DNA of 64,000 nt from Chloroflexota bacterium. Its GTDB lineage: Bacteria > Chloroflexota > UBA11872 > VXOZ01. Under the pieces are notes generated by a model. It was not told the DNA's origin. It did no database searches and saw nothing but the letters and a program-made list of their open reading frames with translations. Where the stretch lies: contig JAPPLM010000065.1 in assembly GCA_028874195.1 (NCBI GenBank), forward strand, positions 1 through 64,000. The letters are read 5' to 3'. A program made the translations under genes and the position numbers. Positions 1 to 64,000 of this stretch are shown here, piece by piece (within the stretch, counting starts at the first letter, position 1; every line of letters begins with the position of its first letter).

Positions 1-14
1 GCTTCCTTGCGCTC

Positions 15-55
15 GTACTTCGACAGGGGCTTCGCGCAGCCCTCAGCACGAACGG
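15..55. repeat. Dispersed palindromic repeat, CTTCGACA...CAGCACGAACGG type
   Basis: The stretch carries the paired words CTTCGACA and CTCAGCACGAACGG. The same words recur at 9881-9914, 9945-10000, 13796-13843, 29861-29905 and 47178-47218, always between genes. The rest of positions 1-352 shows no convincing gene or RNA. Confidence 0.6.
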
Positions 56-352
56 CTTTCATCGAGATTTTAGACTCCCTCGAAGAGCATCATAAACGGG
101 CTCATAGGTGTGCGTAGACGCCTCCAGACCACGTGCCGCACACGCCTGCACCTTTGAAACTCTTGTTCCCAGTTCGTACTGACCTATCAGTAGATCGCAA
201 TGGGGCATCCGGACAAAAGAGACTTCTGCCTAGCATCGGATTGAGTTGCATACATTACCCCTCTCCTTGGGTAGAGCAGATTTTCTCGCTGCCGCGAGAG
301 TCATGCTAAAGTCTCCAGAGAGGCAGCAGCGGACCCAGTAGCGTTACATGCC

Positions 353-1108
353 ATGAAACGAGCCTTGATCATCCGCCATGCCGAACCGGAGACCCTGGCC
401 GCCAACTTCACCGGCGTGCTGGAAAACCATGGCTTCGCGCTGCGGCCCCTAAACGTCTTCGAGTCAGCGCCCGCGTTCGACCGCTTTACTCCGCCGCCGC
501 TAGAACAGGTGGACCTCATCGTGGCGCTGGGCGGGCCGCAATCGGCCAACGACGACTTTCCCGCAATCCACCAAGAGCGTGTCTACCTGCGTCGAGCCGT
601 GGACATGGACAAGCCCGTGCTCGGCATCTGCCTGGGGGCGCAGATTATGGCGACTGCCCTGGGCGGCACGGTGGAACCGACGGGCGGCTATCAGTTCGGC
701 CTGCGCAAGCTCGACGTGACTGTCGCTGGCGACGCGGACCCGGTCTTTAGCAATCTGACCATCCCCCTGGCGCCAACCCTGCACGGGGAGTGTTTCTCCA
801 TTCCTCCGGGGGCTACCCGGCTGGCGGAAGGCTACATGCTCTGCCGCGACGGGAGCTACCGCAGAATCAACATGGCCTTCCGCTATGGCAAATCCTACGG
901 CTTCCAATTCGAGCCGCAACTCACCCTGGAGGAGTTGCAGGTTTGGAACCGGGACCTTGGCGGCGACTACGCGCTGATGGGGGAGCGCTTCGACCCCGGC
1001 GAAGAAGCGGCCCGCCACCTGCGGGAGTTCGCCCGCTACGAGCCTCACTACCGTGAGCAGATGCGCAACCTGCTGACCGCCTTCCTGCACAACGCGGACT
1101 TGATCTAG
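353..1108 (+). CDS. Class I glutamine amidotransferase-like protein, probably catalytically dead
   Basis: This 251-residue protein has the flavodoxin-like fold pattern of class I glutamine amidotransferases (GMP-synthase-like, stand-alone type). The oxyanion strand reads IVALGGPQSAND and the nucleophile elbow is GICLGAQ (Cys near residue 92). A conserved HGECFSIPPGATRLA block follows. Family members then have a GxQFHxE motif that supplies the catalytic His and Glu. Here it reads GFQFEPQLT, with Glu in place of His and Gln in place of Glu, so glutamine hydrolysis by the usual triad is unlikely. The C-terminus (about 210-251) is charged. The ATG at 353 has only a weak upstream purine stretch. 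It stands alone, convergent with the lipoprotein gene downstream. Confidence 0.8.
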   Translation: MKRALIIRHAEPETLAANFTGVLENHGFALRPLNVFESAPAFDRFTPPPLEQVDLIVALGGPQSANDDFPAIHQERVYLRRAVDMDKPVLGICLGAQIMATALGGTVEPTGGYQFGLRKLDVTVAGDADPVFSNLTIPLAPTLHGECFSIPPGATRLAEGYMLCRDGSYRRINMAFRYGKSYGFQFEPQLTLEELQVWNRDLGGDYALMGERFDPGEEAARHLREFARYEPHYREQMRNLLTAFLHNADLI

Positions 1109-1233
1109 GGCCCGCAATTGACCCAAACCGGCAGAGCGGAGACCCCTGCATGCCCTGTGGCGAGTGCTCGTGAGAACTATCCCCTCCTCCGGTGGAGGGC
1201 CGGACGGCTTCGCGCCTCCGACAGTAGCCGCAC

Positions 1234-2169
1234 CTACCAGAATTCGACGGGGCCCGGCTCGGTGCGGCGCTCGGTTGCGCCACCGGCTTTTATATGCACG
1301 ATGTCGTTGGTCGCGTCGTAGCGGATGTCGGCATTCGTAATTTCGCCGTTGAGCCCCGCGTAGCCAGTGCGGCCTCCGTGCGCAACCACCCCGTCGCCAA
1401 GCGGACGCTGGATTGAGACGTGCCAGGCGGGAATGTCGATTGGCCTGATCCAGTCCCCGTAGATCTCCATCGTGCTGTACACGGGGGACTGCATCACGGC
1501 CTTGCCGTCTTGGAGTGGGAACTTGAGCGAGCCGATCCAGGTGGTTTCATCCGTGCTGAGGTCCGTGATCCAGAGCCCGAACCACACACCGTCCGAGTCT
1601 TGAGGCGCGGATTCATCCGGGGCCATGCGCACCCGATACTCTCCCGCGCCCCAAGCGTAGGAGCGCCGCACTCCAATGAAGTCTCCCTCGTGGCCGGATG
1701 ACTCAGTCCAGCCGTCCTCCTCCACGTAGCGCGCATTGGCTAGGTCGCGGGTCTCCCAGCGGGAGAAGATCAGGCCCTTGCCGCGCATCTGCAGGATATT
1801 AGGATCTTTTACATCGGTTTGCAAGCCAAAATAGAAGCCTACACCTGAGATTTCGCTGTAGGCCAGCATCAAATAAAGCCCATTGCCGCCCAGCGGCGCA
1901 ACGTCGTTATGGATCGTGAATTCTATGACCAATTCCGCGAACTCGTCGAACCTATTCCCCTTGGCATCTTGGCCTTGAAGCCACCCCCACCAGATGTATG
2001 CCATGTGTTCCGGCGGATGCACCGCCGTGTAGAGATCGGCGCGCCCCGGTATCTGCGTCGGCGTGGGCTTTGGCGTAGCTGTTGCCGGTATGGCAGCAGG
2101 CGCGGTCTGCGCACACGATACGACCAGCAAGAGCGCGACGAACCGGCAGAGGAGACATAAGCGCTTCAC
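1234..2169 (-). CDS. Lipoprotein of unknown function with Thr/Pro linker
   Basis: This 311-residue protein starts with a basic N-terminus (MKRLCLLCR), a hydrophobic stretch and a lipobox (LVVSC, Cys about residue 19). A Thr/Pro/Ala-rich linker (TATPKPTPTQ) follows, so it is probably membrane-anchored and exported. The mature part is rich in Trp, Tyr and alternating hydrophobic residues, suggesting a beta-rich extracytoplasmic domain. The segment GVGFYFGLQTDV is reminiscent of DUF3472-type proteins, but that is only a resemblance by eye. No enzymatic motif is recognised. The ATG at 2169 gives a proper signal peptide, supporting this start. It is transcribed alone, divergent from the small RNA unit at 2243-2417. 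Confidence 0.75.
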   Translation of the reverse strand: MKRLCLLCRFVALLLVVSCAQTAPAAIPATATPKPTPTQIPGRADLYTAVHPPEHMAYIWWGWLQGQDAKGNRFDEFAELVIEFTIHNDVAPLGGNGLYLMLAYSEISGVGFYFGLQTDVKDPNILQMRGKGLIFSRWETRDLANARYVEEDGWTESSGHEGDFIGVRRSYAWGAGEYRVRMAPDESAPQDSDGVWFGLWITDLSTDETTWIGSLKFPLQDGKAVMQSPVYSTMEIYGDWIRPIDIPAWHVSIQRPLGDGVVAHGGRTGYAGLNGEITNADIRYDATNDIVHIKAGGATERRTEPGPVEFW

Positions 2170-2242
2170 AAATTGATTCCTTCACGGTAAGGAGTTCTTG
2201 CGCGCATTTTACACGAGTGGTCGCAGCGCCCCGCACATGCGG

Positions 2243-2272
2243 TAGACAGCGCGCCCGTCCCTATAGTATGAT
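2243..2272 (+). promoter_or_regulatory. Sigma70-type promoter for the small RNA/peptide unit
   Basis: A -35-like TAGACA (2243-2248) and a -10 TATGAT (2267-2272) are separated by 18 bases. They would start transcription near 2278-2280, just before a perfect extended ribosome-binding site. The tight packing of promoter, RBS, ORF, hairpin and terminator makes this call stronger than the hexamers alone would. Confidence 0.55.
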
Positions 2273-2300
2273 GGTGTGCAAGAGAAAGGAGGTGATGCCC

Positions 2301-2348
2301 ATGGATGTAAGTTGTAAATCCAGGGCCGCCTCTGTCAGGTCTCGGTAA
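2301..2348 (+). CDS. 15-residue peptide with perfect extended Shine-Dalgarno
   Basis: The ORF encodes MDVSCKSRAASVRSR. It is preceded at 2285-2296 by AAAGGAGGTGAT, a 12-base perfect complement of the canonical 16S rRNA 3' end, with 8 nt between GGAGG and the ATG. This is the strongest RBS seen in the window. The peptide is basic, with one Cys. The TAA stop (2346-2348) forms the last three bases of the GNRA loop of the hairpin, so a terminating ribosome would have melted the 5' half of the stem. Function is unknown; a leader-type or stand-alone micropeptide are both possible. Confidence 0.5.
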   Translation: MDVSCKSRAASVRSR

Positions 2349-2379
2349 CGAGACCACGGAGCGGCCTTAGGGAATTGAA

Positions 2380-2417
2380 GGAGCGCCAGCGGTGCACAGG
2401 CACTGGGCGCTCCTTTT
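2380..2417 (+). terminator. Rho-independent terminator of the small RNA unit
   Basis: GGAGCGCC (2380-2387) pairs with GGCGCTCC (2406-2413). An inner GGTGC/GCAC stem caps it and TTTT follows at 2414-2417. Confidence 0.75.
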
Positions 2418-2467
2418 GCTATCTGCCCTCTTTCTCAAAATGCAGCCTAGGGCAACACGTTCGGTTC

Positions 2468-2863
2468 CTATTTGTAATGGAGACAGGGAAGAGCCTTGAT
2501 GTTTTTGCTGAGCCACCGCTCTAGCGCAGCAAAGTGAAACGACCCTGTTTCAAACAACTGCATGAAGTACTCATAGGCTACCTTGCTCTCACACTCAATG
2601 AAATGGCCGTTCATGCGGAGAAATGTATCAGTTACAACGAATGCAACCCGCTTGTTTCCATCCACAAACGGATGATTGTTTGCTAGGCTCTCCATCATGG
2701 CTGCTGACTCTTGCACCAAACCCTCGTAGTAGCCAATTTGCGGGCGCATGAGGGCGGAGGCCAGCGCGGCTTCGTCGCGTATACCGGAATCGCCACCAGA
2801 TTCGGCAATCAAAGTAGCATGTATGGCAATGACTTCAGATAACGTAGGGTAGTCATGTGTCAT
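2468..2863 (-). CDS. doc: Doc/Fic-type toxin (death-on-curing family)
   Basis: This 131-residue protein carries the Fic/Doc core NNHPFVDGNKRVAF (about residues 62-75). Its His, Asp/Gly-Asn and Lys-Arg positions match the HxFx(D/G)(A/G)NKR signature. Doc proteins transfer phosphate from ATP to elongation factor Tu, and other Fic proteins add AMP. Length (about 125-135) fits Doc rather than long Fic proteins. The ATG overlaps the stop of the upstream small gene by 4 bases (2860-2863), the usual antitoxin-first toxin-antitoxin layout with translational coupling. Base composition is more AT-rich than the neighbours, in line with mobility of such modules. Family assignment is firm; the exact target is inferred. 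Confidence 0.9.
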   Translation of the reverse strand: MTHDYPTLSEVIAIHATLIAESGGDSGIRDEAALASALMRPQIGYYEGLVQESAAMMESLANNHPFVDGNKRVAFVVTDTFLRMNGHFIECESKVAYEYFMQLFETGSFHFAALERWLSKNIKALPCLHYK

Positions 2864-3087
2864 TCTGCAAGCAACTTGACAAGTTCGCGGTTCTTCTCAA
2901 GGCTCGCCTGGAAGTGCGCCATGACCGCCGCGCGAGGCTTTTCCTGTCTACGCGCTTCTATATAGTCGCGCATAGCATCTTCCAGAACGGCCTGAAAGTG
3001 TCGCCCGTCCTGTTTGGCTATTTTGCGCAGGGAAGCTAGGATTTCCGGATCCGCCTGGCTGGAAAACTTCTGCATTTTTGTCGCCAT
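2860..3087 (-). CDS. Antitoxin partner of the Doc toxin
   Basis: This 75-residue protein is rich in Lys, Arg and Glu, with an N-terminal KMQKFSSQADPEILASLRKIAKQDGRHFQAVLEDAMRD-like helix pattern that resembles short ribbon-helix-helix antitoxins. The C-terminal half (about 48-75) is a charged helix expected to wrap the toxin. A good RBS (GGAGG, reading on the minus strand) precedes the ATG by about 8 nt. It overlaps the toxin start by 4 bases. By analogy with other such operons it should neutralise Doc and repress its own promoter; no operator is visible. The DNA-binding class is a judgement from sequence style only. Confidence 0.8.
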   Translation of the reverse strand: MATKMQKFSSQADPEILASLRKIAKQDGRHFQAVLEDAMRDYIEARRQEKPRAAVMAHFQASLEKNRELVKLLAE

Positions 3088-3252
3088 AGTTTGTTTCCTC
3101 CTGTATCACTAGTGTAGCTGTTGCGAAGCAATCAAGCCATATCTTGATGAAACTGGATGCCTAATTCTTTGTAGGGATGTTCTTGTAATGATTTGAGGTA
3201 GATGGTGGCTTGTCTTCCACGCCTTTCACCACATTCCTTCCCCGATTTAGCA

Positions 3253-3280
3253 GTAGGGGCGGTTCGCGAACCGCCCCTAT
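3253..3280. repeat. Palindromic repeat, GTAGGGGC-type
   Basis: A near-perfect 28-bp palindrome starts GTAGGGGCGGTTCG and returns on its complement. It shares outer arms with the palindromes at 61953-61980 and 62745-62772. It lies in the 300-base gap between the antitoxin promoter and the M55 gene end; nothing else is seen there. Confidence 0.7.
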
Positions 3281-3389
3281 TGCTCGATTGAGGTCGCAAC
3301 CCCTGCATTCAGTCGAGTCCGGCAACACTAAGAAGGTGGATTCTGTGCCCCCTGCAGGGGCGAGCGTGCGCGAGAGTGACAGACGGGTT

Positions 3390-4304
3390 TTACCTCGACG
3401 GCGGCGGGTAGGTCGGCTTACTCTCGTAGGGTTCGCCGCCGGTGCGGGTGAAGAAGCCGGTGGTTTGGGCGAAGCCGGAGTCCTTGGCGTAGATCTCCAT
3501 TTCGGGCGCGCGCAGATTGCCCAGGTTGTCGCGCACGGCGGCGATGCTCGGATACGTGGCGGCGACGGTGTGCTCGTCGATGCGAAAGGCGTTGGCTACG
3601 GCGCTCATGGCGTCGGTGGCGCGCTCGGCAAAGGTGTATTTTACCTTGAGCGTCACCGGGCCTTCTAGCTTGAGCGGCTTCACCACGCCGATCTTGTCCA
3701 ACGCCCGCACCGCGCCCTCAGCCGCCGCTTCCGCCGCGGCTTGGGGCGTCATGGAGATGGCGCTGAAGTGGCTGGTGCCCTTCTTCACGGCCACCGTCTC
3801 GATGCCAGGCACCAGGTCTTCGGCTTCCAGGCAGGCCCAGTAATCGCCGGTATTGAGCACCGCCGGCACGTTATGTATGCCTGCAAACGCCACGAACATG
3901 CCAATCTCGCCCACCAGCAGGTCATTCAGCCAGATGCCCTCCACCGCGCTATAGGCTCGCGTGATGGGGTGCGGCAGAATCGAGTGCCGCCAGCAGCCCT
4001 TTTCACGGTTGCCCGCCATCTCATGGAACCCAACGAGCATGCCGGCGTCAAAGCTCTCATCGAGCAGTTCGGTAAAGATGTCGTGCCGGGGCAGGCCGTG
4101 AATTATCTGCACGGGCTTCGGCAGCTTATGGTACTCCATGATGTGAATGGTGTTCAGGACAATCTCGTCGACGCCGTTATCCAGGAGCGCCTCGCAGATG
4201 GCCGCGAGCTCCATGGTGGCGTACTCGCTGGCGTTCAGGTAGCCTTCCCGCCGGTTGAAGACCCCGGCCACGCCCTCCTGGTCGGCAAAGATGTAGATTT
4301 TCAC
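3390..4304 (-). CDS. M55 family D-aminopeptidase (DppA-like)
   Basis: This 304-residue protein begins MKIYIFADQEGVAGV, the M55 signature. Zinc ligands of Bacillus DppA have counterparts here: Asp8 and Glu10 (ADQEG), a His in NTIHI (54), His94 in MLVGFHEMAG and Glu133 in VGEIG. DppA hydrolyses D-Ala-containing dipeptides such as those from peptidoglycan. Length is slightly above the usual 270-280 because of a C-terminal tail rich in Pro and Thr. No signal peptide is seen, so it acts in the cytosol. It stands alone; the gap of about 300 bp upstream separates it from the toxin-antitoxin pair. Substrate is inferred from the family. Confidence 0.88.
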   Translation of the reverse strand: MKIYIFADQEGVAGVFNRREGYLNASEYATMELAAICEALLDNGVDEIVLNTIHIMEYHKLPKPVQIIHGLPRHDIFTELLDESFDAGMLVGFHEMAGNREKGCWRHSILPHPITRAYSAVEGIWLNDLLVGEIGMFVAFAGIHNVPAVLNTGDYWACLEAEDLVPGIETVAVKKGTSHFSAISMTPQAAAEAAAEGAVRALDKIGVVKPLKLEGPVTLKVKYTFAERATDAMSAVANAFRIDEHTVAATYPSIAAVRDNLGNLRAPEMEIYAKDSGFAQTTGFFTRTGGEPYESKPTYPPPSR

Positions 4305-4544
4305 GGCTTAATCGCCTCTTTTACATCTAATGGATTCTGTTCAAACTCCACAAATTGCTGCCTAACCTGGGTAGCAATTCCCACAGGATATGTGGTTGTC
4401 AAGAACAAGCATGCGGGGTTGCAGGAACTCGCGACTTCCCCCTGCTCCGGAGCAGTACATTGATCTTCCGCACTCGCGCGCATTTCCATGCAGCAAACTG
4501 ACGCAAGACTCCCCACAGGAGCCTGTGTGCGTACCAAGTGCTTT

Positions 4545-4571
4545 AGATTCCTCGCTGCGCTCGGAATGACA
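4545..4571. repeat. Dispersed repeat, GATTCCTCGCTGCGCTCGG type
   Basis: The copy reads AGATTCCTCGCTGCGC followed by TCGGAATGACA. Related copies occur at 10220-10242, 28901-28927, 32436-32463, 32501-32540, 34508-34535, 34551-34582, 44790-44850 and 44876-44920. The 350-base gap (4305-4656) contains no other feature I can support. Confidence 0.75.
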
Positions 4572-4656
4572 GTCAACAAGACTCTGAGCAGAATTCAGAC
4601 TCTGCGTATGCTTCAACCGCAAGCCTATGCGTGCTAAGGGCTTTTGCCTACAGTCT

Positions 4657-5919
4657 CTATTTCGCGTAGTGGGTGAACACCTTGCGCACGGCGCGCGCCA
4701 TGTCGTGGATCATTTCCTCGGTGCACTTCTCGTTGACGTGCCGTACGAGCATGCGCTTCAGGATGCCCTCGGCGTTCGGGCACATGCCGGTGTAGTAGCG
4801 CACGTCGCGGCCGTTGGCGGGATCCAAGAGCGGATAGGCCGATTCGCCAAAGAAGCGGCGGTTCTTCAGCACATCGTATTCATAGATGGGCGTGCGGGTG
4901 TAGCCTGCGCCAAAGCCGACGCCCTCATGCGCAAAGGCCTGCGACAAGTCGTCCAAACCGACCGTCAGTTCTTCCAGCTTCGCAATGGGGCACCAATTCC
5001 AGAAGACGTGGGTGCTCTCTGGCGTCGGCGCGCGCGGCGGGATGATGCCGGGCACGTCCTCAACCAGGTCGCTCAGCAGATTGCCCCACTTGGTGCGCAG
5101 GCCCGTAATGGTCGGCAGCTTGCGCAACTGCGCCAAACCCACCGCGCCCTGCAATTCCGTCATGCGGTAGTTGGGCGCCAGGAAGGGCGGCTGGTTCTCG
5201 CGGCCGCTGCGGCCCCGGCCCTTGTTGTGCGCCAGCATGATGCGCTCGCCCAGGTAGTCGTTGTTCGTCACGGTCATGCCGCCGTCGCCGGTGGTCATGT
5301 GCTTGCTCTGTTGGAAGGAGTAGCAGCCGATGTCGCCGATGGTGCCGGCGTAGCGACCGTTATACGCCGCCATGTGGGACTGGGAACAGTCCTCGATGAC
5401 GAGCAAATTGTGCTTGCGCGCCAGTTCGACAATCGGGTCCATGACCGCCGGGTTGCCCTGGAGGTGCACCACCATGATGGCCACAGTGCGCTCGGTAATG
5501 CAGGCCTCGATTGTCTCGGCGGTGACATTGCCTGAGATCGGGTCAACGTCGGCGAAGACCGGCACGGCAAGCTGGTAGAGAATGGCTATCAGGCTACCGA
5601 TGTCCGTTATCGGCGCGACGATGATCTCGTCACCCGGGTTGGGGCCCACGGCCAGCACGCCCACGTGCAGCGCGGCGGTACCGGAGGTGCTGGTGACGGC
5701 ATGCTTGACGCCAAAGGTCTTCTTCCACTCTTCTTCAAACTGGGTAACTTTGGGGCCGCCAAGAACGTTCAGATTACCGGAGCGGATCACGTCCGTCAAT
5801 TCCGCGATTTCTTCATCGCCGAACATGCGGCCGCTGATGTCGCTGTTGGTGGGAAACTTGTAGTCAACCGTCCTCGGGCCGCCCTCGATGGCAAGTTGCT
5901 CTTGCTCTACGGTCTGCAT
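4657..5919 (-). CDS. DegT/DnrJ/EryC1/StrS family PLP aminotransferase
   Basis: This fold-type I PLP enzyme carries the family landmarks: TSGTAALHVG (cofactor phosphate region), VIEDCSQSHMA (Asp pairing with the pyridine nitrogen) and SFQQSKHMTTGDGG (Schiff-base Lys). Members make amino sugars or related amino cyclitols, or are regulatory. I chose the start at 5919 (MQTVEQEQ, 420 residues) because GGAGGAG precedes it by about 10 nt on the minus strand, whereas the longer frame from 6000 has no RBS and an unusual N-terminus. No sugar-nucleotide genes are adjacent, so the substrate is unknown. Confidence 0.9.
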   Translation of the reverse strand: MQTVEQEQLAIEGGPRTVDYKFPTNSDISGRMFGDEEIAELTDVIRSGNLNVLGGPKVTQFEEEWKKTFGVKHAVTSTSGTAALHVGVLAVGPNPGDEIIVAPITDIGSLIAILYQLAVPVFADVDPISGNVTAETIEACITERTVAIMVVHLQGNPAVMDPIVELARKHNLLVIEDCSQSHMAAYNGRYAGTIGDIGCYSFQQSKHMTTGDGGMTVTNNDYLGERIMLAHNKGRGRSGRENQPPFLAPNYRMTELQGAVGLAQLRKLPTITGLRTKWGNLLSDLVEDVPGIIPPRAPTPESTHVFWNWCPIAKLEELTVGLDDLSQAFAHEGVGFGAGYTRTPIYEYDVLKNRRFFGESAYPLLDPANGRDVRYYTGMCPNAEGILKRMLVRHVNEKCTEEMIHDMARAVRKVFTHYAK

Positions 5920-6446
5920 GGGGAGTTTCTCCTCCGGTTGCTGCGGAAAGTATAGGGAAAAGACAAGCGAATCGTTGCTCTCATTGTGGACAAACGCCAA
6001 GGGCAGCGCAAGTGGCGTTGCCGGAGAGTCTCTCTCGCGCGCAGCGAGGCAAAGACTGAATGAGACCTGATCTCGTCCCAGCCTTTGTCACGGAAGAGGG
6101 GTCTTGCCGCCCTTTCTCAAGAGAACCCGCTGAGCTTCAGAAACGGCGTATCGCTAAGCGATACGTTAGCCTATGTTTGACCAACGGACGACAGCAGGAC
6201 GCTGTGAAGGAGCCACCTGCGAAACTCCTCGCCCGCTCGTGCTTCGAAAGACTTGGCGCGAACGGGTGAATAGGACTTAGATGAGCAGTTTTAAGTAGGG
6301 ATCAATGCAGTTGATTCGTTGCAGAAGTCAGGCTCAAACAGTGTGGACGAATCTGCAGGACAGGTTGACTTGCCCTGTGCGGGGCGTGGCGTATGCTAGA
6401 ATGACCGTAGGCAACTGCCGTGTCCCGGATAGCAGGGATCGAAACG
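5920..6446. other. Intergenic region without recognisable gene
   Basis: Short open frames here have no RBS, no family resemblance and shadow-like composition. A short perfect hairpin word (TATCGCTAAGCGATA) sits near 6149-6163. Nothing else is supported. Confidence 0.5.
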
Positions 6447-6708
6447 ATGGCGGTATTTTGATACCCATAAGGCATATACTGCGTTTAAGGAAGCAGGCTT
6501 TACCGACGCCCAGGCACAAGCTCTTGTTGACCAGGGACGCGAAAGAAGCGACGCGTTGGTAACCAATGCGGACCTTGATGCGCGCCTGCGGGAACTGGAA
6601 TTGCGGTTGCGCCACGACCTAACCCTACGGCTTGGCGCGATGGTATTTGCGGCCGCGGGTTTGCAGGTAGTAGTAATCGGTATCCTGCTTGCGTCGTTCG
6701 GATCCTAG
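6447..6708 (+). pseudogene. DUF1640-like coiled-coil membrane protein, frameshifted at codon 4
   Basis: Reading from ATG at 6447 gives MAVF and then a stop. Shifting one base at the TTTT run (6456-6459) restores an open frame, DTHKAYTAFKEAGFTDAQ..., for 82 more residues to TAG at 6706-6708. The product has an amphipathic N-terminus, a charged coiled coil (ADLDARLRELELRLRHDL) and a C-terminal membrane helix (GLQVVVIGILLASF). This plan matches the intact paralogue at 50328-50636, which begins MAVKDTHKAF. The DNA around the start aligns too, with one extra T here. There is no alternative start codon in the downstream frame before an upstream TAG at 6397-6399. It may be a recent pseudogene, a sequencing error or a slippage site. 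Confidence 0.7.
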
Positions 6709-6731
6709 ATATCAGAAGGCCGGACCAAAAG

Positions 6732-6770
6732 AAAGGTAGCCGCCCAAGAGGGCCACGGTTACCTTCTTAT
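6732..6770. terminator. Bidirectional terminator hairpin
   Basis: AAGGTAGCC (6733-6741) pairs with GGTTACCTT (6757-6765) with one wobble. A T-rich tail follows on the plus strand and an A-rich stretch precedes it. It lies between the convergent ends of the DUF1640-like gene and the lyase-like gene. Confidence 0.6.
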
Positions 6771-6787
6771 ATTTAAGGCGCCCTACC

Positions 6788-7852
6788 TCAGGCTGGAACG
6801 AACGCCAGGTACACCTGCGCGTGGCCGGTGATGTCGGACGTGTAGACCACGCCGCGGCCGTCGGGGGTGAACGACGGGTGAGGGTGCGACCACTGCGGTC
6901 CGTAGGCCTCGTCCGGTGCGGTCTCGCCGGCGTAGGGTTCCGGCTGCGACCATTGGAAGCCCTGCGACGACGCCTGCGGGTGGCAGAGCGTCTCGCGCTC
7001 CCCGGATGCCGGATCGATGAGTTGCAGTCCCACGTCGGGCAGGGTGGTGTCGCAGACGATTTGCGCGCCGTCGCGGCGCGGCGCGGGATGCCAGCAGTTG
7101 AACTCCGCTATATTGCGTTCGCCGCTGCCGTCGCGCCGGATGGCTTTCAGCGCGTGGGGCCAATAGGTAAAGATGATCTCGTCGTTGGAGAGCCAGGCCT
7201 CGTGGGTGATCCACTCGTCGAAGGTTTGGTCGCGCAGCGGGCGCGGATTGGAACCGTCGGCTTCCACCAGCCACATGCGCGGCAAGTCCGATGAAAAGAG
7301 CACCGTGCGCCCGTCGGGACTCCACTGGGCGTGCGCCACGAGCTGATCGGTGGCGAAGAGCACCCGCTCGCCGCCGCCGTCGGTGCGCACGGCCAGGATG
7401 ATCTTCTTGCCGTCCTTCTGCGCCGCCAGCAGAATCTCTGAGCCGTCAGGGCTGATGGAGCAGTTACCGAGCCAGGACGAAGGCGGCAGGTTCGTGAGCA
7501 CCGTCTCCTGCAGCGTTGCCGTGTCTATGGCGCGCAATTGCGTCGTCGCGGCGTAGTAGACGTGTTTGCCGTCGGGCGAAACGCACGCCGACCACGGCGA
7601 AACGTCGCCGCTCGTCGTGAGTTGCCGCAAAGCGCCGTCCGGCAATTGGATGCCGTAGAGATTCGGCGCGCCGGCGCGGTACGACGTGATGATGAGCATG
7701 TCGTGGTTGGCGCCCGCCCAGGCCGGATTGAGGAAGTACGGCGCATGGTTCACACAGGGCGCGTCGGTCAACTGCCAGATGGTGACGCCGGTCCGCTCAT
7801 CCCGCAGCACCTGCTTTTCGGTGGGTAATTGCGTGGCTAGTGACGTGCTCAT
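6788..7852 (-). CDS. Oligogalacturonate lyase-like beta-propeller protein (PL22 type)
   Basis: This 354-residue protein has repeated WD40/TolB-like blades (SPDGKHVYYAA, SPDGSEILLAA, SPDGRTVLFSS, TPDGRGVVYTS), giving a seven-bladed propeller. The C-terminal segment PQWSHPHPSF reproduces the Gln-x-x-His-x-His metal site of Yersinia oligogalacturonate lyase. Further His residues fall in WITHEAW and FNCWHPAP, where the family has its catalytic base and fourth ligand. Such enzymes cleave unsaturated digalacturonate by beta-elimination in the cytosol, and no signal peptide is seen here. An AAAGGA RBS precedes the ATG by 8 nt. No other pectin genes are nearby, so the real substrate may be another uronate oligomer. 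Confidence 0.75.
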   Translation of the reverse strand: MSTSLATQLPTEKQVLRDERTGVTIWQLTDAPCVNHAPYFLNPAWAGANHDMLIITSYRAGAPNLYGIQLPDGALRQLTTSGDVSPWSACVSPDGKHVYYAATTQLRAIDTATLQETVLTNLPPSSWLGNCSISPDGSEILLAAQKDGKKIILAVRTDGGGERVLFATDQLVAHAQWSPDGRTVLFSSDLPRMWLVEADGSNPRPLRDQTFDEWITHEAWLSNDEIIFTYWPHALKAIRRDGSGERNIAEFNCWHPAPRRDGAQIVCDTTLPDVGLQLIDPASGERETLCHPQASSQGFQWSQPEPYAGETAPDEAYGPQWSHPHPSFTPDGRGVVYTSDITGHAQVYLAFVPA

Positions 7853-8050
7853 GCCATCGATCCTTTCTCTTTTTGCAGCGTAAGCCGTAAGCGTCGTGCC
7901 AAGAGGTTACGTATTCTCGGTACTGCCAACGGTGCCGCGTTGCGTTTGTGATCCCAGGGAATCCATCTTCGCCGCGCATACCCTAGATTCCCGCCCCGCA
8001 TCACGACGGGGAGGAGAATTGCCAAAGCGATGGGGTAGTCAAAGATCTCC

Positions 8051-9127
8051 CTAGGAGCCTTTGGGCGCGGCTTGACTTGGGGAATGGCTCGCTCTCAGCC
8101 AGCCCTGCTCCTCGAGGACTCGGAGCGCCAAGCCAATCTGCCGCTCAGAGAATTGTCGTTTGCGTTCGTTCCACGCATACGTCTGGGCGATAATCTCTTC
8201 TTCTTTCGCGCCCGGATGCTCGCAGGCCACCCAATGCACCGTCGTCAGCAATTCAAGGCCAAAAGGCGACTCGAAGCCATCGACGAGCTTTGAAACCTTG
8301 TCAAAGCGCGCGCGGGTTTCCGGATGGTCTTTGAGGAAGGCGCGAGCGTCGTCTATAGTACCAGGGACGAGTTCTAGTTCCTTGTTAGGCGCGTCGCCGC
8401 CATCGGCATAGCCAGTGATAAGATGGCCTTCGACGTCCTTCAGGACATGCCTCAAGTTCTCTGCATACGGGCCAAGCGGCGCTTTCTGATACCTTAACTT
8501 CAACTGTTCGCCCGCTTCCTGCATGAAGTACAGGAGCTTGTGCACTTCCAATAGTGTCACGAATGGAACGAGTAAACCGCGTCGATAACGATCCATCAAG
8601 CCGACGAGAACTGCCCGCCCTGGTGTCATCTGTGGCACATCGCGCGAGCGATTGCTGCTCCCGTCCACGGGTGCGCCGCCCGGCTTGAATACGACGACCG
8701 TGACGTCGGTGAGTTCCCGCAGCCCCGCCTCGATGCGTTGACGCACCGTCTGCCATTCCAGTCCGCCCAAACCGCTGCCTAGCGGTGGCAGCGCTATGGA
8801 GCGGATGTTCCGCTCTTTGATTTCTTGTGCCAGAGCAGCGAGACCGGACTCAATGTCTTCCATTCGGCTTTTGCCGCGCCAATGGCGCTTCGTCGGAAAG
8901 TTGATTATGTAGCGCGGCCCTGCCAAGTGGCCGGTCTCGAACACGAACATATGGCCGGGTTTTACCTCATCGCGCTTGCAGGCGGCGGCGTATGCTTTGA
9001 AGTTCTCGGGGAAGGCCTGCTTGAATTGCAGCGCAATACCGCGTCCCATGACACCCACACAGTTCACACTATTGACAAGCGCTTCGACATCTTCGGCAAG
9101 GATGTCACCAGTCTTGTATCTGATCAT
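8051..9127 (-). CDS. darG: DarG antitoxin: macrodomain ADP-ribosylglycohydrolase with C-terminal DarT-binding domain
   Basis: The macrodomain occupies about residues 1-150 (MIRYKTGDILAEDVEALVNS, then GVMGRGIALQF and PPLGSGLGGLEW). It contains NFPTKRHWRGKS with Lys80, the position of the catalytic Lys of Thermus DarG. DarG removes ADP-ribose from thymidine in DNA and so reverses DarT damage. The C-terminal part (about 175-355, LLEVHKLLYFMQEAG onward) matches the domain that binds DarT directly. I place the start at 9127, where GGGGAGG lies 9 nt upstream. A longer start at 9145 would overlap the darT stop by one base (TGATG). The gene follows darT closely. Confidence 0.93.
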   Translation of the reverse strand: MIRYKTGDILAEDVEALVNSVNCVGVMGRGIALQFKQAFPENFKAYAAACKRDEVKPGHMFVFETGHLAGPRYIINFPTKRHWRGKSRMEDIESGLAALAQEIKERNIRSIALPPLGSGLGGLEWQTVRQRIEAGLRELTDVTVVVFKPGGAPVDGSSNRSRDVPQMTPGRAVLVGLMDRYRRGLLVPFVTLLEVHKLLYFMQEAGEQLKLRYQKAPLGPYAENLRHVLKDVEGHLITGYADGGDAPNKELELVPGTIDDARAFLKDHPETRARFDKVSKLVDGFESPFGLELLTTVHWVACEHPGAKEEEIIAQTYAWNERKRQFSERQIGLALRVLEEQGWLRASHSPSQAAPKGS

Positions 9128-9144
9128 GGCGCACTTCCTCCCCA

Positions 9145-9783
9145 TCAATAATACCAACGCGGTATGATTTCCACACGTGGCTGATAGGTGGCCATTGCAA
9201 TCATTGCTTGTGTTTGCGTACACACTTCCCAATTACGCACTCCGATGCGCGCCACCAATTCCCAAGGAAATGACCGCTCGATTAAGAATTCAGCTTGCTT
9301 CTCAGATTGGCAACTCCTCCAGTCACGTGCATGCACTGCACTCCAGTTCACCCTGCGCAGGTCTGAGAGATTTGCGTAGTCCTCGAAGTAGTTGGAGCCA
9401 GCGTTGGATGTTGTGAATGCCCAACGTTGGTTATTCCCCTCCGCCCAGGAAACCACCTCGTGTAAGTCTGCTTCAAGGTGAACAATTGGTGCTTGCCCCT
9501 CTCTGTAGTTCAACTCGGGATTATCCGCCATGTGGATAACATAGAGCATAACGGAACGAGGGCAAAAATAGAACGGTACACAGTCGCCTACATTTAGGTC
9601 CGGGTAACTGTGCAACTCTCCCCTTCGCCGCCTTTGCTTGATAGTGTGCATGCCAATTGTGGTGCCGGGAACTCCTCGACTTGTAGCCTCACTATCGGAC
9701 CAGAGGCAGCCCTCCGCAACTATCGAACCGATCCGGTCAACATGAGCGATGTGGTATATCTTTGGGCTCTTTGGTACCGACAC
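9145..9783 (-). CDS. darT: DarT toxin: thymidine-specific ssDNA ADP-ribosyltransferase
   Basis: This 212-residue protein of the former DUF4433 family begins with the typical KIYHIAHVDRIGSIVAEG NAD-binding segment and has the LWSD follow-up. Arg51 lies in the IKQRRRRGEL stretch and Glu165 in SEKQAEFLIE, matching the catalytic Arg and Glu of Thermus DarT (R51, E160). DarT modifies thymidine in single-stranded DNA with ADP-ribose and blocks replication. It serves as a toxin and in phage defence. The start is GTG with GAGGGG 7 nt upstream. Composition is more AT-rich than flanking genes, consistent with horizontal arrival of the pair. Confidence 0.93.
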   Translation of the reverse strand: MSVPKSPKIYHIAHVDRIGSIVAEGCLWSDSEATSRGVPGTTIGMHTIKQRRRRGELHSYPDLNVGDCVPFYFCPRSVMLYVIHMADNPELNYREGQAPIVHLEADLHEVVSWAEGNNQRWAFTTSNAGSNYFEDYANLSDLRRVNWSAVHARDWRSCQSEKQAEFLIERSFPWELVARIGVRNWEVCTQTQAMIAMATYQPRVEIIPRWYY

Positions 9784-10558
9784 TACCGACCCCTCAGGCT
9801 CATCCCGGAACGGAGTGTTGTATTCATACTAAGTTGTGTGGGCATTTTGCCGTCATTACCATGAAAATAGGCTATCATACCGTTCGCCCTGAGCATTGTC
9901 GAAGGGTGAACGGCGAAAGCGCTTAACAGATTTCGACACTCCTCTCTCCGTTTATGCTTCGACAAGGGCTTCGTGAAGCCCACTCAGCACGAACGGAGAG
10001 ATTCGGCGTTCATTTTCATAACCTTGTGTGGCCTAGTAAGGCCACGGTGATTCCCGTGAAAACCCGCCCCCCAGGGGGCGCGAATCCATCTTCACGCGAC
10101 ACCGGATCGTGCTACTACGCGGGGTGGCGAGCGATCACATGCGCAAGTATCAGATATGTCAATTGCTTTCCTTGCCACTTTGCGGAGCAAAACGAGAGAC
10201 ATCCCGTTCAATCCCTTGAGATTCCTCGCTTGCGCTCGGAAGTGTAGATGTCAGGCAATTCGTCGACAGAAATGGCGGTCGCATTTGCAGCCGTCGCGCT
10301 GACGCAAAGCCTGCTTCCTCCGTCCGTGACACGGGTCTGGACCAAGACGGAGGCTCGCACCGTCACTCCGGCTTGCGCCGGAGTCCAGAGGGTGCGTGCA
10401 AGCTGGATCCTGGCTTGCGCCAGAGTGACGAAACCGGGTGTTCTCTCCTTATTGGAAGATTGACTGGCTGACACAATCTGTCGACGAATTGGTCGGCCTT
10501 TACAGAAATTGCGTTGAATGCGAACAGAGCCGAACGCGCATGTGCCCGTGATCCCGTA
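9784..10558. repeat. Repeat-rich intergenic region between darT and the coiled-coil gene
   Basis: This 775-base gap holds several repeat copies and no credible gene. Contents are: the word at 9848-9870, also found at 44669-44691; two inverted CTTCGACA/GAACGG units (9881-9914 and 9945-10000); a GATTCCTCGC copy (10220-10242); a CTCCGGCTTGCGCCGGAG palindrome (about 10366-10383); and a pair of perfect inverted 14-mers, CAATTCGTCGACAG at 10256-10269 and CTGTCGACGAATTG at 10478-10491, bounding 236 bases. Confidence 0.7.
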
Positions 10559-12256
10559 TCAGGAACGGCGGTTTCGCTGGTGGAGGCCGATGTAGCCGAC
10601 GATCACCTGGCCGCGCTCGTCGTCCCAGGCGAACGCGATGCGGAGTGTCTTCTGCGGGTCGGCGCTGGTACCCTTGCCCAAGTGCTCGCCGAGCTCGTAC
10701 CGCCGGCCCTCGACCCCGGTTTCGTACCATTCTGCGAACTGCTGTTTGGTCGCGTTGGCCTGATGCGGCTTGTACGACCAGCCGGGGCAGGGTTTCTTCA
10801 GGCGCTCTTCGAAACGCGGGTCCTCGCCGGGTTTCGTCCACCGCAGGTGATGATAGTCCGTGGCGAGCCACGCCAGCGCGGCGAGCACCTCAGCCGGCTT
10901 CTGGAACGGACTGTCCTTGTCGGACTTCGAGTTGAGGGCAAAGACCAGTTGCTCGGGAAACAGCTCCTTGGCGCGCGCGACCGCTTCGTTGACGTTTCTC
11001 ACTTGCTCGAACGGGGACGCTCCGTAGAAGCGCCGCCAGTACTCTTCCAAGTCGCGACTCTGTGTTAGCTTGGCTCGCAGTTGGCCGTTTTCGCTGTCGA
11101 GCGACTGGTTCTCCGCTTGCAGACCGGAGTTGGCTTGAGCAAGCCGGTCATTCTCCACTGCCAACAGGTCGCTCTCGGACTTAAGGGAGTCACGCTCTCT
11201 CTCCAGGCGCCCGCGTTCGGCGCGCAGGGCGTGGATATCCTCGGTCGGCGCGGGGCCCGTCGAGTCGCCCATTGGGGCGTTATCCTCGCCGGATTTGGCG
11301 GGTGATCCGCTGTCGTTCAGGGCCGCCACGATCATCTCTTCCCATTCGTTGGCGATTGTGAGAATGGCCAACTCCCGCTTGTCACGCTCAGGCTTCCGTT
11401 CCTCCTCTTGCTTTCTGAACGGCGCCTGGGGCCGAATGCGCTGATAGTCCGCCAGGTTGTCCCGCAGTTCCTCTGCCAGTTCCAGCGCATCGGTGATGGC
11501 GGCCGGGCGCTCGGCGGCTTGCTGCGCCCAGCCAGCGATATCGATTTCCAGGTACTCAAGTTCAGTTGCGAAATCGCTCTGTGCCTGCCGCAGGGCGTCT
11601 TGGCAGCGTTCCACAAAGACGACGGCACGTCGCTCGGCATTGTTGTCAGCAATGTCACGCACGATGTCCACAAAGTCGTCCACATCGCGCCAATCAGCGG
11701 CATCAACAGCGAGCGCTCGCAGTTCGAGGATGCACGCTGCAAGTGGTTCGGACACCACCAGCAGCCTCTCCGCCAGGCCGGACAGGTAGCACACCATCAT
11801 CCTGACGTCGTCGCGGCTGCACTCGGGGTTGCGCGTGGCGACCGTGCCGATCGCGTCTTTCCACTCGTCCCGCGGCCACGTGTTAAAGAAAGTGCCCTGG
11901 CGTAGGTCTGGGCCGTCCGCCGGCATATCGCGCTCGGTCAGATAGCGTTGGACGGAGTCGTGAAGCTCTTTCTGCGATTCCGCCCACGTTCTCAGCAATT
12001 GGCCGATAAGCCGGTCGTTTCCTTCCGTCACCTCCCACAGCAGGGGGTCTCTGAGTTGAGACAGCTGCGCCTTGCTCGAATAGCGAAAACCGTCCAGCTT
12101 GATGCTCGCGTTAATCGCCGAGTCGAGCCCTTTGCGTACACCGCCGGACGCCTCGTCGCGCCACCGCAACACGCAGTCGATGAGTTCCGTAATGTAAGCG
12201 GGAGTGAAGGCAACTTTGACAATGCTCAGCGGTATGCCTGCGTCGATTCGCGCCAT
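10559..12256 (-). CDS. Large coiled-coil protein of unknown function next to DarTG
   Basis: This 565-residue soluble protein has no signal peptide or membrane helix. Residues about 1-290 are predicted mostly helical without a family I can name. About 335-400 is a strong coiled coil (LRAERGRLERERDSLKSESD and further Glu/Leu heptads). About 400-450 is a linker with an FPEQLVFALNSK segment. The C-terminal module (about 450-560) contains LRWTKPGEDPRFEERLKK, FAEWYETGVEGRRYELGEHL and ends LRIAFAWDDERGQVIVGYIGLHQ. That last module looks like a conserved compact domain seen at the end of assorted uncharacterised bacterial proteins, but I cannot assign a function. It lies just upstream of DarTG on the same strand, separated by a repeat-rich gap. 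A defence or stress role is only an inference from position. Confidence 0.7.
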   Translation of the reverse strand: MARIDAGIPLSIVKVAFTPAYITELIDCVLRWRDEASGGVRKGLDSAINASIKLDGFRYSSKAQLSQLRDPLLWEVTEGNDRLIGQLLRTWAESQKELHDSVQRYLTERDMPADGPDLRQGTFFNTWPRDEWKDAIGTVATRNPECSRDDVRMMVCYLSGLAERLLVVSEPLAACILELRALAVDAADWRDVDDFVDIVRDIADNNAERRAVVFVERCQDALRQAQSDFATELEYLEIDIAGWAQQAAERPAAITDALELAEELRDNLADYQRIRPQAPFRKQEEERKPERDKRELAILTIANEWEEMIVAALNDSGSPAKSGEDNAPMGDSTGPAPTEDIHALRAERGRLERERDSLKSESDLLAVENDRLAQANSGLQAENQSLDSENGQLRAKLTQSRDLEEYWRRFYGASPFEQVRNVNEAVARAKELFPEQLVFALNSKSDKDSPFQKPAEVLAALAWLATDYHHLRWTKPGEDPRFEERLKKPCPGWSYKPHQANATKQQFAEWYETGVEGRRYELGEHLGKGTSADPQKTLRIAFAWDDERGQVIVGYIGLHQRNRRS

Positions 12257-12437
12257 AGTCTCTCGTTCCCGTCAGATGGAGTCGGCCGCGACAGTTGGCT
12301 CATTACGTGCGCGCCGCCGCCAAAGCGATGGGCGGGCAACCTCGCTGTCCCGCCGTCCTGTCGGCGCTATTATAGCCTAACCAACCGTGCCTGCGTGCGG
12401 CGGCTGAAGCCGTAGTATACTGCTTGCAGGCATAGGT

Positions 12438-12890
12438 GTGTATCCTCGTACTTGGCAGTCAAGATGCGGCGCGTACCCGGTGTCCACCTGCCCGGAGGGC
12501 ACGGACGCCTTTGCCGAATACCGGCTCTTCTTCGGGCGCAGCAGCGCCGGCATTGAGGTGGTGAGCGATGAAGCCTGGGCCGCTTTCCTCGCGGACACGG
12601 TTACGCCCGGATTTCCCGATGGGCTGACCGTCGACGACGGCGCCGGACAGTGGCGGGATTCTGCCGGTGTAGTCCGGCGCGAGCGCTCCAAAGTCCTGAT
12701 CATACTCGCGTCGCCCGGTGAAGATGGGATGCGCCTCACCGACGAGATCTCGGCAGAATATGAGTCGCGCTTCAATCAGCAAACCGTGCTGCGGGTCGTA
12801 CGCACGGCCTGTGTGTCGTTTGAGCCAAGTGCGCGCTGGAGAATCTATTCACGTGCTTACCCTACCTATGCGGTACGGCACAGCAATTGA
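12438..12890 (+). CDS. DUF3574-like protein
   Basis: This 150-residue protein has the DUF3574 pattern: AEYRLFFGRSSAGIEVVSDEAW, then FLADTVTPGFPDGLTV, DGAGQWRD, RRERSKVLIIL and a C-terminal ESRFNQQTVLRVV with VSFEP. Family members are usually small secreted or lipoproteins with a preceding signal peptide. Here the start (GTG at 12438, MYPRTWQSR) lacks any hydrophobic leader, so the protein looks cytosolic or N-terminally truncated. The RBS is weak. The function of the family is unknown. It is followed 58 bases downstream by a GNAT gene on the same strand, possibly cotranscribed. Confidence 0.7.
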   Translation: MYPRTWQSRCGAYPVSTCPEGTDAFAEYRLFFGRSSAGIEVVSDEAWAAFLADTVTPGFPDGLTVDDGAGQWRDSAGVVRRERSKVLIILASPGEDGMRLTDEISAEYESRFNQQTVLRVVRTACVSFEPSARWRIYSRAYPTYAVRHSN

Positions 12891-12948
12891 TCACACTGTG
12901 GGCTGCGGCCTAGTCGGGTACTTCAACAGAGTTCGAGAAAGGCCACCC

Positions 12949-13452
12949 GTGCACAACAGAGACGCAGACGAAATTAGCATCAGACGCGCGGAGAGTCACG
13001 ACGATTATCGGGCTTTCACTGACCTCGCTTGCGAATACCTCGATTCCTTGGGCTTTGAAGTCGACTTCCAAGATGTCGATCGCGAAATGGCCGAAGCACA
13101 ACGCCGTTACGGGGAGGCCGGTCGAGGCGCCGCGTTGCTTGTGGTTAACCGGGCAGGCGAAGTGGTTGGGATAGCCGCGCTCCGTGATCTTGGCGCCGGT
13201 GCGTGTGAGCTAAAGCGAATGTACGTAAAACCGACCCACCGGGGAAGCGGCATTGGCAGAAGCCTGTGTGAGACTGCAATCTGCGTCGCGCAACGTCTCG
13301 GTTACCAGACCATGCGCCTCGACACCATGCGGCGCATGACCGCCGCGACGCGCCTCTACGAATCTCTGGGCTTTCGGCGTATTCAGCCCTATACCCTCAA
13401 TCCACTGCCGGATGCTCAATTCTACGAACGCGAACTCGATACCAGCGCCTGA
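12949..13452 (+). CDS. GNAT family N-acetyltransferase
   Basis: The 167-residue product has the GNAT fold order. An N-terminal ISIRRAESHDDYRAF strand and helix leads to GEVVGIAALRDL, ELKRMYVKPTHRGSGIGRSL (acetyl-CoA pyrophosphate loop, R/QxxGxG/A form) and LYESLGFRRIQPY near the C-terminus. It transfers an acetyl group from acetyl-CoA to an unknown amine. I choose the GTG at 12949 because GAAAGG lies about 7 nt upstream. A longer open frame to 12718 overlaps the preceding gene in another frame and has no family match. It may be cotranscribed with the DUF3574-like gene. Confidence 0.88.
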   Translation: MHNRDADEISIRRAESHDDYRAFTDLACEYLDSLGFEVDFQDVDREMAEAQRRYGEAGRGAALLVVNRAGEVVGIAALRDLGAGACELKRMYVKPTHRGSGIGRSLCETAICVAQRLGYQTMRLDTMRRMTAATRLYESLGFRRIQPYTLNPLPDAQFYERELDTSA

Positions 13453-13627
13453 GCCTACAATCTCCAATTGTGGTTCAAGAGCAGGTCAGCGGCTCCGGGT
13501 TCACCAGCGCTCCGCCCTTTCCCCCACGTGAGAGCTGTTGCCACTTTCACTCCGGTGCGGACTAGCCCTACCCACACAAGGGCGATCGCTTAAGGGCGAA
13601 GAAGGGGGCTGAGCCCCCTTCAATCCT

Positions 13628-13843
13628 GTCGCATTAACGTAGCGCGGGGGCTTGTCCCCCGCCAGGGTAAAGAGCAAGGACATATCAGCCGACGATTTTG
13701 CGTGAGGAGAGCGTGCACATAGCTTGACCCTGCTGTGCCGCAGAGCCTACCCCGTACGCCGATACAAAGCATCGGATGATACGGGGTTGCAAACCTTGTA
13801 CTGAGTACTTCGACAAGCTCAGTACAGGCTCTGTCGAAGGGCC
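13628..13843. repeat. Cluster of dispersed palindromic repeats
   Basis: The gap 13453-13872 carries three items: a CGGGGGCTTGTCCCCCG palindrome copy (13628-13663, relatives at 47443-47479 and 60704-60730), a hairpin ACCCCGTA..CCGAT/ATCGG..TACGGGGT at 13749-13787 without a T run, and a CTTCGACAAGCTCAGTACAGG copy (13796-13843). No gene is apparent. Confidence 0.65.
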
Positions 13844-13872
13844 TGCGCTACCGGGGATGTGAGCACGGTGTT

Positions 13873-15264
13873 CTACCGCCCCAGACGCTCGTTCCAGCCG
13901 GCCAGCAATTCCGTGATCCCTTTCTCCGCGGCTTCCAGCGCCTCCGGCGCGGTGATGGTGCCCGCCATAACGTCCGGCACGAAACCCACAGCGTGGGTGC
14001 GCGCCTCGGTCCCGCCGGGACCGGAATAGTAGAAGTGGCGGAACGGCATCTGCTGGGCGATCAGTTCGCGGAACGGATCGTTCTCCGTGTAATCCGGTGA
14101 GGAGGTGGTAGCCTCGCGCACCGGCACGCGGTCGTACTGCTTGGCAAAACGCAAATTCGTCTCGGGGCTCAAGAAGTACTCGAACCAGGCGAACATGGCA
14201 TCCGGGTTCGGCGCGTTGATGGCAAATGTGGCGGTATGATTGCCGCCGAGATTGGCATCCTTGCCGCCTTCCGGCTTGGGCCACGGCGTGAAGCCGAAGT
14301 TCAGGTCCGGCGCATTCTCCTTGAACCACTGGCCGCGCTCGGCAAAGGTGGCGTAATAGTGCACGGCGCGGGCCTCGGCCAGGTGGCTATTGCGGTGGAG
14401 ACCGTCGCCGCGCAGTTGGGCGATGGCGTCCCAGCCGCCCTGTACCTCGTGGATGTTCTTCAGCCAGTCCAAGGCGCGTACGGCCTCTTGGCTGTTGATG
14501 GTAACCTCAGACCAATCGTCGGCCATCACGTCGCCGCCCAATTGCCACAGCAGGAGCAGCCACAGGCCGGTGCCGCCGCTGCCCCAGAAGGGCGGGCACC
14601 CGGCACGCACGAGGGTCTCGCCATCGAACTTGGTGGTCTGGATAATAGCCGTATCGAAATCAGTCCAACTCGTGGGCGGGTTTTCCGGGTCCAGACCCAC
14701 TTCGAGGTACGTGTCCCCATGGATATACATTACGCGCAGGTCCGGCGCGTACGGCGCGCCGTACATGTTGCCCGTGGGCGCATCCGTGAGATAGCTTAGG
14801 ACGCTCGGCCAAAACTCGGCGAGGTTGAGCACGCCCGAGGCCTTGTAGTAGTTGTTCAAGGGCTGCGAAATGTCGGTGACGCCGAGTTCTACGGTCTGCC
14901 AGTCGCCGACGTCTACGGCATCGGGTGGGCTGCCCGCCGCCACGGCCGCCTTGAATTTGTTCAGGCGGTCCGCTTCACCCACGGCATTCATCGTTAGGCC
15001 GGGATTCTGTTCCGCGAACTCTTTTGCCCACGGCTCGAAGTCAAAGAAGCCCCGGTGCCAGTAGAGCGCCTCGCCCTGGGGGCCGCTGGGCGCTTCGGCT
15101 TCCGCCTTGGCCTCTTCCTTCTTTTCCGGCGCCATCTCCTTCTCTTCCATGGCCGGCGCGGGCTGTCCGCACGCCGCCGCAAGCACGCCTGCGCCGAGCG
15201 CGGTCGCGCCAAGCATGAATCCGCGACGAGTAATGTGTGCTCGCACCACAGTATCCTTGCTCAT
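13873..15264 (-). CDS. Tat-exported lipoprotein, ABC transporter family 1 solute-binding protein
   Basis: The 463-residue protein starts with a twin-arginine signal ITRRGFMLGATALGAG, followed by a lipobox LAAAC (Cys about 32) and a Lys/Glu/Ala-rich linker. The body resembles extracellular family 1 (sugar-type, UgpB/MalE-like) binding proteins: EALYWHRGFFDFEPWAKEFAEQNP, PPDAVDVGDWQ and GAPYAPDLRVMYIHGDTYLEVGLDP. It should capture an external solute, probably a carbohydrate, for an ABC importer. The start is set at 15264, where GGGAGGA lies 7 nt upstream; longer starts precede the signal peptide uselessly. No permease or ATPase gene is in the window, so it is an orphan binding protein. Confidence 0.88.
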   Translation of the reverse strand: MSKDTVVRAHITRRGFMLGATALGAGVLAAACGQPAPAMEEKEMAPEKKEEAKAEAEAPSGPQGEALYWHRGFFDFEPWAKEFAEQNPGLTMNAVGEADRLNKFKAAVAAGSPPDAVDVGDWQTVELGVTDISQPLNNYYKASGVLNLAEFWPSVLSYLTDAPTGNMYGAPYAPDLRVMYIHGDTYLEVGLDPENPPTSWTDFDTAIIQTTKFDGETLVRAGCPPFWGSGGTGLWLLLLWQLGGDVMADDWSEVTINSQEAVRALDWLKNIHEVQGGWDAIAQLRGDGLHRNSHLAEARAVHYYATFAERGQWFKENAPDLNFGFTPWPKPEGGKDANLGGNHTATFAINAPNPDAMFAWFEYFLSPETNLRFAKQYDRVPVREATTSSPDYTENDPFRELIAQQMPFRHFYYSGPGGTEARTHAVGFVPDVMAGTITAPEALEAAEKGITELLAGWNERLGR

Positions 15265-15464
15265 GGCGGTATCCTCCCTTTGGACTGCAAAACGATACTC
15301 TGCGCCCATTAATAGCAACAACGCATTCTTGCTGTCAACACCCTTCTTGCCGCGCTGCGGCGAGGGTTACGCAAAGGTCTCCAGAGGGGGGAGAGAGCCG
15401 TAGCAAACGTATAGAGCCGCAGTCGGCATCTGCGACGAAGTCGGCGTCTGGGGCCGAAGCCGGA

Positions 15465-16487
15465 TTACTCCGTCGGCCAGCCGGCGGCGGTTTCACCGGC
15501 GTCGAGGGCCGCTTGAACGGCGGCGGCCGCCTCTGGGGTGACCCATTGGCTCCAGACGTCAGCGTTGTGGTTGAGCCACCAGAGCGCGGCCTCGGCAATA
15601 CCGGCCTCGTTATCGAGCCGCCAGACCGCCAACTCCTTGTAGCGTTCCAGGGTGAAGTCCCACTTGCGCAGCAGCGCCACCACTTCAGGCGCGTCGGTCA
15701 GCAGTTCGGGGCGCACCGCGATCAGGGCCGTCACGGCTTCATAGGTGCAGGCTTTGGTGGTGGACCAGCACTCGTCGCTGTAGGCCGGCTCTGCCAGTGG
15801 CACCATGTCCAGCTTGAGGGCCGCGGGCATATCGCCGGAAAGGTAACCCAACCAGGGCTCCCCTGCCGCGTAGAGCGCGAACACCTCGTCATTCAACGCC
15901 GCTTCGGATTCAGGAACGACGACGTGCACGTGGTCGGAGAGGCCGTAGCTCTCGACTTTGGTCGCATTTACGGCCTCACAGGCCCAACCCGACGGGCAAG
16001 CAACCAGTCTGGCCTTGCCGCCACTTTCCGCAGTGGCGAACAGCTTCCGATACTGCTCCTCTTTCAGGTCTGCAACGCTGTCTAGTTCCGGATGCGATTC
16101 CTGTATATACGCCGGTATCATGAACGATGACTGCGCGATGCCGCTCACGCTCTCACCCACTGCCACCACTTGGCCAGCCGCCAGTGCTTCTTCCCAGACA
16201 GCGCGCTGATTAGGGAGCCAGATTTCCATAGTCACGTGGCTGTCGCCCCGCCTGAGACTCTCGAACAGCGGCAGCGTCGGCCCGGCGACGGCGCGGGTGG
16301 GATAGCCGTACCCTTTCTCCACGATGTACTGCGCAATGCGGTTCTGCACCTGGGCGCTGGCCCAGTTGAGATCGTTGAAGACGATAGTCTCTTTCGTCTC
16401 AACCGGCGCTACTTGTGCACAGCCAACGACGATGATGACGGCAACTATCGCCGCCGCTAACGCGCGCAATCTGCGCTGGATGCTCAT
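15465..16487 (-). CDS. Glycine betaine/choline-type ABC solute-binding lipoprotein (OpuAC family)
   Basis: This protein of about 340 residues has a signal peptide ending in the lipobox IVVGC. It then shows the OpuAC/ProX pattern: IVFNDLNWASAQVQNRIAQY, VTMEIWLPNQ, GYLSGDMPAALKLDMV and a late WLNHNADVWSQWVTPE. Aromatic residues of that kind bind quaternary amines such as glycine betaine in family structures. The start at 16487 has GGAGGG 6 nt upstream; the longer frame to 16661 lacks a signal-like N-terminus. No OpuA/ProV transporter genes lie nearby, so the partner is elsewhere. Confidence 0.88.
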   Translation of the reverse strand: MSIQRRLRALAAAIVAVIIVVGCAQVAPVETKETIVFNDLNWASAQVQNRIAQYIVEKGYGYPTRAVAGPTLPLFESLRRGDSHVTMEIWLPNQRAVWEEALAAGQVVAVGESVSGIAQSSFMIPAYIQESHPELDSVADLKEEQYRKLFATAESGGKARLVACPSGWACEAVNATKVESYGLSDHVHVVVPESEAALNDEVFALYAAGEPWLGYLSGDMPAALKLDMVPLAEPAYSDECWSTTKACTYEAVTALIAVRPELLTDAPEVVALLRKWDFTLERYKELAVWRLDNEAGIAEAALWWLNHNADVWSQWVTPEAAAAVQAALDAGETAAGWPTE

Positions 16488-16853
16488 GAATAGCCCTCCT
16501 CTACAAATTAAGAAATGAATGACACAACGGGTTCTCGAGCGGCTTGGCGCTATAGCGAACGCGACCGCCCACATATCCTTAGTAGCGGCGCGTTTTGCGG
16601 AACGCTGCACGCTCTCCGTCTTACTGCGCACGCTGCGCAGGTCGGTTTCTCCATGCGCCAAAGTATAGCAAAGCGGTGTGCGGAGAGACAGCGGCGCTCT
16701 GCACGACCGGCCGCACCGTTTGGGAGCGCAGCGCCCTATGCGCTTGATAAGTGGCGGGAGAGGGCGGACCGATTGCTTGGACGGAGGTGAAACACGCAGG
16801 GCAGCAGACTATCTGGTAGCATTTAAGTGATACCGCTGGGAGGAAAATGCGAC

Positions 16854-17090
16854 ATGAAGGCGCAAGCCGAAACCATGACCTATGCCGAGATGGAAGCGGC
16901 GTTCGACGGCGAGTGGGTGCTAATAGGCGAGCCGGAACTCACTCCGATGAATGAAGTAGTTCGCGGCGCCGTGCACTTTCATAGCACAAGTCGGGACGAG
17001 GTGTATCGCGAAGCTATGCAGCGCAGCCTTAATCGGGTAGCCATTCTCTACGTCGGTACTCGCCCGACAGACGTCGATTTTCTCTTGTAG
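16854..17090 (+). CDS. Small partner protein of retropepsin cassette, copy 1
   Basis: This 78-residue protein (MKAQAETMTYAEMEAAFDGEWVLIG..., ending VDFLL) shares TYAEM.AAFDGEWVLIGEP and ELTPMNEVVRGAV with the copy at 17599. It has no membrane segment or known catalytic motif. The start at 16854 has GGGAGGA 9 nt upstream. Its stop is one base before the protease ATG, so the two are translationally coupled. The pairing of such a GEWVLI-type protein with a retropepsin-like protease recurs in bacterial genomes as far as I know. Its job, perhaps a substrate, inhibitor or adaptor, is unknown. Confidence 0.75.
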   Translation: MKAQAETMTYAEMEAAFDGEWVLIGEPELTPMNEVVRGAVHFHSTSRDEVYREAMQRSLNRVAILYVGTRPTDVDFLL

Positions 17091-17091
17091 A

Positions 17092-17475
17092 ATGTCCTTC
17101 CCTTTCAACCCCCGTGGCGGACTGATCATCGTGCCAGCCACGCTGTGCGGCCCACAGCGAGAAGTAATAGTTGAGCTTGCACTTGACACCGGCGCAACCA
17201 CCACAGTGATCAATCAACATGCCCTCCAATACGCAGGACTTAGACTTGACGAAGATGGCAGGCCGGCAGAGATTACAACCGGAAGCGGCATAGAATCCGT
17301 GCTTGAGGTACGGCTCGATAGCATCCACGCATTGGGTAAGATTGAAAACGACTTCGCGATTCTCTGCCACAACCTTCCGCCTAGCGCTGCCGTAGACGGC
17401 GTGTTGGGCTTGGATTTCTTGCGCGGCGAGCGCTTGATAATTGACTTTCGTGCAGGTCAACTAGCGCTGGAGTAG
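17092..17475 (+). CDS. Retropepsin-like aspartic protease, copy 1
   Basis: This 127-residue clan AA protease has a single DTGA active-site triad (LALDTGATTTVINQ, Asp near residue 32). The flap-like TTGSGIE and the hydrophobic-hydrophobic-Gly module DGVLGLDFLRGERLIIDF come later. One DTG per chain means it must work as a homodimer. No signal or anchor is present, so it is cytosolic. It pairs with the 78-residue partner directly upstream. Compared with the copy at 17847, the DTGAT, TGSG and GVLGLDFLRGERL blocks are conserved while the middle has diverged, so the duplication is not recent. Confidence 0.85.
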   Translation: MSFPFNPRGGLIIVPATLCGPQREVIVELALDTGATTTVINQHALQYAGLRLDEDGRPAEITTGSGIESVLEVRLDSIHALGKIENDFAILCHNLPPSAAVDGVLGLDFLRGERLIIDFRAGQLALE

Positions 17476-17482
17476 GTGTCGT

Positions 17483-17518
17483 ATGCGCATTCTGATTACT
17501 GGCGGCGGACGGGAGTGA
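17483..17518 (+). pseudogene. Vestigial purD 5' fragment between the two cassette copies
   Basis: The sequence reads MRILITGGGRE then TGA, clearly the start of PurD (MRILIVGGGGREHA at 18238). The purD remnant begins 7 nt after the first protease stop, the same context as the true purD. It marks the join of a tandem duplication whose unit included the first bases of purD. Confidence 0.75.
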
Positions 17519-17598
17519 GCGACTGCTTGGACATGGGCTCGGCAGGCGCCTAGGAGAGTGGGCTATCTGCTACCATTTAGGCTAGGAGCGAAAATGCT

Positions 17599-17850
17599 AT
17601 GAAGACGCAAGCAACTATACTGACCTACGCGGAGATGGCGGCGGCGTTCGATGGCGAATGGGTGCTGATTGGCGAACCGGAACTCACGCCCATGAATGAG
17701 GTAGTTCGCGGCGCCGTGCTCGCGCACGACGAGGACCGGGTCGCCGTCTATGAGGCGCTGTGGCGGCTGCAAGCGCAGGGCCGCGCACCCAGTGATTTCG
17801 CTGTGTGGTACTTTGGCGATTTTCCGGATGATGTCGAATTCCTGCTATGA
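17599..17850 (+). CDS. Small partner protein of retropepsin cassette, copy 2
   Basis: This 83-residue paralogue of the protein at 16854 is near-identical in the block AAFDGEWVLIGEPELTPMNE, then differs in the second half (DRVAVYEALWRLQAQGRAP, ending WYFGDFPDDVEFLL). Its stop overlaps the protease ATG by 4 bases (ATGA), tighter coupling than in copy 1. An AGGAGCGAAAA stretch upstream serves as RBS. Upstream non-coding DNA (17519-17598) is also similar to that before copy 1, including a CTATCTG..TA..CATTTA word that may be a shared promoter or operator. Confidence 0.75.
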   Translation: MKTQATILTYAEMAAAFDGEWVLIGEPELTPMNEVVRGAVLAHDEDRVAVYEALWRLQAQGRAPSDFAVWYFGDFPDDVEFLL

Positions 17851-18230
17851 GCTTCCGGTTCGATCCACGCGGCCATCTGCTCATCGTTCCGGCTAGGCTG
17901 TACCGTGGCAATCGTCCTGAAACCGCCCGTCTGGCGCTGGACACCGGCGCCACGCGAACGGTAGTTAGCCAGGAAGTTGCATTATCCTTGGGGTACGAGC
18001 CATCTGCGCTGCAAGAACGGGTGCGCATCATTACCGGCAGCGGCGCGATGTCCGTTCCTTTGCTAAACGTCGATACGATCAAGGCGATAGGCAAGGCAGC
18101 AACCAACATGCGTGTTCTCTGCTACACGCTACCTACGAGCGCAAGGACTGACGGTGTGCTGGGCTTGGATTTTTTGCGCGGTGAGCGCTTGGTCGTTGAT
18201 TTTCGCGCAGGTCTCTTAGCGCTGGAGTAG
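17847..18230 (+). CDS. Retropepsin-like aspartic protease, copy 2
   Basis: This 127-residue clan AA aspartic protease is a paralogue of the one at 17092. The active site LALDTGATRTVVSQ, the flap-like ITGSGAMSV and GVLGLDFLRGERLVVDFRAG are all intact. The chain is homodimeric by family logic and cytosolic. Its start overlaps the partner stop (ATGA). The gene ends 7 nt before the TTG start of purD, so it may be cotranscribed with purine synthesis by position only. Both copies appear intact, suggesting selection on both. Confidence 0.85.
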   Translation: MSFRFDPRGHLLIVPARLYRGNRPETARLALDTGATRTVVSQEVALSLGYEPSALQERVRIITGSGAMSVPLLNVDTIKAIGKAATNMRVLCYTLPTSARTDGVLGLDFLRGERLVVDFRAGLLALE

Positions 18231-18237
18231 ATCACCC

Positions 18238-19497
18238 TTGCGCATTCTCATTGTCGGCGGCGGCGGACGCGAGCACGCGATTGCGTGGAAGTGCGCCCAG
18301 AGCCCAATTCAGCCGACGCTCTTTGTCGCCCCGGGCAATGCCGGCACGGCTGAGCTTGGGGAGAACGTCCCAATCCAAGCTACAGATATTGATAGTTTGG
18401 TTGCTTGGGTGCGGGGCAACGCCATTGACCTGACGGTGGTTGCCCAAGACGATCCCCTGGCCCTCGGCGCGGTCGACGCCCTGCAGGCGTGCGGGCAGAC
18501 CGCCTTCGGTCCCACGCAGGCGGCGGCGAAACTGGAATGGAGCAAGGTCTGGTCCAAGGACTTCATGCAACGGCACGGGTTGCCCACGGCCGCCTACGCC
18601 ATCTTCGAAGAACATGACGCGGCAGCCGCCTACCTGGAGCAAGCCCCGCTGCCAGTCGTCCTAAAACCCGACGGCCTGACGGCCGGTAAGGGCGTATTCG
18701 TCTGCGCTACGCGTGATGAGGCGCTGCAAGCGCTGGACACGATCATGGAGAGCCGCGCTTTTGGTGAATCCGGCGACCGGATTGTGATCGAAGAGTGCCT
18801 GCGCGGCACGGAGATTTCGGTCTTCGCTTTCGCCGACGGCACGCATATCACGCCGCTGGTCACGGCCTGTGACTATAAGCGCGCCTATGACGGCGATGCC
18901 GGCCCCAACACCGGCGGCATGGGCGGCTATTCTCCGGCCCCGTTCGTGGATCCGGAAACTCTGGACTATATTCATCACGAGATCATGGAGCGCACCGTCA
19001 CGCTCATGGCACAGGAAGGGCGCCCCTACGTCGGCGTGCTCTACGGTCAACTGATGTTGACCCACGACGGGCCGCGCATCGTCGAGTTCAACGTGCGCCT
19101 CGGCGACCCCGAAGCGCAACTCATCCTGCCCCGCATGCAAGCCGACCTGGTAGCGGTCTTCCAAGCAGCGGTGGAGGGACAGCTCGGTGAAGCAGACGTC
19201 ACGTGGGATCCCGCCGCCACCTGCGGTGTGGTGACCGCCTCCGGCGGCTATCCCGGTTCCTACACGACGGGGCATCCCATTGCAGGGCTGGACAGGGTCG
19301 ATGACGACGCGTTGCTCTTCCATGCCGGCACCGATCTCGTAAACGATACGGTCGTCACCGCCGGAGGTCGGGTGCTCATAGCGGTAGGACAAGCCGCTAA
19401 CGTCCCCACGGCGCGTCAGCGGGCCTACGACAATATCGCGCGCATCACATTTGAAAATGCCTACTATCGGAAGGATATCGCCGCCCGCGAGGTCTGA
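18238..19497 (+). CDS. purD: Phosphoribosylamine-glycine ligase (GAR synthetase)
   Basis: PurD makes glycinamide ribonucleotide from phosphoribosylamine, glycine and ATP in purine synthesis. The 419-residue length and all domains fit: N-terminal MRILIVGGGGREHAIAWK, the ATP-grasp core with LPVVLKPDGLTAGKGVFVC and VVIEECLRGTEISVFAF-type segment, then GGMGGYSPAPF and FNVRLGDPEAQ (metal and ATP site), and a C-terminal rotary domain. The start is TTG at 18238; no ATG fits better. It lies 7 nt after the second protease gene, a position shared by the vestigial fragment at 17483. Confidence 0.96.
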   Translation: MRILIVGGGGREHAIAWKCAQSPIQPTLFVAPGNAGTAELGENVPIQATDIDSLVAWVRGNAIDLTVVAQDDPLALGAVDALQACGQTAFGPTQAAAKLEWSKVWSKDFMQRHGLPTAAYAIFEEHDAAAAYLEQAPLPVVLKPDGLTAGKGVFVCATRDEALQALDTIMESRAFGESGDRIVIEECLRGTEISVFAFADGTHITPLVTACDYKRAYDGDAGPNTGGMGGYSPAPFVDPETLDYIHHEIMERTVTLMAQEGRPYVGVLYGQLMLTHDGPRIVEFNVRLGDPEAQLILPRMQADLVAVFQAAVEGQLGEADVTWDPAATCGVVTASGGYPGSYTTGHPIAGLDRVDDDALLFHAGTDLVNDTVVTAGGRVLIAVGQAANVPTARQRAYDNIARITFENAYYRKDIAAREV

Positions 19498-19860
19498 TGT
19501 GAATGCCCAGATCCAACCAGAACTACGCGCATGCTGGAATTCTTTTTTGAACACGGTATACTGCATGCATAGATGAAATGCGGTCTGTCAAGATTCCCAG
19601 CATATTGCGGGTAATGCGCAGACATATTCGTGAAGTCACACGAGAATCTCAGGAAATTCCCAGCTTTGTCTAGCATCCTAGAAAGTGGTATTGAGTTTCA
19701 GGTACAGCGCTCGTGAAACGGTGCAGAGAAGGGCCGGAGCAAAACACAGCTGGTGTATGACCGAGGGCGCGTAGTTCCCGTTGTGCTCGCGCCTAGTCTT
19801 AGGTGATAGTAGTTTGTTCGTATCTATTGAAATCCCCGGCGTATGCGAGGAGAGTTCGCA
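19498..19860. other. Intergenic region, no gene recognised
   Basis: The gap after purD contains a TATACT-like word near 19557 but no convincing promoter pair, hairpin or ORF. It is more AT-rich than its surroundings. Confidence 0.4.
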
Positions 19861-21210
19861 GTGACGCGACGAAATCTGCTTCTCCTTGCCTCCTTCGTTC
19901 CTGCCGTCGTTGCCGCATGCGGTCCTTTTGCATCGGACGATTCTGAATCAGATGAGACCTCCGGGACTTCAGCGGCAACTCCCGACGTACCGTCAACCCT
20001 CACGCTTCTCATGCCCGACGCCTCAGGCAGCGAAACCAATGAGATGGAAGAGGTGCTGAAGGAACAGACCTTTGCTGGGCAGTACACGGTGACCCCGGTG
20101 ACGCTGCGCCCGACCGGCGGACAGACGTATTCCGAAGCCGTCACCGCCTTGGTAGCCGCCGGCACCAGGCCCGACCTTGTCTGGATGGACCAGTTCGCGC
20201 TGCCCACGCTGGCGCAACAGGGCGTAACGCGCGCGCTCACGCAGTATACGCGACAAGACATTGACTTTTCTACCGACGGCTACTGGCCGCATATTCTCAG
20301 TAGCGGCGCTAATCGCGGAGCGCTGCATGCCCTCCCTCTCGCGGCGTCGGTTTGTACACTGCTGTACAATCCGGCGCTTTTTTCACAGTCGAACACCCCT
20401 CCGCCGGCAGACAATTGGAACTGGCAGAATTTTCTGACGCTGGCGCAGTCACTCAATGACCCGGCGGCCACGCCCCGTATCTGGGGTGTGCTGCAAGCGC
20501 CCCTCATCCCGCCGTTCTTTGCCATGGCGTGGCAGGAAGGGAGCACCCTCTTCCAAGACCGCAACTGGGACGTGACGCACGCCGGGGTCATAAGCGCGCT
20601 GCAATACCAAGCCGATCTGATTCTGCGCCATGAGGTCGCGCCGCCCCTCAACGTCGTGGACTACGGCACGAACAACCTGACCATCGGCCTAACCGATAAG
20701 GCGCAGAGCATGATACTCTCCGGCCAGATTGCCATGACGGGCGGCATGGTCAAAGCGGAAGTCTTCTGGCGCAGTGCCGGTCGCGCTTCGCTGGAACTCG
20801 TGGAGGTGCCGCGCGGCAGCGACGCGGCTACCTGGGGCATGGTGGAACACATGGCGGGCGTTGCGGAGGAGAGCAACCAGCCTGACGCTGCCTATGAGGT
20901 TCTAGGACCACTGACCACGGCAGCGGCTCTGATCCTCAGCATGCCGGCCAAACGCACCAGCGCGGAAGCGCTCCGATCCGTGCACCAAACGCTCACCGTC
21001 AACGACTCGGAAGTGTTGGTGGAGAGCATGGAGCAGAGCCAGTACATCGACGCCGATGCTCCCGAATGGCTCGCTTTTCTCATTCTTGCCTCGCTCGTCT
21101 TCCCCGTCCTCACCGGTCAATCCTCCGCCCCCCAAGCCGCCGCCGATACCCAAGACGCCATCCGCATGCAGATTCAGTCCGTGCAGGCCACGCCAACGCC
21201 TTCTTCCTAG
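19861..21210 (+). CDS. Tat-type lipoprotein, extracellular solute-binding protein
   Basis: The protein of about 449 residues begins with TRRNLLLLASFVPAVVAAC, a twin-arginine-like signal with a lipobox, then an acidic Ser/Asp/Glu linker. The body follows the family 1 binding-protein plan: LTLLMPDASGSE, TRPDLVWMDQFALPTLAQQG, ALPLAASVCTLLYNPALF and a late block with GMVEHMAGVAE. The extreme C-terminus (EWLAFLILASLVFPVLTG) is hydrophobic and could be a second anchor, which is unusual for this family. The start is GTG at 19861 with GAGGAG 8 nt upstream, in preference to ATG 19843. No transporter genes adjoin; the ligand is unknown. Confidence 0.8.
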   Translation: MTRRNLLLLASFVPAVVAACGPFASDDSESDETSGTSAATPDVPSTLTLLMPDASGSETNEMEEVLKEQTFAGQYTVTPVTLRPTGGQTYSEAVTALVAAGTRPDLVWMDQFALPTLAQQGVTRALTQYTRQDIDFSTDGYWPHILSSGANRGALHALPLAASVCTLLYNPALFSQSNTPPPADNWNWQNFLTLAQSLNDPAATPRIWGVLQAPLIPPFFAMAWQEGSTLFQDRNWDVTHAGVISALQYQADLILRHEVAPPLNVVDYGTNNLTIGLTDKAQSMILSGQIAMTGGMVKAEVFWRSAGRASLELVEVPRGSDAATWGMVEHMAGVAEESNQPDAAYEVLGPLTTAAALILSMPAKRTSAEALRSVHQTLTVNDSEVLVESMEQSQYIDADAPEWLAFLILASLVFPVLTGQSSAPQAAADTQDAIRMQIQSVQATPTPSS

Positions 21211-21305
21211 TGGTCTCTCGTTGACAGATCCGCATTCCGACTTGACCCGGCCCTATTGTGTATTGCAGATTGCTGCTTGATGCTTTGTTGCCAGTATTTG
21301 CCTTG

Positions 21306-21998
21306 ATGGAACTCACTGATTCCTTGAAGCTTGCCAACCTACAGACGGTCCTATTCGACTTCGACTACACGTTGGCGGATTCTTCCCCCGCCGTGATTGC
21401 CTGCGCGAATTCTGCCTTGCAAGCGCTGGGGCTGCCTCCGGCTGAGCCTGACGAGATTCGCCGGACCATAGGTCTTTCCCTGGCAGAGACCTTTGTCCGC
21501 CTTGCCGGGTCGCGGGTCCCGGCAGACCGGTTTGCGGCTGCCAGTAGCACGTTCGACCGTCACTTCATCCAGGAGGCGGATGCCGTTATGGCGGATCGCA
21601 CCGTGGTCTTTCCGGGCGTAGCCGCAGCAGTGCGGGCCCTGAGGCGGCGCGGCATTGCGCTGGGGGTGGTTTCTTCGAAATTCCGCTATCGCATCGAGCA
21701 GGTATTGGAGCGCGAGGGCTTGCGCGCGGAATTCGACGTGATCGTCGGAAGGGAAGACGTCATTGCGTCCAAACCCGATCCCGAAGGCTTGTTCACGGCA
21801 ATGTCGTCGCTGGGAAGCGTACCGCCAACGACCTGCTACGTGGGGGATAGCGTCACCGACGCCGAAACCGCGCGGCGGGCGGATGTCCCATTCGTCGCCG
21901 CGCTCTCGGGAGTAACCCCGCAGGCAGCGTTCGACGCGTACGCTTGCCGGGCTGTCATCGCAAGTATCGCCGAACTGCCGGACGCAATCGCCGACTAG
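21306..21998 (+). CDS. HAD-superfamily hydrolase, phosphoglycolate-phosphatase-like
   Basis: This protein of about 230 residues has the four HAD motifs: FDFDYTLADS (nucleophile and acid Asp), LGVVSSKFR (motif II Ser), ASKPDPEGL (Lys of motif III) and CYVGDSVTDAE (motif IV acidic pair). The cap between motifs I and II is helical (C1 type), as in phosphoglycolate phosphatases and pyrophosphatases such as PpaX. The substrate cannot be read from sequence. The start at 21306 (MELTDS) is preferred, but the RBS is poor. Confidence 0.9.
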   Translation: MELTDSLKLANLQTVLFDFDYTLADSSPAVIACANSALQALGLPPAEPDEIRRTIGLSLAETFVRLAGSRVPADRFAAASSTFDRHFIQEADAVMADRTVVFPGVAAAVRALRRRGIALGVVSSKFRYRIEQVLEREGLRAEFDVIVGREDVIASKPDPEGLFTAMSSLGSVPPTTCYVGDSVTDAETARRADVPFVAALSGVTPQAAFDAYACRAVIASIAELPDAIAD

Positions 21999-22026
21999 AG
22001 CACCCGGCCTCCCTTCGCCGCGCCTA

Positions 22027-22040
22027 CCCCCCCCCCCCCC
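22027..22040. repeat. Poly-C homopolymer tract (14 C)
   Basis: Fourteen consecutive cytosines lie between the HAD gene and the MFS gene, about 155 bases before the transporter start. Long C or G runs are slippage-prone and can vary the spacing of promoter elements; no hexamers are evident here, so a phase-variation role is only a possibility. Confidence 0.8.
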
Positions 22041-22194
22041 GCCCGATAGACCGGACAGCGGGAAGAGGACAGTCTACTTCCATACCGCTCGCGATCAGCA
22101 CAGGCGTCTATAGCCGCGCGCGGTCTTCTGTGCGAGCATGGGAGAGTCCCCTCCTGCACGCTTCATGCCGCCCAGACCGGCCGGAAGCAGGAAC

Positions 22195-23508
22195 ATGAAC
22201 CTTCCGCTTCTCACACAATTCCGGCAAACCGAGATCCTCGCCGTGCTGGCGCACCGCGACTTTCGCTTCGTATTCTTGGCGCAGGTCGTGAGCGGTCTTG
22301 GCGATGCCGTCTACTGGGTTGCGTTGCCCTGGCTTGTTCTCAATCAAATCGGAACTGCGACCGCGGTGAGCATCACCGGCGCCGCGGCAGTGCTGCCGGT
22401 CATCTTCCTGACCCCGTTCGCGGGTGTGCTTGCGGACCGGCTGGACCGCAAAAACCTCATGGTACTGTCGCACGTGGCGCGCATTGCGGTATTGGCAGCG
22501 CTTCTGCTTGTGTCGCGCATCATGCCGCTGGAGACAGTGCACTTTGCGGTGGCCGGGCTATTGCTCGCCGCCGCGGGTCTGGTCTTCTATCCTGCGCGCG
22601 CCGCGATACTGCCGAATCTGCTGCCAAGGGAGACGCTGGTTGCCGGCAATGCCGCCCTCGCGGCAGGTATGCAGGCCATCAGAATTGGCGGCACCGCGGC
22701 AGCGGGGTTCCTCTTTGCGACCATAGGCGGCCTGAATGCGCTTGGCGGCGTGCTGGTTACGTATGCAATCGCGGCCGTGCTGCTCACCAAAATACGCGCC
22801 CCCGCGCGAGCAGTACTGCGGAGTACGGAGAGCGCAGGGATCGGACGCTACGTGAAGCTGGCGAACATGCTGAGGGAAACGAAGTCGGACTTGATTCTTT
22901 CGGTAAAGTTCATGCTCACACACCCGGTGATTCGCGCCATGGCCTTTGCGGGAGTGATCCTCAATGCGTTCCACTTTCCGGCGATGGGGTCCTTGCTTCC
23001 TGTCTATTTTCGCCAAGCGCTTGAGGCGGGTCCGGAGTCATTCGGCCTGTTTGGCGCCATCGAGTCCGCCGCCATACTCGTCGCTTTGCCGGCGGCGCCG
23101 TGGCTGGCGAAACGCTTTGGCGACGGCAAGCTCAGCTCGCTCGCGCTGGCCGCCCTGGGCATCCTTGTCGGCTTGCTGGCTATCACGGGGCAGATCTGGC
23201 ACGTGTTTGCCGTCGCCGTCCTCATGGGTTTCCTGACCGCCGGCGTGCTGCCCATGCAGAGCCTCGTGCAAGCGGAAACGCCCGATCACATGCGTGGGAA
23301 GGTAGTAGCAAACCTTACCGTCTTCAACGTCGCTCTCACCCCTTTCACCGTGCTCTTGGGCGGTCTTCTGATCGACGCGATGGGAGCAAGACCCATCTAC
23401 CTGCTAACCGGCATTGTCGTAGGTCTCTCCGGTTTGGGACTGCTGCTGGTGAGAGAAGTGCGGCAGGCGCGGCTTACGCCGCAGGAAGAGACCGGAAACA
23501 GCGCCTAA
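22195..23508 (+). CDS. Major facilitator superfamily transporter
   Basis: This protein of about 437 residues has around twelve hydrophobic segments. It follows the MFS_3/enterobactin-exporter-like plan: HRDFRFVFLAQVVSGLGDAV, the loop 2-3 motif GVLADRLDRKNLM and ARAAILPNLLPRETLVAGN after helix 4. Such proteins are usually drug or siderophore exporters. The cytoplasmic middle loop (about residues 205-235) is charged. The start is taken at MNLPLLTQF (22195) with AGGA nearby; an upstream ATG at 22138 would add 19 non-helical residues. Confidence 0.88.
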   Translation: MNLPLLTQFRQTEILAVLAHRDFRFVFLAQVVSGLGDAVYWVALPWLVLNQIGTATAVSITGAAAVLPVIFLTPFAGVLADRLDRKNLMVLSHVARIAVLAALLLVSRIMPLETVHFAVAGLLLAAAGLVFYPARAAILPNLLPRETLVAGNAALAAGMQAIRIGGTAAAGFLFATIGGLNALGGVLVTYAIAAVLLTKIRAPARAVLRSTESAGIGRYVKLANMLRETKSDLILSVKFMLTHPVIRAMAFAGVILNAFHFPAMGSLLPVYFRQALEAGPESFGLFGAIESAAILVALPAAPWLAKRFGDGKLSSLALAALGILVGLLAITGQIWHVFAVAVLMGFLTAGVLPMQSLVQAETPDHMRGKVVANLTVFNVALTPFTVLLGGLLIDAMGARPIYLLTGIVVGLSGLGLLLVREVRQARLTPQEETGNSA

Positions 23509-23554
23509 GGTGCCCGGTGCGCGGGCCTCAATCACCCAGCGTGAAGGAAGTCAC

Positions 23555-23848
23555 TCACAGCAAGCGGCGGCGGGTCTGCAACCGGATGCGTTGCGGATCG
23601 GCGGCGGGATCGCCGGCGGGGCGCAACTCCAGAAAGATGCCGCCGGACTGGCCGATGACGGCGCCGGCGTACAGCGGCGCTGAGTCGTCATCGCCGGTCA
23701 ACGCCAAGATGACGACGGTATCGTCGATCTCCATGGGCACCGACTTCTTGCCGCCGGGTGGAATGCGGTGCACCACCGTATCGCCGTTCACCGTGATGCG
23801 CTGCGGGGCGTTTCCCGTATTCGTATAGTCCAAGCGATATACTGGCAC
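23555..23848 (-). CDS. Small beta-rich hypothetical protein
   Basis: The 97-residue product (MPVYRLDYTNTGNAPQRITVNGDTV...) is rich in alternating hydrophobic residues and Gly/Pro turns, suggesting a small all-beta domain. The segment VVHRIPPGGKKSVPMEIDD suggests an exposed loop. No signal peptide or catalytic motif is seen. The start is GTG at 23848 with GGAG 11 nt upstream. It is convergent with the MFS gene. I do not recognise the family. Confidence 0.55.
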   Translation of the reverse strand: MPVYRLDYTNTGNAPQRITVNGDTVVHRIPPGGKKSVPMEIDDTVVILALTGDDDSAPLYAGAVIGQSGGIFLELRPAGDPAADPQRIRLQTRRRLL

Positions 23849-24043
23849 CGATTCTATTGCTCCTTGCGTCTCGCCAATGCCCTACAGCCGCCACGAGGGC
23901 TCATGCAACATTAAGGTCCTACACGCTGTATGGTCTCACCGGCAATCCGGCAATGGTCCGCGCCTAGCTAGTACTCCATGATACCAAGTCTGCTCGCCGT
24001 GCCCCAACCCAGGCCTATTGATAAGCACTTTAAGCGCACATAG

Positions 24044-24073
24044 TAGGCATGCCCTTTTCGTCACGAGTATAAT
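24044..24073 (+). promoter_or_regulatory. Possible promoter for the 254-residue protein gene
   Basis: A perfect -10 TATAAT lies at 24068-24073. The best -35 at 18 bases is TAGGCA (24044-24049), a weak match. The next start codon is about 40 bases downstream. Confidence 0.4.
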
Positions 24074-24115
24074 GGGCGTGTGGGAAAGCGCGTGACTTCG
24101 CATAGGGTAGTTGCG

Positions 24116-24844
24116 ATGCCGACCGTCGTTACACCGCAAAAACATGACTCAGCACTCGCTGCGGACCAGACTCCCGCCGTGCGGGCGTTTGCAGATGCGC
24201 TCGGCGCGGGAAACCACTGGTACAGCGCGCTTCTGGGCGCCGTTCATCTCTGGAGCCGGGACGAAGAGTGCTATGGCGGGCGCTACTTTCGCTACATGAT
24301 CGCGGGGGAAGCGCTCGATTTGCTGCTCGTCATGGAGCGCATCAGTTGGGATCTGCGGCATCTTCTGCCGCCGGAGGAATGCGACGCGCTCTTCTTCTAC
24401 GCGCGGCCGCCCTATACGTATTCGGATAGAGAGTTCGCCCACCTGCTGGGCGCGGAGAAGTACCGCGCGTACCTCAACTACTTCTACGGCGTTACCCTCG
24501 AGGAGGTGCTTCTGCACGCGGTGGAAGATGAGATATTGAAGGCGACAAACTACGGCGTTACCCGCGACAAGCGCGATCCCGAGAGTCCGTACACGCGCTT
24601 GTACGGCAAGAACGAGCACGAACTCCTGCAAGACTTCAGCGCGGAACGGGCACGCTCGGTCAATGGCGTCATGACGCTCACCGAGTGGAAGGAGTTCCTT
24701 TACTGGCTCTTCAAGCAGCGGGTTGCCAACTCCCTGCCGGAGCGCCTTGCCAGTGATTCGCAGAAGGGCCTGGATACGCTGCGCATGCTGCGCGGCACGT
24801 ATCCGGCCGGGCCGTTTGACACGCTGCGGGGGTACAGCGAATAA
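24116..24844 (+). CDS. Hypothetical protein, 242 residues, aromatic-rich helical
   Basis: The product is rich in Tyr, Trp, Glu and Leu and mostly helical. Notable stretches are NHWYSALLGAVHLWSRDEE, CDALFFYARPPYTYSD and TLEEVLLHAVEDEILKATNY. No membrane helix or known motif was found. It starts at ATG 24116; an upstream GTG would add 12 residues. The stop overlaps the next ATG (TAATG), so it is coupled to the small membrane protein downstream. The same strand continues with another small membrane protein, suggesting a three-gene operon of unknown function. Confidence 0.7.
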   Translation: MPTVVTPQKHDSALAADQTPAVRAFADALGAGNHWYSALLGAVHLWSRDEECYGGRYFRYMIAGEALDLLLVMERISWDLRHLLPPEECDALFFYARPPYTYSDREFAHLLGAEKYRAYLNYFYGVTLEEVLLHAVEDEILKATNYGVTRDKRDPESPYTRLYGKNEHELLQDFSAERARSVNGVMTLTEWKEFLYWLFKQRVANSLPERLASDSQKGLDTLRMLRGTYPAGPFDTLRGYSE

Positions 24845-25113
24845 TGCGCGTACTCTTTCTGCTTTTCACGGCGCTCGTCCTGGCGCTGGTGCTCTGGGTG
24901 GAGTTTCGCACGCGCCTTTCTCGCAGCCTCAAGATCGTGGCCTGGCTCATTCCTGCCCTGCTCGTCATACGTCTCTTCTTCAACTGGTCGTGGGAGAACG
25001 CCACGTACCTGGGGCTCATAGTCGGAATTGGCGGTTTGGTCTGGTTGGCGGTTTGGTACATTACCGGCCGTATCGAGCGCAGCCAAACGGAAAGACGCCG
25101 CCCCGGGAATTGA
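24844..25113 (+). CDS. Small membrane protein
   Basis: This 89-residue protein has three hydrophobic segments: about 3-19 (LFLLFTALVLALVLWV), 28-45 and 53-70. The C-terminus RIERSQTERRRPGN is basic and so is probably cytoplasmic. The start overlaps the preceding stop by one base. Function unknown. Confidence 0.7.
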   Translation: MRVLFLLFTALVLALVLWVEFRTRLSRSLKIVAWLIPALLVIRLFFNWSWENATYLGLIVGIGGLVWLAVWYITGRIERSQTERRRPGN

Positions 25114-25167
25114 CGCAACCGGCTCGTTGCCGAATAATAGATAGGGAAAGCTCAAGGAAACTTCGCT

Positions 25168-25569
25168 ATGCCGCAAAGAATGTCCAAACGTGACGAAAAA
25201 GAGGTGCGGCGGCTGCTCGACGGCATTGAAGTCTACGTGCCTGAAGAGAAGCAGCGGATCCGCCGCGCGCCTCCGTCGCTGCAACGCGCCTTTTTCGCCA
25301 TATTCGACCGGTTCGGCCCCAGCGGCACACTGCTGTTGCTTGGCCTTGCCGCGATAGTGGTGGGCAATGTGCTGCGGCTGACGTTCCCTTTGGCGGCGCC
25401 GCTGCTCGGCGTTGCCGCCGCGTGCTGCCTTGGCGCCGCGCTGTACCTCGCCTTCCGCGGTAACCGGCAGCGGCCGACCAAGTTGTGGCGCGGTCGCGAA
25501 ATGACCGACCGGCCGCCAAGCATGGTCGAGCGTTTGCAGCGCAGACTGCAATCGCGCCGCCGCTTCTAG
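25168..25569 (+). CDS. Small two-helix membrane protein
   Basis: This 133-residue protein has a charged N-terminal region (MSKRDEKEVRRLLDGIEVYVPEEKQR) and two hydrophobic helices (about 51-69 and 72-94), then a basic tail. An alternative start at MSKRD (25180) is possible. An AAGGAA stretch lies upstream. The plan, a short cytosolic head plus a membrane hairpin, recurs among Chloroflexota hypothetical proteins, but the role is unknown. Confidence 0.65.
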   Translation: MPQRMSKRDEKEVRRLLDGIEVYVPEEKQRIRRAPPSLQRAFFAIFDRFGPSGTLLLLGLAAIVVGNVLRLTFPLAAPLLGVAAACCLGAALYLAFRGNRQRPTKLWRGREMTDRPPSMVERLQRRLQSRRRF

Positions 25570-25648
25570 TACGCTAGCGGCTCTAGATAAGTCCTTGACT
25601 GCTATCCCGGTCTTGTCTCGCACTAACGTATCCCTCGCAAAGGAGCGA

Positions 25649-28087
25649 ATGATGATACAACGGAGTCTCGCATGCCTCAAGCACGCGCTTGGAGTTGTAG
25701 ATCAGAACCTGCGGTTAGGCAGGTGGGTGGCATTGCTTTGCTTAGGTGGCGCCTTCCTATTGACGGCGGCGGATTACCCGGCGTGCACCGAAGAAATCAC
25801 TGCCGAAGATTGCGCCACGCTGCAAACGCTTGGCATTGCGGACACGTTGCGTGGCGAAGGCGGCGCGGATTTGAATTGGGGGCCGGAGACTCCGCTTAGC
25901 GAATGGACCGGCGTCACAATAGACGCGGAAACGAAGCGTGTAACCCGGCTGGACCTCCGCAATCTGGACTTGCAGGGATCCATCCCGGCTGAACTCGGCA
26001 ATCTCACCGGTCTGGAGCGACTGTGGCTTGCCGGCAATCAACTCACCGGCGATATTCCACTGGAGTTGGGCACCCTTGCCAATTTGGAGTGGATTACGCT
26101 GCGCGGCAATCAACTTACCGGCTGCCGACCGGACGAGTTTCGCAATATCGCCTATGGCGATGCCGAACAGCTTGGCTTGCCGTACTGCGCGGAGCATGAG
26201 CACGCGACGTTGCTGGCAATTCGCGACGCGCTCGTCGGCAATGGAACAGCGCTCAATTGGGCTGACGACGTTGACGTCAGCGAGTGGGACGGCGTGGGCC
26301 TCAACTCCTTGCAGCGCGTTACCTCCCTGCGTCTCTCGGAACACGGGCTGCGCGGCACGCTCCCGGCAGGGCTGGGCGATCTTACCCATCTGGCATCGTT
26401 GAACCTCTCGCGCAACCTGCTGAGCGGTGTCCTGCCCGCGGAGTTGAGCAGCCTTTCCAACCTGAGCTCGTTGAACCTTTCACGCAACAAGCTGAGCGGC
26501 GAGATACCGGTGGAGTTCGGCAACCTCGCTAATCTCAGTTCGCTCTCGCTTCACTACAACCGCTTGTCCGGCGAAATTCCGCCGGAATTCGGCAACCTCA
26601 CTAATCTGCGGTCGTTGGTGCTCTCCTTCAACCAACTAAGTGGCGTGATTCCGATAGAGCTGACCACACTCCCCGAATTGACGACAATCCACATTTCGTT
26701 CAACCGGCTGACGGGTGAGATTCCAGCGGAGATTGGCAACCTCACCAATTTGGACACGCTGGTGCTTTGGAACAATCAGCTTACCGGTCCCATCCCGCCG
26801 GAGTTGGGCAGTCTCACCGAACTGACCAGCATAGACCTCGATAATAACTTCCTGACCGGCGAGATTCCGGTGGAACTGGGCAACCTTGCCAATCTGGAAG
26901 CCTTGTGGCTGGATAACAACTTCCTGACCGGTGAGATACCGGTGGAGTTGGGCAACCTGAAGAACCTGTGGGCCCTGGGCTTGGCCGGCAACCAGTTGAC
27001 CGGTCCCATCCCGCCGGCGTTGGGCGATATCCCGTTCATCTCCTATTTGGTCCTCAGCCGGAACCAACTGAGCAGCAGTATACCGCCGGAACTGGGTAAC
27101 CTTGTCCACTTACGTGACTTCAATCTCTCCGACAACCGCCTGACCGGCGAGATACCGGTGGAATTGACGAATCTCGCCTTTGTCCGGACATTTAGGCTTG
27201 CCAACAATCGCCTTACCGGCGAAATTCCCGTGGAGTTGGGCAACCTGCTGCACCTGGAAGCGTTGTCCCTAGCGTCCAACCAACTGAAGGGCAGCATTCC
27301 GGCCACCCTGAGCAATCCCGGCAAGCTGGGAGTTTTGGACCTGAGCGATAACCAGTTGAGCGGGGAGATACCCGCCGCGCTGGGTAGCCTCTCGAGTCTG
27401 AGCGAACTCGATCTCTCCCACAACCACCTGGCCGGCGAGATACCGGCGGAGTTGGGCGATCTCGCCAGCCTGACGGTATTGGACCTGGGCCACAACCGGC
27501 TGACGGGGAGTATTCCGGTCGAGTTAAGCAAGCTGCGCAACCTCCAGGAACTCAGCCTCTGGAACAACCAGCTGACCGGCAGCATTCCGGCTGAACTCGG
27601 CAACCTGGCGAACCTGCGGTCCATGGATATGCGCCACAATCAGCTCTCGGGCGAATTGCCGGCGACACTCGGCAACCTCTCCAATCTGCGTGAGTTGGAT
27701 ATCGACGAGAACAAGTTCACCGGCAGTATTCCGCCGGAGTTGGGCAATCTGGTCAACCTGCGCGAGTTGGACCTCAACGAGAATCTACTCACCGGCAGTA
27801 TTCCCGCCACGCTGGGCAATCTCACGAACCTGGAATGGCTGGACCTGGACGAGAACCAGCTTTCCGGCAGCATTCCGGCCGAACTCGGCAATTTGGTGAA
27901 CCTGCAGGCGCTGGACTTGGGCGAAAACCAACTGAGCGGCGCAATACCCGCCTGGCTGGGCAACCTCAGCTCGCTCAAGAAGCTTGACCTTAGCGGGAAC
28001 CAACTGACCGGGTGCATACCGGCTGCCCTGCGCAACGTCGAGTACAGCGACCTCGATCAGCTTGGCCTGTCGTTCTGCGAGAGCTAG
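25649..28087 (+). CDS. Giant plant-type leucine-rich repeat surface protein
   Basis: The protein of about 812 residues has a signal-anchor-like hydrophobic stretch (VALLCLGGAFLLTAA) and is presumably exported. It contains two LRR units, each introduced by a Leu/Ala-rich cap with a (E)WxGV segment and each closed by a Cys-containing cap of the kind C(I/R)P..(L/F)RN..Y.D..QLGL.(Y/F)C. The first unit has about three repeats; the second has 24 consecutive repeats of exactly 24 residues, consensus NL..L.L..NQLTG.IP.ELG. Such repeats form an extended solenoid that binds proteins or glycans. An AAGGAG RBS directly precedes two tandem ATGs. No cell-wall sorting signal is visible at the C-terminus. 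Confidence 0.9.
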   Translation: MMIQRSLACLKHALGVVDQNLRLGRWVALLCLGGAFLLTAADYPACTEEITAEDCATLQTLGIADTLRGEGGADLNWGPETPLSEWTGVTIDAETKRVTRLDLRNLDLQGSIPAELGNLTGLERLWLAGNQLTGDIPLELGTLANLEWITLRGNQLTGCRPDEFRNIAYGDAEQLGLPYCAEHEHATLLAIRDALVGNGTALNWADDVDVSEWDGVGLNSLQRVTSLRLSEHGLRGTLPAGLGDLTHLASLNLSRNLLSGVLPAELSSLSNLSSLNLSRNKLSGEIPVEFGNLANLSSLSLHYNRLSGEIPPEFGNLTNLRSLVLSFNQLSGVIPIELTTLPELTTIHISFNRLTGEIPAEIGNLTNLDTLVLWNNQLTGPIPPELGSLTELTSIDLDNNFLTGEIPVELGNLANLEALWLDNNFLTGEIPVELGNLKNLWALGLAGNQLTGPIPPALGDIPFISYLVLSRNQLSSSIPPELGNLVHLRDFNLSDNRLTGEIPVELTNLAFVRTFRLANNRLTGEIPVELGNLLHLEALSLASNQLKGSIPATLSNPGKLGVLDLSDNQLSGEIPAALGSLSSLSELDLSHNHLAGEIPAELGDLASLTVLDLGHNRLTGSIPVELSKLRNLQELSLWNNQLTGSIPAELGNLANLRSMDMRHNQLSGELPATLGNLSNLRELDIDENKFTGSIPPELGNLVNLRELDLNENLLTGSIPATLGNLTNLEWLDLDENQLSGSIPAELGNLVNLQALDLGENQLSGAIPAWLGNLSSLKKLDLSGNQLTGCIPAALRNVEYSDLDQLGLSFCES

Positions 28088-28155
28088 TTCTGCAAGAACC
28101 GGGCATAATCGTAGAGACGCTGACCGCACGTTTCGTGTAAGGACGAATAGTCAAC

Positions 28156-28188
28156 GTTCAGGCTGGCGGCAGTGCCGCCAGCCTGAAC
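28156..28188. repeat. Perfect 15-bp inverted repeat between LRR gene and nadD
   Basis: GTTCAGGCTGGCGGC (28156-28170) and its exact complement (28174-28188) flank a 3-base loop. There is no T run, so it is either a non-canonical terminator for the LRR gene or a dispersed palindrome. Confidence 0.6.
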
Positions 28189-28224
28189 GACATTCATTCC
28201 CAGCGCCGGTCTGGCATATAATCC

Positions 28225-28836
28225 ATGCGCATTGGCATCCTGGGCGGGACGTTCGACCCCATCCATCGCGGGCACTTGACTGCCGCGGAAGAGGCGCGCA
28301 GAGCGCAGCGGCTTGACCGCGTGCTCTTCATCCCGGCCAATCGTTCGCCGCTGAAGCCGTCTGCGCGGGCGTCCACCGCCCAGCGGGTGGCTATGGTACA
28401 GCTTGCGATTGAGGGCAACGCGGCCTGCGCCCTCTCCACGGTCGACGTTGAGCGTCCGTCGCCCAGCTATGCCGTGGACACGGTGGCGCTACTCCAAAGT
28501 CGTTGGCCCAATGACGAATTCGTCTTTCTCATGGGGGCCGACCAACTCGCCGACTTGCCGCAATGGCGCGCGCCGGAGAAGCTGTTGGAGGCGGTCCCTG
28601 TCGTCGCGCTCACCCGCCCCGGCGCCGCGAGCGCAGACGCTTTGCAGGCCCTTTCACCAGCGGCGCGCGCGCGCATCACCGTGCAGGAGATTCCGGTGAT
28701 AGACATCTCCGCGAGTGCGATCCGGGAGCGCGTGGCTGCCGGTCAAACCATCCGCGGCCTCGCGCCGGGTCCGGTAGTGGACTACATCGAGGAGCATGGA
28801 CTCTATCTGCCCAAGGCCGATGGCGGGTCTGAATGA
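28225..28836 (+). CDS. nadD: Nicotinate-nucleotide adenylyltransferase
   Basis: NadD transfers AMP from ATP to nicotinate mononucleotide in NAD synthesis. The 203-residue protein has the nucleotidyltransferase signature GGTFDPIHRGH at the N-terminus, FIPANRSPLKP, MGADQLADLPQW and the C-terminal ISASAIRERVAAG (ISSTxIR motif). Length and order are normal. rsfS lies about 290 bases downstream on the same strand, a common pairing in bacteria. No RBS is evident upstream of the ATG, and a TATAAT word ends two bases before it. Confidence 0.95.
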   Translation: MRIGILGGTFDPIHRGHLTAAEEARRAQRLDRVLFIPANRSPLKPSARASTAQRVAMVQLAIEGNAACALSTVDVERPSPSYAVDTVALLQSRWPNDEFVFLMGADQLADLPQWRAPEKLLEAVPVVALTRPGAASADALQALSPAARARITVQEIPVIDISASAIRERVAAGQTIRGLAPGPVVDYIEEHGLYLPKADGGSE

Positions 28837-28900
28837 TGACGCGTGCGAGTTCGGAGGCGCTTCGCCGTAAATGACGGGATAGAGGGTTGGCGAACAGTGT

Positions 28901-28927
28901 AGATTTCTCGCTGCGCTCGAAATGACA
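28901..28927. repeat. Dispersed repeat, GATTCCTCGCTGCGCTCGG type (variant copy)
   Basis: AGATTTCTCGCTGCGCTCGA then AATGACA, a degenerate copy of the family at 4545. It sits in the nadD-rsfS gap (28837-29108), which also contains the tandem-like words GTGAATGGACAAGC, GTGAATGGATAAGC and CATGAATGGGC (28964-29012). Confidence 0.65.
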
Positions 28928-29108
28928 TTGAGGGCGCAGCCACGACATTCAGAGCGCGCAGACGTGAATGGACAAGCGCACATGAATGGGCAGTCCCACG
29001 TGAATGGATAAGCCCATTTGCGGAGTGGGACGCTTGAAATCCGCGAAAAAAGGGGGAGTGAAATTCCCAAGAAAATTGGCCGCGGCGTAACCGCAAGCGA
29101 GGGGGGTG

Positions 29109-29117
29109 TGCTATAAT
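29109..29117 (+). promoter_or_regulatory. Extended -10 promoter giving a probably leaderless rsfS mRNA
   Basis: TGCTATAAT is a perfect extended -10 element. Initiation 7-8 bases downstream would fall at 29124-29125, exactly on the ATG at 29125. No RBS precedes either candidate ATG, which agrees with a leaderless message. Confidence 0.55.
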
Positions 29118-29124
29118 TATGCCG

Positions 29125-29469
29125 ATGGAAGGCTTGGAGAAAGCGAAGCTCGCAGTCGATATTATGGCCGAACACGGCGGCGCAGACATTGCGCTGCTCG
29201 ACATTCGGCGTCAGACTGTTGTGGCCGATTTCTTTGTACTGTGTTCGGCGGAGTCAACGCCGCAGTTGCGCGCGATTGTGGAGCATATCGAGCAAGACTT
29301 GGACGCGCGCGGCGAGTCGCCGCTACGCAGCGAAGGCAAAGGTGAAGGTGGCTGGGTGGTGCTCGATTACGGCGACGTGATGGTGCACGTCTTCTCGAGC
29401 GACATGCGCGAGTACTACCATCTCGAGCGCCTCTGGTCGCAAGCGACGACCATTCTGCGTGTGCAGTGA
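29125..29469 (+). CDS. rsfS: Ribosomal silencing factor RsfS (Iojap family)
   Basis: RsfS binds ribosomal protein uL14 and blocks subunit joining when nutrients are scarce. The product of about 114 residues shows the Iojap pattern: DIALLDIRRQTVVADFFVLCSAES, LRAIVEHIEQDL, GGWVVLDYGDVMVHVF and MREYYHLERLW. The ATG at 29125 is chosen over 29119 because the latter sits one base after a TATAAT that is better read as a promoter. nadD is upstream on the same strand and a small membrane protein follows. Confidence 0.93.
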   Translation: MEGLEKAKLAVDIMAEHGGADIALLDIRRQTVVADFFVLCSAESTPQLRAIVEHIEQDLDARGESPLRSEGKGEGGWVVLDYGDVMVHVFSSDMREYYHLERLWSQATTILRVQ

Positions 29470-29560
29470 CGGCAGTTGCCGGTAAATGGGCACGAACGAG
29501 AAGAGGTGCTACGCGCGGATGCGAGGACCGCCCTCACCGGCGCAGAAGGGGGACGGTACG

Positions 29561-29752
29561 GTGATTAGAATGAAACTCGCAGAAGAAGGCCAATTCGTTT
29601 GGGGCATCGCTCTCGGGGCGGTGTGCGGTCTACTCCTCGGTTCCGTTATCGGGACGCTGCTCGGCCACGAGAGCGTGACCTACCTGCGGCGCACGGCGCA
29701 ACGCCTGCTCGGCCGCGATGAAGACGTGAATTTCGAGATCTTCGTGCAGTAG
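29561..29752 (+). CDS. Small single-helix membrane protein after rsfS
   Basis: This protein of about 63 residues (MIRMKLAEEGQFVWG...) has one hydrophobic segment (GIALGAVCGLLLGSVIGTLLG) with Gly-zipper spacing and a charged C-terminal tail. GGGGGA precedes the GTG at 29561 by about 7 nt; the ATG at 29570 is the alternative. The Gly-x-x-x-Gly helix and short length resemble YtxH-like proteins, but no firm family is claimed. Confidence 0.6.
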   Translation: MIRMKLAEEGQFVWGIALGAVCGLLLGSVIGTLLGHESVTYLRRTAQRLLGRDEDVNFEIFVQ

Positions 29753-29860
29753 ACCCCTACCCGGCTTCCTCTTCCTATGCCGCGACCGCCTGCTGCTAAA
29801 CGGTTGGTAGCGTTGCCATATCTGCGGCACGTACCAGCCACAGTCATACCTTGAGAATCC

Positions 29861-29905
29861 AACAGACCGTTCGTCCTGAGCTTGTCGAAGGATGAACGGT
29901 CTGTC
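29861..29905. repeat. Palindromic repeat, GAACGGTCTG-armed CTTGTCGAAGG type
   Basis: ACAGACCGTTC and GAACGGTCTGT arms flank CCTGAGCTTGTCGAAGG. It lies between the convergent small membrane protein gene and mutS2 and could serve as a bidirectional terminator. Confidence 0.65.
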
Positions 29906-29961
29906 GCTATACCGCACGTTGGGCCAACCCCCAGCGAACGGTATCCTCTTGAATGCGCCCC

Positions 29962-32337
29962 CTACTGCGCCAGTTCCACGACGGTCGCGCCGTCGCCGCC
30001 TTCCTGGGCCGGTGCGGTGCGATAGCGGCGCACGAGCGGGTGGCCGCGCAGCACCTCGTGCACCGCAGTACGCAGCGCGCCGGTGCCCTTGCCGTGGATG
30101 ATGCGCACGTTCTTCAGCCCGCCGTGCAGCGCCTGATCGAGGTAGCGGTCCACGGTGCCAATGCTCTCCTCGGCGCGATTGCCGCGGATGTCAAGTTCAA
30201 CCGGCACCACCGGCGCGGCCGGGGCAGTGTCGCGATGGCGTGATTCCGGCGCGGGGCCGGGGTCCTGCGCTTCAACTAACGTTATCTCACCAAGGTGCAC
30301 TCTGGTCTTGATCTGGCCGACCTGCATTTCCACCAGACCCCGGGTATCCGGGGTGGCGAGCACCTGTCCGGGCATTTCCCAGCCGCGCACGCGCACGGTA
30401 TCGCCCACGGCAAGGTCTTGCGGTTCCGGCGCCTGGCGCACAGCGCGCGCCTGCGACCGCATTTCCCGCTCCCGTTCGCGGGCCTGCGTGGCGGCATGTT
30501 CCAACAGCTTGCGATCGGTGTCTATGGGCGCGGCGAAGGCTTTGGCCTGGCGCACCAGCGCCTCGATCTGCTGCAGCAGGTCACCCGCTTCTTCGGTCGC
30601 CTGATTCCACGCCGCAATTCTCTGTTCCGTTATCGCTTCCTCCATTTCCCGCACCCGCGCTGCCAGCGTGTCGCGCTGGGCCTCCAAATCCGTGCGGTCG
30701 TTGGCCAGGTCTTCCCGCTCGGCTTTCAGTTGCTCCGTCTCCTCCCGCAGGGAGACCATCAGTGCGTCCACCGCCTGTTCCGTCGGACTGAATCGCGCTT
30801 CTGCCTCCGCCGCGATAGCGGGATTCAGGCCGAGACGCCCGGCAATCTGCAGCGCGTGGCTCGTGCCCGGCATGCCGATGGAGAGCACGTACGTCGGCGC
30901 CAGCCGTTCCACGTCGAATTCGACGCTGGCGTTTTGCATGGATGCTTCCACGTGCGCCAGCGCCTTCACCGCCGAGAAGTGGCTGGTCGCCACCGTGGGA
31001 ACGCGTTTATCACGCAGATACAAGAGAATCGCCTGCGCCAGCGCCGACCCTTCCTGGGGATCGGTGCCCGCGCCGAGTTCGTCGAAGAGCACCAGCGAGC
31101 GCTCGTCGGCCTCATCGAGAATGGGGGTGATCTTCGAGAGATGCGACGAGAACGTTGAAAGGCTCTGCTCGATGCTCTGTTCGTCGCCAATGTCGGCGTG
31201 TACTTGGCGAAATACGGCCAGACGCGAGCCGATTGCTACCGGCAAATGCAGCCCGCATTGTCCCATGAGCGTCAGCAGGCCGACGGTCTTGAGCGCCACC
31301 GTCTTGCCGCCGGTATTCGGGCCCGTAATCACGAGCACGTAGAAAGGTTGCTGGCGCTCCCGGTGGGGGTCTTGCCCCAGATACACGTCTATAGGGACTA
31401 CCTTGCCGGTAAGAAGCGGATGCTTGGCCTGACGGAAGGAGAAGCGGTAGCCGGCAACGACGGTCGGCTGCTCAGCCTTGATCGCGTCCGCGTAGCGCGC
31501 CTTTGCCAGAATGATGTCGATGGCGGCCAGCGTCCCTACGTTGTCGGTGAGTTCCTGTTGGTAGACGCCCACCTCAGTCGACAGCGCGCGCAAAATGCGG
31601 TCTACTTCCCGCTGCTCCTCGCGCTGTGCGCTGCGCCAGCGGTTGTTGATCTCCACCACGTCCAGCGGCTCCACAAAGACCGTCGCGCCGCTGGCGGACT
31701 CGTCATGTACGATGCCTTTCACGCGGCTGCGAAACTCCGCCTTCACCGGCAAGACGTAGCGGTCCGAGCGCAGTGTGACGATGGGGTCTTGCAAGTAGGT
31801 AAGATACTCCGGCGCGCGCACGAGGGCCTGCATGCGGTCGAGCAGTTGGTTGTGGACCGCGCGCACATCGAGCCGCAGCGAACGCAGCAGCGGGCTGGCG
31901 CTATCCAGCACATCGGCATCCGGGCCGATGGCCTGCTCGATGGCGCCCTGCAAGGGATCGCAGCGCATAATGTCCCGCGCTAAACGGCTGAGCAGCGGAA
32001 ACGCCTCGGCGCGCCGCACGAGCATCTCCCGCACCATGCGCCCGCTGCGCACCGTGTCGGAGACCTCCAACAGCGCCGCCGGGTCCAGCACGCCGCCGCG
32101 CGCGGCATAGTCAACGAGACCACGCACGTCATGCGCCGGGCCGATGGTGAAGTTCGGATGCAGGCGCAGCAGTTCCCGCGCCTCGGCGGTCTCTGCCAGC
32201 AGCGCCTCCACTGCTTCCGGCTCTGTCGCCGGCATGAGCTCTTCCGCCAACGCCTTGCTGGCCGAGAAGTGCGCGTGCTCGACGAGCAGCACGCGGATCT
32301 TGGGAAATTCGAGCAGTTCGAGAGTCTTAGGATTCAT
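29962..32337 (-). CDS. mutS2: MutS2 family ATPase/Smr nuclease
   Basis: This 791-residue protein has the MutS2 order: core/clamp region (about 1-300), ATPase domain with Walker A GPNTGGKTVALKTVGL and the Walker B-like LVLFDELGAGTDPQEGSAL, a long coiled coil (about 515-600), a KOW-like strand segment and a C-terminal Smr domain (ELDIRGNRAEES, IIHGKGTGALR). MutS2 acts on collided ribosomes or recombination intermediates depending on species. It lacks the mismatch-recognition domain of MutS. The gene stands alone on the minus strand; no strong RBS precedes the ATG. Confidence 0.95.
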   Translation of the reverse strand: MNPKTLELLEFPKIRVLLVEHAHFSASKALAEELMPATEPEAVEALLAETAEARELLRLHPNFTIGPAHDVRGLVDYAARGGVLDPAALLEVSDTVRSGRMVREMLVRRAEAFPLLSRLARDIMRCDPLQGAIEQAIGPDADVLDSASPLLRSLRLDVRAVHNQLLDRMQALVRAPEYLTYLQDPIVTLRSDRYVLPVKAEFRSRVKGIVHDESASGATVFVEPLDVVEINNRWRSAQREEQREVDRILRALSTEVGVYQQELTDNVGTLAAIDIILAKARYADAIKAEQPTVVAGYRFSFRQAKHPLLTGKVVPIDVYLGQDPHRERQQPFYVLVITGPNTGGKTVALKTVGLLTLMGQCGLHLPVAIGSRLAVFRQVHADIGDEQSIEQSLSTFSSHLSKITPILDEADERSLVLFDELGAGTDPQEGSALAQAILLYLRDKRVPTVATSHFSAVKALAHVEASMQNASVEFDVERLAPTYVLSIGMPGTSHALQIAGRLGLNPAIAAEAEARFSPTEQAVDALMVSLREETEQLKAEREDLANDRTDLEAQRDTLAARVREMEEAITEQRIAAWNQATEEAGDLLQQIEALVRQAKAFAAPIDTDRKLLEHAATQAREREREMRSQARAVRQAPEPQDLAVGDTVRVRGWEMPGQVLATPDTRGLVEMQVGQIKTRVHLGEITLVEAQDPGPAPESRHRDTAPAAPVVPVELDIRGNRAEESIGTVDRYLDQALHGGLKNVRIIHGKGTGALRTAVHEVLRGHPLVRRYRTAPAQEGGDGATVVELAQ

Positions 32338-32435
32338 GGGTTTCGTTGAGCCTCTTGTCTATCGGTCCCGCCTGCGCGGAAATCCGACCGCAACCGGTCA
32401 TTCCTGTAAGTGTTGCGTAATTCGGTGACAGCTTA

Positions 32436-32603
32436 TGTCATTCCGAGCGCAGCGAGGAATCTAGTGTGCTCGTGCTACAGATTGTGTAGATCATGGCACT
32501 AGATTCCTCACTCCGCTGCGCTGCGTTCGGAATGACATGTGTGCGGGCGATTAGTCTCCACGTTCCTCCCGTCAAGTCTGTCAACGAATTACCTGACATC
32601 TAC
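32436..32603. repeat. Inverted pair of GATTCC-type repeats plus a GTCAGG-type repeat
   Basis: A plus-oriented copy (32436-32463) and a minus-oriented copy (32501-32540) face each other and could form a long hairpin. At 32578-32603 is a CTGTCAACGAATTACCTGACATC copy, inverse of those at 10244-10269 and 44717-44741. The 424-base gap upstream of mutS2 has no gene. Confidence 0.7.
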
Positions 32604-32761
32604 AATTCCCGCGCAAAGCCTACCCCTTAGTGATGCGGGGCGGAAATCTATCTTCTCTCCATTATCGCAGGATTCCGCTTGTGCGCGAGCGGCGCATGGC
32701 AAGAAGCGAGCAAGGTGTGGGCTTTGACAGCTAATTCCCCAAACCGACCCGAACGCCTGTC

Positions 32762-34273
32762 TCAGTGGAGCATGGCGGCGATCCGCTCAGCGACCATGAG
32801 CGTCGGCAGGTTGGTGTTGGCGCGCGGGACGGTGGGCATGATGGAAGCGTCGACGACGTGGAGGCCTTCCAGGCCGTGGACTCTGCCCACTGGGTCGACC
32901 ACGGCGTCGGGGTCGGAGGCCGGGCCCATTTTACAGGTGCCGACCGGATGGAAGTAATGCAGGCTGTTGCGGCGCAGGTCTTCAGCCGTAAGCATGCCCG
33001 CGGTTTCGTCAAGCTCCTGCCCGATCAGATCGGCGAACGGTCGCTGTCGGGCGACCTCTCTGGTCAGCGCGATGCCGTCCAGCAGCGCGGCCAGATCATG
33101 GTCGCCGGGATCGGTGAAGTAGCCGGTGTCGATCACCGGATTGCTCTGCGGATTGCCGTCGCGCAGTGCCAGCCGGCCGCGGGACTGCGGCGCCATGAGC
33201 GCCACGTACATCTTGCACTCCCAGCGTCCGTTTTGGTCGGGAGCCGCTGCCGTGAGGGGCGCAATGTGCAGGTCGAAAGCCTCGTCACAATAGCTGCTGC
33301 GCGCCTTGGCGAGGCTCTGCTCGGTGAAGACGGTCTTGCCGTCTGCGATGAAGTCGTCCATTAAGGAAGTGAAGAGTTCTGTGCCGTGGTGCGACATGGT
33401 GACGCCCGGATGATCATGGAGGTTGCCCCCCACGCCGGGCAGATCGAGCCGCGTGGGAATGCCTAACGCGGCGAGTTCGTCCGCCGGGCCGATGCCGGAG
33501 CGCAGCAGCACGGCGGGCGAGCCGTACGCGCCGGCGCACAAGAAGATCCGGCCCGCCGCGACGGTTGCCTCTTGTCCGTCACGAATAAAACTAACCGAAA
33601 CCGCCTGCGAGCCGCGCAGGTTTATTCTGTCTACGAGGGCGTCGCCCACTATGGTGAAATTGCTCCGCGCCCGCACCGGGTCGAGATAGGCGAGCGCCGC
33701 GCTCCAGCGGATGCCCTGGTGGTTGTTCACCGGCGCCAGCGCCGCGCCCACGTCTTCGTCCAAGTCGTTCAGGTCCGCCGTTCTGGGAATACCGGTGGCA
33801 ATCATGGCTTCCAGGCATGCGCCGTGGAAGGGCGTGACCTCTTCCGACGCATACTCGCGCACGCGCAGCCGTGCCATCGCCCGCTCGAAGTAGAGGACAA
33901 CCTCCGCCGTCGACCAGCCATCATTGCCGGCGCTTGCCCAGCCGTCGTAGTCAATGCCGCTGCCCCAAATGGCAATACAGCCGTTGTGCGCCGAACAGCC
34001 GCCGATGACTTTGGCGCGCTGGAGTTCGTGGTTCGGCTGACCGTGCGCCGCCGCGCTGGTGAACGACCAGTCGTGCGTGCTGGCAAGCACGCGACCGTCC
34101 AGCAAATCGCCCGGCCAGCGGCCTTCGCGCAGGTGGCCGTAATCGGGGCCGGCCTCGAGGAGCAAGACTGATTGGTCGCCGCGCTCGGCAAGCAGTCCCG
34201 CCACGGCGGCTCCGGCCGTGCCGCCGCCGATGACGACGGTGTCTGCGTAACGGGGAATCTGCGTGATAGGCAT
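32762..34273 (-). CDS. GMC-family FAD-dependent oxidoreductase (choline-dehydrogenase-like)
   Basis: This 503-residue flavoprotein begins with the dinucleotide-binding motif TVVIGGGTAGAAVAGLLAERG and has VIGGCSAHNGCIAIWG (GMC signature region). The C-terminal signature with the active His is NSLHYFHPVGTCKMGP, followed by VVDASIMPTVPRANTNLPT. GMC enzymes oxidise alcohols such as choline, glucose or aryl alcohols with electrons going to a quinone or oxygen. The substrate is not determinable. No signal peptide. It is divergent from the aminotransferase at 34738 and separated by repeats. Confidence 0.93.
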   Translation of the reverse strand: MPITQIPRYADTVVIGGGTAGAAVAGLLAERGDQSVLLLEAGPDYGHLREGRWPGDLLDGRVLASTHDWSFTSAAAHGQPNHELQRAKVIGGCSAHNGCIAIWGSGIDYDGWASAGNDGWSTAEVVLYFERAMARLRVREYASEEVTPFHGACLEAMIATGIPRTADLNDLDEDVGAALAPVNNHQGIRWSAALAYLDPVRARSNFTIVGDALVDRINLRGSQAVSVSFIRDGQEATVAAGRIFLCAGAYGSPAVLLRSGIGPADELAALGIPTRLDLPGVGGNLHDHPGVTMSHHGTELFTSLMDDFIADGKTVFTEQSLAKARSSYCDEAFDLHIAPLTAAAPDQNGRWECKMYVALMAPQSRGRLALRDGNPQSNPVIDTGYFTDPGDHDLAALLDGIALTREVARQRPFADLIGQELDETAGMLTAEDLRRNSLHYFHPVGTCKMGPASDPDAVVDPVGRVHGLEGLHVVDASIMPTVPRANTNLPTLMVAERIAAMLH

Positions 34274-34507
34274 GGGTGAAAAGGAACCTCTTAGATTCTG
34301 ACGCGGCCCAGTTGCTCACTACGGATGAGAGAGATGTCGGAGACAAGATGGCACCATCATAATTCTGCCTCCGAAATTCGGTCAACCCTCAGCGAATATA
34401 TGAGGTAGGCACGGCCGGGACCTTTTATGGGGTATGGAAGACTCCTTAGAGCAGTAAGCATGCGCTCCCTAACTCGGCTGCACGCCTTCTTTGGCCGCAC
34501 GACTTCA

Positions 34508-34582
34508 TGTCATTCCGAGCGGAGCGAGGAATCTCGTGTGCCGCCGAGCGAGATTCTTCGTCGCTGCGCTCCTCAGAATGAC
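34508..34582. repeat. Inverted pair of GATTCC-type repeats
   Basis: A copy at 34508-34535 and its inverse at 34551-34582 face each other across 15 bases, forming a potential long hairpin. Nothing else is recognisable in 34274-34737 apart from a strong RBS before the next gene. Confidence 0.7.
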
Positions 34583-34737
34583 AACATCAAAGAGTCCCCC
34601 CAAGGGACGACCTTGCGGGGTACGTCCTTTGGGTGCCGACTCGGCCCGTGTCTCCTAGCGTTGGGTTGCGCCGTTGTGCGTCTGTGCCATTGGGTATATC
34701 ATCGCAGCAGAATGTAAGTGGCATCGAGGAGGTGGCT

Positions 34738-36102
34738 ATGGGACAGCGGCACAGCCAAGGGGGAGTTGCGACAGAACCAAAACCGGCAGCTTCTTCCCAA
34801 GCGAACGGGACCGCCAAGCTATTCGAGGAGTCGTCACGCTACATGCCGGGCGGTACGTCGCGGCTCCACTACTACTATCAGCCGTATCCAATCTACGCCG
34901 AGAGTGGTAACGGCTGCTATTTGACTGACGTTGAGGGCGTGGAGCGCATCGACTATCTCAACAACATGACCGCTCTCATCCACGGCCACGCCAACCCCGG
35001 CATAAACGAGGCCGTCATCGCTCAACTGCAACGCGGCACGGCCTTCTCCGAACCGGCCGAGCCGGAACTGAGGCTTGCCCGCTTGCTCGTTGAACGGGTG
35101 CCGTCCCTGGAGAAGATTCGTTTCGCCAATTCCGGCACCGAGGCGGTGATGCTGGCGGTCAAGCTGGCCCGCGCCTTCACCGGCCGCAGCCGCATCGCCA
35201 AGTTCGAGGGCTTCTATCACGGCTACTACGACTACGTGCAGGTGAGTTATTCTTCCCAGCCGGATAGATGGGGTCCCGCAACAGCGCCCCATAGCGTGGC
35301 CAGCAGCGGCGGCCTGGCCGATTCAGTTGAGTCCGACGTGCTTACGCTGCCGTTCAACGACAAAGAATCCGTAATCCGCTTGCTCGAACAACACGGTTCC
35401 GAGATTGCGGGGTTACTCTATGATCCACTCTGCAACCGTGCCGGCTTTCCGCTGCCGCAGGATGACTTTCTGTCTTTCCTGCGCGAAATCACCCGCGACT
35501 ACGGCATCGTGCTCATTTCGGATGAGGTAATCAGCTTTCGGGTAAGTTACGCAGGCGGGGCGGCCCGCTTTGGCGGCGATCCCGATCTGACAGTCTTTGG
35601 CAAGATCATCGGCGGCGGGCTGCCGATTGGCGCCGTGGGCGGGCGCGCCGAGATCATGGCGCTGCTCGATCCCACCGAGGGTCCGCCTGCCCTCGCTTCC
35701 GGCGGCACGTACAGCGGCAACCCGCTCTCGGCTACTGCGGGCTACGCCGCCCTCACGCAGATCCCGCCTGACGAATACGCGCGCCTGGAGGTGCTTGGCG
35801 ACGACCTGCGAACCCGCGCCAAAACGGTCTTTGCCGCTGCGGGCGTGCCGGGTCAGGTCAGCGGCGCCGGTTCCCTCATCCTCGTTGTGCCAACCGACGC
35901 GCCGATCGTGAACTACCGCAGCATTCCCAAGGATCCGGCAACCGAAGCGCGTATGCGGGGCCTCCATCGCGGCTTGATGGATGCGGGGATTATTGTCTCA
36001 AAAGAAGGACTTGGGGCGCTTTCTACCCCTATGGGACAGGTAGAGGTTGACCGCTTTATTGTTGCTTTGGAACACGCGGTCCAGCAGGTGGCTGATGCTT
36101 AG
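34738..36102 (+). CDS. Class III PLP aminotransferase, glutamate-1-semialdehyde-aminomutase-like
   Basis: This protein of about 454 residues has FANSGTEAVMLAVKLARAFTGR (cofactor phosphate), KFEGFYHGYYDY, VLISDEVISFR (Asp to the pyridine nitrogen) and LTVFGKIIGGGLPIGAVGGR (Schiff-base Lys). It belongs to the HemL-like branch, but several HemL features are absent and no haem genes are near, so it is probably an aminotransferase or aminomutase of another pathway. GAGGAGG lies 5 nt before the ATG at 34738. A HAD phosphatase gene follows 21 bases later and may be cotranscribed. Confidence 0.9.
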   Translation: MGQRHSQGGVATEPKPAASSQANGTAKLFEESSRYMPGGTSRLHYYYQPYPIYAESGNGCYLTDVEGVERIDYLNNMTALIHGHANPGINEAVIAQLQRGTAFSEPAEPELRLARLLVERVPSLEKIRFANSGTEAVMLAVKLARAFTGRSRIAKFEGFYHGYYDYVQVSYSSQPDRWGPATAPHSVASSGGLADSVESDVLTLPFNDKESVIRLLEQHGSEIAGLLYDPLCNRAGFPLPQDDFLSFLREITRDYGIVLISDEVISFRVSYAGGAARFGGDPDLTVFGKIIGGGLPIGAVGGRAEIMALLDPTEGPPALASGGTYSGNPLSATAGYAALTQIPPDEYARLEVLGDDLRTRAKTVFAAAGVPGQVSGAGSLILVVPTDAPIVNYRSIPKDPATEARMRGLHRGLMDAGIIVSKEGLGALSTPMGQVEVDRFIVALEHAVQQVADA

Positions 36103-36123
36103 CTATCGGTTCGAGTGCGCGTG

Positions 36124-36882
36124 ATGCCTGCGTCGCCGCGGTACACCGCCGTGCTTACCGACATCGACGGCACGCTCGCCCCTTATGGCGTGCCCCCTCC
36201 GGCTCCGGTGGTCGCAGGGCTAGCCGCCGTGGCAGAGCGCTGTCACGTGGGCCTCATCTCCAGCCGGGACTTCCACTACGTCAACGCTATGGCCGGGCGC
36301 TTCAGTTTCACAGGACCGCAAGTTGCCGACGGCGGCGCCCGCATCTTTCGTGCCGAGACCCTGAAGACCCTCGACTGCCTCTACCTGAAACCGGAAGACG
36401 CACGCACGGTGCTGGATGCCGTAGCGCAGACCGACTACACCTTTTCGGCTGTTGACGACACGAGCGTAGTAGAAGCCGTTGCAGACATTCGCCACTGGCG
36501 CATTACGCGCATAACCGTCTTGCCGGTACCTACCGCTGACCTGCCGCGCTTTGAGCAACTCTTTGGTCACGAGCGGCCCGTGCACGTGACGCGCTTTCCG
36601 TATGAGCCCGGTAAAACGTGGGGCGTGGATATCACCCACAAGCGCGGCACCAAGGCTACCGCCGTCCACCGCTACGCGCGCCTGCTCGGCATCACGCCCG
36701 CTGAGATCATTGGCATTGGCGATGGCCCCAACGACGTGGAGTTCCTCCAGGAGTGCGGTCTGCGCATCGCCATGGGCAACGCCCACCCCGACCTCAAGGC
36801 CATCGCCCACTGGATCGCGCCGGACGTCACAGAGCACGGCATCCTGGCGGCGCTGGAGCGCTACCGTGAGAGTTTGGGGTAG
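36124..36882 (+). CDS. HAD-IIB family phosphatase
   Basis: This protein of about 252 residues has VLTDIDGTLAPYG (motif I), GLISSRDF (motif II), KRGTKATAVHRYARLLGI (motif III Lys) and IIGIGDGPNDVEFLQ (motif IV). The large alpha/beta C2B cap lies between motifs II and III, as in Cof, sucrose-phosphatase and mannosyl-3-phosphoglycerate phosphatase relatives. It probably dephosphorylates a sugar phosphate or similar small metabolite. ATG 36124 is chosen; a GTG at 36115 also fits. Confidence 0.88.
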   Translation: MPASPRYTAVLTDIDGTLAPYGVPPPAPVVAGLAAVAERCHVGLISSRDFHYVNAMAGRFSFTGPQVADGGARIFRAETLKTLDCLYLKPEDARTVLDAVAQTDYTFSAVDDTSVVEAVADIRHWRITRITVLPVPTADLPRFEQLFGHERPVHVTRFPYEPGKTWGVDITHKRGTKATAVHRYARLLGITPAEIIGIGDGPNDVEFLQECGLRIAMGNAHPDLKAIAHWIAPDVTEHGILAALERYRESLG

Positions 36883-36954
36883 GGCCATCATAAATGTCGT
36901 CTTAGCTGTTCCTCGACATGTTGTAGTATTTAACATGAGATGAAGGGAATCCTA

Positions 36955-36984
36955 TTGGGACTGAATCCGACCCCAGACTATAGA
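36955..36984 (+). promoter_or_regulatory. Promoter of the Ntn-hydrolase-like gene
   Basis: TTGGGA (36955-36960) and TATAGA (36979-36984) are 18 bases apart, about 33 bases upstream of the GTG start. Both are good matches to the sigma70 consensus. Confidence 0.5.
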
Positions 36985-37017
36985 CGCACAGAATCGGTGT
37001 GACTAAAGGAGCGATTG

Positions 37018-37980
37018 GTGACCGCAGAGATTGCCATAATGAACCAGGAAGCAGTAGCCCTAGCTGCCGACAGCGCTGTCACATTGACGGACAGCGAATA
37101 TGGGGAAGTCGCAAAGATTTTTACTTCGGCCAACAAGCTCTTCGCACTCTCCCAGTTTCATCCAGTTGGCATAATGATCTATGGCAATGCTCGGCTTGGA
37201 GAAGTTCCCTGGGAAACCGTAATCAAGTTGTATAGAGACCACCTAAAGGAAGAAGAACTGGGCTCAATTGAGGACTACACCTTGGATTTTATACGGTTCA
37301 TAAATGTCCAGGCTAGCTCTTTTCGGATTGACAAGGAAGGAGATAGGTGGCCGCGCTCAGGTATTGTGATTGCCGGTTTTGGAGCGAGAGAAATCTTCCC
37401 TGCGATCGTTTCAATTGAAGTCATCGGCTTCAGTGGACAACTCCTCTACCGCTTGGACAAACCAAGCATTAGAATTCGAGGAATTGAGGCATTGATCCTC
37501 CCGTATGCTCAAAAGGAAGTTGTTCAAGGGTTTATTGAAGGGGCAGAACCCTCATACAGAAGAAAGCTGTTGTGGATTATTGAATCCATTCTTTCAAGAC
37601 TATTGACTGATACGCTAGATGAGTCTGATGCAGATATAGCGCGAGCTTTGCAGGATGCAATGGGTATACTCTACAAGGAACTTGACCGAATTGAGTGGGA
37701 AGAGTATGCGTTGCCAGTATTGCGAACTATCGCAGAAATGCCAAAAAGCGAATTGCCAGCAGTTGCAGAGGCATTGGTTGGATTACAATCACTAAAGAGG
37801 AGGGTATCTGATGAACATGAAACTGTCGGTGGGCCGATTGATGTGGCTTTGATCTCTAAGGGTGACGGATTCATTTGGATTAAGCGCAAGCATTACTTCA
37901 ACCCTGAAATTAACCCTCAATACTTCCAACGATTTAGAGGAGGCCATGATGGAAGATCAGCTACCGGAAGAACCGAATAA
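37018..37980 (+). CDS. Ntn-hydrolase-like protein related to proteasome beta/HslV
   Basis: Starting at GTG 37018 (AAAGGAG 6 nt upstream) the 320-residue protein begins M-TAEIAIMNQEAVALAADSA. Removing Met would expose a Thr. Counting that Thr as 1, Asp17 is in AADSAVTL, as in proteasome beta subunits. A Lys in NKLFALS lies where Lys33 is expected after a short insertion, and PVGIMIYGNA matches the oxyanion-Gly region of AGSA type. The remainder (about 90-320) is a helical extension with no match, much longer than HslV. An acidic 52-residue ORF overlaps its 3' end. The gene is visibly more AT-rich than its neighbours. Peptidase activity is inferred only. Confidence 0.7.
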   Translation: MTAEIAIMNQEAVALAADSAVTLTDSEYGEVAKIFTSANKLFALSQFHPVGIMIYGNARLGEVPWETVIKLYRDHLKEEELGSIEDYTLDFIRFINVQASSFRIDKEGDRWPRSGIVIAGFGAREIFPAIVSIEVIGFSGQLLYRLDKPSIRIRGIEALILPYAQKEVVQGFIEGAEPSYRRKLLWIIESILSRLLTDTLDESDADIARALQDAMGILYKELDRIEWEEYALPVLRTIAEMPKSELPAVAEALVGLQSLKRRVSDEHETVGGPIDVALISKGDGFIWIKRKHYFNPEINPQYFQRFRGGHDGRSATGRTE

Positions 37981-38107
37981 AGCTGGGGAGCAACAGAAAC
38001 CTATAGATTCCTCTAGCAAGCTAGAGAGTGACCCAGAATCGATAGCGAATCGTGTTGTTGACGTCTTTTGGGAGAGCTTGCACGCTAGTCAAGAGGACGA
38101 ATCCTAG
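37949..38107 (+). CDS. Small acidic protein overlapping the Ntn-like gene
   Basis: The 52-residue product (MEDQLPEEPNKAGEQQKPID...) is strongly acidic, with a predicted C-terminal amphipathic helix (ESIANRVVDVFWESLHASQ). GGAGG lies about 5 nt before the ATG at 37949, inside the end of the Ntn-like gene in another frame (32-base overlap), so the two are probably translationally coupled. It could be a substrate tag, inhibitor or regulator; nothing in the sequence decides. Composition matches the AT-rich upstream gene. Confidence 0.6.
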   Translation: MEDQLPEEPNKAGEQQKPIDSSSKLESDPESIANRVVDVFWESLHASQEDES

Positions 38108-38209
38108 CTTGCTTCCAACCCATAGACTCAGCGATTAAGCCTTCCTAGAGGCTTAGAGGGCGTGTGCTCAAGTTGGTCGATTCGAGGAGAGTCCGGTGTC
38201 AAGAGTCAT

Positions 38210-39388
38210 TCAGATCTTCTCAACCTGCTGCCCCTCCACTTGGCTAAGTGTTTTGGTAGCACGCTTGATTTTCGCCGCTATCTCAGCCGCGCCCTTCTTA
38301 CGCATGCGCTTTGCCGTTGTGACTGGTGTGTTGCCTTTGGCGTTTCGTGCGACTGGGTTGGCGCCTTTTTCGAGCAGTAGGGACACCGCCTCCAACCGAC
38401 CGGCGCGGACGGCATCGCAGAGCGGCGTCTCGCCTTTTTCGTCGGCAGCATCGATGGCTGCGCCGTGAGCCAGCAGCACCTCCATGCTGGCAAGAAAACC
38501 GGCGGTGGCGGCGCGGTGGAGGGCGGTCTTGCCCTTATAGTCACGGACGTTCACGTCTGCCCCGAGATCAAGCAGTGCCTGGATCTTCTCCGGATGCTCA
38601 CCCTTGTCGCCCCGGCTTGCACCCACCAGCAGCGGCCACCCGTTGCGGACGGCATTCACGTCGTAGCCGTGAGCAATCGCCAGCTCTGCCAAGGCGCGGT
38701 TCCGGGAGGGGTCTGCCAGCGGGAGTTGGCCGGCATCTGCGCCGTGCTGCAAGAGCAATTGGACCACGTCAGTGCGGTTGCGCCCTACCGCGATGCCGAG
38801 CAGACGGCCGCTGTGCCGGCGCACCTCCGCCCCGCGCGCCAGCAGCAACGCCGCCGTCTCAGCAGAGCCGCCGCTGACCGCATACACGAGCGGTGTGGCC
38901 CAGTCGTTGGGCATGGGATCGAAGACCAACCGCGATCCCTCCGTCTTTTGCATGTCGTGCTGCGGCTTGGTGCGCTCCAGCAGTGAGGGATCGGCGTCAA
39001 GGAACTCGGCAACCGCCGCCGTACCGCCCAGATAGGCCGCCGTGTGTATGCCCACGCTCGCGCCTCGCGATAGCAAGTACTCCGCAATAGCATCCCGCTG
39101 CTTGGCTTTGGCGACGCAGTAGCAGCTAATCTCCACGTAATGTTCGCTGTAGTGGCAGGCGCTGGCATTCACGTCGGCGCCGCGTTCAACCAAGAATTCG
39201 GCAACCGCGAGCTTGCCCCGGTACGCCGCCTCCCACAGCATCGTGCGTCCATGGGAGCCGACAGTTTGCAGCCAGCGTGGGTTGGCGTCAATAAACGCCC
39301 GTACCGCGTTCAAATCGCCGCGCCCGGCGGCTGCCACCACGATCTTGAGGAAGTCGCTCTGTTTGCCCGTGAGGGTAATGTTTCCCAT
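38210..39388 (-). CDS. Ankyrin repeat protein
   Basis: The protein of about 392 residues has a run of ankyrin repeats: GRTMLWEAAYRGKLAVAEFL, WATPLVYAVSGGSAETAALL, GKTALHRAATAGFLASMEVL and GETPLCDAVRAGRLEAVSLL are clear units. The C-terminal tail is Lys/Arg-rich (TTAKRMRKKGAAEIAAKIKRA). Ankyrin solenoids bind other proteins; no enzymatic domain is fused. The start at 39388 (MGNITLTG) has GGGAGAG upstream, better than the frame from 39427. It directly follows the Lnt-like gene on the same strand, 11 bases apart, so they are probably cotranscribed. Confidence 0.88.
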   Translation of the reverse strand: MGNITLTGKQSDFLKIVVAAAGRGDLNAVRAFIDANPRWLQTVGSHGRTMLWEAAYRGKLAVAEFLVERGADVNASACHYSEHYVEISCYCVAKAKQRDAIAEYLLSRGASVGIHTAAYLGGTAAVAEFLDADPSLLERTKPQHDMQKTEGSRLVFDPMPNDWATPLVYAVSGGSAETAALLLARGAEVRRHSGRLLGIAVGRNRTDVVQLLLQHGADAGQLPLADPSRNRALAELAIAHGYDVNAVRNGWPLLVGASRGDKGEHPEKIQALLDLGADVNVRDYKGKTALHRAATAGFLASMEVLLAHGAAIDAADEKGETPLCDAVRAGRLEAVSLLLEKGANPVARNAKGNTPVTTAKRMRKKGAAEIAAKIKRATKTLSQVEGQQVEKI

Positions 39389-39399
39389 CTGATCTCTCC

Positions 39400-40953
39400 C
39401 TAGCGGTGTGCCGAGCGCCGCGCCCAAAGCAAACGGCCTAGCAGTCCAACGACCAGAAGTGCGCAGAGCCCGGCAAACCAGTCGCCCGCGCGCGTGTAGA
39501 GCGAACCGGAAGAAGCCGGCACGGGAACCGCGGCGCGGAGCACCGTGCGCTCCGGCGCCAATGCGGACGTACTGGCAATGATCTCGCCGCTGGGCAGTAT
39601 TACCGCGCTGCCGTAACGCCAGTCCGCTTTCACCACGGTCACGTTGTTCTCAGCGGCGCGCTGGGCGCTCGCCGCTACCTGAAACGGGCTCATTTCCACC
39701 CAATCGTGGCTCGTGACGGCGATAAGCTGGGCGCCATTGGCAGTGAGCTTGCGGGCAACATCGGGAAAGTCGGAATCGTACGCCATCATCGTCGCGAACG
39801 TCCCCAGCGAGGTGGCAAACACCGGATGCTCGCCGCCGGTGACGCTCTGCTCGCCTACGTAGATGATAGGGTAATTCTTGGCGTACATACCGAGGAACTC
39901 TCCCTGCGGAGAAATCAGCACCGCCTCATTGCGAAAGCCGCGGGGATCGGTGTCAACGAAGTAAGGCGCAAAGAGGTAGGCGTTCATCTCGCGGGCGAAC
40001 TGCGCCAGCCGCGCGCGGGCCTCGTCGTCTGCCTGTACGTCGCGCCAAACGGTCGCTTCCGGCCAGACGATGAGGTCTGCTCCCTGCGCTTGCTCCCGCG
40101 TGAGTTGTTCCACATCGCTCCACGCCAAGCCATAGTAGTCGCGGGCGCCTTGCTCCACCCCACGGTCAAAGTAGTCGGACATGTCCAGGCCGGTCTGCAC
40201 GAGCGCCACCTCGATTGTCTGCGGCTCGCTCTGTTCCTGTGCGGCAGGCGACTGCGCCGCGGTCATGAGCAGCGCACCGCCCAAGATGAGCGGTATCGCC
40301 AGTGCGGTCGCTGCGGCAGCGGGACTCGTTCGTCCAGCCAAGACGCGGGCGAGGACTGCCGCGATGAGAACGTTGGTCAGGACGATGCAAAACGTGAGCA
40401 ACCACGGCCCGCCCAGCCGCGTGATCGCCATAGCTGCCGGTGCCGTATGCTGCGTCGTGAAGAGATTTCCCCAAATGTGGCCGAGTTGCAAACGGTAGCG
40501 CACGTACTCGGTTAGCGTCCAAACGGCCGGCGGCAGGAGCCAGAAGTAGGGTCTCGCCTGCGCCAGCGCGACCGGCGGACCGCACGGCACACGCGCAAAG
40601 TAGAAGAGCACGAAGAGCGTAGGCAGCAGGATCACGCTCACGAAGAGCGCCGGCGAATCCAGAAAGAGGATGGGAGGAAAATCGCTGCCCCGCCACGCGC
40701 GGGAGGTAAGCCCGGGCGGGAACGCCTGCCACAGCAGTACGCCCATGTAGAGCACAAACGTCAGAGCGGCCGCGGCACGTGCGGCGCGCGGTCGCGGCGT
40801 GGGCAGCGCCATGACCGCAAACATCGGCACCAGCGCTACCCACGCCAAGAACCAATAGTCATACGGCGGAAACGCCAGCACCAACAAGACCGCCGAAGCC
40901 ACGGCGCTGGCAAGTATACCTAGCAGGCCAAAGAGTTTTGTCTGGTTTTTCAT
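39400..40953 (-). CDS. Apolipoprotein N-acyltransferase-like protein lacking the catalytic cysteine
   Basis: The protein (517 residues from ATG 40953) has the Lnt plan. Several membrane helices come first (about 8-235: LFGLLGILASAVASAVLLVLAFPPYDYWFLAW onward), then a nitrilase-fold domain (about 248-475) and a last helix. In Lnt a Glu-Lys-Cys triad acylates lipoproteins. Here Glu299 (LIVWPEATVW) and Lys359 (GMYAKNYP) are in place, but the position of the Cys is Ala391 (MMAYDSDFPD, codon GCG). It is therefore probably not an active acyltransferase and may be a structural or altered enzyme. A TTG at 40977 would extend it by 8 residues. Confidence 0.85.
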   Translation of the reverse strand: MKNQTKLFGLLGILASAVASAVLLVLAFPPYDYWFLAWVALVPMFAVMALPTPRPRAARAAAALTFVLYMGVLLWQAFPPGLTSRAWRGSDFPPILFLDSPALFVSVILLPTLFVLFYFARVPCGPPVALAQARPYFWLLPPAVWTLTEYVRYRLQLGHIWGNLFTTQHTAPAAMAITRLGGPWLLTFCIVLTNVLIAAVLARVLAGRTSPAAAATALAIPLILGGALLMTAAQSPAAQEQSEPQTIEVALVQTGLDMSDYFDRGVEQGARDYYGLAWSDVEQLTREQAQGADLIVWPEATVWRDVQADDEARARLAQFAREMNAYLFAPYFVDTDPRGFRNEAVLISPQGEFLGMYAKNYPIIYVGEQSVTGGEHPVFATSLGTFATMMAYDSDFPDVARKLTANGAQLIAVTSHDWVEMSPFQVAASAQRAAENNVTVVKADWRYGSAVILPSGEIIASTSALAPERTVLRAAVPVPASSGSLYTRAGDWFAGLCALLVVGLLGRLLWARRSAHR

Positions 40954-41372
40954 ATATCGCTTTCGTCTTCCGCGCAACGCATCCGTTCACTCACCTTATG
41001 CGCCATTGCACAATCCGATACACTCTGCCCCCACCACCTATCTATCTTAACCTGCTGACCTTTTCCATGCGACGCTGCCCAGGGAGGTCGGCAAGGTTTG
41101 AGGGCACATAACTACGGTACACGGCAGCCCCCCTGAGACTGACCCCGCAGGAAAGACGCGCACAGTGATGGCGTAGTATCCTTAGAGAAGAGTGCCTCCG
41201 GTGGAGAGCCATCGAGGACCTCAATGACGAAGAACCCATTCCCTAGTAGGGGTAAACGGAGAAAGTGCATTTAGGGAATCTGTTTTTACGGACTCCGATC
41301 AAGCATAGACCAACGGCAAAGACCCTAGCGTAGTTCGACTTTGCATCCCCGTTCGACAGAGAGGAATAGTGC
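40954..41372. other. Intergenic region without recognisable gene
   Basis: No RBS-linked ORF with family character is found on either strand. A minus-strand frame at 41042-41239 has the composition of a shadow frame and no RBS. The sequence upstream of 41373 has only a weak AGAGAGGA RBS. Confidence 0.45.
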
Positions 41373-42131
41373 ATGGGTGCGCAGGGCCCATCGTCCCGCG
41401 ACCGGTTCGATGAACTCTATCTGGCGACGTACGCCGATCTTACCGGCGACCGCTATACGGTGCCGGAGGTAGAGGCCATTGAGCGGTTGCTGGAACTGCG
41501 GCCGGGTTCGACATTGCTTGACTTGGCTTGCGGGCAGGGCCGCCACCTCATTCACCTTGGAATCCAGGGCTACTCGGTGATCGGGCTGGACCGCTCGGAC
41601 GTGCTCATGCGCCAGGCGTACAAGGACGCGCGGGTGCGCGGCTTGGACGTCAACCTCGTGCAGGGCGACATGCGCGCGTTGCCGTTCGACCGCGCCTTCG
41701 ATGGGGTTGTGAACTGGTTCACTGCGCTCGGCTATCTGGAGAGCGAAGAAGAAGACCAGAAAGTGCTGAACGGCGTGGCTGCCGTGCTGCGCCCCGGCGG
41801 GCGTCTCGTCATGGAGATGCCGAACCCAATACAGACGTACCAGCAGCAGACCTGGGAGGACTCGGAGATGGCGTCCACTGGCTACGCCATGGTGAATAGA
41901 AACCGCATGGACTACGAGACGGGATATCAGCATACGAGCCGGGTCATCATTACGCCTGAGGGCGAGCGCATCGAACGCGAACTGAAGATGCGCGTCTACT
42001 TGCCGCATGAACTGGACCGCATGCTGAATCTGGCCGGCATGGAACGGCTTGGCTTCTTCGGCGGCTTGGAGGGAGAACCGCTTGCCCCTGAGAGCAGCCG
42101 GCTCATCCTTACTGCCAGGCGATCAGACTAA
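41373..42131 (+). CDS. Class I SAM-dependent methyltransferase
   Basis: This 252-residue protein has the Rossmann motif I STLLDLACGQGRHLIHL, motif II GLDRSD and motif III-IV around VQGDMRALPFDRAFDGVVNWFTALGYL. The C-terminal half is a cap of mixed alpha/beta structure (METHYLTRANSFERASE type 11/25-like). The substrate is unknown. The ATG follows AGAGAGGA by about 9 nt. The downstream CPVC membrane protein lies 27 bases away on the same strand. Confidence 0.9.
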   Translation: MGAQGPSSRDRFDELYLATYADLTGDRYTVPEVEAIERLLELRPGSTLLDLACGQGRHLIHLGIQGYSVIGLDRSDVLMRQAYKDARVRGLDVNLVQGDMRALPFDRAFDGVVNWFTALGYLESEEEDQKVLNGVAAVLRPGGRLVMEMPNPIQTYQQQTWEDSEMASTGYAMVNRNRMDYETGYQHTSRVIITPEGERIERELKMRVYLPHELDRMLNLAGMERLGFFGGLEGEPLAPESSRLILTARRSD

Positions 42132-42158
42132 GAGAACCGATTGAGCGCGGGATAGGCA

Positions 42159-42635
42159 ATGCAGCGATTCATGGTGTGGAAGGCGTTGGCGAGCAGTGCC
42201 GGCATGGGGCTGGTGGTTCTGCTGCTGGTGGGTATTCCCAGCGGCGTGATCCCAAACCCGTTCTTCGTGCGTCCGCTGGAGGCGCGCCCGACGGACTTCA
42301 TTTTCCTCGGCGTCATAACGGCCTTGGCGGTAGCGCTCGGAGCGACGTACGGCGTGCCAAAGAGTTGCTCGCCCCAAGATTCAAAAGCGCTCGGCAGCGG
42401 CCTGCTTCTCTTCATCGGCATTGGCTGTCCGGTGTGCAACAAAGTGGTGCTTACTCTCGCCGGCGCCAGCGGCGCGCTGACGTATTTCGAGCCAATCCAG
42501 CCGCTCTTCTCACTTGCCGCTATAGCCGTGATGGGCGTTGCGCTGGCCTTGCGCGTGCGCGACATCAGGCGCGCGCCGGCAATTGGACAGCCTGCGACTT
42601 CACTGGCGCAGACTTTGCCGCCTACCCCGCAATAG
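42159..42635 (+). CDS. Membrane protein with CPVC motif
   Basis: This 158-residue protein has about four hydrophobic helices and a conserved-looking GIGCPVCNKVVLTLAGASG segment (about 91-106) at a helix border, with another Cys (KSCSPQ) nearby. A CxxC pair next to the membrane suggests redox or metal binding, as in thiol-disulfide or copper proteins, but no family function is recognised. It probably follows the methyltransferase in one transcript. The C-terminus is Pro/Thr-rich and soluble. Confidence 0.75.
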   Translation: MQRFMVWKALASSAGMGLVVLLLVGIPSGVIPNPFFVRPLEARPTDFIFLGVITALAVALGATYGVPKSCSPQDSKALGSGLLLFIGIGCPVCNKVVLTLAGASGALTYFEPIQPLFSLAAIAVMGVALALRVRDIRRAPAIGQPATSLAQTLPPTPQ

Positions 42636-42711
42636 CATTGCCTCCACCCCGCTCGCTGTGATGGAGCATGCCGGTGCGCATACGTCGGTTCCACTACGGT
42701 AAGGAGACTTT

Positions 42712-44574
42712 ATGACACCCGGACGCTCTCGGCGCGCGACCCCCTTTACGCTTGTTCTCGCGCTTCTGCTGACTTTCGCATTGTCGGCGTGTGCGATTGC
42801 CGAATCACCAACTACGCCAAGCGCTCCCGCAGTAGCGACCACAGCGCCGCCTGCAAAACCAACACCTGCGCCGCAGGCGTTTCGTCTCACGATTTTGCAC
42901 AACAATGACGGTGAGTCGCAGTTGATCGATGCCGGAAGAAACCGGGAAGACTTCGGCGGTGTGGCGCGCTTTGCTACGCTGGTGGCGAAGCTGCGTCAGG
43001 AAGCGCAGGAGAGCGGCAGTGGTGTGCTGGTACTTTCCGCCGGTGACAACTACCTGGCGGGCCCGGAATTCAGCGCGAGCCTGGCGCGCAGACCGGAGCC
43101 CTTCTACGACATTATCGCATTGGACCTCATTGGCTATGACGCAATCGCGCTGGGCAACCATGAGTTCGACTTTGGGCCGGACGTCCTGGCGGATGCAATT
43201 AGCGGCTCATCGTCGTCTGCCCCCTTTCTCAGCGCCAACCTGGACTTCAGCGGTGAGCCGCGGCTGGCCGAGCTTGCGGCCTCAGGCCGCCTCGCCCGCA
43301 GCGTTGTCTTGGAGGTGAGCGGTGAGCGCGTCGGTGTTATCGGCGCCACGACGCCGGGGCTGCCTTTCCTCTCCAGTCCGCGCAACGTGCGGGTAGCGAA
43401 AGACGTTGCGGCAATGGTCCAGCAGGAGATCGATGCGCTCCAAACGGCGGGCGTGAACAAGATCATCGTTGTAAGCCATCTGCAGGGCGTTGCCGGTGAT
43501 ATTGCGCTTGCCGCCGCGCTGCGCGGGGTTGACGTGTTGATTGCCGGCGGCGGCGATGAGTTGCTGGCGAATGAAAGCGACCTGCTCCTGCCCGGCGATG
43601 CGGAGAAGGTATTCGGCCCGTACCCGTTGCTTGCCTCGGATGCCGATGGGAACGACGTGCCGGTGGTGGTTGCGCCCGGTCAATACCGGTATGCGGGTCG
43701 TTTGATCATTGAATTCAACGCGGCGGGAACTGTGACCGCGATTGATCCGGCCAGCGGGCCGGTCCGCGTGGCCGGGGGTGACTACCCGGACGCCGTGGAA
43801 CCGCATCCGGCGGTGCAGGAGCAGGTGGTGGCGCCGGTTGCAGACTATGTCAGTACCCTGGCACGTACGGCAATTGGCGTCACAGAGGTGGGCCTCGACG
43901 GTCAGCGGCGCGCGGTGCGCCTGCGCGAGACCAATCAAGGCAACCTTATCGCCGACGCGCTATTGTGGCAAGCAAACGCGCTGGCCGCGCGCTTCGGCGC
44001 GGCGGGGGCGCACGTTGCAATCCTAAACGGCGGGGGTATTCGCAACGACGGCGTAATTCCAACGGGAACGCTCTATGAGTTCGACATCTTTGCGATGGCG
44101 CCTTTTCCGAATTTCATTGCAATCGTCCCTGGCATCCCGGCGGCGCAGTTCAAAGAAACCCTGGAGAACGCCGTTTCGCAGGCTGAGCATGGCGCTGGAC
44201 GCTTTCCGCAGATCGCCGGCTTCACGATGGTGTGGGATCCCAACGGGACGGCGCAGGTGCTCGATGACGACGGCCGGGTAGTGACGCCGGGTACCCGCAT
44301 TCGCAGCGTGCGGCTTGCCGACGGCACGTGGCTTGTGCGCGATGGCGACGTCGTGGGTGGTGCTGTCCCCGTGCACGTGGCGACACTCGACTTCCTCGCA
44401 CGCGGCGGCGATGAGTACCCCTTCCGTGCTGCATCGTTCGTTTCCATCGGGGTCACGTACCAACAGGCTATCGCCAACTACATTGCGCGCGAACTTGACG
44501 GCGTGGTGACGGCTGAGCGCTATCCCGAGGGCGGCGAGGGCCGGATTGTTGCCACTGGCGACTCTTCTCAGTAG
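42712..44574 (+). CDS. Lipoprotein 5'-nucleotidase/UDP-sugar-hydrolase-like metallophosphoesterase
   Basis: This 620-residue protein has a signal peptide with the lipobox LSAC (Cys about 22) and a Pro/Thr/Ala linker. The N-terminal calcineurin-like domain begins FRLTILHNNDGESQLID and includes SAGDNYLAG and ALGNHEFDFGPD. The second half has the 5'-nucleotidase C-terminal domain: ETNQGNLIADALLW, AHVAILNGGGIRNDG and LYEFDIFAMAPFPNF. The first metal motif is HNNDGES instead of the usual HTNDxH, a known variant. It should be exported and hydrolyse nucleotides or nucleotide sugars for phosphate or nucleoside uptake. Confidence 0.9.
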   Translation: MTPGRSRRATPFTLVLALLLTFALSACAIAESPTTPSAPAVATTAPPAKPTPAPQAFRLTILHNNDGESQLIDAGRNREDFGGVARFATLVAKLRQEAQESGSGVLVLSAGDNYLAGPEFSASLARRPEPFYDIIALDLIGYDAIALGNHEFDFGPDVLADAISGSSSSAPFLSANLDFSGEPRLAELAASGRLARSVVLEVSGERVGVIGATTPGLPFLSSPRNVRVAKDVAAMVQQEIDALQTAGVNKIIVVSHLQGVAGDIALAAALRGVDVLIAGGGDELLANESDLLLPGDAEKVFGPYPLLASDADGNDVPVVVAPGQYRYAGRLIIEFNAAGTVTAIDPASGPVRVAGGDYPDAVEPHPAVQEQVVAPVADYVSTLARTAIGVTEVGLDGQRRAVRLRETNQGNLIADALLWQANALAARFGAAGAHVAILNGGGIRNDGVIPTGTLYEFDIFAMAPFPNFIAIVPGIPAAQFKETLENAVSQAEHGAGRFPQIAGFTMVWDPNGTAQVLDDDGRVVTPGTRIRSVRLADGTWLVRDGDVVGGAVPVHVATLDFLARGGDEYPFRAASFVSIGVTYQQAIANYIARELDGVVTAERYPEGGEGRIVATGDSSQ

Positions 44575-44668
44575 GAGATGCTGTTGCGGTTCCGATAGCT
44601 CTGTGGCGCTCTTCGCGATCTCTCTCTGTGTGCATATCTCGAAACTGGACTAGGGGGTGTTTACACTG

Positions 44669-44920
44669 TGCCGTCATTACCATGAAAATAGACCGCCAAT
44701 CTCCGTCATTCCCTTGCAGATGTCAGGCAATTCATTGACAGTTCTGGTAGAAAGAGCGATGGTCTAGCTTCGCATATGTCCATTACACATGTCATTCCGA
44801 ACGGAGCGTATCGGAGTGTCGCTAAGAGCGCGGAATCTCGTGTGCTGAGGCTATGAGTTGCGTGGAACCTGGACACTAGATTCCGCGAACCCTGTTCGAC
44901 GCTTCGCTCGGAATGACATT
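44669..44920. repeat. Repeat cluster: 23-mer, GTCAGG word and inverted GATTCC pair
   Basis: The gap 44575-45047 contains the word at 44669-44691, identical over 23 bases to 9848-9870; a CAGATGTCAGGCAATTCATT copy (44717-44741); and an inverted pair of GATTCC-type repeats (44790-44850 and 44876-44920). No gene is supported. Confidence 0.7.
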
Positions 44921-44939
44921 AAATGTGAACACGCCCTAG

Positions 44940-44987
44940 ACGCAACGCAGGCCTCTTACGCTAAAGAGACCTGCGTTGCGTTCTTCT
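44940..44987. terminator. Long bidirectional terminator hairpin
   Basis: ACGCAACGCAGG (44940-44951) pairs with CCTGCGTTGCGT (44970-44981) and CTCTT (44953-44957) with AAGAG (44964-44968), with one C-A mismatch and a 6-base loop. A pyrimidine tail TCTTCT follows. It separates convergent transcription units. Confidence 0.65.
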
Positions 44988-45047
44988 GGAAACTGTGCTG
45001 GCGTGGGCTTTCACCCTTCCCTGAGCGGTTCAGGGCGTTGCCGGAAG

Positions 45048-45302
45048 CTATTCGATGGTGATGCGCTCCGCCTTGTTCTTGCTGTCTTTGGCGCCGGTCT
45101 CGACGCGAATGTCTATGCCGCGACGGATGAAATCGAGCACCGCATTCGCCTTTTGGCTCAGCTTCTCCTGCAAGTTCTCCAACCCCTCACCGGGTGAACT
45201 GCGCAACTCGATAGTGACGCGGAAGAACGGCTGCTCCGCCGGGTCCTTGCGGACATCACCTTTATGGGCATCACCGTTGCCGGTATTCTGTGTGTTCTCC
45301 AT
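45048..45302 (-). CDS. Small charged hypothetical protein
   Basis: The 84-residue product (MENTQNTGNGDAHKGDVRKDPAE...) has a disordered polar N-terminus and a C-terminal half (about 28-84) with VTIELRSSPGEGLENLQEKL and DIRVETGAKDSK, suggesting a small alpha/beta domain with alternating strands. An AAAGGGAT-type RBS lies about 8 nt before the ATG. No signal or membrane helix. Unknown family. Confidence 0.55.
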   Translation of the reverse strand: MENTQNTGNGDAHKGDVRKDPAEQPFFRVTIELRSSPGEGLENLQEKLSQKANAVLDFIRRGIDIRVETGAKDSKNKAERITIE

Positions 45303-45526
45303 GATGACGAATCCCTTTCATGTGAGTGCTGCCGGATGGCGCATGTCGCACAACGGCGCAGGTTTCTTTGGCACTTCCTGCACGCTGCCCCCTAACCGAC
45401 CGGCTGCCGCTGGTAATCGAACCTCTGATTTCAATTATAAACACATCTAATGAGGTGATGCAAGAGAATTCAAAGATATTCTTTAAAGAAATGTATCTTT
45501 CCTAGTGTCAGTGCGGTGGATGGCGC

Positions 45527-46237
45527 TTATTGTGCAGTCATTTCGCCTCGTATTGCTTCGATTCTGGATAGGACGATTGCCGCTTCCTGCTCCAGGGAAA
45601 GCTGTGAAGTATCGAGGGCGATAGCATCGGGAGGCTGAGCAAGCGGGGCAGTATCCCTACTGCTGTCAAGGCGGTCGCGGGCAGCAAGATTCTCTGCGAT
45701 CGCGGCGGAAGAAATGTCAGCGCCTCGTTCCGCGAGTTCCTGCCGGCGGCGCCGCGTGCGGGTTTCCAGATCAGCGATAAGGAAAACTTTCACCTCGGCT
45801 TCCGGGCAAACCACGGTGCCAATGTCGCGGCCGGCCATCACCACCCCCTTTTGTCGCGCCAATTGCCGTTGCAACGGGAGCATGGCGGCGCGCGCTTCCG
45901 GCTGTGCCGCCACCGGCGAGACACCCGCGTCAACGGACTGACTGCGGATTTCCCAGGTAACGTCTTCGGTACCCAGCTGGAGCGTATATTGACGGCCATC
46001 ACTAGCGGTTGGCGGCTCGATGCGGATATCCAGAGTCTGCGCGAGCGCGGCCAAAGCAGGACCGTCCTCCAGAGACACCTGAGCGCGCAAGGCGGCCAGG
46101 GTCAAAGCGCGATAGAAGGCGCCGGTGTCTACGAAGAGGTAGCCGAGGCGCGCGGCAAGGAGGCTGCCGAGGGCGCTCTTACCCGAGCCCGCGGTGCCGT
46201 CGATGGTGATGGTGAGGCGAGGATCAGCCTTGGTCAC
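45527..46237 (-). CDS. cmk: Cytidylate kinase
   Basis: Cmk phosphorylates CMP and dCMP to the diphosphates using ATP. The protein of about 236 residues has LTITIDGTAGSGKSALGSLLA (Walker A), VDTGAFYRALTLAAL, VAAQPEARAAMLPLQRQLA and MAGRDIGTVVCPEAEVKVFL (CMP site), then the lid segment TRRRRQELAERGADIS. The start is GTG at 46237, where AGGAAAGAG is upstream. This start overlaps the end of rluB by 14 bases, so the two genes are translationally coupled. Confidence 0.95.
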   Translation of the reverse strand: MTKADPRLTITIDGTAGSGKSALGSLLAARLGYLFVDTGAFYRALTLAALRAQVSLEDGPALAALAQTLDIRIEPPTASDGRQYTLQLGTEDVTWEIRSQSVDAGVSPVAAQPEARAAMLPLQRQLARQKGVVMAGRDIGTVVCPEAEVKVFLIADLETRTRRRRQELAERGADISSAAIAENLAARDRLDSSRDTAPLAQPPDAIALDTSQLSLEQEAAIVLSRIEAIRGEMTAQ

Positions 46238-47084
46238 AGTTGCTCTTTCCTGCAGGAGTATCGGCAAGCGGTGTGCCATCCCCGCCTTTTCCTATCGCGT
46301 CGGAGAGCCGCGGTCTGCTCCGAGGTAGTACGGGTGTGGGTGCTTTGCGTTCTGGGTCTTGACTTTGCAGTGGCGCGCGCCACTGCGAGATCTCGTTCTC
46401 TGTAAGCGGCCGTAGCTTTTCCGGTGCGAGATTGCCTAGGCGCACCGGGCCGATGCGGGTGCGAATCAACCGCACGGCGTGCTTGCCGATCGCCGCGAGC
46501 ATCCGGCGAATCTGCCGCTTCCGTCCCTCGGTAAGGGTCATGCTGATCCACGTGCCACTCTTGCTTGGGCGATCCATCATCTCCATCGTGACGGGATTGA
46601 GCGTGTATCCCTCCAATGTCATCGGACCGCGCAGCGTTTCCCACTGCCATGCGGTAAGCGAACCGTTCACCAAGACCGCGTACTCCTTCTCGCCGCCGTA
46701 GCGCGGATGCGCGACGCGGTTTGCCCAGGCGCCGTCATTGGTGAGCAAGAGCAGTCCTTCACTCTGATTATCAAGTCGTCCCACGGTTCTCAGGTGCGCA
46801 TTCTCGTTCGTAAGCAGGTCGTACACGGTAGGCCGGTCATAAGGATCATCACGTGTGGTGAGATAGCCGGCCGGCTTGTGCAAGGCGAGGTAGGTGTTCG
46901 TGGCAGGAAGCGAGACTCTCTCTCCGTCCACTGCTACGGTGTCATGGACAGGATCGACCTTCGTGCCCAAGACGGTTACAATCTCCCCGTTGACGGCCAC
47001 CTTGCCTTGGGATATCAAGACCTCCGCCCGGCGGCGGGATGCCACGCCACAGCGCGCCAGGTACTTTTGCAGACGCTCTTCCAT
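46224..47084 (-). CDS. rluB: 23S rRNA pseudouridine synthase RluB
   Basis: This protein of about 286 residues has an S4 RNA-binding domain (RLQKYLARCGVASRRRAEVLISQGKVAVNG) and then the catalytic domain with VGRLDNQSEGLLLLTNDG, where the Asp is the nucleophile. The block AYVNGSLTAW.. and KRQIRRMLAAIG complete the RsuA/RluB family. It isomerises a uridine in 23S rRNA; RluB is preferred to RsuA because of the S4 start and length but cannot be fully resolved. The start at 47084 is supported by the S4 boundary; the frame to 47246 has no domain. Its 3' end overlaps cmk. Confidence 0.88.
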   Translation of the reverse strand: MEERLQKYLARCGVASRRRAEVLISQGKVAVNGEIVTVLGTKVDPVHDTVAVDGERVSLPATNTYLALHKPAGYLTTRDDPYDRPTVYDLLTNENAHLRTVGRLDNQSEGLLLLTNDGAWANRVAHPRYGGEKEYAVLVNGSLTAWQWETLRGPMTLEGYTLNPVTMEMMDRPSKSGTWISMTLTEGRKRQIRRMLAAIGKHAVRLIRTRIGPVRLGNLAPEKLRPLTENEISQWRAPLQSQDPERKAPTPVLPRSRPRLSDAIGKGGDGTPLADTPAGKSNCDQG

Positions 47085-47177
47085 GTGCACAAGTATACAG
47101 GGTCTCAGTCCGGTGACGGAGGTAAGCAAGGACTGCCTAGAGGCTATCTCATAAGTCGTCTCGACATGTGTTTCGCG

Positions 47178-47479
47178 CTTCGACCCTTCGGCAAAGCTCA
47201 GGACTGGCTCACGGCGCCTCTCTTCCCCGGTAGCGCAGATTTGCAACCTGCGTCTGCTGGACGGTCAATCCTTATGTGCCCTGTGCTGCTTACTCCGGCG
47301 GTGACCTTTGCATAACTCCGTCATTCCGGCGCAGGCCGGAAACCAAAGGCTCGTTTGCACTTCTAAATGGATTGTCGTCAATCCTTTTCACTCCCATCCC
47401 GACCTTCTCCCATCGAGGAGGAAGGAGTTTCGCAAAAGTCTCGGCGGGGGACAAGCCCCCGCGCTACGTTAAGTGCGAC
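47178..47479. repeat. Repeat-rich gap between rluB and the sugar isomerase gene
   Basis: Contents are a CTTCG-type copy (47178-47218), a CGTCATTCCGGCGCAGGCCGG word (about 47319-47338) and a GGCGGGGGACAAGCCCCCG copy (47443-47479). No gene is recognised in 47085-47589. Confidence 0.65.
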
Positions 47480-47589
47480 AACATTGGCACCCATTGATCT
47501 CCGCGTTGACAGCGCGCGTAACCTCATGCTACGTTCTGCCCGTCAGCTTTAAGAGATTGCGATGACGCAAGAGGCAAGAGAGGATTCCT

Positions 47590-48390
47590 ATGAAGGTGCA
47601 CCTTGGGTGTTTCAGCCGGCCTTGGACCGATTATCCGTTAGAGGTATCAATGGAAGGCACGGCGCAGGCGGGCTTCCGAAATTTTGGGTTCATGACCGCG
47701 GGGGACGGTTTGCCCTTGCCGCCCAATGCCTCGGCAGATCAGGTCAGCAATCTTGCCGGATTGCTAGAGAAGTACAACCTGAAGAACCTGGAGAATTACA
47801 CGAGCATCCCCTGGGGCGTGGAAGCCGATGCGCGCTCGGCCCTGCATAGCTACGTGGACAACAGCCACACGCTGGGCGCGACCTTCATGCACAATAGCGG
47901 CACCAATGACGAGGCGCTCTACGACCAGTTCTTGCAACTCATGGAAGAGGCTGCCGAATACGCCAAGAACAAAGGCATCGTGGTGATGATGAAGCCCCAC
48001 GGCGGCGTGACGGCGACGGCGCGCGGACTGGTGGCGCTGATGCAACGCATTAGTTCCGATAACTTGAAGGTCTTCTACGATCCCGGCAACGTCCTCTTCT
48101 ACACCGGCGAACGGCCGGAAGACGACTTTGAGGAGCTTGCGCCCTACGTGGCCGGCATGTCCATCAAAGATGAGACCGGCGGCGTCCAGGGCTCTGTGGA
48201 TGTGATCCCGGGAGATGGTGACGTAGACTTCAAGGCGCTCTTTACGATTCTGCGCGACCATGATTTTGACGGTCCGTGCATGATCGAGCAACTCGGGAAA
48301 GGCACCATCGAGGAAGTCCACCATGAGGCCACGCGCGCCCGCCGGTATCTGCACGATCTCCTGGACGAGCTTGGCGCTGACGTGGACTAG
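47590..48390 (+). CDS. Sugar phosphate isomerase/epimerase (xylose isomerase-like TIM barrel)
   Basis: This 266-residue protein begins MKVHLGCFSRPW and shows AP_endonuc_2-type landmarks: GVEADARSALHSYVDNSHTLGATFM, VMMKPHGGVTATARGLVALM, NLKVFYDPGNVLFYTGERPED and HDFDGPCMIEQLGK. These contain the Glu/Asp/His metal ligands usual in the superfamily. It probably isomerises or epimerises a sugar or inositol derivative. RBS AGAGAGG upstream. The neighbouring SDR gene 76 bases downstream suggests a joint sugar/polyol pathway. Confidence 0.88.
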   Translation: MKVHLGCFSRPWTDYPLEVSMEGTAQAGFRNFGFMTAGDGLPLPPNASADQVSNLAGLLEKYNLKNLENYTSIPWGVEADARSALHSYVDNSHTLGATFMHNSGTNDEALYDQFLQLMEEAAEYAKNKGIVVMMKPHGGVTATARGLVALMQRISSDNLKVFYDPGNVLFYTGERPEDDFEELAPYVAGMSIKDETGGVQGSVDVIPGDGDVDFKALFTILRDHDFDGPCMIEQLGKGTIEEVHHEATRARRYLHDLLDELGADVD

Positions 48391-48466
48391 GGGCAGATTC
48401 ATTCGCCGACATTTGAACTCGACAGAAGCGCAGCTTTTGCGTGCTACGAAGGGAGTAGAGGGACGC

Positions 48467-49195
48467 GTGGGAAGACTGAATGACATGGTTGCCGTCATCG
48501 GCGGCGCGAGCACGGGCATGGGTGCGGCGACGGCCCGGCTCTTCGCGCAAGAAGGCGCGAACGTTGTACTGGCGGCGCGCAGCGCAGATAAGCTGACAGC
48601 GCTGGTAGATGAGATTACTGAGGATGGCGGTACGGCTCTGGCAGTGCCAACAGATGCAAACGACCGCGCTGCCGTGGCCGCCATGGCTGAACGCACCCGT
48701 GAGCAGTTTGGCAAGATCGACGTCTTGGTCAACAGCGTGGGCACGAATATTAAGAACCGTGCCTTCACCGAGATGCGGCCTGCGGACTGGGATATGATGA
48801 TCGCGCACAATCTTACAGTGGCCTACAACCTGGTGGATGCGGTCCTGCCGGTGATGCGTGAGCAGGGCGCCGGCACAATCATCCACTATTCGTCGGATGC
48901 CGTGCAGAAGCCCAACGTCGTCTCCGGCATTGCCTATCAAGCGACGAAGCACGGCGTGCGGGGCTTAGCCCACGGCACCATGATGGAAGAGCGCGAGCGC
49001 GGTATTCGCGTCTCGGTGGTATTCCCCGGCCCGTGCGAGACGCCGCTGCTGGAAAAACGGCCGGAGCCGCCGCCGCCCGATGCCTTTCCCAAGATGCTGC
49101 AACCGGAGGACGTGGCCGAGGCGGCGCTTTTCATTGCGTCACTGCCGCCCCGGGCCTACGTGCCGGAAATCGTGCTGGCCGCAAGTTTGATGTAA
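48467..49195 (+). CDS. Short-chain dehydrogenase/reductase
   Basis: This protein of about 242 residues has MVAVIGGASTGMGAATARLFAQEG (NAD(P) binding), VLVNSVGTNIKNRAF and the SDR catalytic set: Ser in YSSDAVQKP, Tyr and Lys in AYQATKHGV. The start is GTG at 48467 with GAGGG 4 nt upstream. An upstream frame to 48323 overlaps the preceding gene and has no match. It probably oxidises or reduces a sugar or polyol; context is the isomerase just upstream. Confidence 0.9.
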   Translation: MGRLNDMVAVIGGASTGMGAATARLFAQEGANVVLAARSADKLTALVDEITEDGGTALAVPTDANDRAAVAAMAERTREQFGKIDVLVNSVGTNIKNRAFTEMRPADWDMMIAHNLTVAYNLVDAVLPVMREQGAGTIIHYSSDAVQKPNVVSGIAYQATKHGVRGLAHGTMMEERERGIRVSVVFPGPCETPLLEKRPEPPPPDAFPKMLQPEDVAEAALFIASLPPRAYVPEIVLAASLM

Positions 49196-49348
49196 CCGGC
49201 GTGGCAGGTAGACGCTGCACAGTGAGGATTCAGGCAGCTTCAGCGCTTGATGCTGTCTGTCGTTAGAGGTTGAACTCTTGCCGTAGCACTCACGTAGACC
49301 AAATGGACCGAGCACGATACCGCCACCGTTTCTCACTCTCAGCACGCC

Positions 49349-50350
49349 ATGAGCGCCGCCAATTCACCTGAAGCCCTGGTCGCAATCGTGGGCCCAACAG
49401 CCACGGGGAAGACGGGACTTGCCGTTGCGCTGGCAGCGGAATTCAACGCTGAGATTATCAGCGCCGACTCACGCCAGGTCTATCGCGGTCCGGATATCGG
49501 CACGGCCAAGCCAACTATGGCAGAACGCGGGCAGGCGCCGCACCATGTTTTGGACGTCGTTGCCGCGGATAACACCTCGTTCTCTGTTGCGGTTTGGCGC
49601 GACCATGCTGAGCGAGCATTTGAGGACATCGCTGCGCGGGGCAAACAGCCCTGGCTCGTGGGTGGCACTGGTTTATATGTACAGTCGCTCGTAGACGGTC
49701 TGACGTTCCCTGATGTGCCGCCCCAGCCAGAGTTGCGCGCCGAGTTGGAGCGCACGTTGCAAGAGGAAGGCCTAGAACCGCTGGTAGCGCGTCTGCAACG
49801 GCTCGATCCGGTTGGGGCGTCCCAAATCGACCTACACAACCCTCGGCGGCTCATCCGCGCCCTGGAGGTCTGCCTTGTTACTGGTAGGCCGTTCTCCGAT
49901 CAGCGTACCCGGCAACCGCCGGCGTATCCCGTCTTGCAGATCGGTCTGCGCACCGACCGAAAAAACCTCTACCAACGCATTGACGAGCGCGTTGACAAGA
50001 TGGTAGCAGATGGCTTCGTGGAGGAGGTCAAGTGCCTCCTCGACCAGGGGGTAACGACCGAATTACCGAGCATGCAAAGCGCCGGTTACCGGCAGCTTGC
50101 CGCCTACCTGCAAGGATGTTGTACACTGGCGGAGGCGATCCAGAAGACCAAGTACGCCACGCACCAACTCGCGAAGCGCCAGGAGACTTGGTTCCGCAAG
50201 CAAAAGGGCATACAATGGATTGAGATAGGCGCTGATGCCGTAGAATCTGCAAAGGTGCGGATAGAAGGATTCTACAGGAAGAACGGGCGGCGACACGGAG
50301 AATTCGCTAATAGAGGAGAAGCGAACGGTGGCCGTGAAGGATACGCATAA
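49349..50350 (+). CDS. miaA: tRNA dimethylallyltransferase
   Basis: MiaA adds a dimethylallyl group to A37 of tRNAs reading UNN codons. The 333-residue product has IVGPTATGKTGLAVALA (P-loop), ISADSRQVYRGPDIGTAKP, PHHVLDVV, LVGGTGLYVQSLVDG and AGYRQLAAYLQG followed by the long C-terminal helix region. Length is normal. The extreme C-terminus (RHGEFANRGEANGGREGYA) overlaps the following gene by 23 bases. It is followed by that small membrane protein gene and dapF on the same strand. Confidence 0.95.
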   Translation: MSAANSPEALVAIVGPTATGKTGLAVALAAEFNAEIISADSRQVYRGPDIGTAKPTMAERGQAPHHVLDVVAADNTSFSVAVWRDHAERAFEDIAARGKQPWLVGGTGLYVQSLVDGLTFPDVPPQPELRAELERTLQEEGLEPLVARLQRLDPVGASQIDLHNPRRLIRALEVCLVTGRPFSDQRTRQPPAYPVLQIGLRTDRKNLYQRIDERVDKMVADGFVEEVKCLLDQGVTTELPSMQSAGYRQLAAYLQGCCTLAEAIQKTKYATHQLAKRQETWFRKQKGIQWIEIGADAVESAKVRIEGFYRKNGRRHGEFANRGEANGGREGYA

Positions 50351-50636
50351 GGCGTTCGAGCGTCTCATAGGTGCGGGTTACAGCAAGGAAATGGCGGAAG
50401 TCTTGCTGGAAACCTTAGATGACTCATGGGATGCCTTGGCTACCAAATCGGACATAGAAGCAGTGAAAGGCGACATAAAGGCATTGGAGAAAGAGACCAA
50501 GGCCGACCTAAGGAGTTTGGAAACAGCCAACAGAACCGAATTGCGCGAACTGGAGTTGCGCATGCGGTTGCACCTGTACGCGGTAGCGATTATGGTCATT
50601 GGCGTCCTTGCCGCGCTGGAACTGATACCGCGCTAG
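50328..50636 (+). CDS. DUF1640-like coiled-coil protein with C-terminal membrane helix
   Basis: This 102-residue protein begins MAVKDTHKAFERLIGAGYS. It continues with a long charged coiled coil (DIEAVKGDIKALEKETKADLRSLE) and ends with a membrane helix (YAVAIMVIGVLAALELI). The plan is that of DUF1640 proteins, small coiled-coil membrane proteins. GTG at 50328 is preceded by AGAGGAG at 8 nt, inside miaA, so the two are coupled. Its paralogue at 6447-6708 carries a one-base frameshift; the start words MAV.DTHKA are shared. Confidence 0.78.
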   Translation: MAVKDTHKAFERLIGAGYSKEMAEVLLETLDDSWDALATKSDIEAVKGDIKALEKETKADLRSLETANRTELRELELRMRLHLYAVAIMVIGVLAALELIPR

Positions 50637-50894
50637 GGCTATGATTTGGCGAGATGCGTATCACCGCACGTATACAGTGTAGGAAACAATGGACGATTTG
50701 GAAGCTCGCCAACTCCAGCGATGAACGGGAAACGAGTGTCTAGTTGCAGCGAGTCGCGCGTTGGACGGCCTTAGTTGGGACGAGACCGGTGTGGGTACAC
50801 CTAATCAGCGAAGGCCGAAACTGAGCTAGTTGCAATACGCTTGCACTAGGTTGATTGAGAAAGTCACGTCACAGACGGAGAGCTAAAGAGAACG

Positions 50895-51743
50895 ATGGCA
50901 CAAGACTTAGAATTCATCAAAATGCATGGCACGGGCAACGACTTCGTCGTAGTGGATGCCCGCGCGAACGGCGCACGAGCGTGGGCGGATTTGGCCGCAG
51001 AGCTCTGCGACCGGAACTTTGGAGTCGGCAGTGACGGGCTGCTCCTCATCGATACGGATGATAGCCAAGGCTACCAGTTCCGCATGTTCAATCCCGATGG
51101 CAGCGAGGCCGAAATGTGCGGCAACGGCATCCGCTGCTTTGCCAAGTATCTCTATGACACCGGGGAGATTGGTGAAGGCTGGCTGGAAGTCGATACGCTC
51201 GCGGGCATGCTCAAAGTAAACGTGCATCCGGGTGACAACGACCACTTCTCCGTTTCCGTGGATATGGGCCCGCCATTCCTTGCACCGGCGGAGATTCCGG
51301 TGCTGGCCGACTCCACTCCGGTGAAAGACATGCCGCTAAGCGTAAGCGGTACGGATCTCAAGATAACGGCGGTCTCAATGGGCAACCCCCATGCCATCGT
51401 ATTTCTTGACGACATCGAGTCCTTCCCGCTCACCACCATCGGCCCGGAAGTAGAGCACCATCCGGCGTTTCCGAAGCGCACGAATTTCGAGATTGCCCAA
51501 GTGGTGGCGCGTGACCGGATCGAGGTCAAGGTGTGGGAACGCGGCGCCGGCCCCACACTGGCATGCGGGACGGGCGCGTGCGCCACGGCGGTGGCCGCCC
51601 GGTTGCACGGACTCACCGACGAGACCGTCACTATCGGTCTCCCCGGGGGCGACCTGACCATCTCGTGGGACGGGGAAGGCCATGTTCTCATGCGGGGCGC
51701 CGCCCAGACCGTGTTCTCCGGCAGTTGGCTGCAAGGGGACTAG
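50895..51743 (+). CDS. dapF: Diaminopimelate epimerase
   Basis: DapF interconverts LL- and meso-diaminopimelate for lysine and peptidoglycan synthesis. The 282-residue product has FIKMHGTGNDFVVVDA at the start, the first catalytic Cys in EAEMCGNGIRCFA and the second in LACGTGACATAVAARL, each at its proper place. meso-DAP implies a peptidoglycan or a lysine route of the usual kind. GAGAGCTAAAGAGAACG precedes the ATG. A DUF5808 protein gene starts three bases after its stop. Confidence 0.96.
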   Translation: MAQDLEFIKMHGTGNDFVVVDARANGARAWADLAAELCDRNFGVGSDGLLLIDTDDSQGYQFRMFNPDGSEAEMCGNGIRCFAKYLYDTGEIGEGWLEVDTLAGMLKVNVHPGDNDHFSVSVDMGPPFLAPAEIPVLADSTPVKDMPLSVSGTDLKITAVSMGNPHAIVFLDDIESFPLTTIGPEVEHHPAFPKRTNFEIAQVVARDRIEVKVWERGAGPTLACGTGACATAVAARLHGLTDETVTIGLPGGDLTISWDGEGHVLMRGAAQTVFSGSWLQGD

Positions 51744-51745
51744 CG

Positions 51746-52081
51746 ATGTCCGACGGTACCAAGCGCACGCTCATCATTATCCTTGCCCTGGTGCTCGGCA
51801 TCGTTTCCATTGCTCCCTTCGGCAGGATCAACCGCAGCGAACGGGCCGGCGTGCTTGCCGCTGTGGCAACCGCAATCGTCGGTCTTGTCGCATTCATGCG
51901 CCGCGAGACGGAGGGAGAACTGCTCGGCATTCCCTATAGCTTCAGCCCTCCGACGTTCGACCGGCTGAAGGGCCGGCTGTGGAATGCCGATGACCCGCGC
52001 ACCTTTACGCCCCACATCTTCGGTTGGGGTTGGAGCATTAATTTCTACCAGATCTGTAAGCGCCTCGGCCTTATTTCCTAA
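51746..52081 (+). CDS. Two-helix membrane protein with DUF5808-like C-terminus
   Basis: The 111-residue protein (MSDGTKRTLIIILALVLGIVSIAP...) has two hydrophobic helices (about 9-25 and 39-52) and a C-terminal domain ending NADDPRTFTPHIFGWGWSINFYQ, which fits DUF5808 (DxRxF.P...G.GW.INF). The family has no known function. It lies 2 nt after dapF and 53 bases before hyuA, so it is probably in the same operon. Confidence 0.8.
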   Translation: MSDGTKRTLIIILALVLGIVSIAPFGRINRSERAGVLAAVATAIVGLVAFMRRETEGELLGIPYSFSPPTFDRLKGRLWNADDPRTFTPHIFGWGWSINFYQICKRLGLIS

Positions 52082-52134
52082 ACGCTTTACTCTACAATAC
52101 GGTATAAACATCTTTGCCATAGAGGTCATTGCGC

Positions 52135-54201
52135 ATGGGCACGCTCGTTGGTGTAGACGTTGGCGGCACGTTTACGGACGTGGTCGTGCTCGATGAAACG
52201 CGCGGCAATCTGCAAATCGGCAAAGTCGGCACCACGCCCGACGATCAGTCGATCGGCTTCATTACTGCCCTGGACGGTCTGCGCGTCTCGTACCCCGACA
52301 TCGATCTCGTCACGCATGGCACCACCGTAGCCACCAATGCCGTCCTGGAACGCGACGGCGGCCGCTGCGGCTTGATCGCCACGCGGGGATTCCGGGACAT
52401 TCTGGAGTTGCGCCGCCGCGACCGTCCTCACATGTACGGTCTCACCGGGTCGTTCGAGCCATTAATCCCCCGTGACCGCCGCCTCGAGGTGACCGAACGC
52501 ATCGCCGCCGAGGGCACCGTGCTTACTCCTCTGTGCGAGGAAGAGGTCTTGGAGGCGGGCAGACTTCTATTGGCGCAATGGGCTGAGGCGATTGTCGTCA
52601 GCTTCATGAATTCCTACGCGAACCCCGCACACGAGTTGCGCGCCAAAGAAATCCTGCAGGCCGAGTGGCCCCATCTCTACGTGGTCACGTCCAGCGAGAC
52701 GCTGCCGGTGTTCCGCGAGTTCGAACGCACAAGCACGGCGGTTGTGAATGCCTACGTGCAGCCGAATGTCGGTCAGTACCTGGAACAGCTGGAAGAGCGG
52801 CTGAGCGAGCGCGGGTATGGGAGCGATCTCTTCATCATGCAGTCGAACGGCGGCATGATGTCGGCCGCCTCCGTACGCAACTTGCCGCTCAACACCGTGC
52901 TCTCCGGCCCCGCGGCCGGCGTCATTGCCGCTACCAGGATCGCCGCTGAGAGCGGCTTTTCCAATCTCATTACCTACGACATGGGCGGCACGAGCCTCGA
53001 CGTATCGCTCGTGCAGGAAGGCAAGCCGCTACCGTCAAGCGGGATGGACTTGGAATTTGGCATTCCGCTCATGGTTTCGATGATTGATATTCACACCATT
53101 GGCGCGGGAGGCGGCAGCATTGCGCGGATCGATCAAGGGGGCTTGCTGCAAGTGGGTCCGCAGAGCGCGGGCGCGGAACCGGGACCGGTCTGCTATGGCA
53201 AGAACGGCGCGGCGCCGACGCTGACCGACGCCAATCTGATCCTCGGCAGAATCAACTCTAACTACCCGATTGCCGGTGTGGCTGGCGATAAATTCGACGT
53301 GGCGGGCGCTCGTTCCGTCATAACAGAGACTATCGGCAAACCGCTGGGGCTCTCCACCGAGCAGGCGGCGCAAGCAATCGTAACGGTTGCCAACAACCGC
53401 ATTGCCGGCAGCCTGCGGCGCGTTTCCATCGACAAAGGCCATGACCCGCGAGAATTCGCCCTCTTCTCCTTTGGCGGCAGCGGGCCGTTGCACGTGGGCT
53501 ACCTTCTCCGGGAGTTGAGCATCGGACAGGGCATCGTGCCGTACTATCCGGGCATTGCCTCAGCGTGGGGCTGTGTGATTGCTGACCGCCAGCATGACTT
53601 CGTGACAATGCAGAACTGTCTCCTGAGCGAGCTTGACCTGGCTGCGGTGGAGCAAATCTTCGCGGACCATCTTGCGGTAGGGGAGGAAATGCTCGCGGGT
53701 GAAAACGTCCCCTTGGAGCGCGTGACCGTGGTGCGGGAAGCGGACATTTCGTATGAGGGGCAGACCCACGTCATTCGCACCGCCTTGCCGGCAGGCAGAC
53801 TCAGCCACGAGAACATCGCCGCGAGTTTCCGCAGCGCTTACCTGCAGCACTACGGCCGCGTGGAAGAGGGCTTTAGCGGACTGGAAGAGCTGCTGGCGCA
53901 GATCCCGATTCGCCTGCTTAATCTCCGTACCGCCGTGATCGGCGTGCGGACGGACGTACGCCTTAAGGACTTCGTAAGAGCACCCGAGACGACGCTGGCA
54001 GAAGCGCGCAAAGAGGAACGGAAAGTCTTCGTGGACGACGGATTTCTCACCTGTCCGGTATTTGACCGCGCCAAACTCCCGTGGGACGCGGTATTGTCCG
54101 GCCCGGCGCTCATCGAACAACCGGATACGACCATCTGGCTGGAACCGTGGTGCCGCGCTACCGTGGCCGAAGGCGGCAGCTTGCTAGTCGAGGTGACGTG
54201 A
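52135..54201 (+). CDS. hyuA: Hydantoinase/oxoprolinase subunit A
   Basis: This protein of about 688 residues has the HyuA ATP-binding N-terminus VDVGGTFTDVVVLDE, VTHGTTVATNAVLERDG, LITYDMGGTSLDVSLVQEG and IDIHTIGAGGGSIARID, with the C-terminal PALIEQPDTTIWLEPW. Together with HyuB it hydrolyses 5-oxoproline, hydantoins or N-methylhydantoin in ATP-dependent fashion, or carboxylates acetone/acetophenone in related enzymes. The ATG at 52135 is preferred to TTG 52129. hyuB starts one base after the stop. Confidence 0.93.
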   Translation: MGTLVGVDVGGTFTDVVVLDETRGNLQIGKVGTTPDDQSIGFITALDGLRVSYPDIDLVTHGTTVATNAVLERDGGRCGLIATRGFRDILELRRRDRPHMYGLTGSFEPLIPRDRRLEVTERIAAEGTVLTPLCEEEVLEAGRLLLAQWAEAIVVSFMNSYANPAHELRAKEILQAEWPHLYVVTSSETLPVFREFERTSTAVVNAYVQPNVGQYLEQLEERLSERGYGSDLFIMQSNGGMMSAASVRNLPLNTVLSGPAAGVIAATRIAAESGFSNLITYDMGGTSLDVSLVQEGKPLPSSGMDLEFGIPLMVSMIDIHTIGAGGGSIARIDQGGLLQVGPQSAGAEPGPVCYGKNGAAPTLTDANLILGRINSNYPIAGVAGDKFDVAGARSVITETIGKPLGLSTEQAAQAIVTVANNRIAGSLRRVSIDKGHDPREFALFSFGGSGPLHVGYLLRELSIGQGIVPYYPGIASAWGCVIADRQHDFVTMQNCLLSELDLAAVEQIFADHLAVGEEMLAGENVPLERVTVVREADISYEGQTHVIRTALPAGRLSHENIAASFRSAYLQHYGRVEEGFSGLEELLAQIPIRLLNLRTAVIGVRTDVRLKDFVRAPETTLAEARKEERKVFVDDGFLTCPVFDRAKLPWDAVLSGPALIEQPDTTIWLEPWCRATVAEGGSLLVEVT

Positions 54202-54202
54202 A

Positions 54203-55933
54203 ATGGCCTTGGACCCCATCACATTAGCAGTCATACGCGGCGGCCTGGAGCAGATTGCCGACGAGATGGACGCTACCCTGGAGCGAATGGCGTTCTCGCC
54301 GGTCATCTCCGACGGGTTCGACCGCGCCAGCGGCATCTACCACGTGCGCGACGGCGAGGTCATCATGCAGGGCCCGCGCGGCCTGCCGAACTTCATCTGC
54401 GTCATGGAGTTCACCGTGCGCTCCGTGATCGAGCGGGTCAAGGACATCGCGGACGGCGACGTCTACATTGTCAACGATCCCTATCTCGGCGGCACCCACC
54501 TGATGGACGTGAAGATGGTGCGGCCGTTCTTCTACAAGGGCAAGCTCACGGCGTTCCTGGCGAACAGCGGCCACTGGCCCGACATCGGCGGGCGGGTCCC
54601 AGGCGGGTTCTCGACAAGGGCGACAGAGATTTACCAGGAAGGGTTGCGCCTGCCGCCGGTGCGCATCATGGACAAGGGCAAGCTGAACCAGGATGTGCTG
54701 GATATAATCCTGCACAACGTGCGCGTTTCAGCCGAGCGCCAGGGAGACATCATCGCGAAGATCACGGCGCTCAACCTGGGCGCCGACCGCCTGACAAAGC
54801 TCCTCGACCGTTACGGTGAAGCAACCGTTTTCGAGGCCGTGGATGAAATGAAGGCGCGCTCGGAGCGGCTGATGCGCAGCCACATCGAGACCATTCCCGA
54901 CGGCACGTACGAATTCACCGATTACATAGACAGCGACGGCGTGGAATGGGAGCCGCTGGAGCTAAAGCTGAAGTTGACGGTGAGCGGCAGCGAGGTCCAC
55001 GTGGACTTCTCGGAGAGCAGCCCACCCTGCCGCGGGCCGCTCAACAGTGTCTTCAGCACGACGTTGGCCGGCGTTTTTATCACCTTCAAGCACATCTTCC
55101 CCGACGTGCCCATCAACGCGGGGTGTTTTGTGCCGATCAAGGTGAACATACCCACGACGACGTTCCTGCACGCGCAGCCACCGCGTCCCGTGGCCGGCTG
55201 TGCCGCGGAAGTCTGCCAGCGGGTGATTGACGTCATGCTCGGCGCGCTGAGCCAGGCGATCCCGGATCACGCATACGCCGCACCCATGGGCACGGTAACG
55301 AACCTCTCGGTCGGCGGCGAGAATCCGGGGAAAGGCTACTACGTCTTCTATTCGTTCATCGGCGGCGGCTACGGCGGCAACTTCCTCACCGACGGACTGA
55401 TCAACGGCAATCCTACGATTGCCGTCGCGCGCACGCAGGCGCTGGAGATTTTCGAGTTTCGCTACCCGGTGCTGTTTAACCGCTATACCATTCGCGAAGG
55501 CTCCGGCGGCGCGGGCAAGCGGCGGGGCGGTTACGGCGTCATCTTCGAGTTTCAGATACGGGACGGCAACGCCAGCGCGTCATTGCTCGGTGAACGGGGA
55601 CGGTTTGCGCCCTTCGGCATCCTGGGTGGTCAGTCGGCGCAGTCGGCGGAGCACGTGTTCACGTTACGGGGCGAAGAATATAGACCGGAGCACGTCACGA
55701 AAGACGAGAATGTCCACATGGAACCGGGCGATGTGCTCAGCTTGCGGACACCGGGTGGCGGTGGCTTTGGCGATCCTTTCGAGCGGCCTGTCGAGTTGGT
55801 GCTCCAAGACGTGCGGCGCGGCTACTACGACCGCGCCACGGCCTTGCGGGAGTACGGCGTGCGCATCCAGCCGGATGCATGGGTGGTGGACGTGGACTCG
55901 ACGCGTATGCTGCGCAGGCGTCAACGCAGCTAA
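54203..55933 (+). CDS. hyuB: Hydantoinase/oxoprolinase subunit B
   Basis: This 576-residue protein starts MALDPITLAVIRGGLEQIADEM, the usual HyuB beginning. It includes GDVYIVNDPYLGGTHLMDVKM, GRVPGGFSTRATEIYQEGLR, YSFIGGGYGGNFLTDG and VLSLRTPGGGGFGDPFER. It works as a heteromer with HyuA. The gene is tightly linked to hyuA (1 base) and ends with a basic tail. A 330-base gap with no gene then follows. The substrate is not resolved from sequence. Confidence 0.93.
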   Translation: MALDPITLAVIRGGLEQIADEMDATLERMAFSPVISDGFDRASGIYHVRDGEVIMQGPRGLPNFICVMEFTVRSVIERVKDIADGDVYIVNDPYLGGTHLMDVKMVRPFFYKGKLTAFLANSGHWPDIGGRVPGGFSTRATEIYQEGLRLPPVRIMDKGKLNQDVLDIILHNVRVSAERQGDIIAKITALNLGADRLTKLLDRYGEATVFEAVDEMKARSERLMRSHIETIPDGTYEFTDYIDSDGVEWEPLELKLKLTVSGSEVHVDFSESSPPCRGPLNSVFSTTLAGVFITFKHIFPDVPINAGCFVPIKVNIPTTTFLHAQPPRPVAGCAAEVCQRVIDVMLGALSQAIPDHAYAAPMGTVTNLSVGGENPGKGYYVFYSFIGGGYGGNFLTDGLINGNPTIAVARTQALEIFEFRYPVLFNRYTIREGSGGAGKRRGGYGVIFEFQIRDGNASASLLGERGRFAPFGILGGQSAQSAEHVFTLRGEEYRPEHVTKDENVHMEPGDVLSLRTPGGGGFGDPFERPVELVLQDVRRGYYDRATALREYGVRIQPDAWVVDVDSTRMLRRRQRS

Positions 55934-56261
55934 TCCTCGGTATGTCTTTGCTCTACGTCATACTCGTTCTGCTGATGCGTTAGCGACAAGCTCAGCGCGT
56001 CGGGTGTTGCCGCGCAGGCAGGGTGTTGCCGGACGCGCTGATGGTCTTTTTCAAACCCTAGAGACCCACAGGCACGACCAGAAATGCGTAGTGTCAAGGC
56101 CCTCGTGCCACGTTCAAACGCTCACTGAGACGGCATCGGTCCAGAAGACTCCCGGCACTTGCGGACTATGGCAGCGCACGCCAGATTTCGCTACAGTATA
56201 GGCAGGCACGAGCAGGTTAGCGATGGGTGCCGGAACTGTGGCTGGAGAGGAGCGAGCGCGC

Positions 56262-56705
56262 GTGAGGTTTTGGGGCAAGGCTCTTGCGGTTTGCATACTT
56301 GCGTTTGCCTTGATTGGTTGCGGTGGGCAGGGTGAGGACGCGCCCACGCCAATGCCGACAGTTGCGGCAACGGCACAACCTGCGCCTACGGCGACACCTG
56401 TCGCCGCAGCCGATCCAACCGCAACGCCAGCGCCTGAAGCCGCGTCTTCATCTGCAACGGAGGCAGTGGCCGAGGACCCTACACCCGTGCCACCAACGCA
56501 GGCCCAGAGCATCATCTTCTATGACCTTACGCAGATCGAAAAGACTTGCCCGGGGTATCAGGAGTTTTCCGGTTTTCGCCAAACCGTCTCCCAGGTCAAG
56601 ATAACGTGCACCGGACCCGGCGTCGAGACGGTGTATTTCGTGGACCTGGATAACCTTGTCGTGACGGGCATACGCGTGCCGCTGCTCGAGCCGGAGATAC
56701 CGTAA
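56262..56705 (+). CDS. Small lipoprotein, paralogue 1 of 3
   Basis: This protein of about 147 residues has a signal peptide ending LIGC, a Thr/Pro/Ala-rich linker of about 65 residues, and a C-terminal domain of about 65 residues: IIFYDLTQIEKTCPGYQEF..., CTGPGVETVYFVDLDN. Two Cys residues could form a disulfide. I choose GTG 56262 with GAGAGGAG upstream. It forms a tandem family with the genes at 56909 and 57303. Function unknown. Confidence 0.72.
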   Translation: MRFWGKALAVCILAFALIGCGGQGEDAPTPMPTVAATAQPAPTATPVAAADPTATPAPEAASSSATEAVAEDPTPVPPTQAQSIIFYDLTQIEKTCPGYQEFSGFRQTVSQVKITCTGPGVETVYFVDLDNLVVTGIRVPLLEPEIP

Positions 56706-56908
56706 TAGTCCAACATGGGTGCGTTGATGACTTTGTGCAAGCACTATGAATAGGAGCACGGTAGCGTAGGTTTGCAACCTGCGCCATCTTCGGGTGTTGT
56801 GGGCAACCGCGCCGCTCTGGATGGCTCCTTAGGACTAAGCTGTCCAATGGCTAGATACACACCACACCTGCCTGGGCACGGTCGCGCGCGCACAATACGG
56901 GGCGTGTC

Positions 56909-57298
56909 GTGAAGCTGCTGTGCAGCCTCCTTCTCTTGGTTCTTGCCGCGGCGTTGACCGGCTGTAGCCGCCAGCCGGCAGCGGAAGCGACGCCTTTGCC
57001 CGCTCCCTCGCAGGCGCAACAGCCCACGCCCTCGCCGGCGCTGGCGCTTGGTTTGCGGAAGCAGGGCATCGTCTTTCACGACCTTACCCAGAGCGAACAG
57101 GTGTGCCCCGGCTTTGCGGAGTTCTTGGCCCCGGTAGAGGTCTCCCCTGAGCAAATTGGCGATAGGGATAAGGAGATTGTGCGACAGGTGCGCCTGATCT
57201 GCACGAACGAGGAGAAGGGTACGGTCTACTTTGTAGACTTGGAAAATCAGACCATTACCGTAACCCGCAAGCTGGCCCCAGTCCCAGGGATGCCGTAA
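56909..57298 (+). CDS. Small lipoprotein, paralogue 2 of 3
   Basis: The 129-residue product has signal and lipobox LTGC, a shorter Thr/Pro/Gln linker and the shared domain IVFHDLTQSEQVCPGFAEF... with a six-to-eight residue insertion before LICTNEEKGTVYFVDLEN. Start GTG; no clear RBS. It lies between paralogues 1 and 3 and is four bases from the latter. Confidence 0.7.
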   Translation: MKLLCSLLLLVLAAALTGCSRQPAAEATPLPAPSQAQQPTPSPALALGLRKQGIVFHDLTQSEQVCPGFAEFLAPVEVSPEQIGDRDKEIVRQVRLICTNEEKGTVYFVDLENQTITVTRKLAPVPGMP

Positions 57299-57302
57299 TT
57301 CG

Positions 57303-57665
57303 ATGGCCATGCTCTACCGACAGGCAATCGTGCTGCTCAGTCTCGCGCTCGTATTGGCCGGTTGCCGGGGAGCGCCGTCGGCGCCAACGCCCTCGCCTCC
57401 TCCGACTGCGGTGGCAGCCGCGCCATCTGCGCCAACGCCATCACCCCAGCCCTGGCCGGAAGGCGTGCTCTTCTACGAAATAGAGGAACCGGAACAGACC
57501 TGCCTGGGCTACCAGGAATACCTCTCGCTCCGCGAGACCATCACGCAGATCAAGATCGTCTGCACGCAAGAAGGCGTCGAGACCGTCTACTTCATCGATA
57601 CGGAGAAACAGACCGTAGTCGTCGTGCGCATACCCATTCCCCTGACGAACAAACCGGCGGAGTAG
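57303..57665 (+). CDS. Small lipoprotein, paralogue 3 of 3
   Basis: This 120-residue protein has a signal with lipobox LAGC, a Ser/Thr/Pro linker and the shared domain VLFYEIEEPEQTCLGYQEY..., CTQEGVETVYFIDTEKQ. It starts 4 bases after paralogue 2 and is probably cotranscribed with it. The three share two Cys, the Tyr-Phe-Val/Ile-Asp motif and the same length of globular part, so gene duplication is clear. Confidence 0.72.
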   Translation: MAMLYRQAIVLLSLALVLAGCRGAPSAPTPSPPPTAVAAAPSAPTPSPQPWPEGVLFYEIEEPEQTCLGYQEYLSLRETITQIKIVCTQEGVETVYFIDTEKQTVVVVRIPIPLTNKPAE

Positions 57666-57736
57666 GACTGTCTTCCAGGCTGGATGGAGTTCGCTGCACC
57701 CGCGCTTTACACAAGGGTCTCCGGGAGGGGCTGATC

Positions 57737-58216
57737 TCACTGTAACCTGCCGCTGGCCGTGCCGACCACGACCGGCGTGCCATCCTGGTTTTCGCACCAG
57801 ACGTCGAGCGAAATCTGAATGCCTGAGTCTGTTTTCTCTACCTCGGTCACGCGGGCTTTGGACACGATGTCGTCGCCGGCGTCGACGATGCCGATGAATT
57901 TAGAGGTGAGCTCGCCGTGGCTCAGCCACGCCTCGCCAAAGAGATCAACCAGGAGTTCCGTCAGGTAGCCGAGGCACATGGCGCCGGAGGCCGCTCTGGC
58001 AGGCAGGCCGCTCTGCTGCGCGGCGGCAAGATCGGTATGCACGTTCTTGGCGGGCCAGCCGTCGAAACGCGGCCAGCCGCCGGAAAAGAGCCACGTGCGG
58101 TACGACGTGACCTTCTTCGTGCGGCCCGTTACGGTGTGGCCGACGGATGTCTTATGCGTTAGTGGTAGCACTATTCGGTCCTTCTTAATTTGACACCAAC
58201 AGAGTTGCATTTTCAT
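57737..58216 (-). CDS. MaoC-like hot-dog-fold dehydratase
   Basis: This protein of about 159 residues has the MaoC plan: an N-terminal HKTSVGHTVTGRTKKVTSYRTWLFSGGW, a central helix with ARAASGAMCLGYLTELLVDLFG and C-terminal GIVDAGDDIVSKARVTEVEKTDSG strands. The usual catalytic Asp/His pair of R-specific enoyl-CoA hydratases is not clear, so it may be a binding or altered hydratase. ATG at 58216 follows GAGGTGA by 7 nt. It and the next two minus-strand genes form an acyl-CoA-like cluster. Confidence 0.75.
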   Translation of the reverse strand: MKMQLCWCQIKKDRIVLPLTHKTSVGHTVTGRTKKVTSYRTWLFSGGWPRFDGWPAKNVHTDLAAAQQSGLPARAASGAMCLGYLTELLVDLFGEAWLSHGELTSKFIGIVDAGDDIVSKARVTEVEKTDSGIQISLDVWCENQDGTPVVVGTASGRLQ

Positions 58217-58228
58217 CAATTCGTCACC

Positions 58229-58500
58229 TCAACTCTTCGTCCAGCTCAGGACAGGCAGGCTCAGTGCAAACGGAAAAGCCGAAAACTTCCCAGAATACTT
58301 GTCGTACTTATGGTGCGTTAGCGATGAGTTTTCTCGGCCATTGCTAGTTTGAAATGACACTGGTTCCGTCATTCCCGCGAAAGCGGGAATCCATCTTCTC
58401 TGATTCTGTACACTCCTGTCCTTTCTCCAGCACGGGGCGTGAATCCATCTTCGGGCCGGCCCTGGACTCCGGCTTTCGCCGGAGTGACGGTTCTCGAGCA
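58229..58500. repeat. Repeat-rich gap with inverted-repeat words
   Basis: A GTCATTCCCGCGAAAGCGGG copy (58368-58387, followed by AATCCATCTTC), a GAATCCATCTTCGG word (58440-58453) and a GACTCCGGCTTTCGCCGGAG palindrome (58469-58488) lie here. The word AATCCATCTTC also occurs near 7960 and 10082. Confidence 0.65.
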
Positions 58501-58521
58501 TGCTTTGCGTTCAATCGACAA

Positions 58522-58959
58522 TCAACCTTCTCCCATGTAGATATTCGTCGAGACGCGGCGGAGCACCTTTGTGCCGGAGTCCGTCGTGATGAGCGCTTCC
58601 ACGACCTGGTACAGCCGTTCCCGCTTTTCATAGGTATCAAGGATCTTCCAGAAGACGGTAATTGTGCTCCCAACAGGCGCCGGTTCATAGAACGTGGCTT
58701 CTTCGTGGGTGTGAATGGCTGCAACCCCGGCGGGCAGAGAAAACGTCGGGCTCCGCGTCAGGTTACTGAAGTTGAAGAGCAGGCCGGCGTGGATGATGGG
58801 CTGCGCGCCACCCTCGCCTGTCATATAGCGCGGGTGAAAGTCCTCCACTGAATGCAGGTAGTTTTCGTTGAATTCTTCCGTTACCTGAAAGGTAAACGGT
58901 TCTAGTTCTTCGCCGGCGACGAGCCGGTCGGTGCGTTTCGGTGCTGTCAAAACCTTCAA
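58522..58959 (-). CDS. Hot-dog-fold MaoC-like protein
   Basis: The 145-residue product (MKVLTAPKRTDRLVAGEELEPFTFQVTEE...) has YLHSVEDFHPRYM near the start, IIHAGLLFNFSNLTRSPTF and a late pattern of beta strands (STITVFWKILDTYEKRERLYQVVEAL). This is the shape of a MaoC_dehydratas-like or FAS-type hot-dog protein. No complete catalytic set is apparent. It lies between the MaoC gene and the ligase on the same strand. Confidence 0.75.
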   Translation of the reverse strand: MKVLTAPKRTDRLVAGEELEPFTFQVTEEFNENYLHSVEDFHPRYMTGEGGAQPIIHAGLLFNFSNLTRSPTFSLPAGVAAIHTHEEATFYEPAPVGSTITVFWKILDTYEKRERLYQVVEALITTDSGTKVLRRVSTNIYMGEG

Positions 58960-59002
58960 ACTCTCCTTGGGTAAATGGGAAAGGGATTCCCAGCGAACAC
59001 TG

Positions 59003-60424
59003 TCAGGCGGTATCTGCTCTTTCGTCTACAAAGCGCTTGAACTTGTAGCCGCCCGCAATCTCGCCAAAGCCGTCCGCCGGCAGGAACTCGATTTCCGGCG
59101 TGATCTCCGTTTCGGCACGCACGGTAGCCGCGATCTCTTGTTGCAAGCGCGCCTGATCTTCCTCGGCGCACGCCGCGCGCACGCGCAGCGCGTCCGCGGA
59201 GAGCGGGTCGCTGGGCGTTTCATGGCTAATCACGACCTGGTACTCCTTAACCCCGCGGCTGAGCAGACTGGAAAGTCCTTCCAGCAGCACCGCGGGATTC
59301 ACCAGCGTGCCCTTGACCTTCGTCAGGCCGTCCACGCGGTACGGACTGCCCAGAAAGCGCGGCTCCCAGCGTCCGCAGTGGGGGCATTGCTCGTGCGTCA
59401 GCGCCACCACGTCGCCGGCCACATAGCGCAAGAGCACCGTGCCCCGGCGATTGAGGTGCGTGAGAACCAGCAGGCCCCGCGCGCCGTCGGGCACGGGTGT
59501 GTAGTTCTGCGGGTCGACCACCTCAAAGAAGAACTGTGCGGGCGCGGGCAGGTGAGCGCCGCCGTTTTCCCGGCACTCGGTGGACGGGCCCATGAGTTCC
59601 GTCATGCCGTAGCCGTTGTTGACCGTGACGCGCGGGCTGCCCAGGCGCGTGAGCCGCTCGCGCATGTCGTCGCGCATGGCCGTAGGGCAGGGTTCGCCCA
59701 TTGCCATCACGAGCCGCACGGCGCTGAAATCCTTGCCGAGCGTTTCCGCGCGCAGGATCACGCGCCTCACGTACGATGTGATGCCCCACAACACCGTGGC
59801 ACTTTGGCTCTCTATAAGTTCGATGGCTTCGTCCATGCGCCGGTGCACCGGAAAGTCGGCATAAGCGCGGCCGGTGAGGGCGCTGAGCAGCTTGCTGCCG
59901 GTCGCCATGGCGCCCCACGTGGCGCTGAGAAAACCCTGATGCGGCACGGCGCTGAGAGGAAAGAGGTTCATCACCGTATCATCAGGCCCCACGCCCGCGA
60001 TGCGCGCGCCGCGCTCTAGGATCTGAATACGCGCGAAGCGGTCGTGCACCGTATCGTAAAACGGCGTCGGGTCGCCGGTCGATCCCGCCGTGTAGATGAT
60101 GTCGGCAATCGTCCTCTCTTCCAGGGAAAAGCCGGGCGCGCGGCTGTGGTCGAGCCGAAACAATTCCGGGTCGCTGATGTAGTCCTGCTTGGTCATGGGC
60201 GGCAGCTTGGGGATGTCGTCCACGGTGCGGAAGTCGTCAGGTGTCAGTCCACGTTCCGCCAACACACGCCGCGCATAGGGATGCGCCTGCGCCCACAGCG
60301 GCGCCATGCGCGCCAAGTACGCGTTCTGCCGGTCACGCAATTGCTGAACGTACGTGCCGGAATCCGCTTCCGCAGCCCGCTTCTGTCTTTCTCGGCTCTC
60401 TGTCGGCACACTCTTCGTCGCCAT
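59003..60424 (-). CDS. AMP-forming CoA ligase, phenylacetate-CoA-ligase-like
   Basis: This protein of about 473 residues shows the PaaK plan: IADIIYTAGSTGDPTPFYDT (Thr/Ser/Gly-rich AMP-binding loop), VNNGYGMTELMGPSTECREN and GDVVALTHEQCPHCGRWEPRFLGSPYRVDGLTKVKG, followed by a C-terminal domain. CPHCG may bind a metal. It should activate an aryl or acyl acid to its CoA thioester, feeding the two hot-dog proteins downstream. ATG 60424 is chosen; a GTG at 60475 would add 17 residues. Confidence 0.85.
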   Translation of the reverse strand: MATKSVPTESRERQKRAAEADSGTYVQQLRDRQNAYLARMAPLWAQAHPYARRVLAERGLTPDDFRTVDDIPKLPPMTKQDYISDPELFRLDHSRAPGFSLEERTIADIIYTAGSTGDPTPFYDTVHDRFARIQILERGARIAGVGPDDTVMNLFPLSAVPHQGFLSATWGAMATGSKLLSALTGRAYADFPVHRRMDEAIELIESQSATVLWGITSYVRRVILRAETLGKDFSAVRLVMAMGEPCPTAMRDDMRERLTRLGSPRVTVNNGYGMTELMGPSTECRENGGAHLPAPAQFFFEVVDPQNYTPVPDGARGLLVLTHLNRRGTVLLRYVAGDVVALTHEQCPHCGRWEPRFLGSPYRVDGLTKVKGTLVNPAVLLEGLSSLLSRGVKEYQVVISHETPSDPLSADALRVRAACAEEDQARLQQEIAATVRAETEITPEIEFLPADGFGEIAGGYKFKRFVDERADTA

Positions 60425-60703
60425 GCTCAGCCGTCGTCCCCGCAAGTCGGTGAAATGCGTGAATTCTCCGTTCACTGGGCTTCGTTGGAAGTAAGACAGC
60501 GAAGCTCAGCAATACGCTTGGATTTTCCGATTCTAGCGCGGCGGGTGGGTGGATTCAAGAATTGGTGATGAAAGCCAGGAATAAGCGAGTTGCGGTGGTG
60601 TAGAATGTCATCAGCGGTGGGGGCCCGGAGATGCCCTTTGGCGGTCGGAAAGGGTACTGGCTGCAGCGATATCTAGCGTGGCAAGTCCCGCCTAGATGCA
60701 AGA

Positions 60704-60730
60704 GGCGGGGGACAAGCCCCCGCGCTACTG
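60704..60730. repeat. Palindromic repeat, GGCGGGGGACAAGCCCCCG type
   Basis: Third copy of the family at 13628 and 47443. It sits in the divergent gap between the CoA ligase and the dioxygenase (60425-60833), which has no other recognised feature. Confidence 0.7.
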
Positions 60731-60833
60731 CCCTAGACCAAGCGCAGGTTTCCCCTGTAGAAAGTGAGCGTATTGACTGAGCTAGGACCAGCACCCAGGG
60801 GTGCCCTTCTATTGATACAGGAGGCGATAAGCG

Positions 60834-61811
60834 ATGGCAACCACACAGATGCTATCGGATGTGATTACCGATTCGCGAGCCTGGACCGCAGAATCGATCG
60901 ACGACGGCGCTTCGTGGCGGTATACCTTAACGCCGGCATGCTTTGCGGAACTGGACGCCTTTCTCGCACAGCGGCGGGGGCAGTCCCTGCCGACTACCGA
61001 AGTTCGCATCGAGAGCGCGGACTTTCCCGCCTGCGCCGCGCTTTTGGCAGACGCGCTCACCGCGCTGGAGAGCGGCCGGGGCTTTGCCATCGTCGAACAC
61101 GTTTCGCTGGACCGGTACTCGCGTGAAGAAGCGCAGGAGATCTACTGGGTGGTCGGCCAGCTTCTTGGCGCGCCGTTTGCGCAGGACGTGAAAGGCACGC
61201 TGCTCTACGACGTGCGCGATATGGGGCAGGATGTGTCCAAAGGGGCGCGCTTCTCCGTCAGCAACCTGGAGAGCAGCTTCCACATGGACCACTGCTTCGG
61301 CGATCCCATTCCCGACATTCTCGGCCTGCTCAGCTTGCACGGGGCGAAATCCGGCGGCAGGAGCCAGTTCCTGAGCGCGTATACGCTGCACAACGAACTG
61401 CTGACCCAGCATCCGGAAGCCTTGGCATCGCTCTACGATACTTGGTACTTCGACCGGCGGGGGCAGTTCAAAGAAGGCGAAAAGCCGGTGTTCGAAGCGC
61501 CGATCTTCCGGTGGGATGCACAAGGCTTGCACATCCGCTATCTGTATTACTACATCCAGGTCGGGCAGGAAAAGATGGGCGAGCCGTTCAGTGCAGCGCA
61601 AGCGCAGGCGCTGGAGGCGGTGGAGGCCACCCTTGCCCGACAAGACCTGCACGTAGAGATGCTGCTGGAGCCGGGCCAGATGCTCTTCACGAGCAACCAC
61701 TGGCTGCTGCACAACCGCACCTCGTTCGAGGACTACCCCGAACCGGAACGACGGCGGCACCTGGTGCGCCTGTGGCTGAGCAACCGCAACGGTGACGCGG
61801 CGCATCATTAG
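60834..61811 (+). CDS. TauD/TfdA-like Fe(II)/2-oxoglutarate dioxygenase
   Basis: This 325-residue protein has the facial triad: FHMDHCFGDP (His-x-Asp, about residues 144-146) and a distal His in NHWLLHNRTSFEDY (about 295), with Arg in RRRHLVRLWLSN for 2-oxoglutarate. The fold is the double-stranded beta-helix. It hydroxylates an unknown substrate; these enzymes act on taurine, aryloxyacetates, gamma-butyrobetaine and others. AGGAGG lies 9 nt before the ATG. No signal peptide. Confidence 0.9.
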   Translation: MATTQMLSDVITDSRAWTAESIDDGASWRYTLTPACFAELDAFLAQRRGQSLPTTEVRIESADFPACAALLADALTALESGRGFAIVEHVSLDRYSREEAQEIYWVVGQLLGAPFAQDVKGTLLYDVRDMGQDVSKGARFSVSNLESSFHMDHCFGDPIPDILGLLSLHGAKSGGRSQFLSAYTLHNELLTQHPEALASLYDTWYFDRRGQFKEGEKPVFEAPIFRWDAQGLHIRYLYYYIQVGQEKMGEPFSAAQAQALEAVEATLARQDLHVEMLLEPGQMLFTSNHWLLHNRTSFEDYPEPERRRHLVRLWLSNRNGDAAHH

Positions 61812-61952
61812 GCAGTCAGATGCGAAGCAGCAGAAAGCCCTGGCCGCCTACGCAATGACCTGGTAACGCCCTCGCCAAGGCGAGTCTTTCCCCTCTCCCT
61901 TGCTGGGAGAGGGCCGGGGTGAGGGTGAAATTCCTGTATAAACTGCTCGCGT

Positions 61953-61980
61953 GTAGGGGCACGATATATCGTGCCCCTAC
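61953..61980. repeat. Perfect 28-bp palindrome, GTAGGGGCACGATA type
   Basis: GTAGGGGCACGATA followed by its own reverse complement. An identical palindrome lies at 62745-62772, framing the HD-domain gene. Next to it (61888-61925) is a CCCTCTCCC..GGGAGAGGG inverted repeat. Confidence 0.85.
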
Positions 61981-62101
61981 GGGCTAGATTTCCTAACCGT
62001 GATCCTCTTTCGATCAACAGCCCGAAATTCGGCGCGATCCGTCCTGTTACGCTAACTAGGACTTAGACCCGCAAAGTTCCTACCTGCAAAGGAGAAACAC
62101 C

Positions 62102-62686
62102 ATGGCCGCCACCGAAGCACTACGGGAGAGCGTCCGCCGGAGTTTTCCGGAATTAGCCGAGATTGCGAATGAAACCTTGCGGGAGCAGGTGGTGGAGGCG
62201 TGGGCGTTTGCGCTATCCGAAACCGAATTCACCGCCATCGAGCAAATCCGCGCCTCTGGCAATCCGACCACGCCCGCCATGAAGGTGGGCACCCAGGCGG
62301 AGCATTTGCGCGGCGTCGCCCGCATCGCGTTAGCCATGGCCGACTCCTTGCAGCAGGTGGTGGGAGCGTTGAGCATAGACCGCGACCTACTATGCGCCGC
62401 CGCGCTCTGCCACGATCTCGGTAAGCCGTTCGAGTTCAGCCCCGCCAACCAAGCCCGCTGGCAGGCCGACCCCCGCAAAGTCGGCTACCCGTCGGTACGC
62501 CATCCGGCCTACGGCGTTTACGTGGCGCTGACGGTGGGACTGCCGGAAGCCATCGTGCACACGGCCGGGGCGCACTCCGCCGAGGGCGAGAACGTGGAGC
62601 GCAGCCTGGAAAACACCATCGTCCACCTGGCCGACCATGCCTATTGGACAATCCTGCGGCGCGCGGGGGCCTTGGAGGACGGATAG
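62102..62686 (+). CDS. HD-domain phosphohydrolase-like protein
   Basis: The 194-residue product contains AEHLRGVARIALAMA, LCAAALCHDLGKPFEF (the His-Asp motif), VRHPAYGVYVALTVGLPEAIVHTAGAHSAEGE, giving the metal-binding His/Asp set H...HD...H...D-like of HD hydrolases. These cleave phosphomonoesters or nucleotides. AAAGGAG lies 8 nt before the ATG. It is bracketed by identical palindromes. Confidence 0.85.
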   Translation: MAATEALRESVRRSFPELAEIANETLREQVVEAWAFALSETEFTAIEQIRASGNPTTPAMKVGTQAEHLRGVARIALAMADSLQQVVGALSIDRDLLCAAALCHDLGKPFEFSPANQARWQADPRKVGYPSVRHPAYGVYVALTVGLPEAIVHTAGAHSAEGENVERSLENTIVHLADHAYWTILRRAGALEDG

Positions 62687-62744
62687 GCGGGTAAGCGGCC
62701 ACATGGCAGGGCGCACGCCCCTCTTCCATGGGTGCAAGTGTATG

Positions 62745-62772
62745 GTAGGGGCACGATATATCGTGCCCCTAC
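62745..62772. repeat. Perfect 28-bp palindrome, GTAGGGGCACGATA type (second copy)
   Basis: Identical to 61953-61980. It lies between the HD-domain gene and the class V aminotransferase gene; nothing else is recognised in 62687-62912. Confidence 0.85.
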
Positions 62773-62912
62773 GATCGCGGTGTCTCTCCAAGGCGTTCGG
62801 GCTTAGGCTAATTCAGTTCTACGCGTGCAGGCTCAGGCATTTAGGCTACTATATCCATACTGTGATCGAAACTGATTCATGTGGCTAAGAGTTCAAGGAA
62901 GGAATAAGCCCA

Positions 62913-64000
62913 ATGACAAACATGGCGCAACGCACTTTGCCCCAGCGACTGCTGCTTGGCCCGGGACCGGCCAACGTGCATCCGCAGATCATGGCGGCGC
63001 TCCAGCAGCCCGTGCTCGGCCATCTGGACCCGGTGTTCCAGGAGATTCTGGTGGAAACCGCGGGCCAGTTGCGACGCCTCTTCGGCACCGAGAATGAAGT
63101 TACGCTTGCCGTCACCGGCACCGGTTTTTCCGGCATGGAGTCGTGTCTGGCGAACCTCATCGAGCCTGGCGACACGATGCTCGTCGGCGTGAATGGCTTC
63201 TTCGGCACGCGCATGGTCGACTTCGCCAAGCGCTTTGGCGCCGAGGTGGTTGAGGTCAACGGCGAATGGGGCCGGCCGCTCGCCGCTGACGACATAGACG
63301 ACGCGCTGCACCAGAACCCGGGCGTGAAAATTGTCGGCTTCGTGCATGGCGAGACGTCTACCGGTGTGCGCCAGCCTATTCCGGAGATCGCCAATGTGGC
63401 CCATGCCCACGGCGCGCTGGTGCTCATGGATGCCGTGACCTCGCTGGGCGGGTTGCCGGTCATGGTTGACGAGTGGGGCGTGGACGCGGCCTACAGCGCC
63501 AGCCAGAAGTGCGTCGGCACGATCTCGGGTCTCGCGCCGCTCACGTTCAGCGCCCGCGCCCGCGAGCGCATCGCGCAGCGCCAGGGGCCGCTGCCGACGT
63601 GGTACCACGACATCGAGGCGCTGCACCAGTACTGGTCGGCGCAGGGTTTCTATCACCACACGTGCTCCAGCACACTGGTCTACGGCCTGAAAGCCGCCCT
63701 CGACCTTATGGATGAAGAGGGTATCGACAACCGCTTCGCCCGCCACCAGCGCTGCGGCGACGCCCTGAAGAACGGTCTGGAGGCCATGGGACTTTCCCTG
63801 GTAGCCGCCGCGGGCCACCGCCTGCCGATGTTGACGACGGTCAGAATCCCGGAAGGCGTGGAAGACCTGGACGTGCGCAAAGCCCTCCTTGCCGAGCACG
63901 GCATCGAGATTGCGGGCGGCCTGGGACCGTTGATGGGCCAGATCTGGCGCATCGGCCTGATGGGCTACGTGGCGCAACCGGACAACGTACGCACGTTCCT
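62913..64000 (+). CDS. Class V PLP aminotransferase, alanine-glyoxylate/serine-pyruvate type (partial)
   Basis: The frame runs off the window end after 362 codons, so the C-terminus is missing. It begins MTNMAQRTLPQRLLLGPGPANVHPQ, and has VTGTGFSGMESCLANLIEPGD, GFVHGETSTGVRQPIPEI, LVLMDAVTSLGGLPV (Asp to the pyridine nitrogen) and AYSASQKCVGTISGLAPL (Schiff-base Lys). Family members convert glyoxylate to glycine or act on 2-aminoethylphosphonate, with serine or alanine as donors. AAGGAAGGA lies 9 nt before the ATG. Confidence 0.9.
   Translation, partial: MTNMAQRTLPQRLLLGPGPANVHPQIMAALQQPVLGHLDPVFQEILVETAGQLRRLFGTENEVTLAVTGTGFSGMESCLANLIEPGDTMLVGVNGFFGTRMVDFAKRFGAEVVEVNGEWGRPLAADDIDDALHQNPGVKIVGFVHGETSTGVRQPIPEIANVAHAHGALVLMDAVTSLGGLPVMVDEWGVDAAYSASQKCVGTISGLAPLTFSARARERIAQRQGPLPTWYHDIEALHQYWSAQGFYHHTCSSTLVYGLKAALDLMDEEGIDNRFARHQRCGDALKNGLEAMGLSLVAAAGHRLPMLTTVRIPEGVEDLDVRKALLAEHGIEIAGGLGPLMGQIWRIGLMGYVAQPDNVRTF

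Follow-up and report, generated by a model that had tools for sequence, protein, structure and literature searches.

A Chloroflexota-wide candidate family of free-standing minigene RNAs with a Shine-Dalgarno sequence predicted to be masked by its own reading frame

Introduction

Leader-peptide and translational attenuators of the trp/erm type contain a short ORF and mutually exclusive hairpins, and the position of the ribosome decides between them. Dual-function small RNAs of the RNAIII/SgrS type are free-standing and terminated and carry a short translated frame. The unit described here lies at positions 2243–2417 of a 64,000-nt stretch of a Chloroflexota genome (hereafter, the window) and has traits of both. 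Like the trp/erm attenuators, it possesses a short ORF within hairpins predicted to be mutually exclusive; unlike them, it has no regulated downstream gene, the masked Shine-Dalgarno (SD) sequence is that of the mini-ORF itself, and the unit ends with its own terminator hairpin. Like RNAs of the RNAIII/SgrS type, it is predicted to be a free-standing, terminated small RNA with a short frame, and the sequence signals for its own promoter and terminator are both conserved. The difference lies in the peptide, whose frame and stop are conserved while the amino acids are not, and in the conserved core, which is an anti-SD against its own SD inside the ORF. The unit may be a dual-function sRNA.

Three other described elements are relevant for comparison. 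In Staphylococcus aureus, an SD–anti-SD helix extended beyond the canonical SD is a genome-wide feature of initiation (PMC13009471), whereas the SD of the unit, 11 to 14 nt long in the family, has a single occurrence in the window's genome and is predicted to be masked by the ORF. For the axe-txe mini-ORF, the translation of a very short ORF, and not its peptide, was proposed to matter, acting in cis on a toxin gene (PMC8708949); that ORF has two codons, in contrast to 14–16 codons and no partner gene in the unit. The Chloroflexi-1 RNA (RF01698; PMC2864571) is likewise a structured RNA candidate from Chloroflexota but is listed only for Chloroflexus aggregans, while the unit occurs in many Chloroflexota genomes and has no Rfam match. 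Indeed, Rfam 15 gave no family above the gathering threshold, either in the window or for the unit at 31 homologous loci (best sub-threshold match at E 4.5), in line with an earlier sequence-only reading of this DNA, which knew of no fitting family. No description of an equivalent unit was found in the open-access papers searched.

Anatomy of the locus

The features of the unit, all on the plus strand, are as follows.

2243–2272 (+): promoter-like site with −35 TAGACA (2243–2248), an 18-nt spacer and −10 TATGAT within TATAGTATGAT; 10/12 matches
2283–2300 (+): S1, extended SD AGAAAGGAGGTGAT followed by GCCC; contains the 14-nt complement of the 16S rRNA 3′ end
2301–2348 (+): 15-codon ORF MDVSCKSRAASVRSR with stop TAA at 2346–2348
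2302–2322 (+): small hairpin TGGAT/ATCCA directly after the start codon; conserved, lineage-specific
2323–2333 (+): S2, anti-SD inside the ORF, GGGCCGCCTCT; pairing partner of S1 or S3, with its 3′ end 11–12 nt before the stop
2338–2355 (+): apical hairpin GGTCTCG-GTAA-CGAGACC, the loop of which (2345–2348) holds the stop codon; loop sequence varies among relatives
2356–2366 (+): S3, ACGGAGCGGCC; pairs with S2 in the predicted fold, so that S1 is freed
2378–2417 (+): intrinsic-terminator-like hairpin AAGGAGCGCC...GGGCGCTCCTTTT; its stem covaries in homologues

The promoter, the 15-codon ORF and the GTAA-loop hairpin with the enclosed stop were all found where the sequence-only reading had placed them. 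It had also noted a perfect 12-base anti-16S match, which holds as a match but was understated in length: AGAAAGGAGGTGAT (2283–2296) is complementary over 14 nt to the 16S 3′ end CTGCGGCTGGATCACCTCCTTTCT, taken from four same-genus genomes as the window's own assembly has no such end. Of its T-tailed terminator, the hairpin at 2378–2417 stood, whereas the tail has only 4 T, which is why a simple terminator scanner missed it. What it had overlooked is the anti-SD inside the ORF (S2), which is predicted to mask S1, and the predicted competition of S2 with S3.

A chance origin of the unit was ruled out by the folding of positions 2278–2425 (z = −4.9; 0/200 shuffles as good), by conservation in the genus (see below), by the single occurrence of AAGGAGGTGAT in the 3.5-Mb genome, at the unit, and by an expectation of 0.00 for the combination SD + start + AGT in window shuffles. 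The unit is single-copy in the window's genome.

Conservation within the genus

Each of the five further genomes of the genus has the unit, with 92–97% identity, which makes 6/6 genomes including that of the window. The edges of the conserved block were sharp, with flanks either diverged or different. There were 0 changes over 22 nt of the SD region and the promoter was conserved, while four ORF codons varied, all synonymously, in the five genomes with the stop kept. The apical loop differed between copies: it is CTAA (CUAA in RNA) in locus L010, and in L011 a 1-nt loop insertion abolishes the stop, giving an ORF of 43 codons. The GNRA tetraloop, a key feature in the sequence-only reading, therefore lacks conservation even among members of the genus and was rejected as a functional motif.

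Distribution across Chloroflexota

Nucleotide BLAST gave matches to the unit in the genus only, as did a search within the class with R1, a covariance model (CM) built from six genus sequences. Across 400 sampled Chloroflexota genomes, R1 found full-length matches in 56, mostly one per genome. A second model, R2, was built from 22 sequences, none of them from the genus, and still recovered the window at E 1.5e-9; at E<1e-6 it matched at least 84 of the 400 genomes, as counted from the matches listed, in at least 20 families and usually with one copy per genome. These matches disprove a genus-only curiosity. The sequence-only reading had made its case depend on covarying homologues in such a search, which returned them in quantity.

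At the same threshold, R2 passed 1/299 Pseudomonadota control genomes. Since the E-values of the models are loose (44/299 control genomes at E≤0.05), only E<1e-6 combined with the anatomy was trusted. Three of the best Pseudomonadota matches were inspected and regarded as chance: in two the alignment covers chiefly the terminator half, and in the third S2:S3 is disrupted. Two further loci were dismissed, namely L060 (R1, E 0.0014), which is a protein-gene start and was left out, and L042 (Alphaproteobacteria), where the pattern arose by chance within other sequence. The other R1 matches examined had a common order of promoter, AAAGGAGGTGATGYCC (S1), mini-ORF with a GGGCATCACC-like S2 inside, stop, GGTGATGCCC (S3) and terminator hairpin.

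The model-independent motif SD + start + AGT was present in 159/400 Chloroflexota genomes, whereas its reversed form matched about 18/400; in Pseudomonadota it was present in 16/299 genomes. It added lineages, including genomes of 5–13 Mb with a 24-codon version of the ORF. Upstream, in a region outside both models, 65% of 96 members had promoter scores of 9/12 or higher compared with 4% of shuffles, and the SD length is kept at 11 to 14 nt across the phylum. One genome (G311) carries two different copies on separate contigs (L065 and L102). A mobile repeat was rejected, the unit being single-copy in the window's genome and having no phage, plasmid or viral-contig match. By these sequence comparisons, the unit is a conserved, vertically retained RNA/minigene in much of Chloroflexota.

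Pairing, covariation and predicted folds

The alignments place the conserved core of the family in three segments: the SD (S1), an anti-SD in the coding frame (S2) and S3, which competes for S2. For S2:S3 plus the terminator, 89% of the cells were paired in 22 sequences and two-sided changes occurred in 20/22 pairs, a level of covariation reached by 0/500 shuffles and by no slid control. Compensatory S2:S3 changes were seen again in a further lineage, A5. In the S1:S2 pairing, 96% of the cells were paired, and most changes in S2 leave a G·U with S1 while S3 compensates. The calculated energy of the S1:S2 duplex was −17.1 kcal/mol for the window copy and −19.7 kcal/mol for relatives (p 0–0.015 against shuffles), and it outperformed shuffled ORFs at p≤0.05 in 38/45 members. 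Moreover, pairing of each S1 with its own ORF exceeded that of swapped combinations (permutation p<1e-4; 38 distinct S1 sequences). A few lineages were without a significant S1:S2 match.

Without S3, the predicted fold of the window has the SD paired at −32.8 kcal/mol versus −22.3 kcal/mol with the SD open; with S3 included, the fold reaches −39.8 kcal/mol and the SD is unpaired. Predicted release of the SD by S3 was clear for the window genus, while in the full-length predicted folds S1 was still masked in about half of the members, which suggests bistability and not one fixed order. One lineage type has the two pairings, S1:S2 and S2:S3, on neighbouring and not on identical segments of S2, pointing to a pseudoknot instead of strictly exclusive pairing. 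The 3′ end of S2 usually lies 11–15 nt before the stop in family members. The predicted pairing supports the earlier proposal that translation and stem formation are mutually linked, and a short ORF flanked by hairpins that exclude each other is the arrangement expected of attenuators.

The mini-ORF

The ORF is 14–16 codons long in 67/96 members. Its stops are distributed as TAG 52, TAA 35 and TGA 9 in the 96 members, compared with TGA 113, TAG 97 and TAA 52 in 262 long neighbouring ORFs. Indels inside the ORF comprise whole codons in lineage A4 and likewise in A3, excluding L083, in which the stop TAG has changed to CAG and is lost; for A5 the alignment near the stop is uncertain. Substitutions were spread over codon positions 1, 2 and 3 as 34, 38 and 42, respectively (10 clusters). 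Peptides differ almost completely between lineages, except for the residues imposed by S2, although an M(D/S)SS(C)(K/R) start recurs in some lineages. As far as the alignments can tell, there is no codon-level selection on the peptide, while frame, length and stop are largely kept. With the three codon positions varying equally, the alignments do not support a functional peptide, such as the highly expressed one offered by the sequence-only reading, as what the unit mainly makes.

The start of the ORF has a strong codon bias: AGT accounted for 130/146 Ser codons at codons 2–6 compared with 8.9% in neighbouring ORFs, and near the start it occurred 135 times in frame versus 4 and 5 times in the other frames. 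One alternative frame just past the start is packed with stops (TAG 87, TAA 47). The peptides are short, hydrophilic and rich in Ser, Lys and Arg, not the hydrophobic membrane peptides of type I toxin–antitoxin systems, an assignment that was rejected on this ground. A simple promoter scan listed no minus-strand promoter.

Genomic neighbourhood

In the window, the unit is followed downstream by a Fic/Doc-family toxin gene on the minus strand (2468–3087; Pfam Fic, NCBIfam DOC_P1), accompanied by a small antitoxin-like ORF. The Doc gene does not adjoin the unit in the same-genus loci L010, L012 and L014, and L013 has a different upstream gene. Elsewhere the neighbours are clade-specific, among them a LysM lipoprotein gene upstream and a convergent bL25 gene downstream in one clade, a convergent pfkA in another, and a PDZ-domain (S41-type) protease gene upstream with smpB downstream in a further one. 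No neighbour common to all lineages was present among the loci compared, so the unit is free-standing and cis attenuation of a gene does not explain it. The sequence-only reading had stated that the unit leads to no gene; in agreement with this, and in contrast to attenuators with a conserved regulated gene, the downstream genes vary and are often convergent.

In the smpB group, smpB (Pfam SmpB) follows just downstream on the same strand in 14 loci (L052, L069, L074, L113, L115–L117, L120, L122, L125, L127, L131, L133 and L135), and the PDZ-domain protease gene lies just upstream of the unit in 13 of these. A link of this neighbourhood to ribosome rescue is possible. The unit itself is not a tmRNA: Rfam gave no tmRNA hit there, and the true tmRNAs of L113 and L115 lie elsewhere. 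ARAGORN called a permuted-type tmRNA in the window at 10024–10430 (minus strand; tag AHVIARHPA); the Rfam scan of the window found none, and the call is probably a false positive.

Discussion

On balance, the comparisons make it probable that the unit represents a Chloroflexota-wide family of free-standing, translation-gated, bistable RNAs in which the SD is masked by the coding sequence that it serves. The proposed RNA would be about 120–170 nt long (about 140 nt for the window copy). Its transcription, actual translation and order of switching we infer as follows. The unit's own promoter would drive a minigene with an extended SD (S1); S2, within the coding sequence, would fold back and mask S1, while S3, located 3′ of the stop, would compete for S2. 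In the OFF state, S1:S2 would be paired, with the SD hidden and S3 exposed; in the ON state, either S2:S3 pairing or ribosomes on S2 would leave S1 open and the mini-ORF translated. Established ribosome geometry implies that a ribosome positioned at the stop codon would cover the 3′ part of S2, so that translation itself should keep S1 open. A failure of initiation would let S1:S2 close and expose S3. As the terminator-like hairpin would end the transcript, no downstream gene is expected as a target. Our first choice for the output, the least certain part of this reading, is a dual-function regulatory RNA, which would report free 30S or initiation capacity through exposure of S1 or S3 and not through the peptide. 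More specifically, and only tentatively, the unit might be a stand-alone, phylum-wide sensor of ribosome availability: the masked extended SD would read free 30S, reset at each termination and signal in trans via exposure of S3 (or S1) when translation falters.

As a trans-acting antisense sRNA, the unit would bind other mRNAs at their SD regions through S2, which mimics the 16S 3′ tail, or through S3, and translating the mini-ORF would do no more than gate the availability of these segments. The free-standing RNA with a terminator hairpin and the complementarity of S2 and S3 to SD-like and anti-SD-like sequence would suit such a role; however, S2 follows S1 and S3 within the one molecule, so its conservation is already explained without trans targets, and we regard this explanation as unlikely. 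It is also improbable that the unit is a 30S sponge or hibernation RNA, with free 30S sequestered by the extended SD and bound ribosomes recycled by way of the mini-ORF. The long SD kept phylum-wide and the uniqueness of AAGGAGGTGAT in the window's genome agree with it, but one chromosomal copy would face thousands of ribosomes and masking by S2 would defeat the sponge unless regulated.

The two remaining explanations put the weight on the peptide or on a neighbouring gene. That the unit is an autoregulated micropeptide gene with the peptide as its functional product seems quite unlikely given the even spread of changes over codon positions (34/38/42 in 10 clusters) and peptides that are nearly all different between lineages save for the S2-imposed residues, even though start, frame, length and stop are largely conserved, the four variable codons are synonymous in the stop-keeping copies of the window genus, and the M(D/S)SS(C)(K/R) start is common to some lineages. 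A leader-peptide attenuator whose downstream gene is lost or never shown, e.g., smpB in one group, would account for the attenuator-like competition of three segments and for smpB as the next co-directional gene in 14 loci. Against it, convergent bL25, pfkA or the Fic/Doc gene lies downstream in other lineages, which leaves no common attenuation target, and the terminator hairpin follows the unit regardless of the downstream gene; we consider it very unlikely.

The elementary operations of the translation-gated RNA that we prefer, SD masking and competing hairpins, are already known; as a family and as an architecture, the unit has no counterpart in Rfam or in the open-access papers searched. 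Should the switching prove real, the unit would amount to an attenuator-like device regulating no adjacent gene, usually present once per genome in a large, poorly studied phylum, and would open a direct route to the question of how bacteria sense ribosome supply. The biases for AGU codons and UAG/UAA stops provide further testable handles.

In the 24-codon version from the 5–13 Mb genomes, the S1:S2 match is short and no better than in shuffles. In the large-genome loci L153–L159 and L169, this version has a conserved RCTGS...HTFQ..RG peptide together with a long-range CTGCACAG/CTGTGCAG pairing, and it may form a subfamily of its own in which the constraint is more peptide-like.
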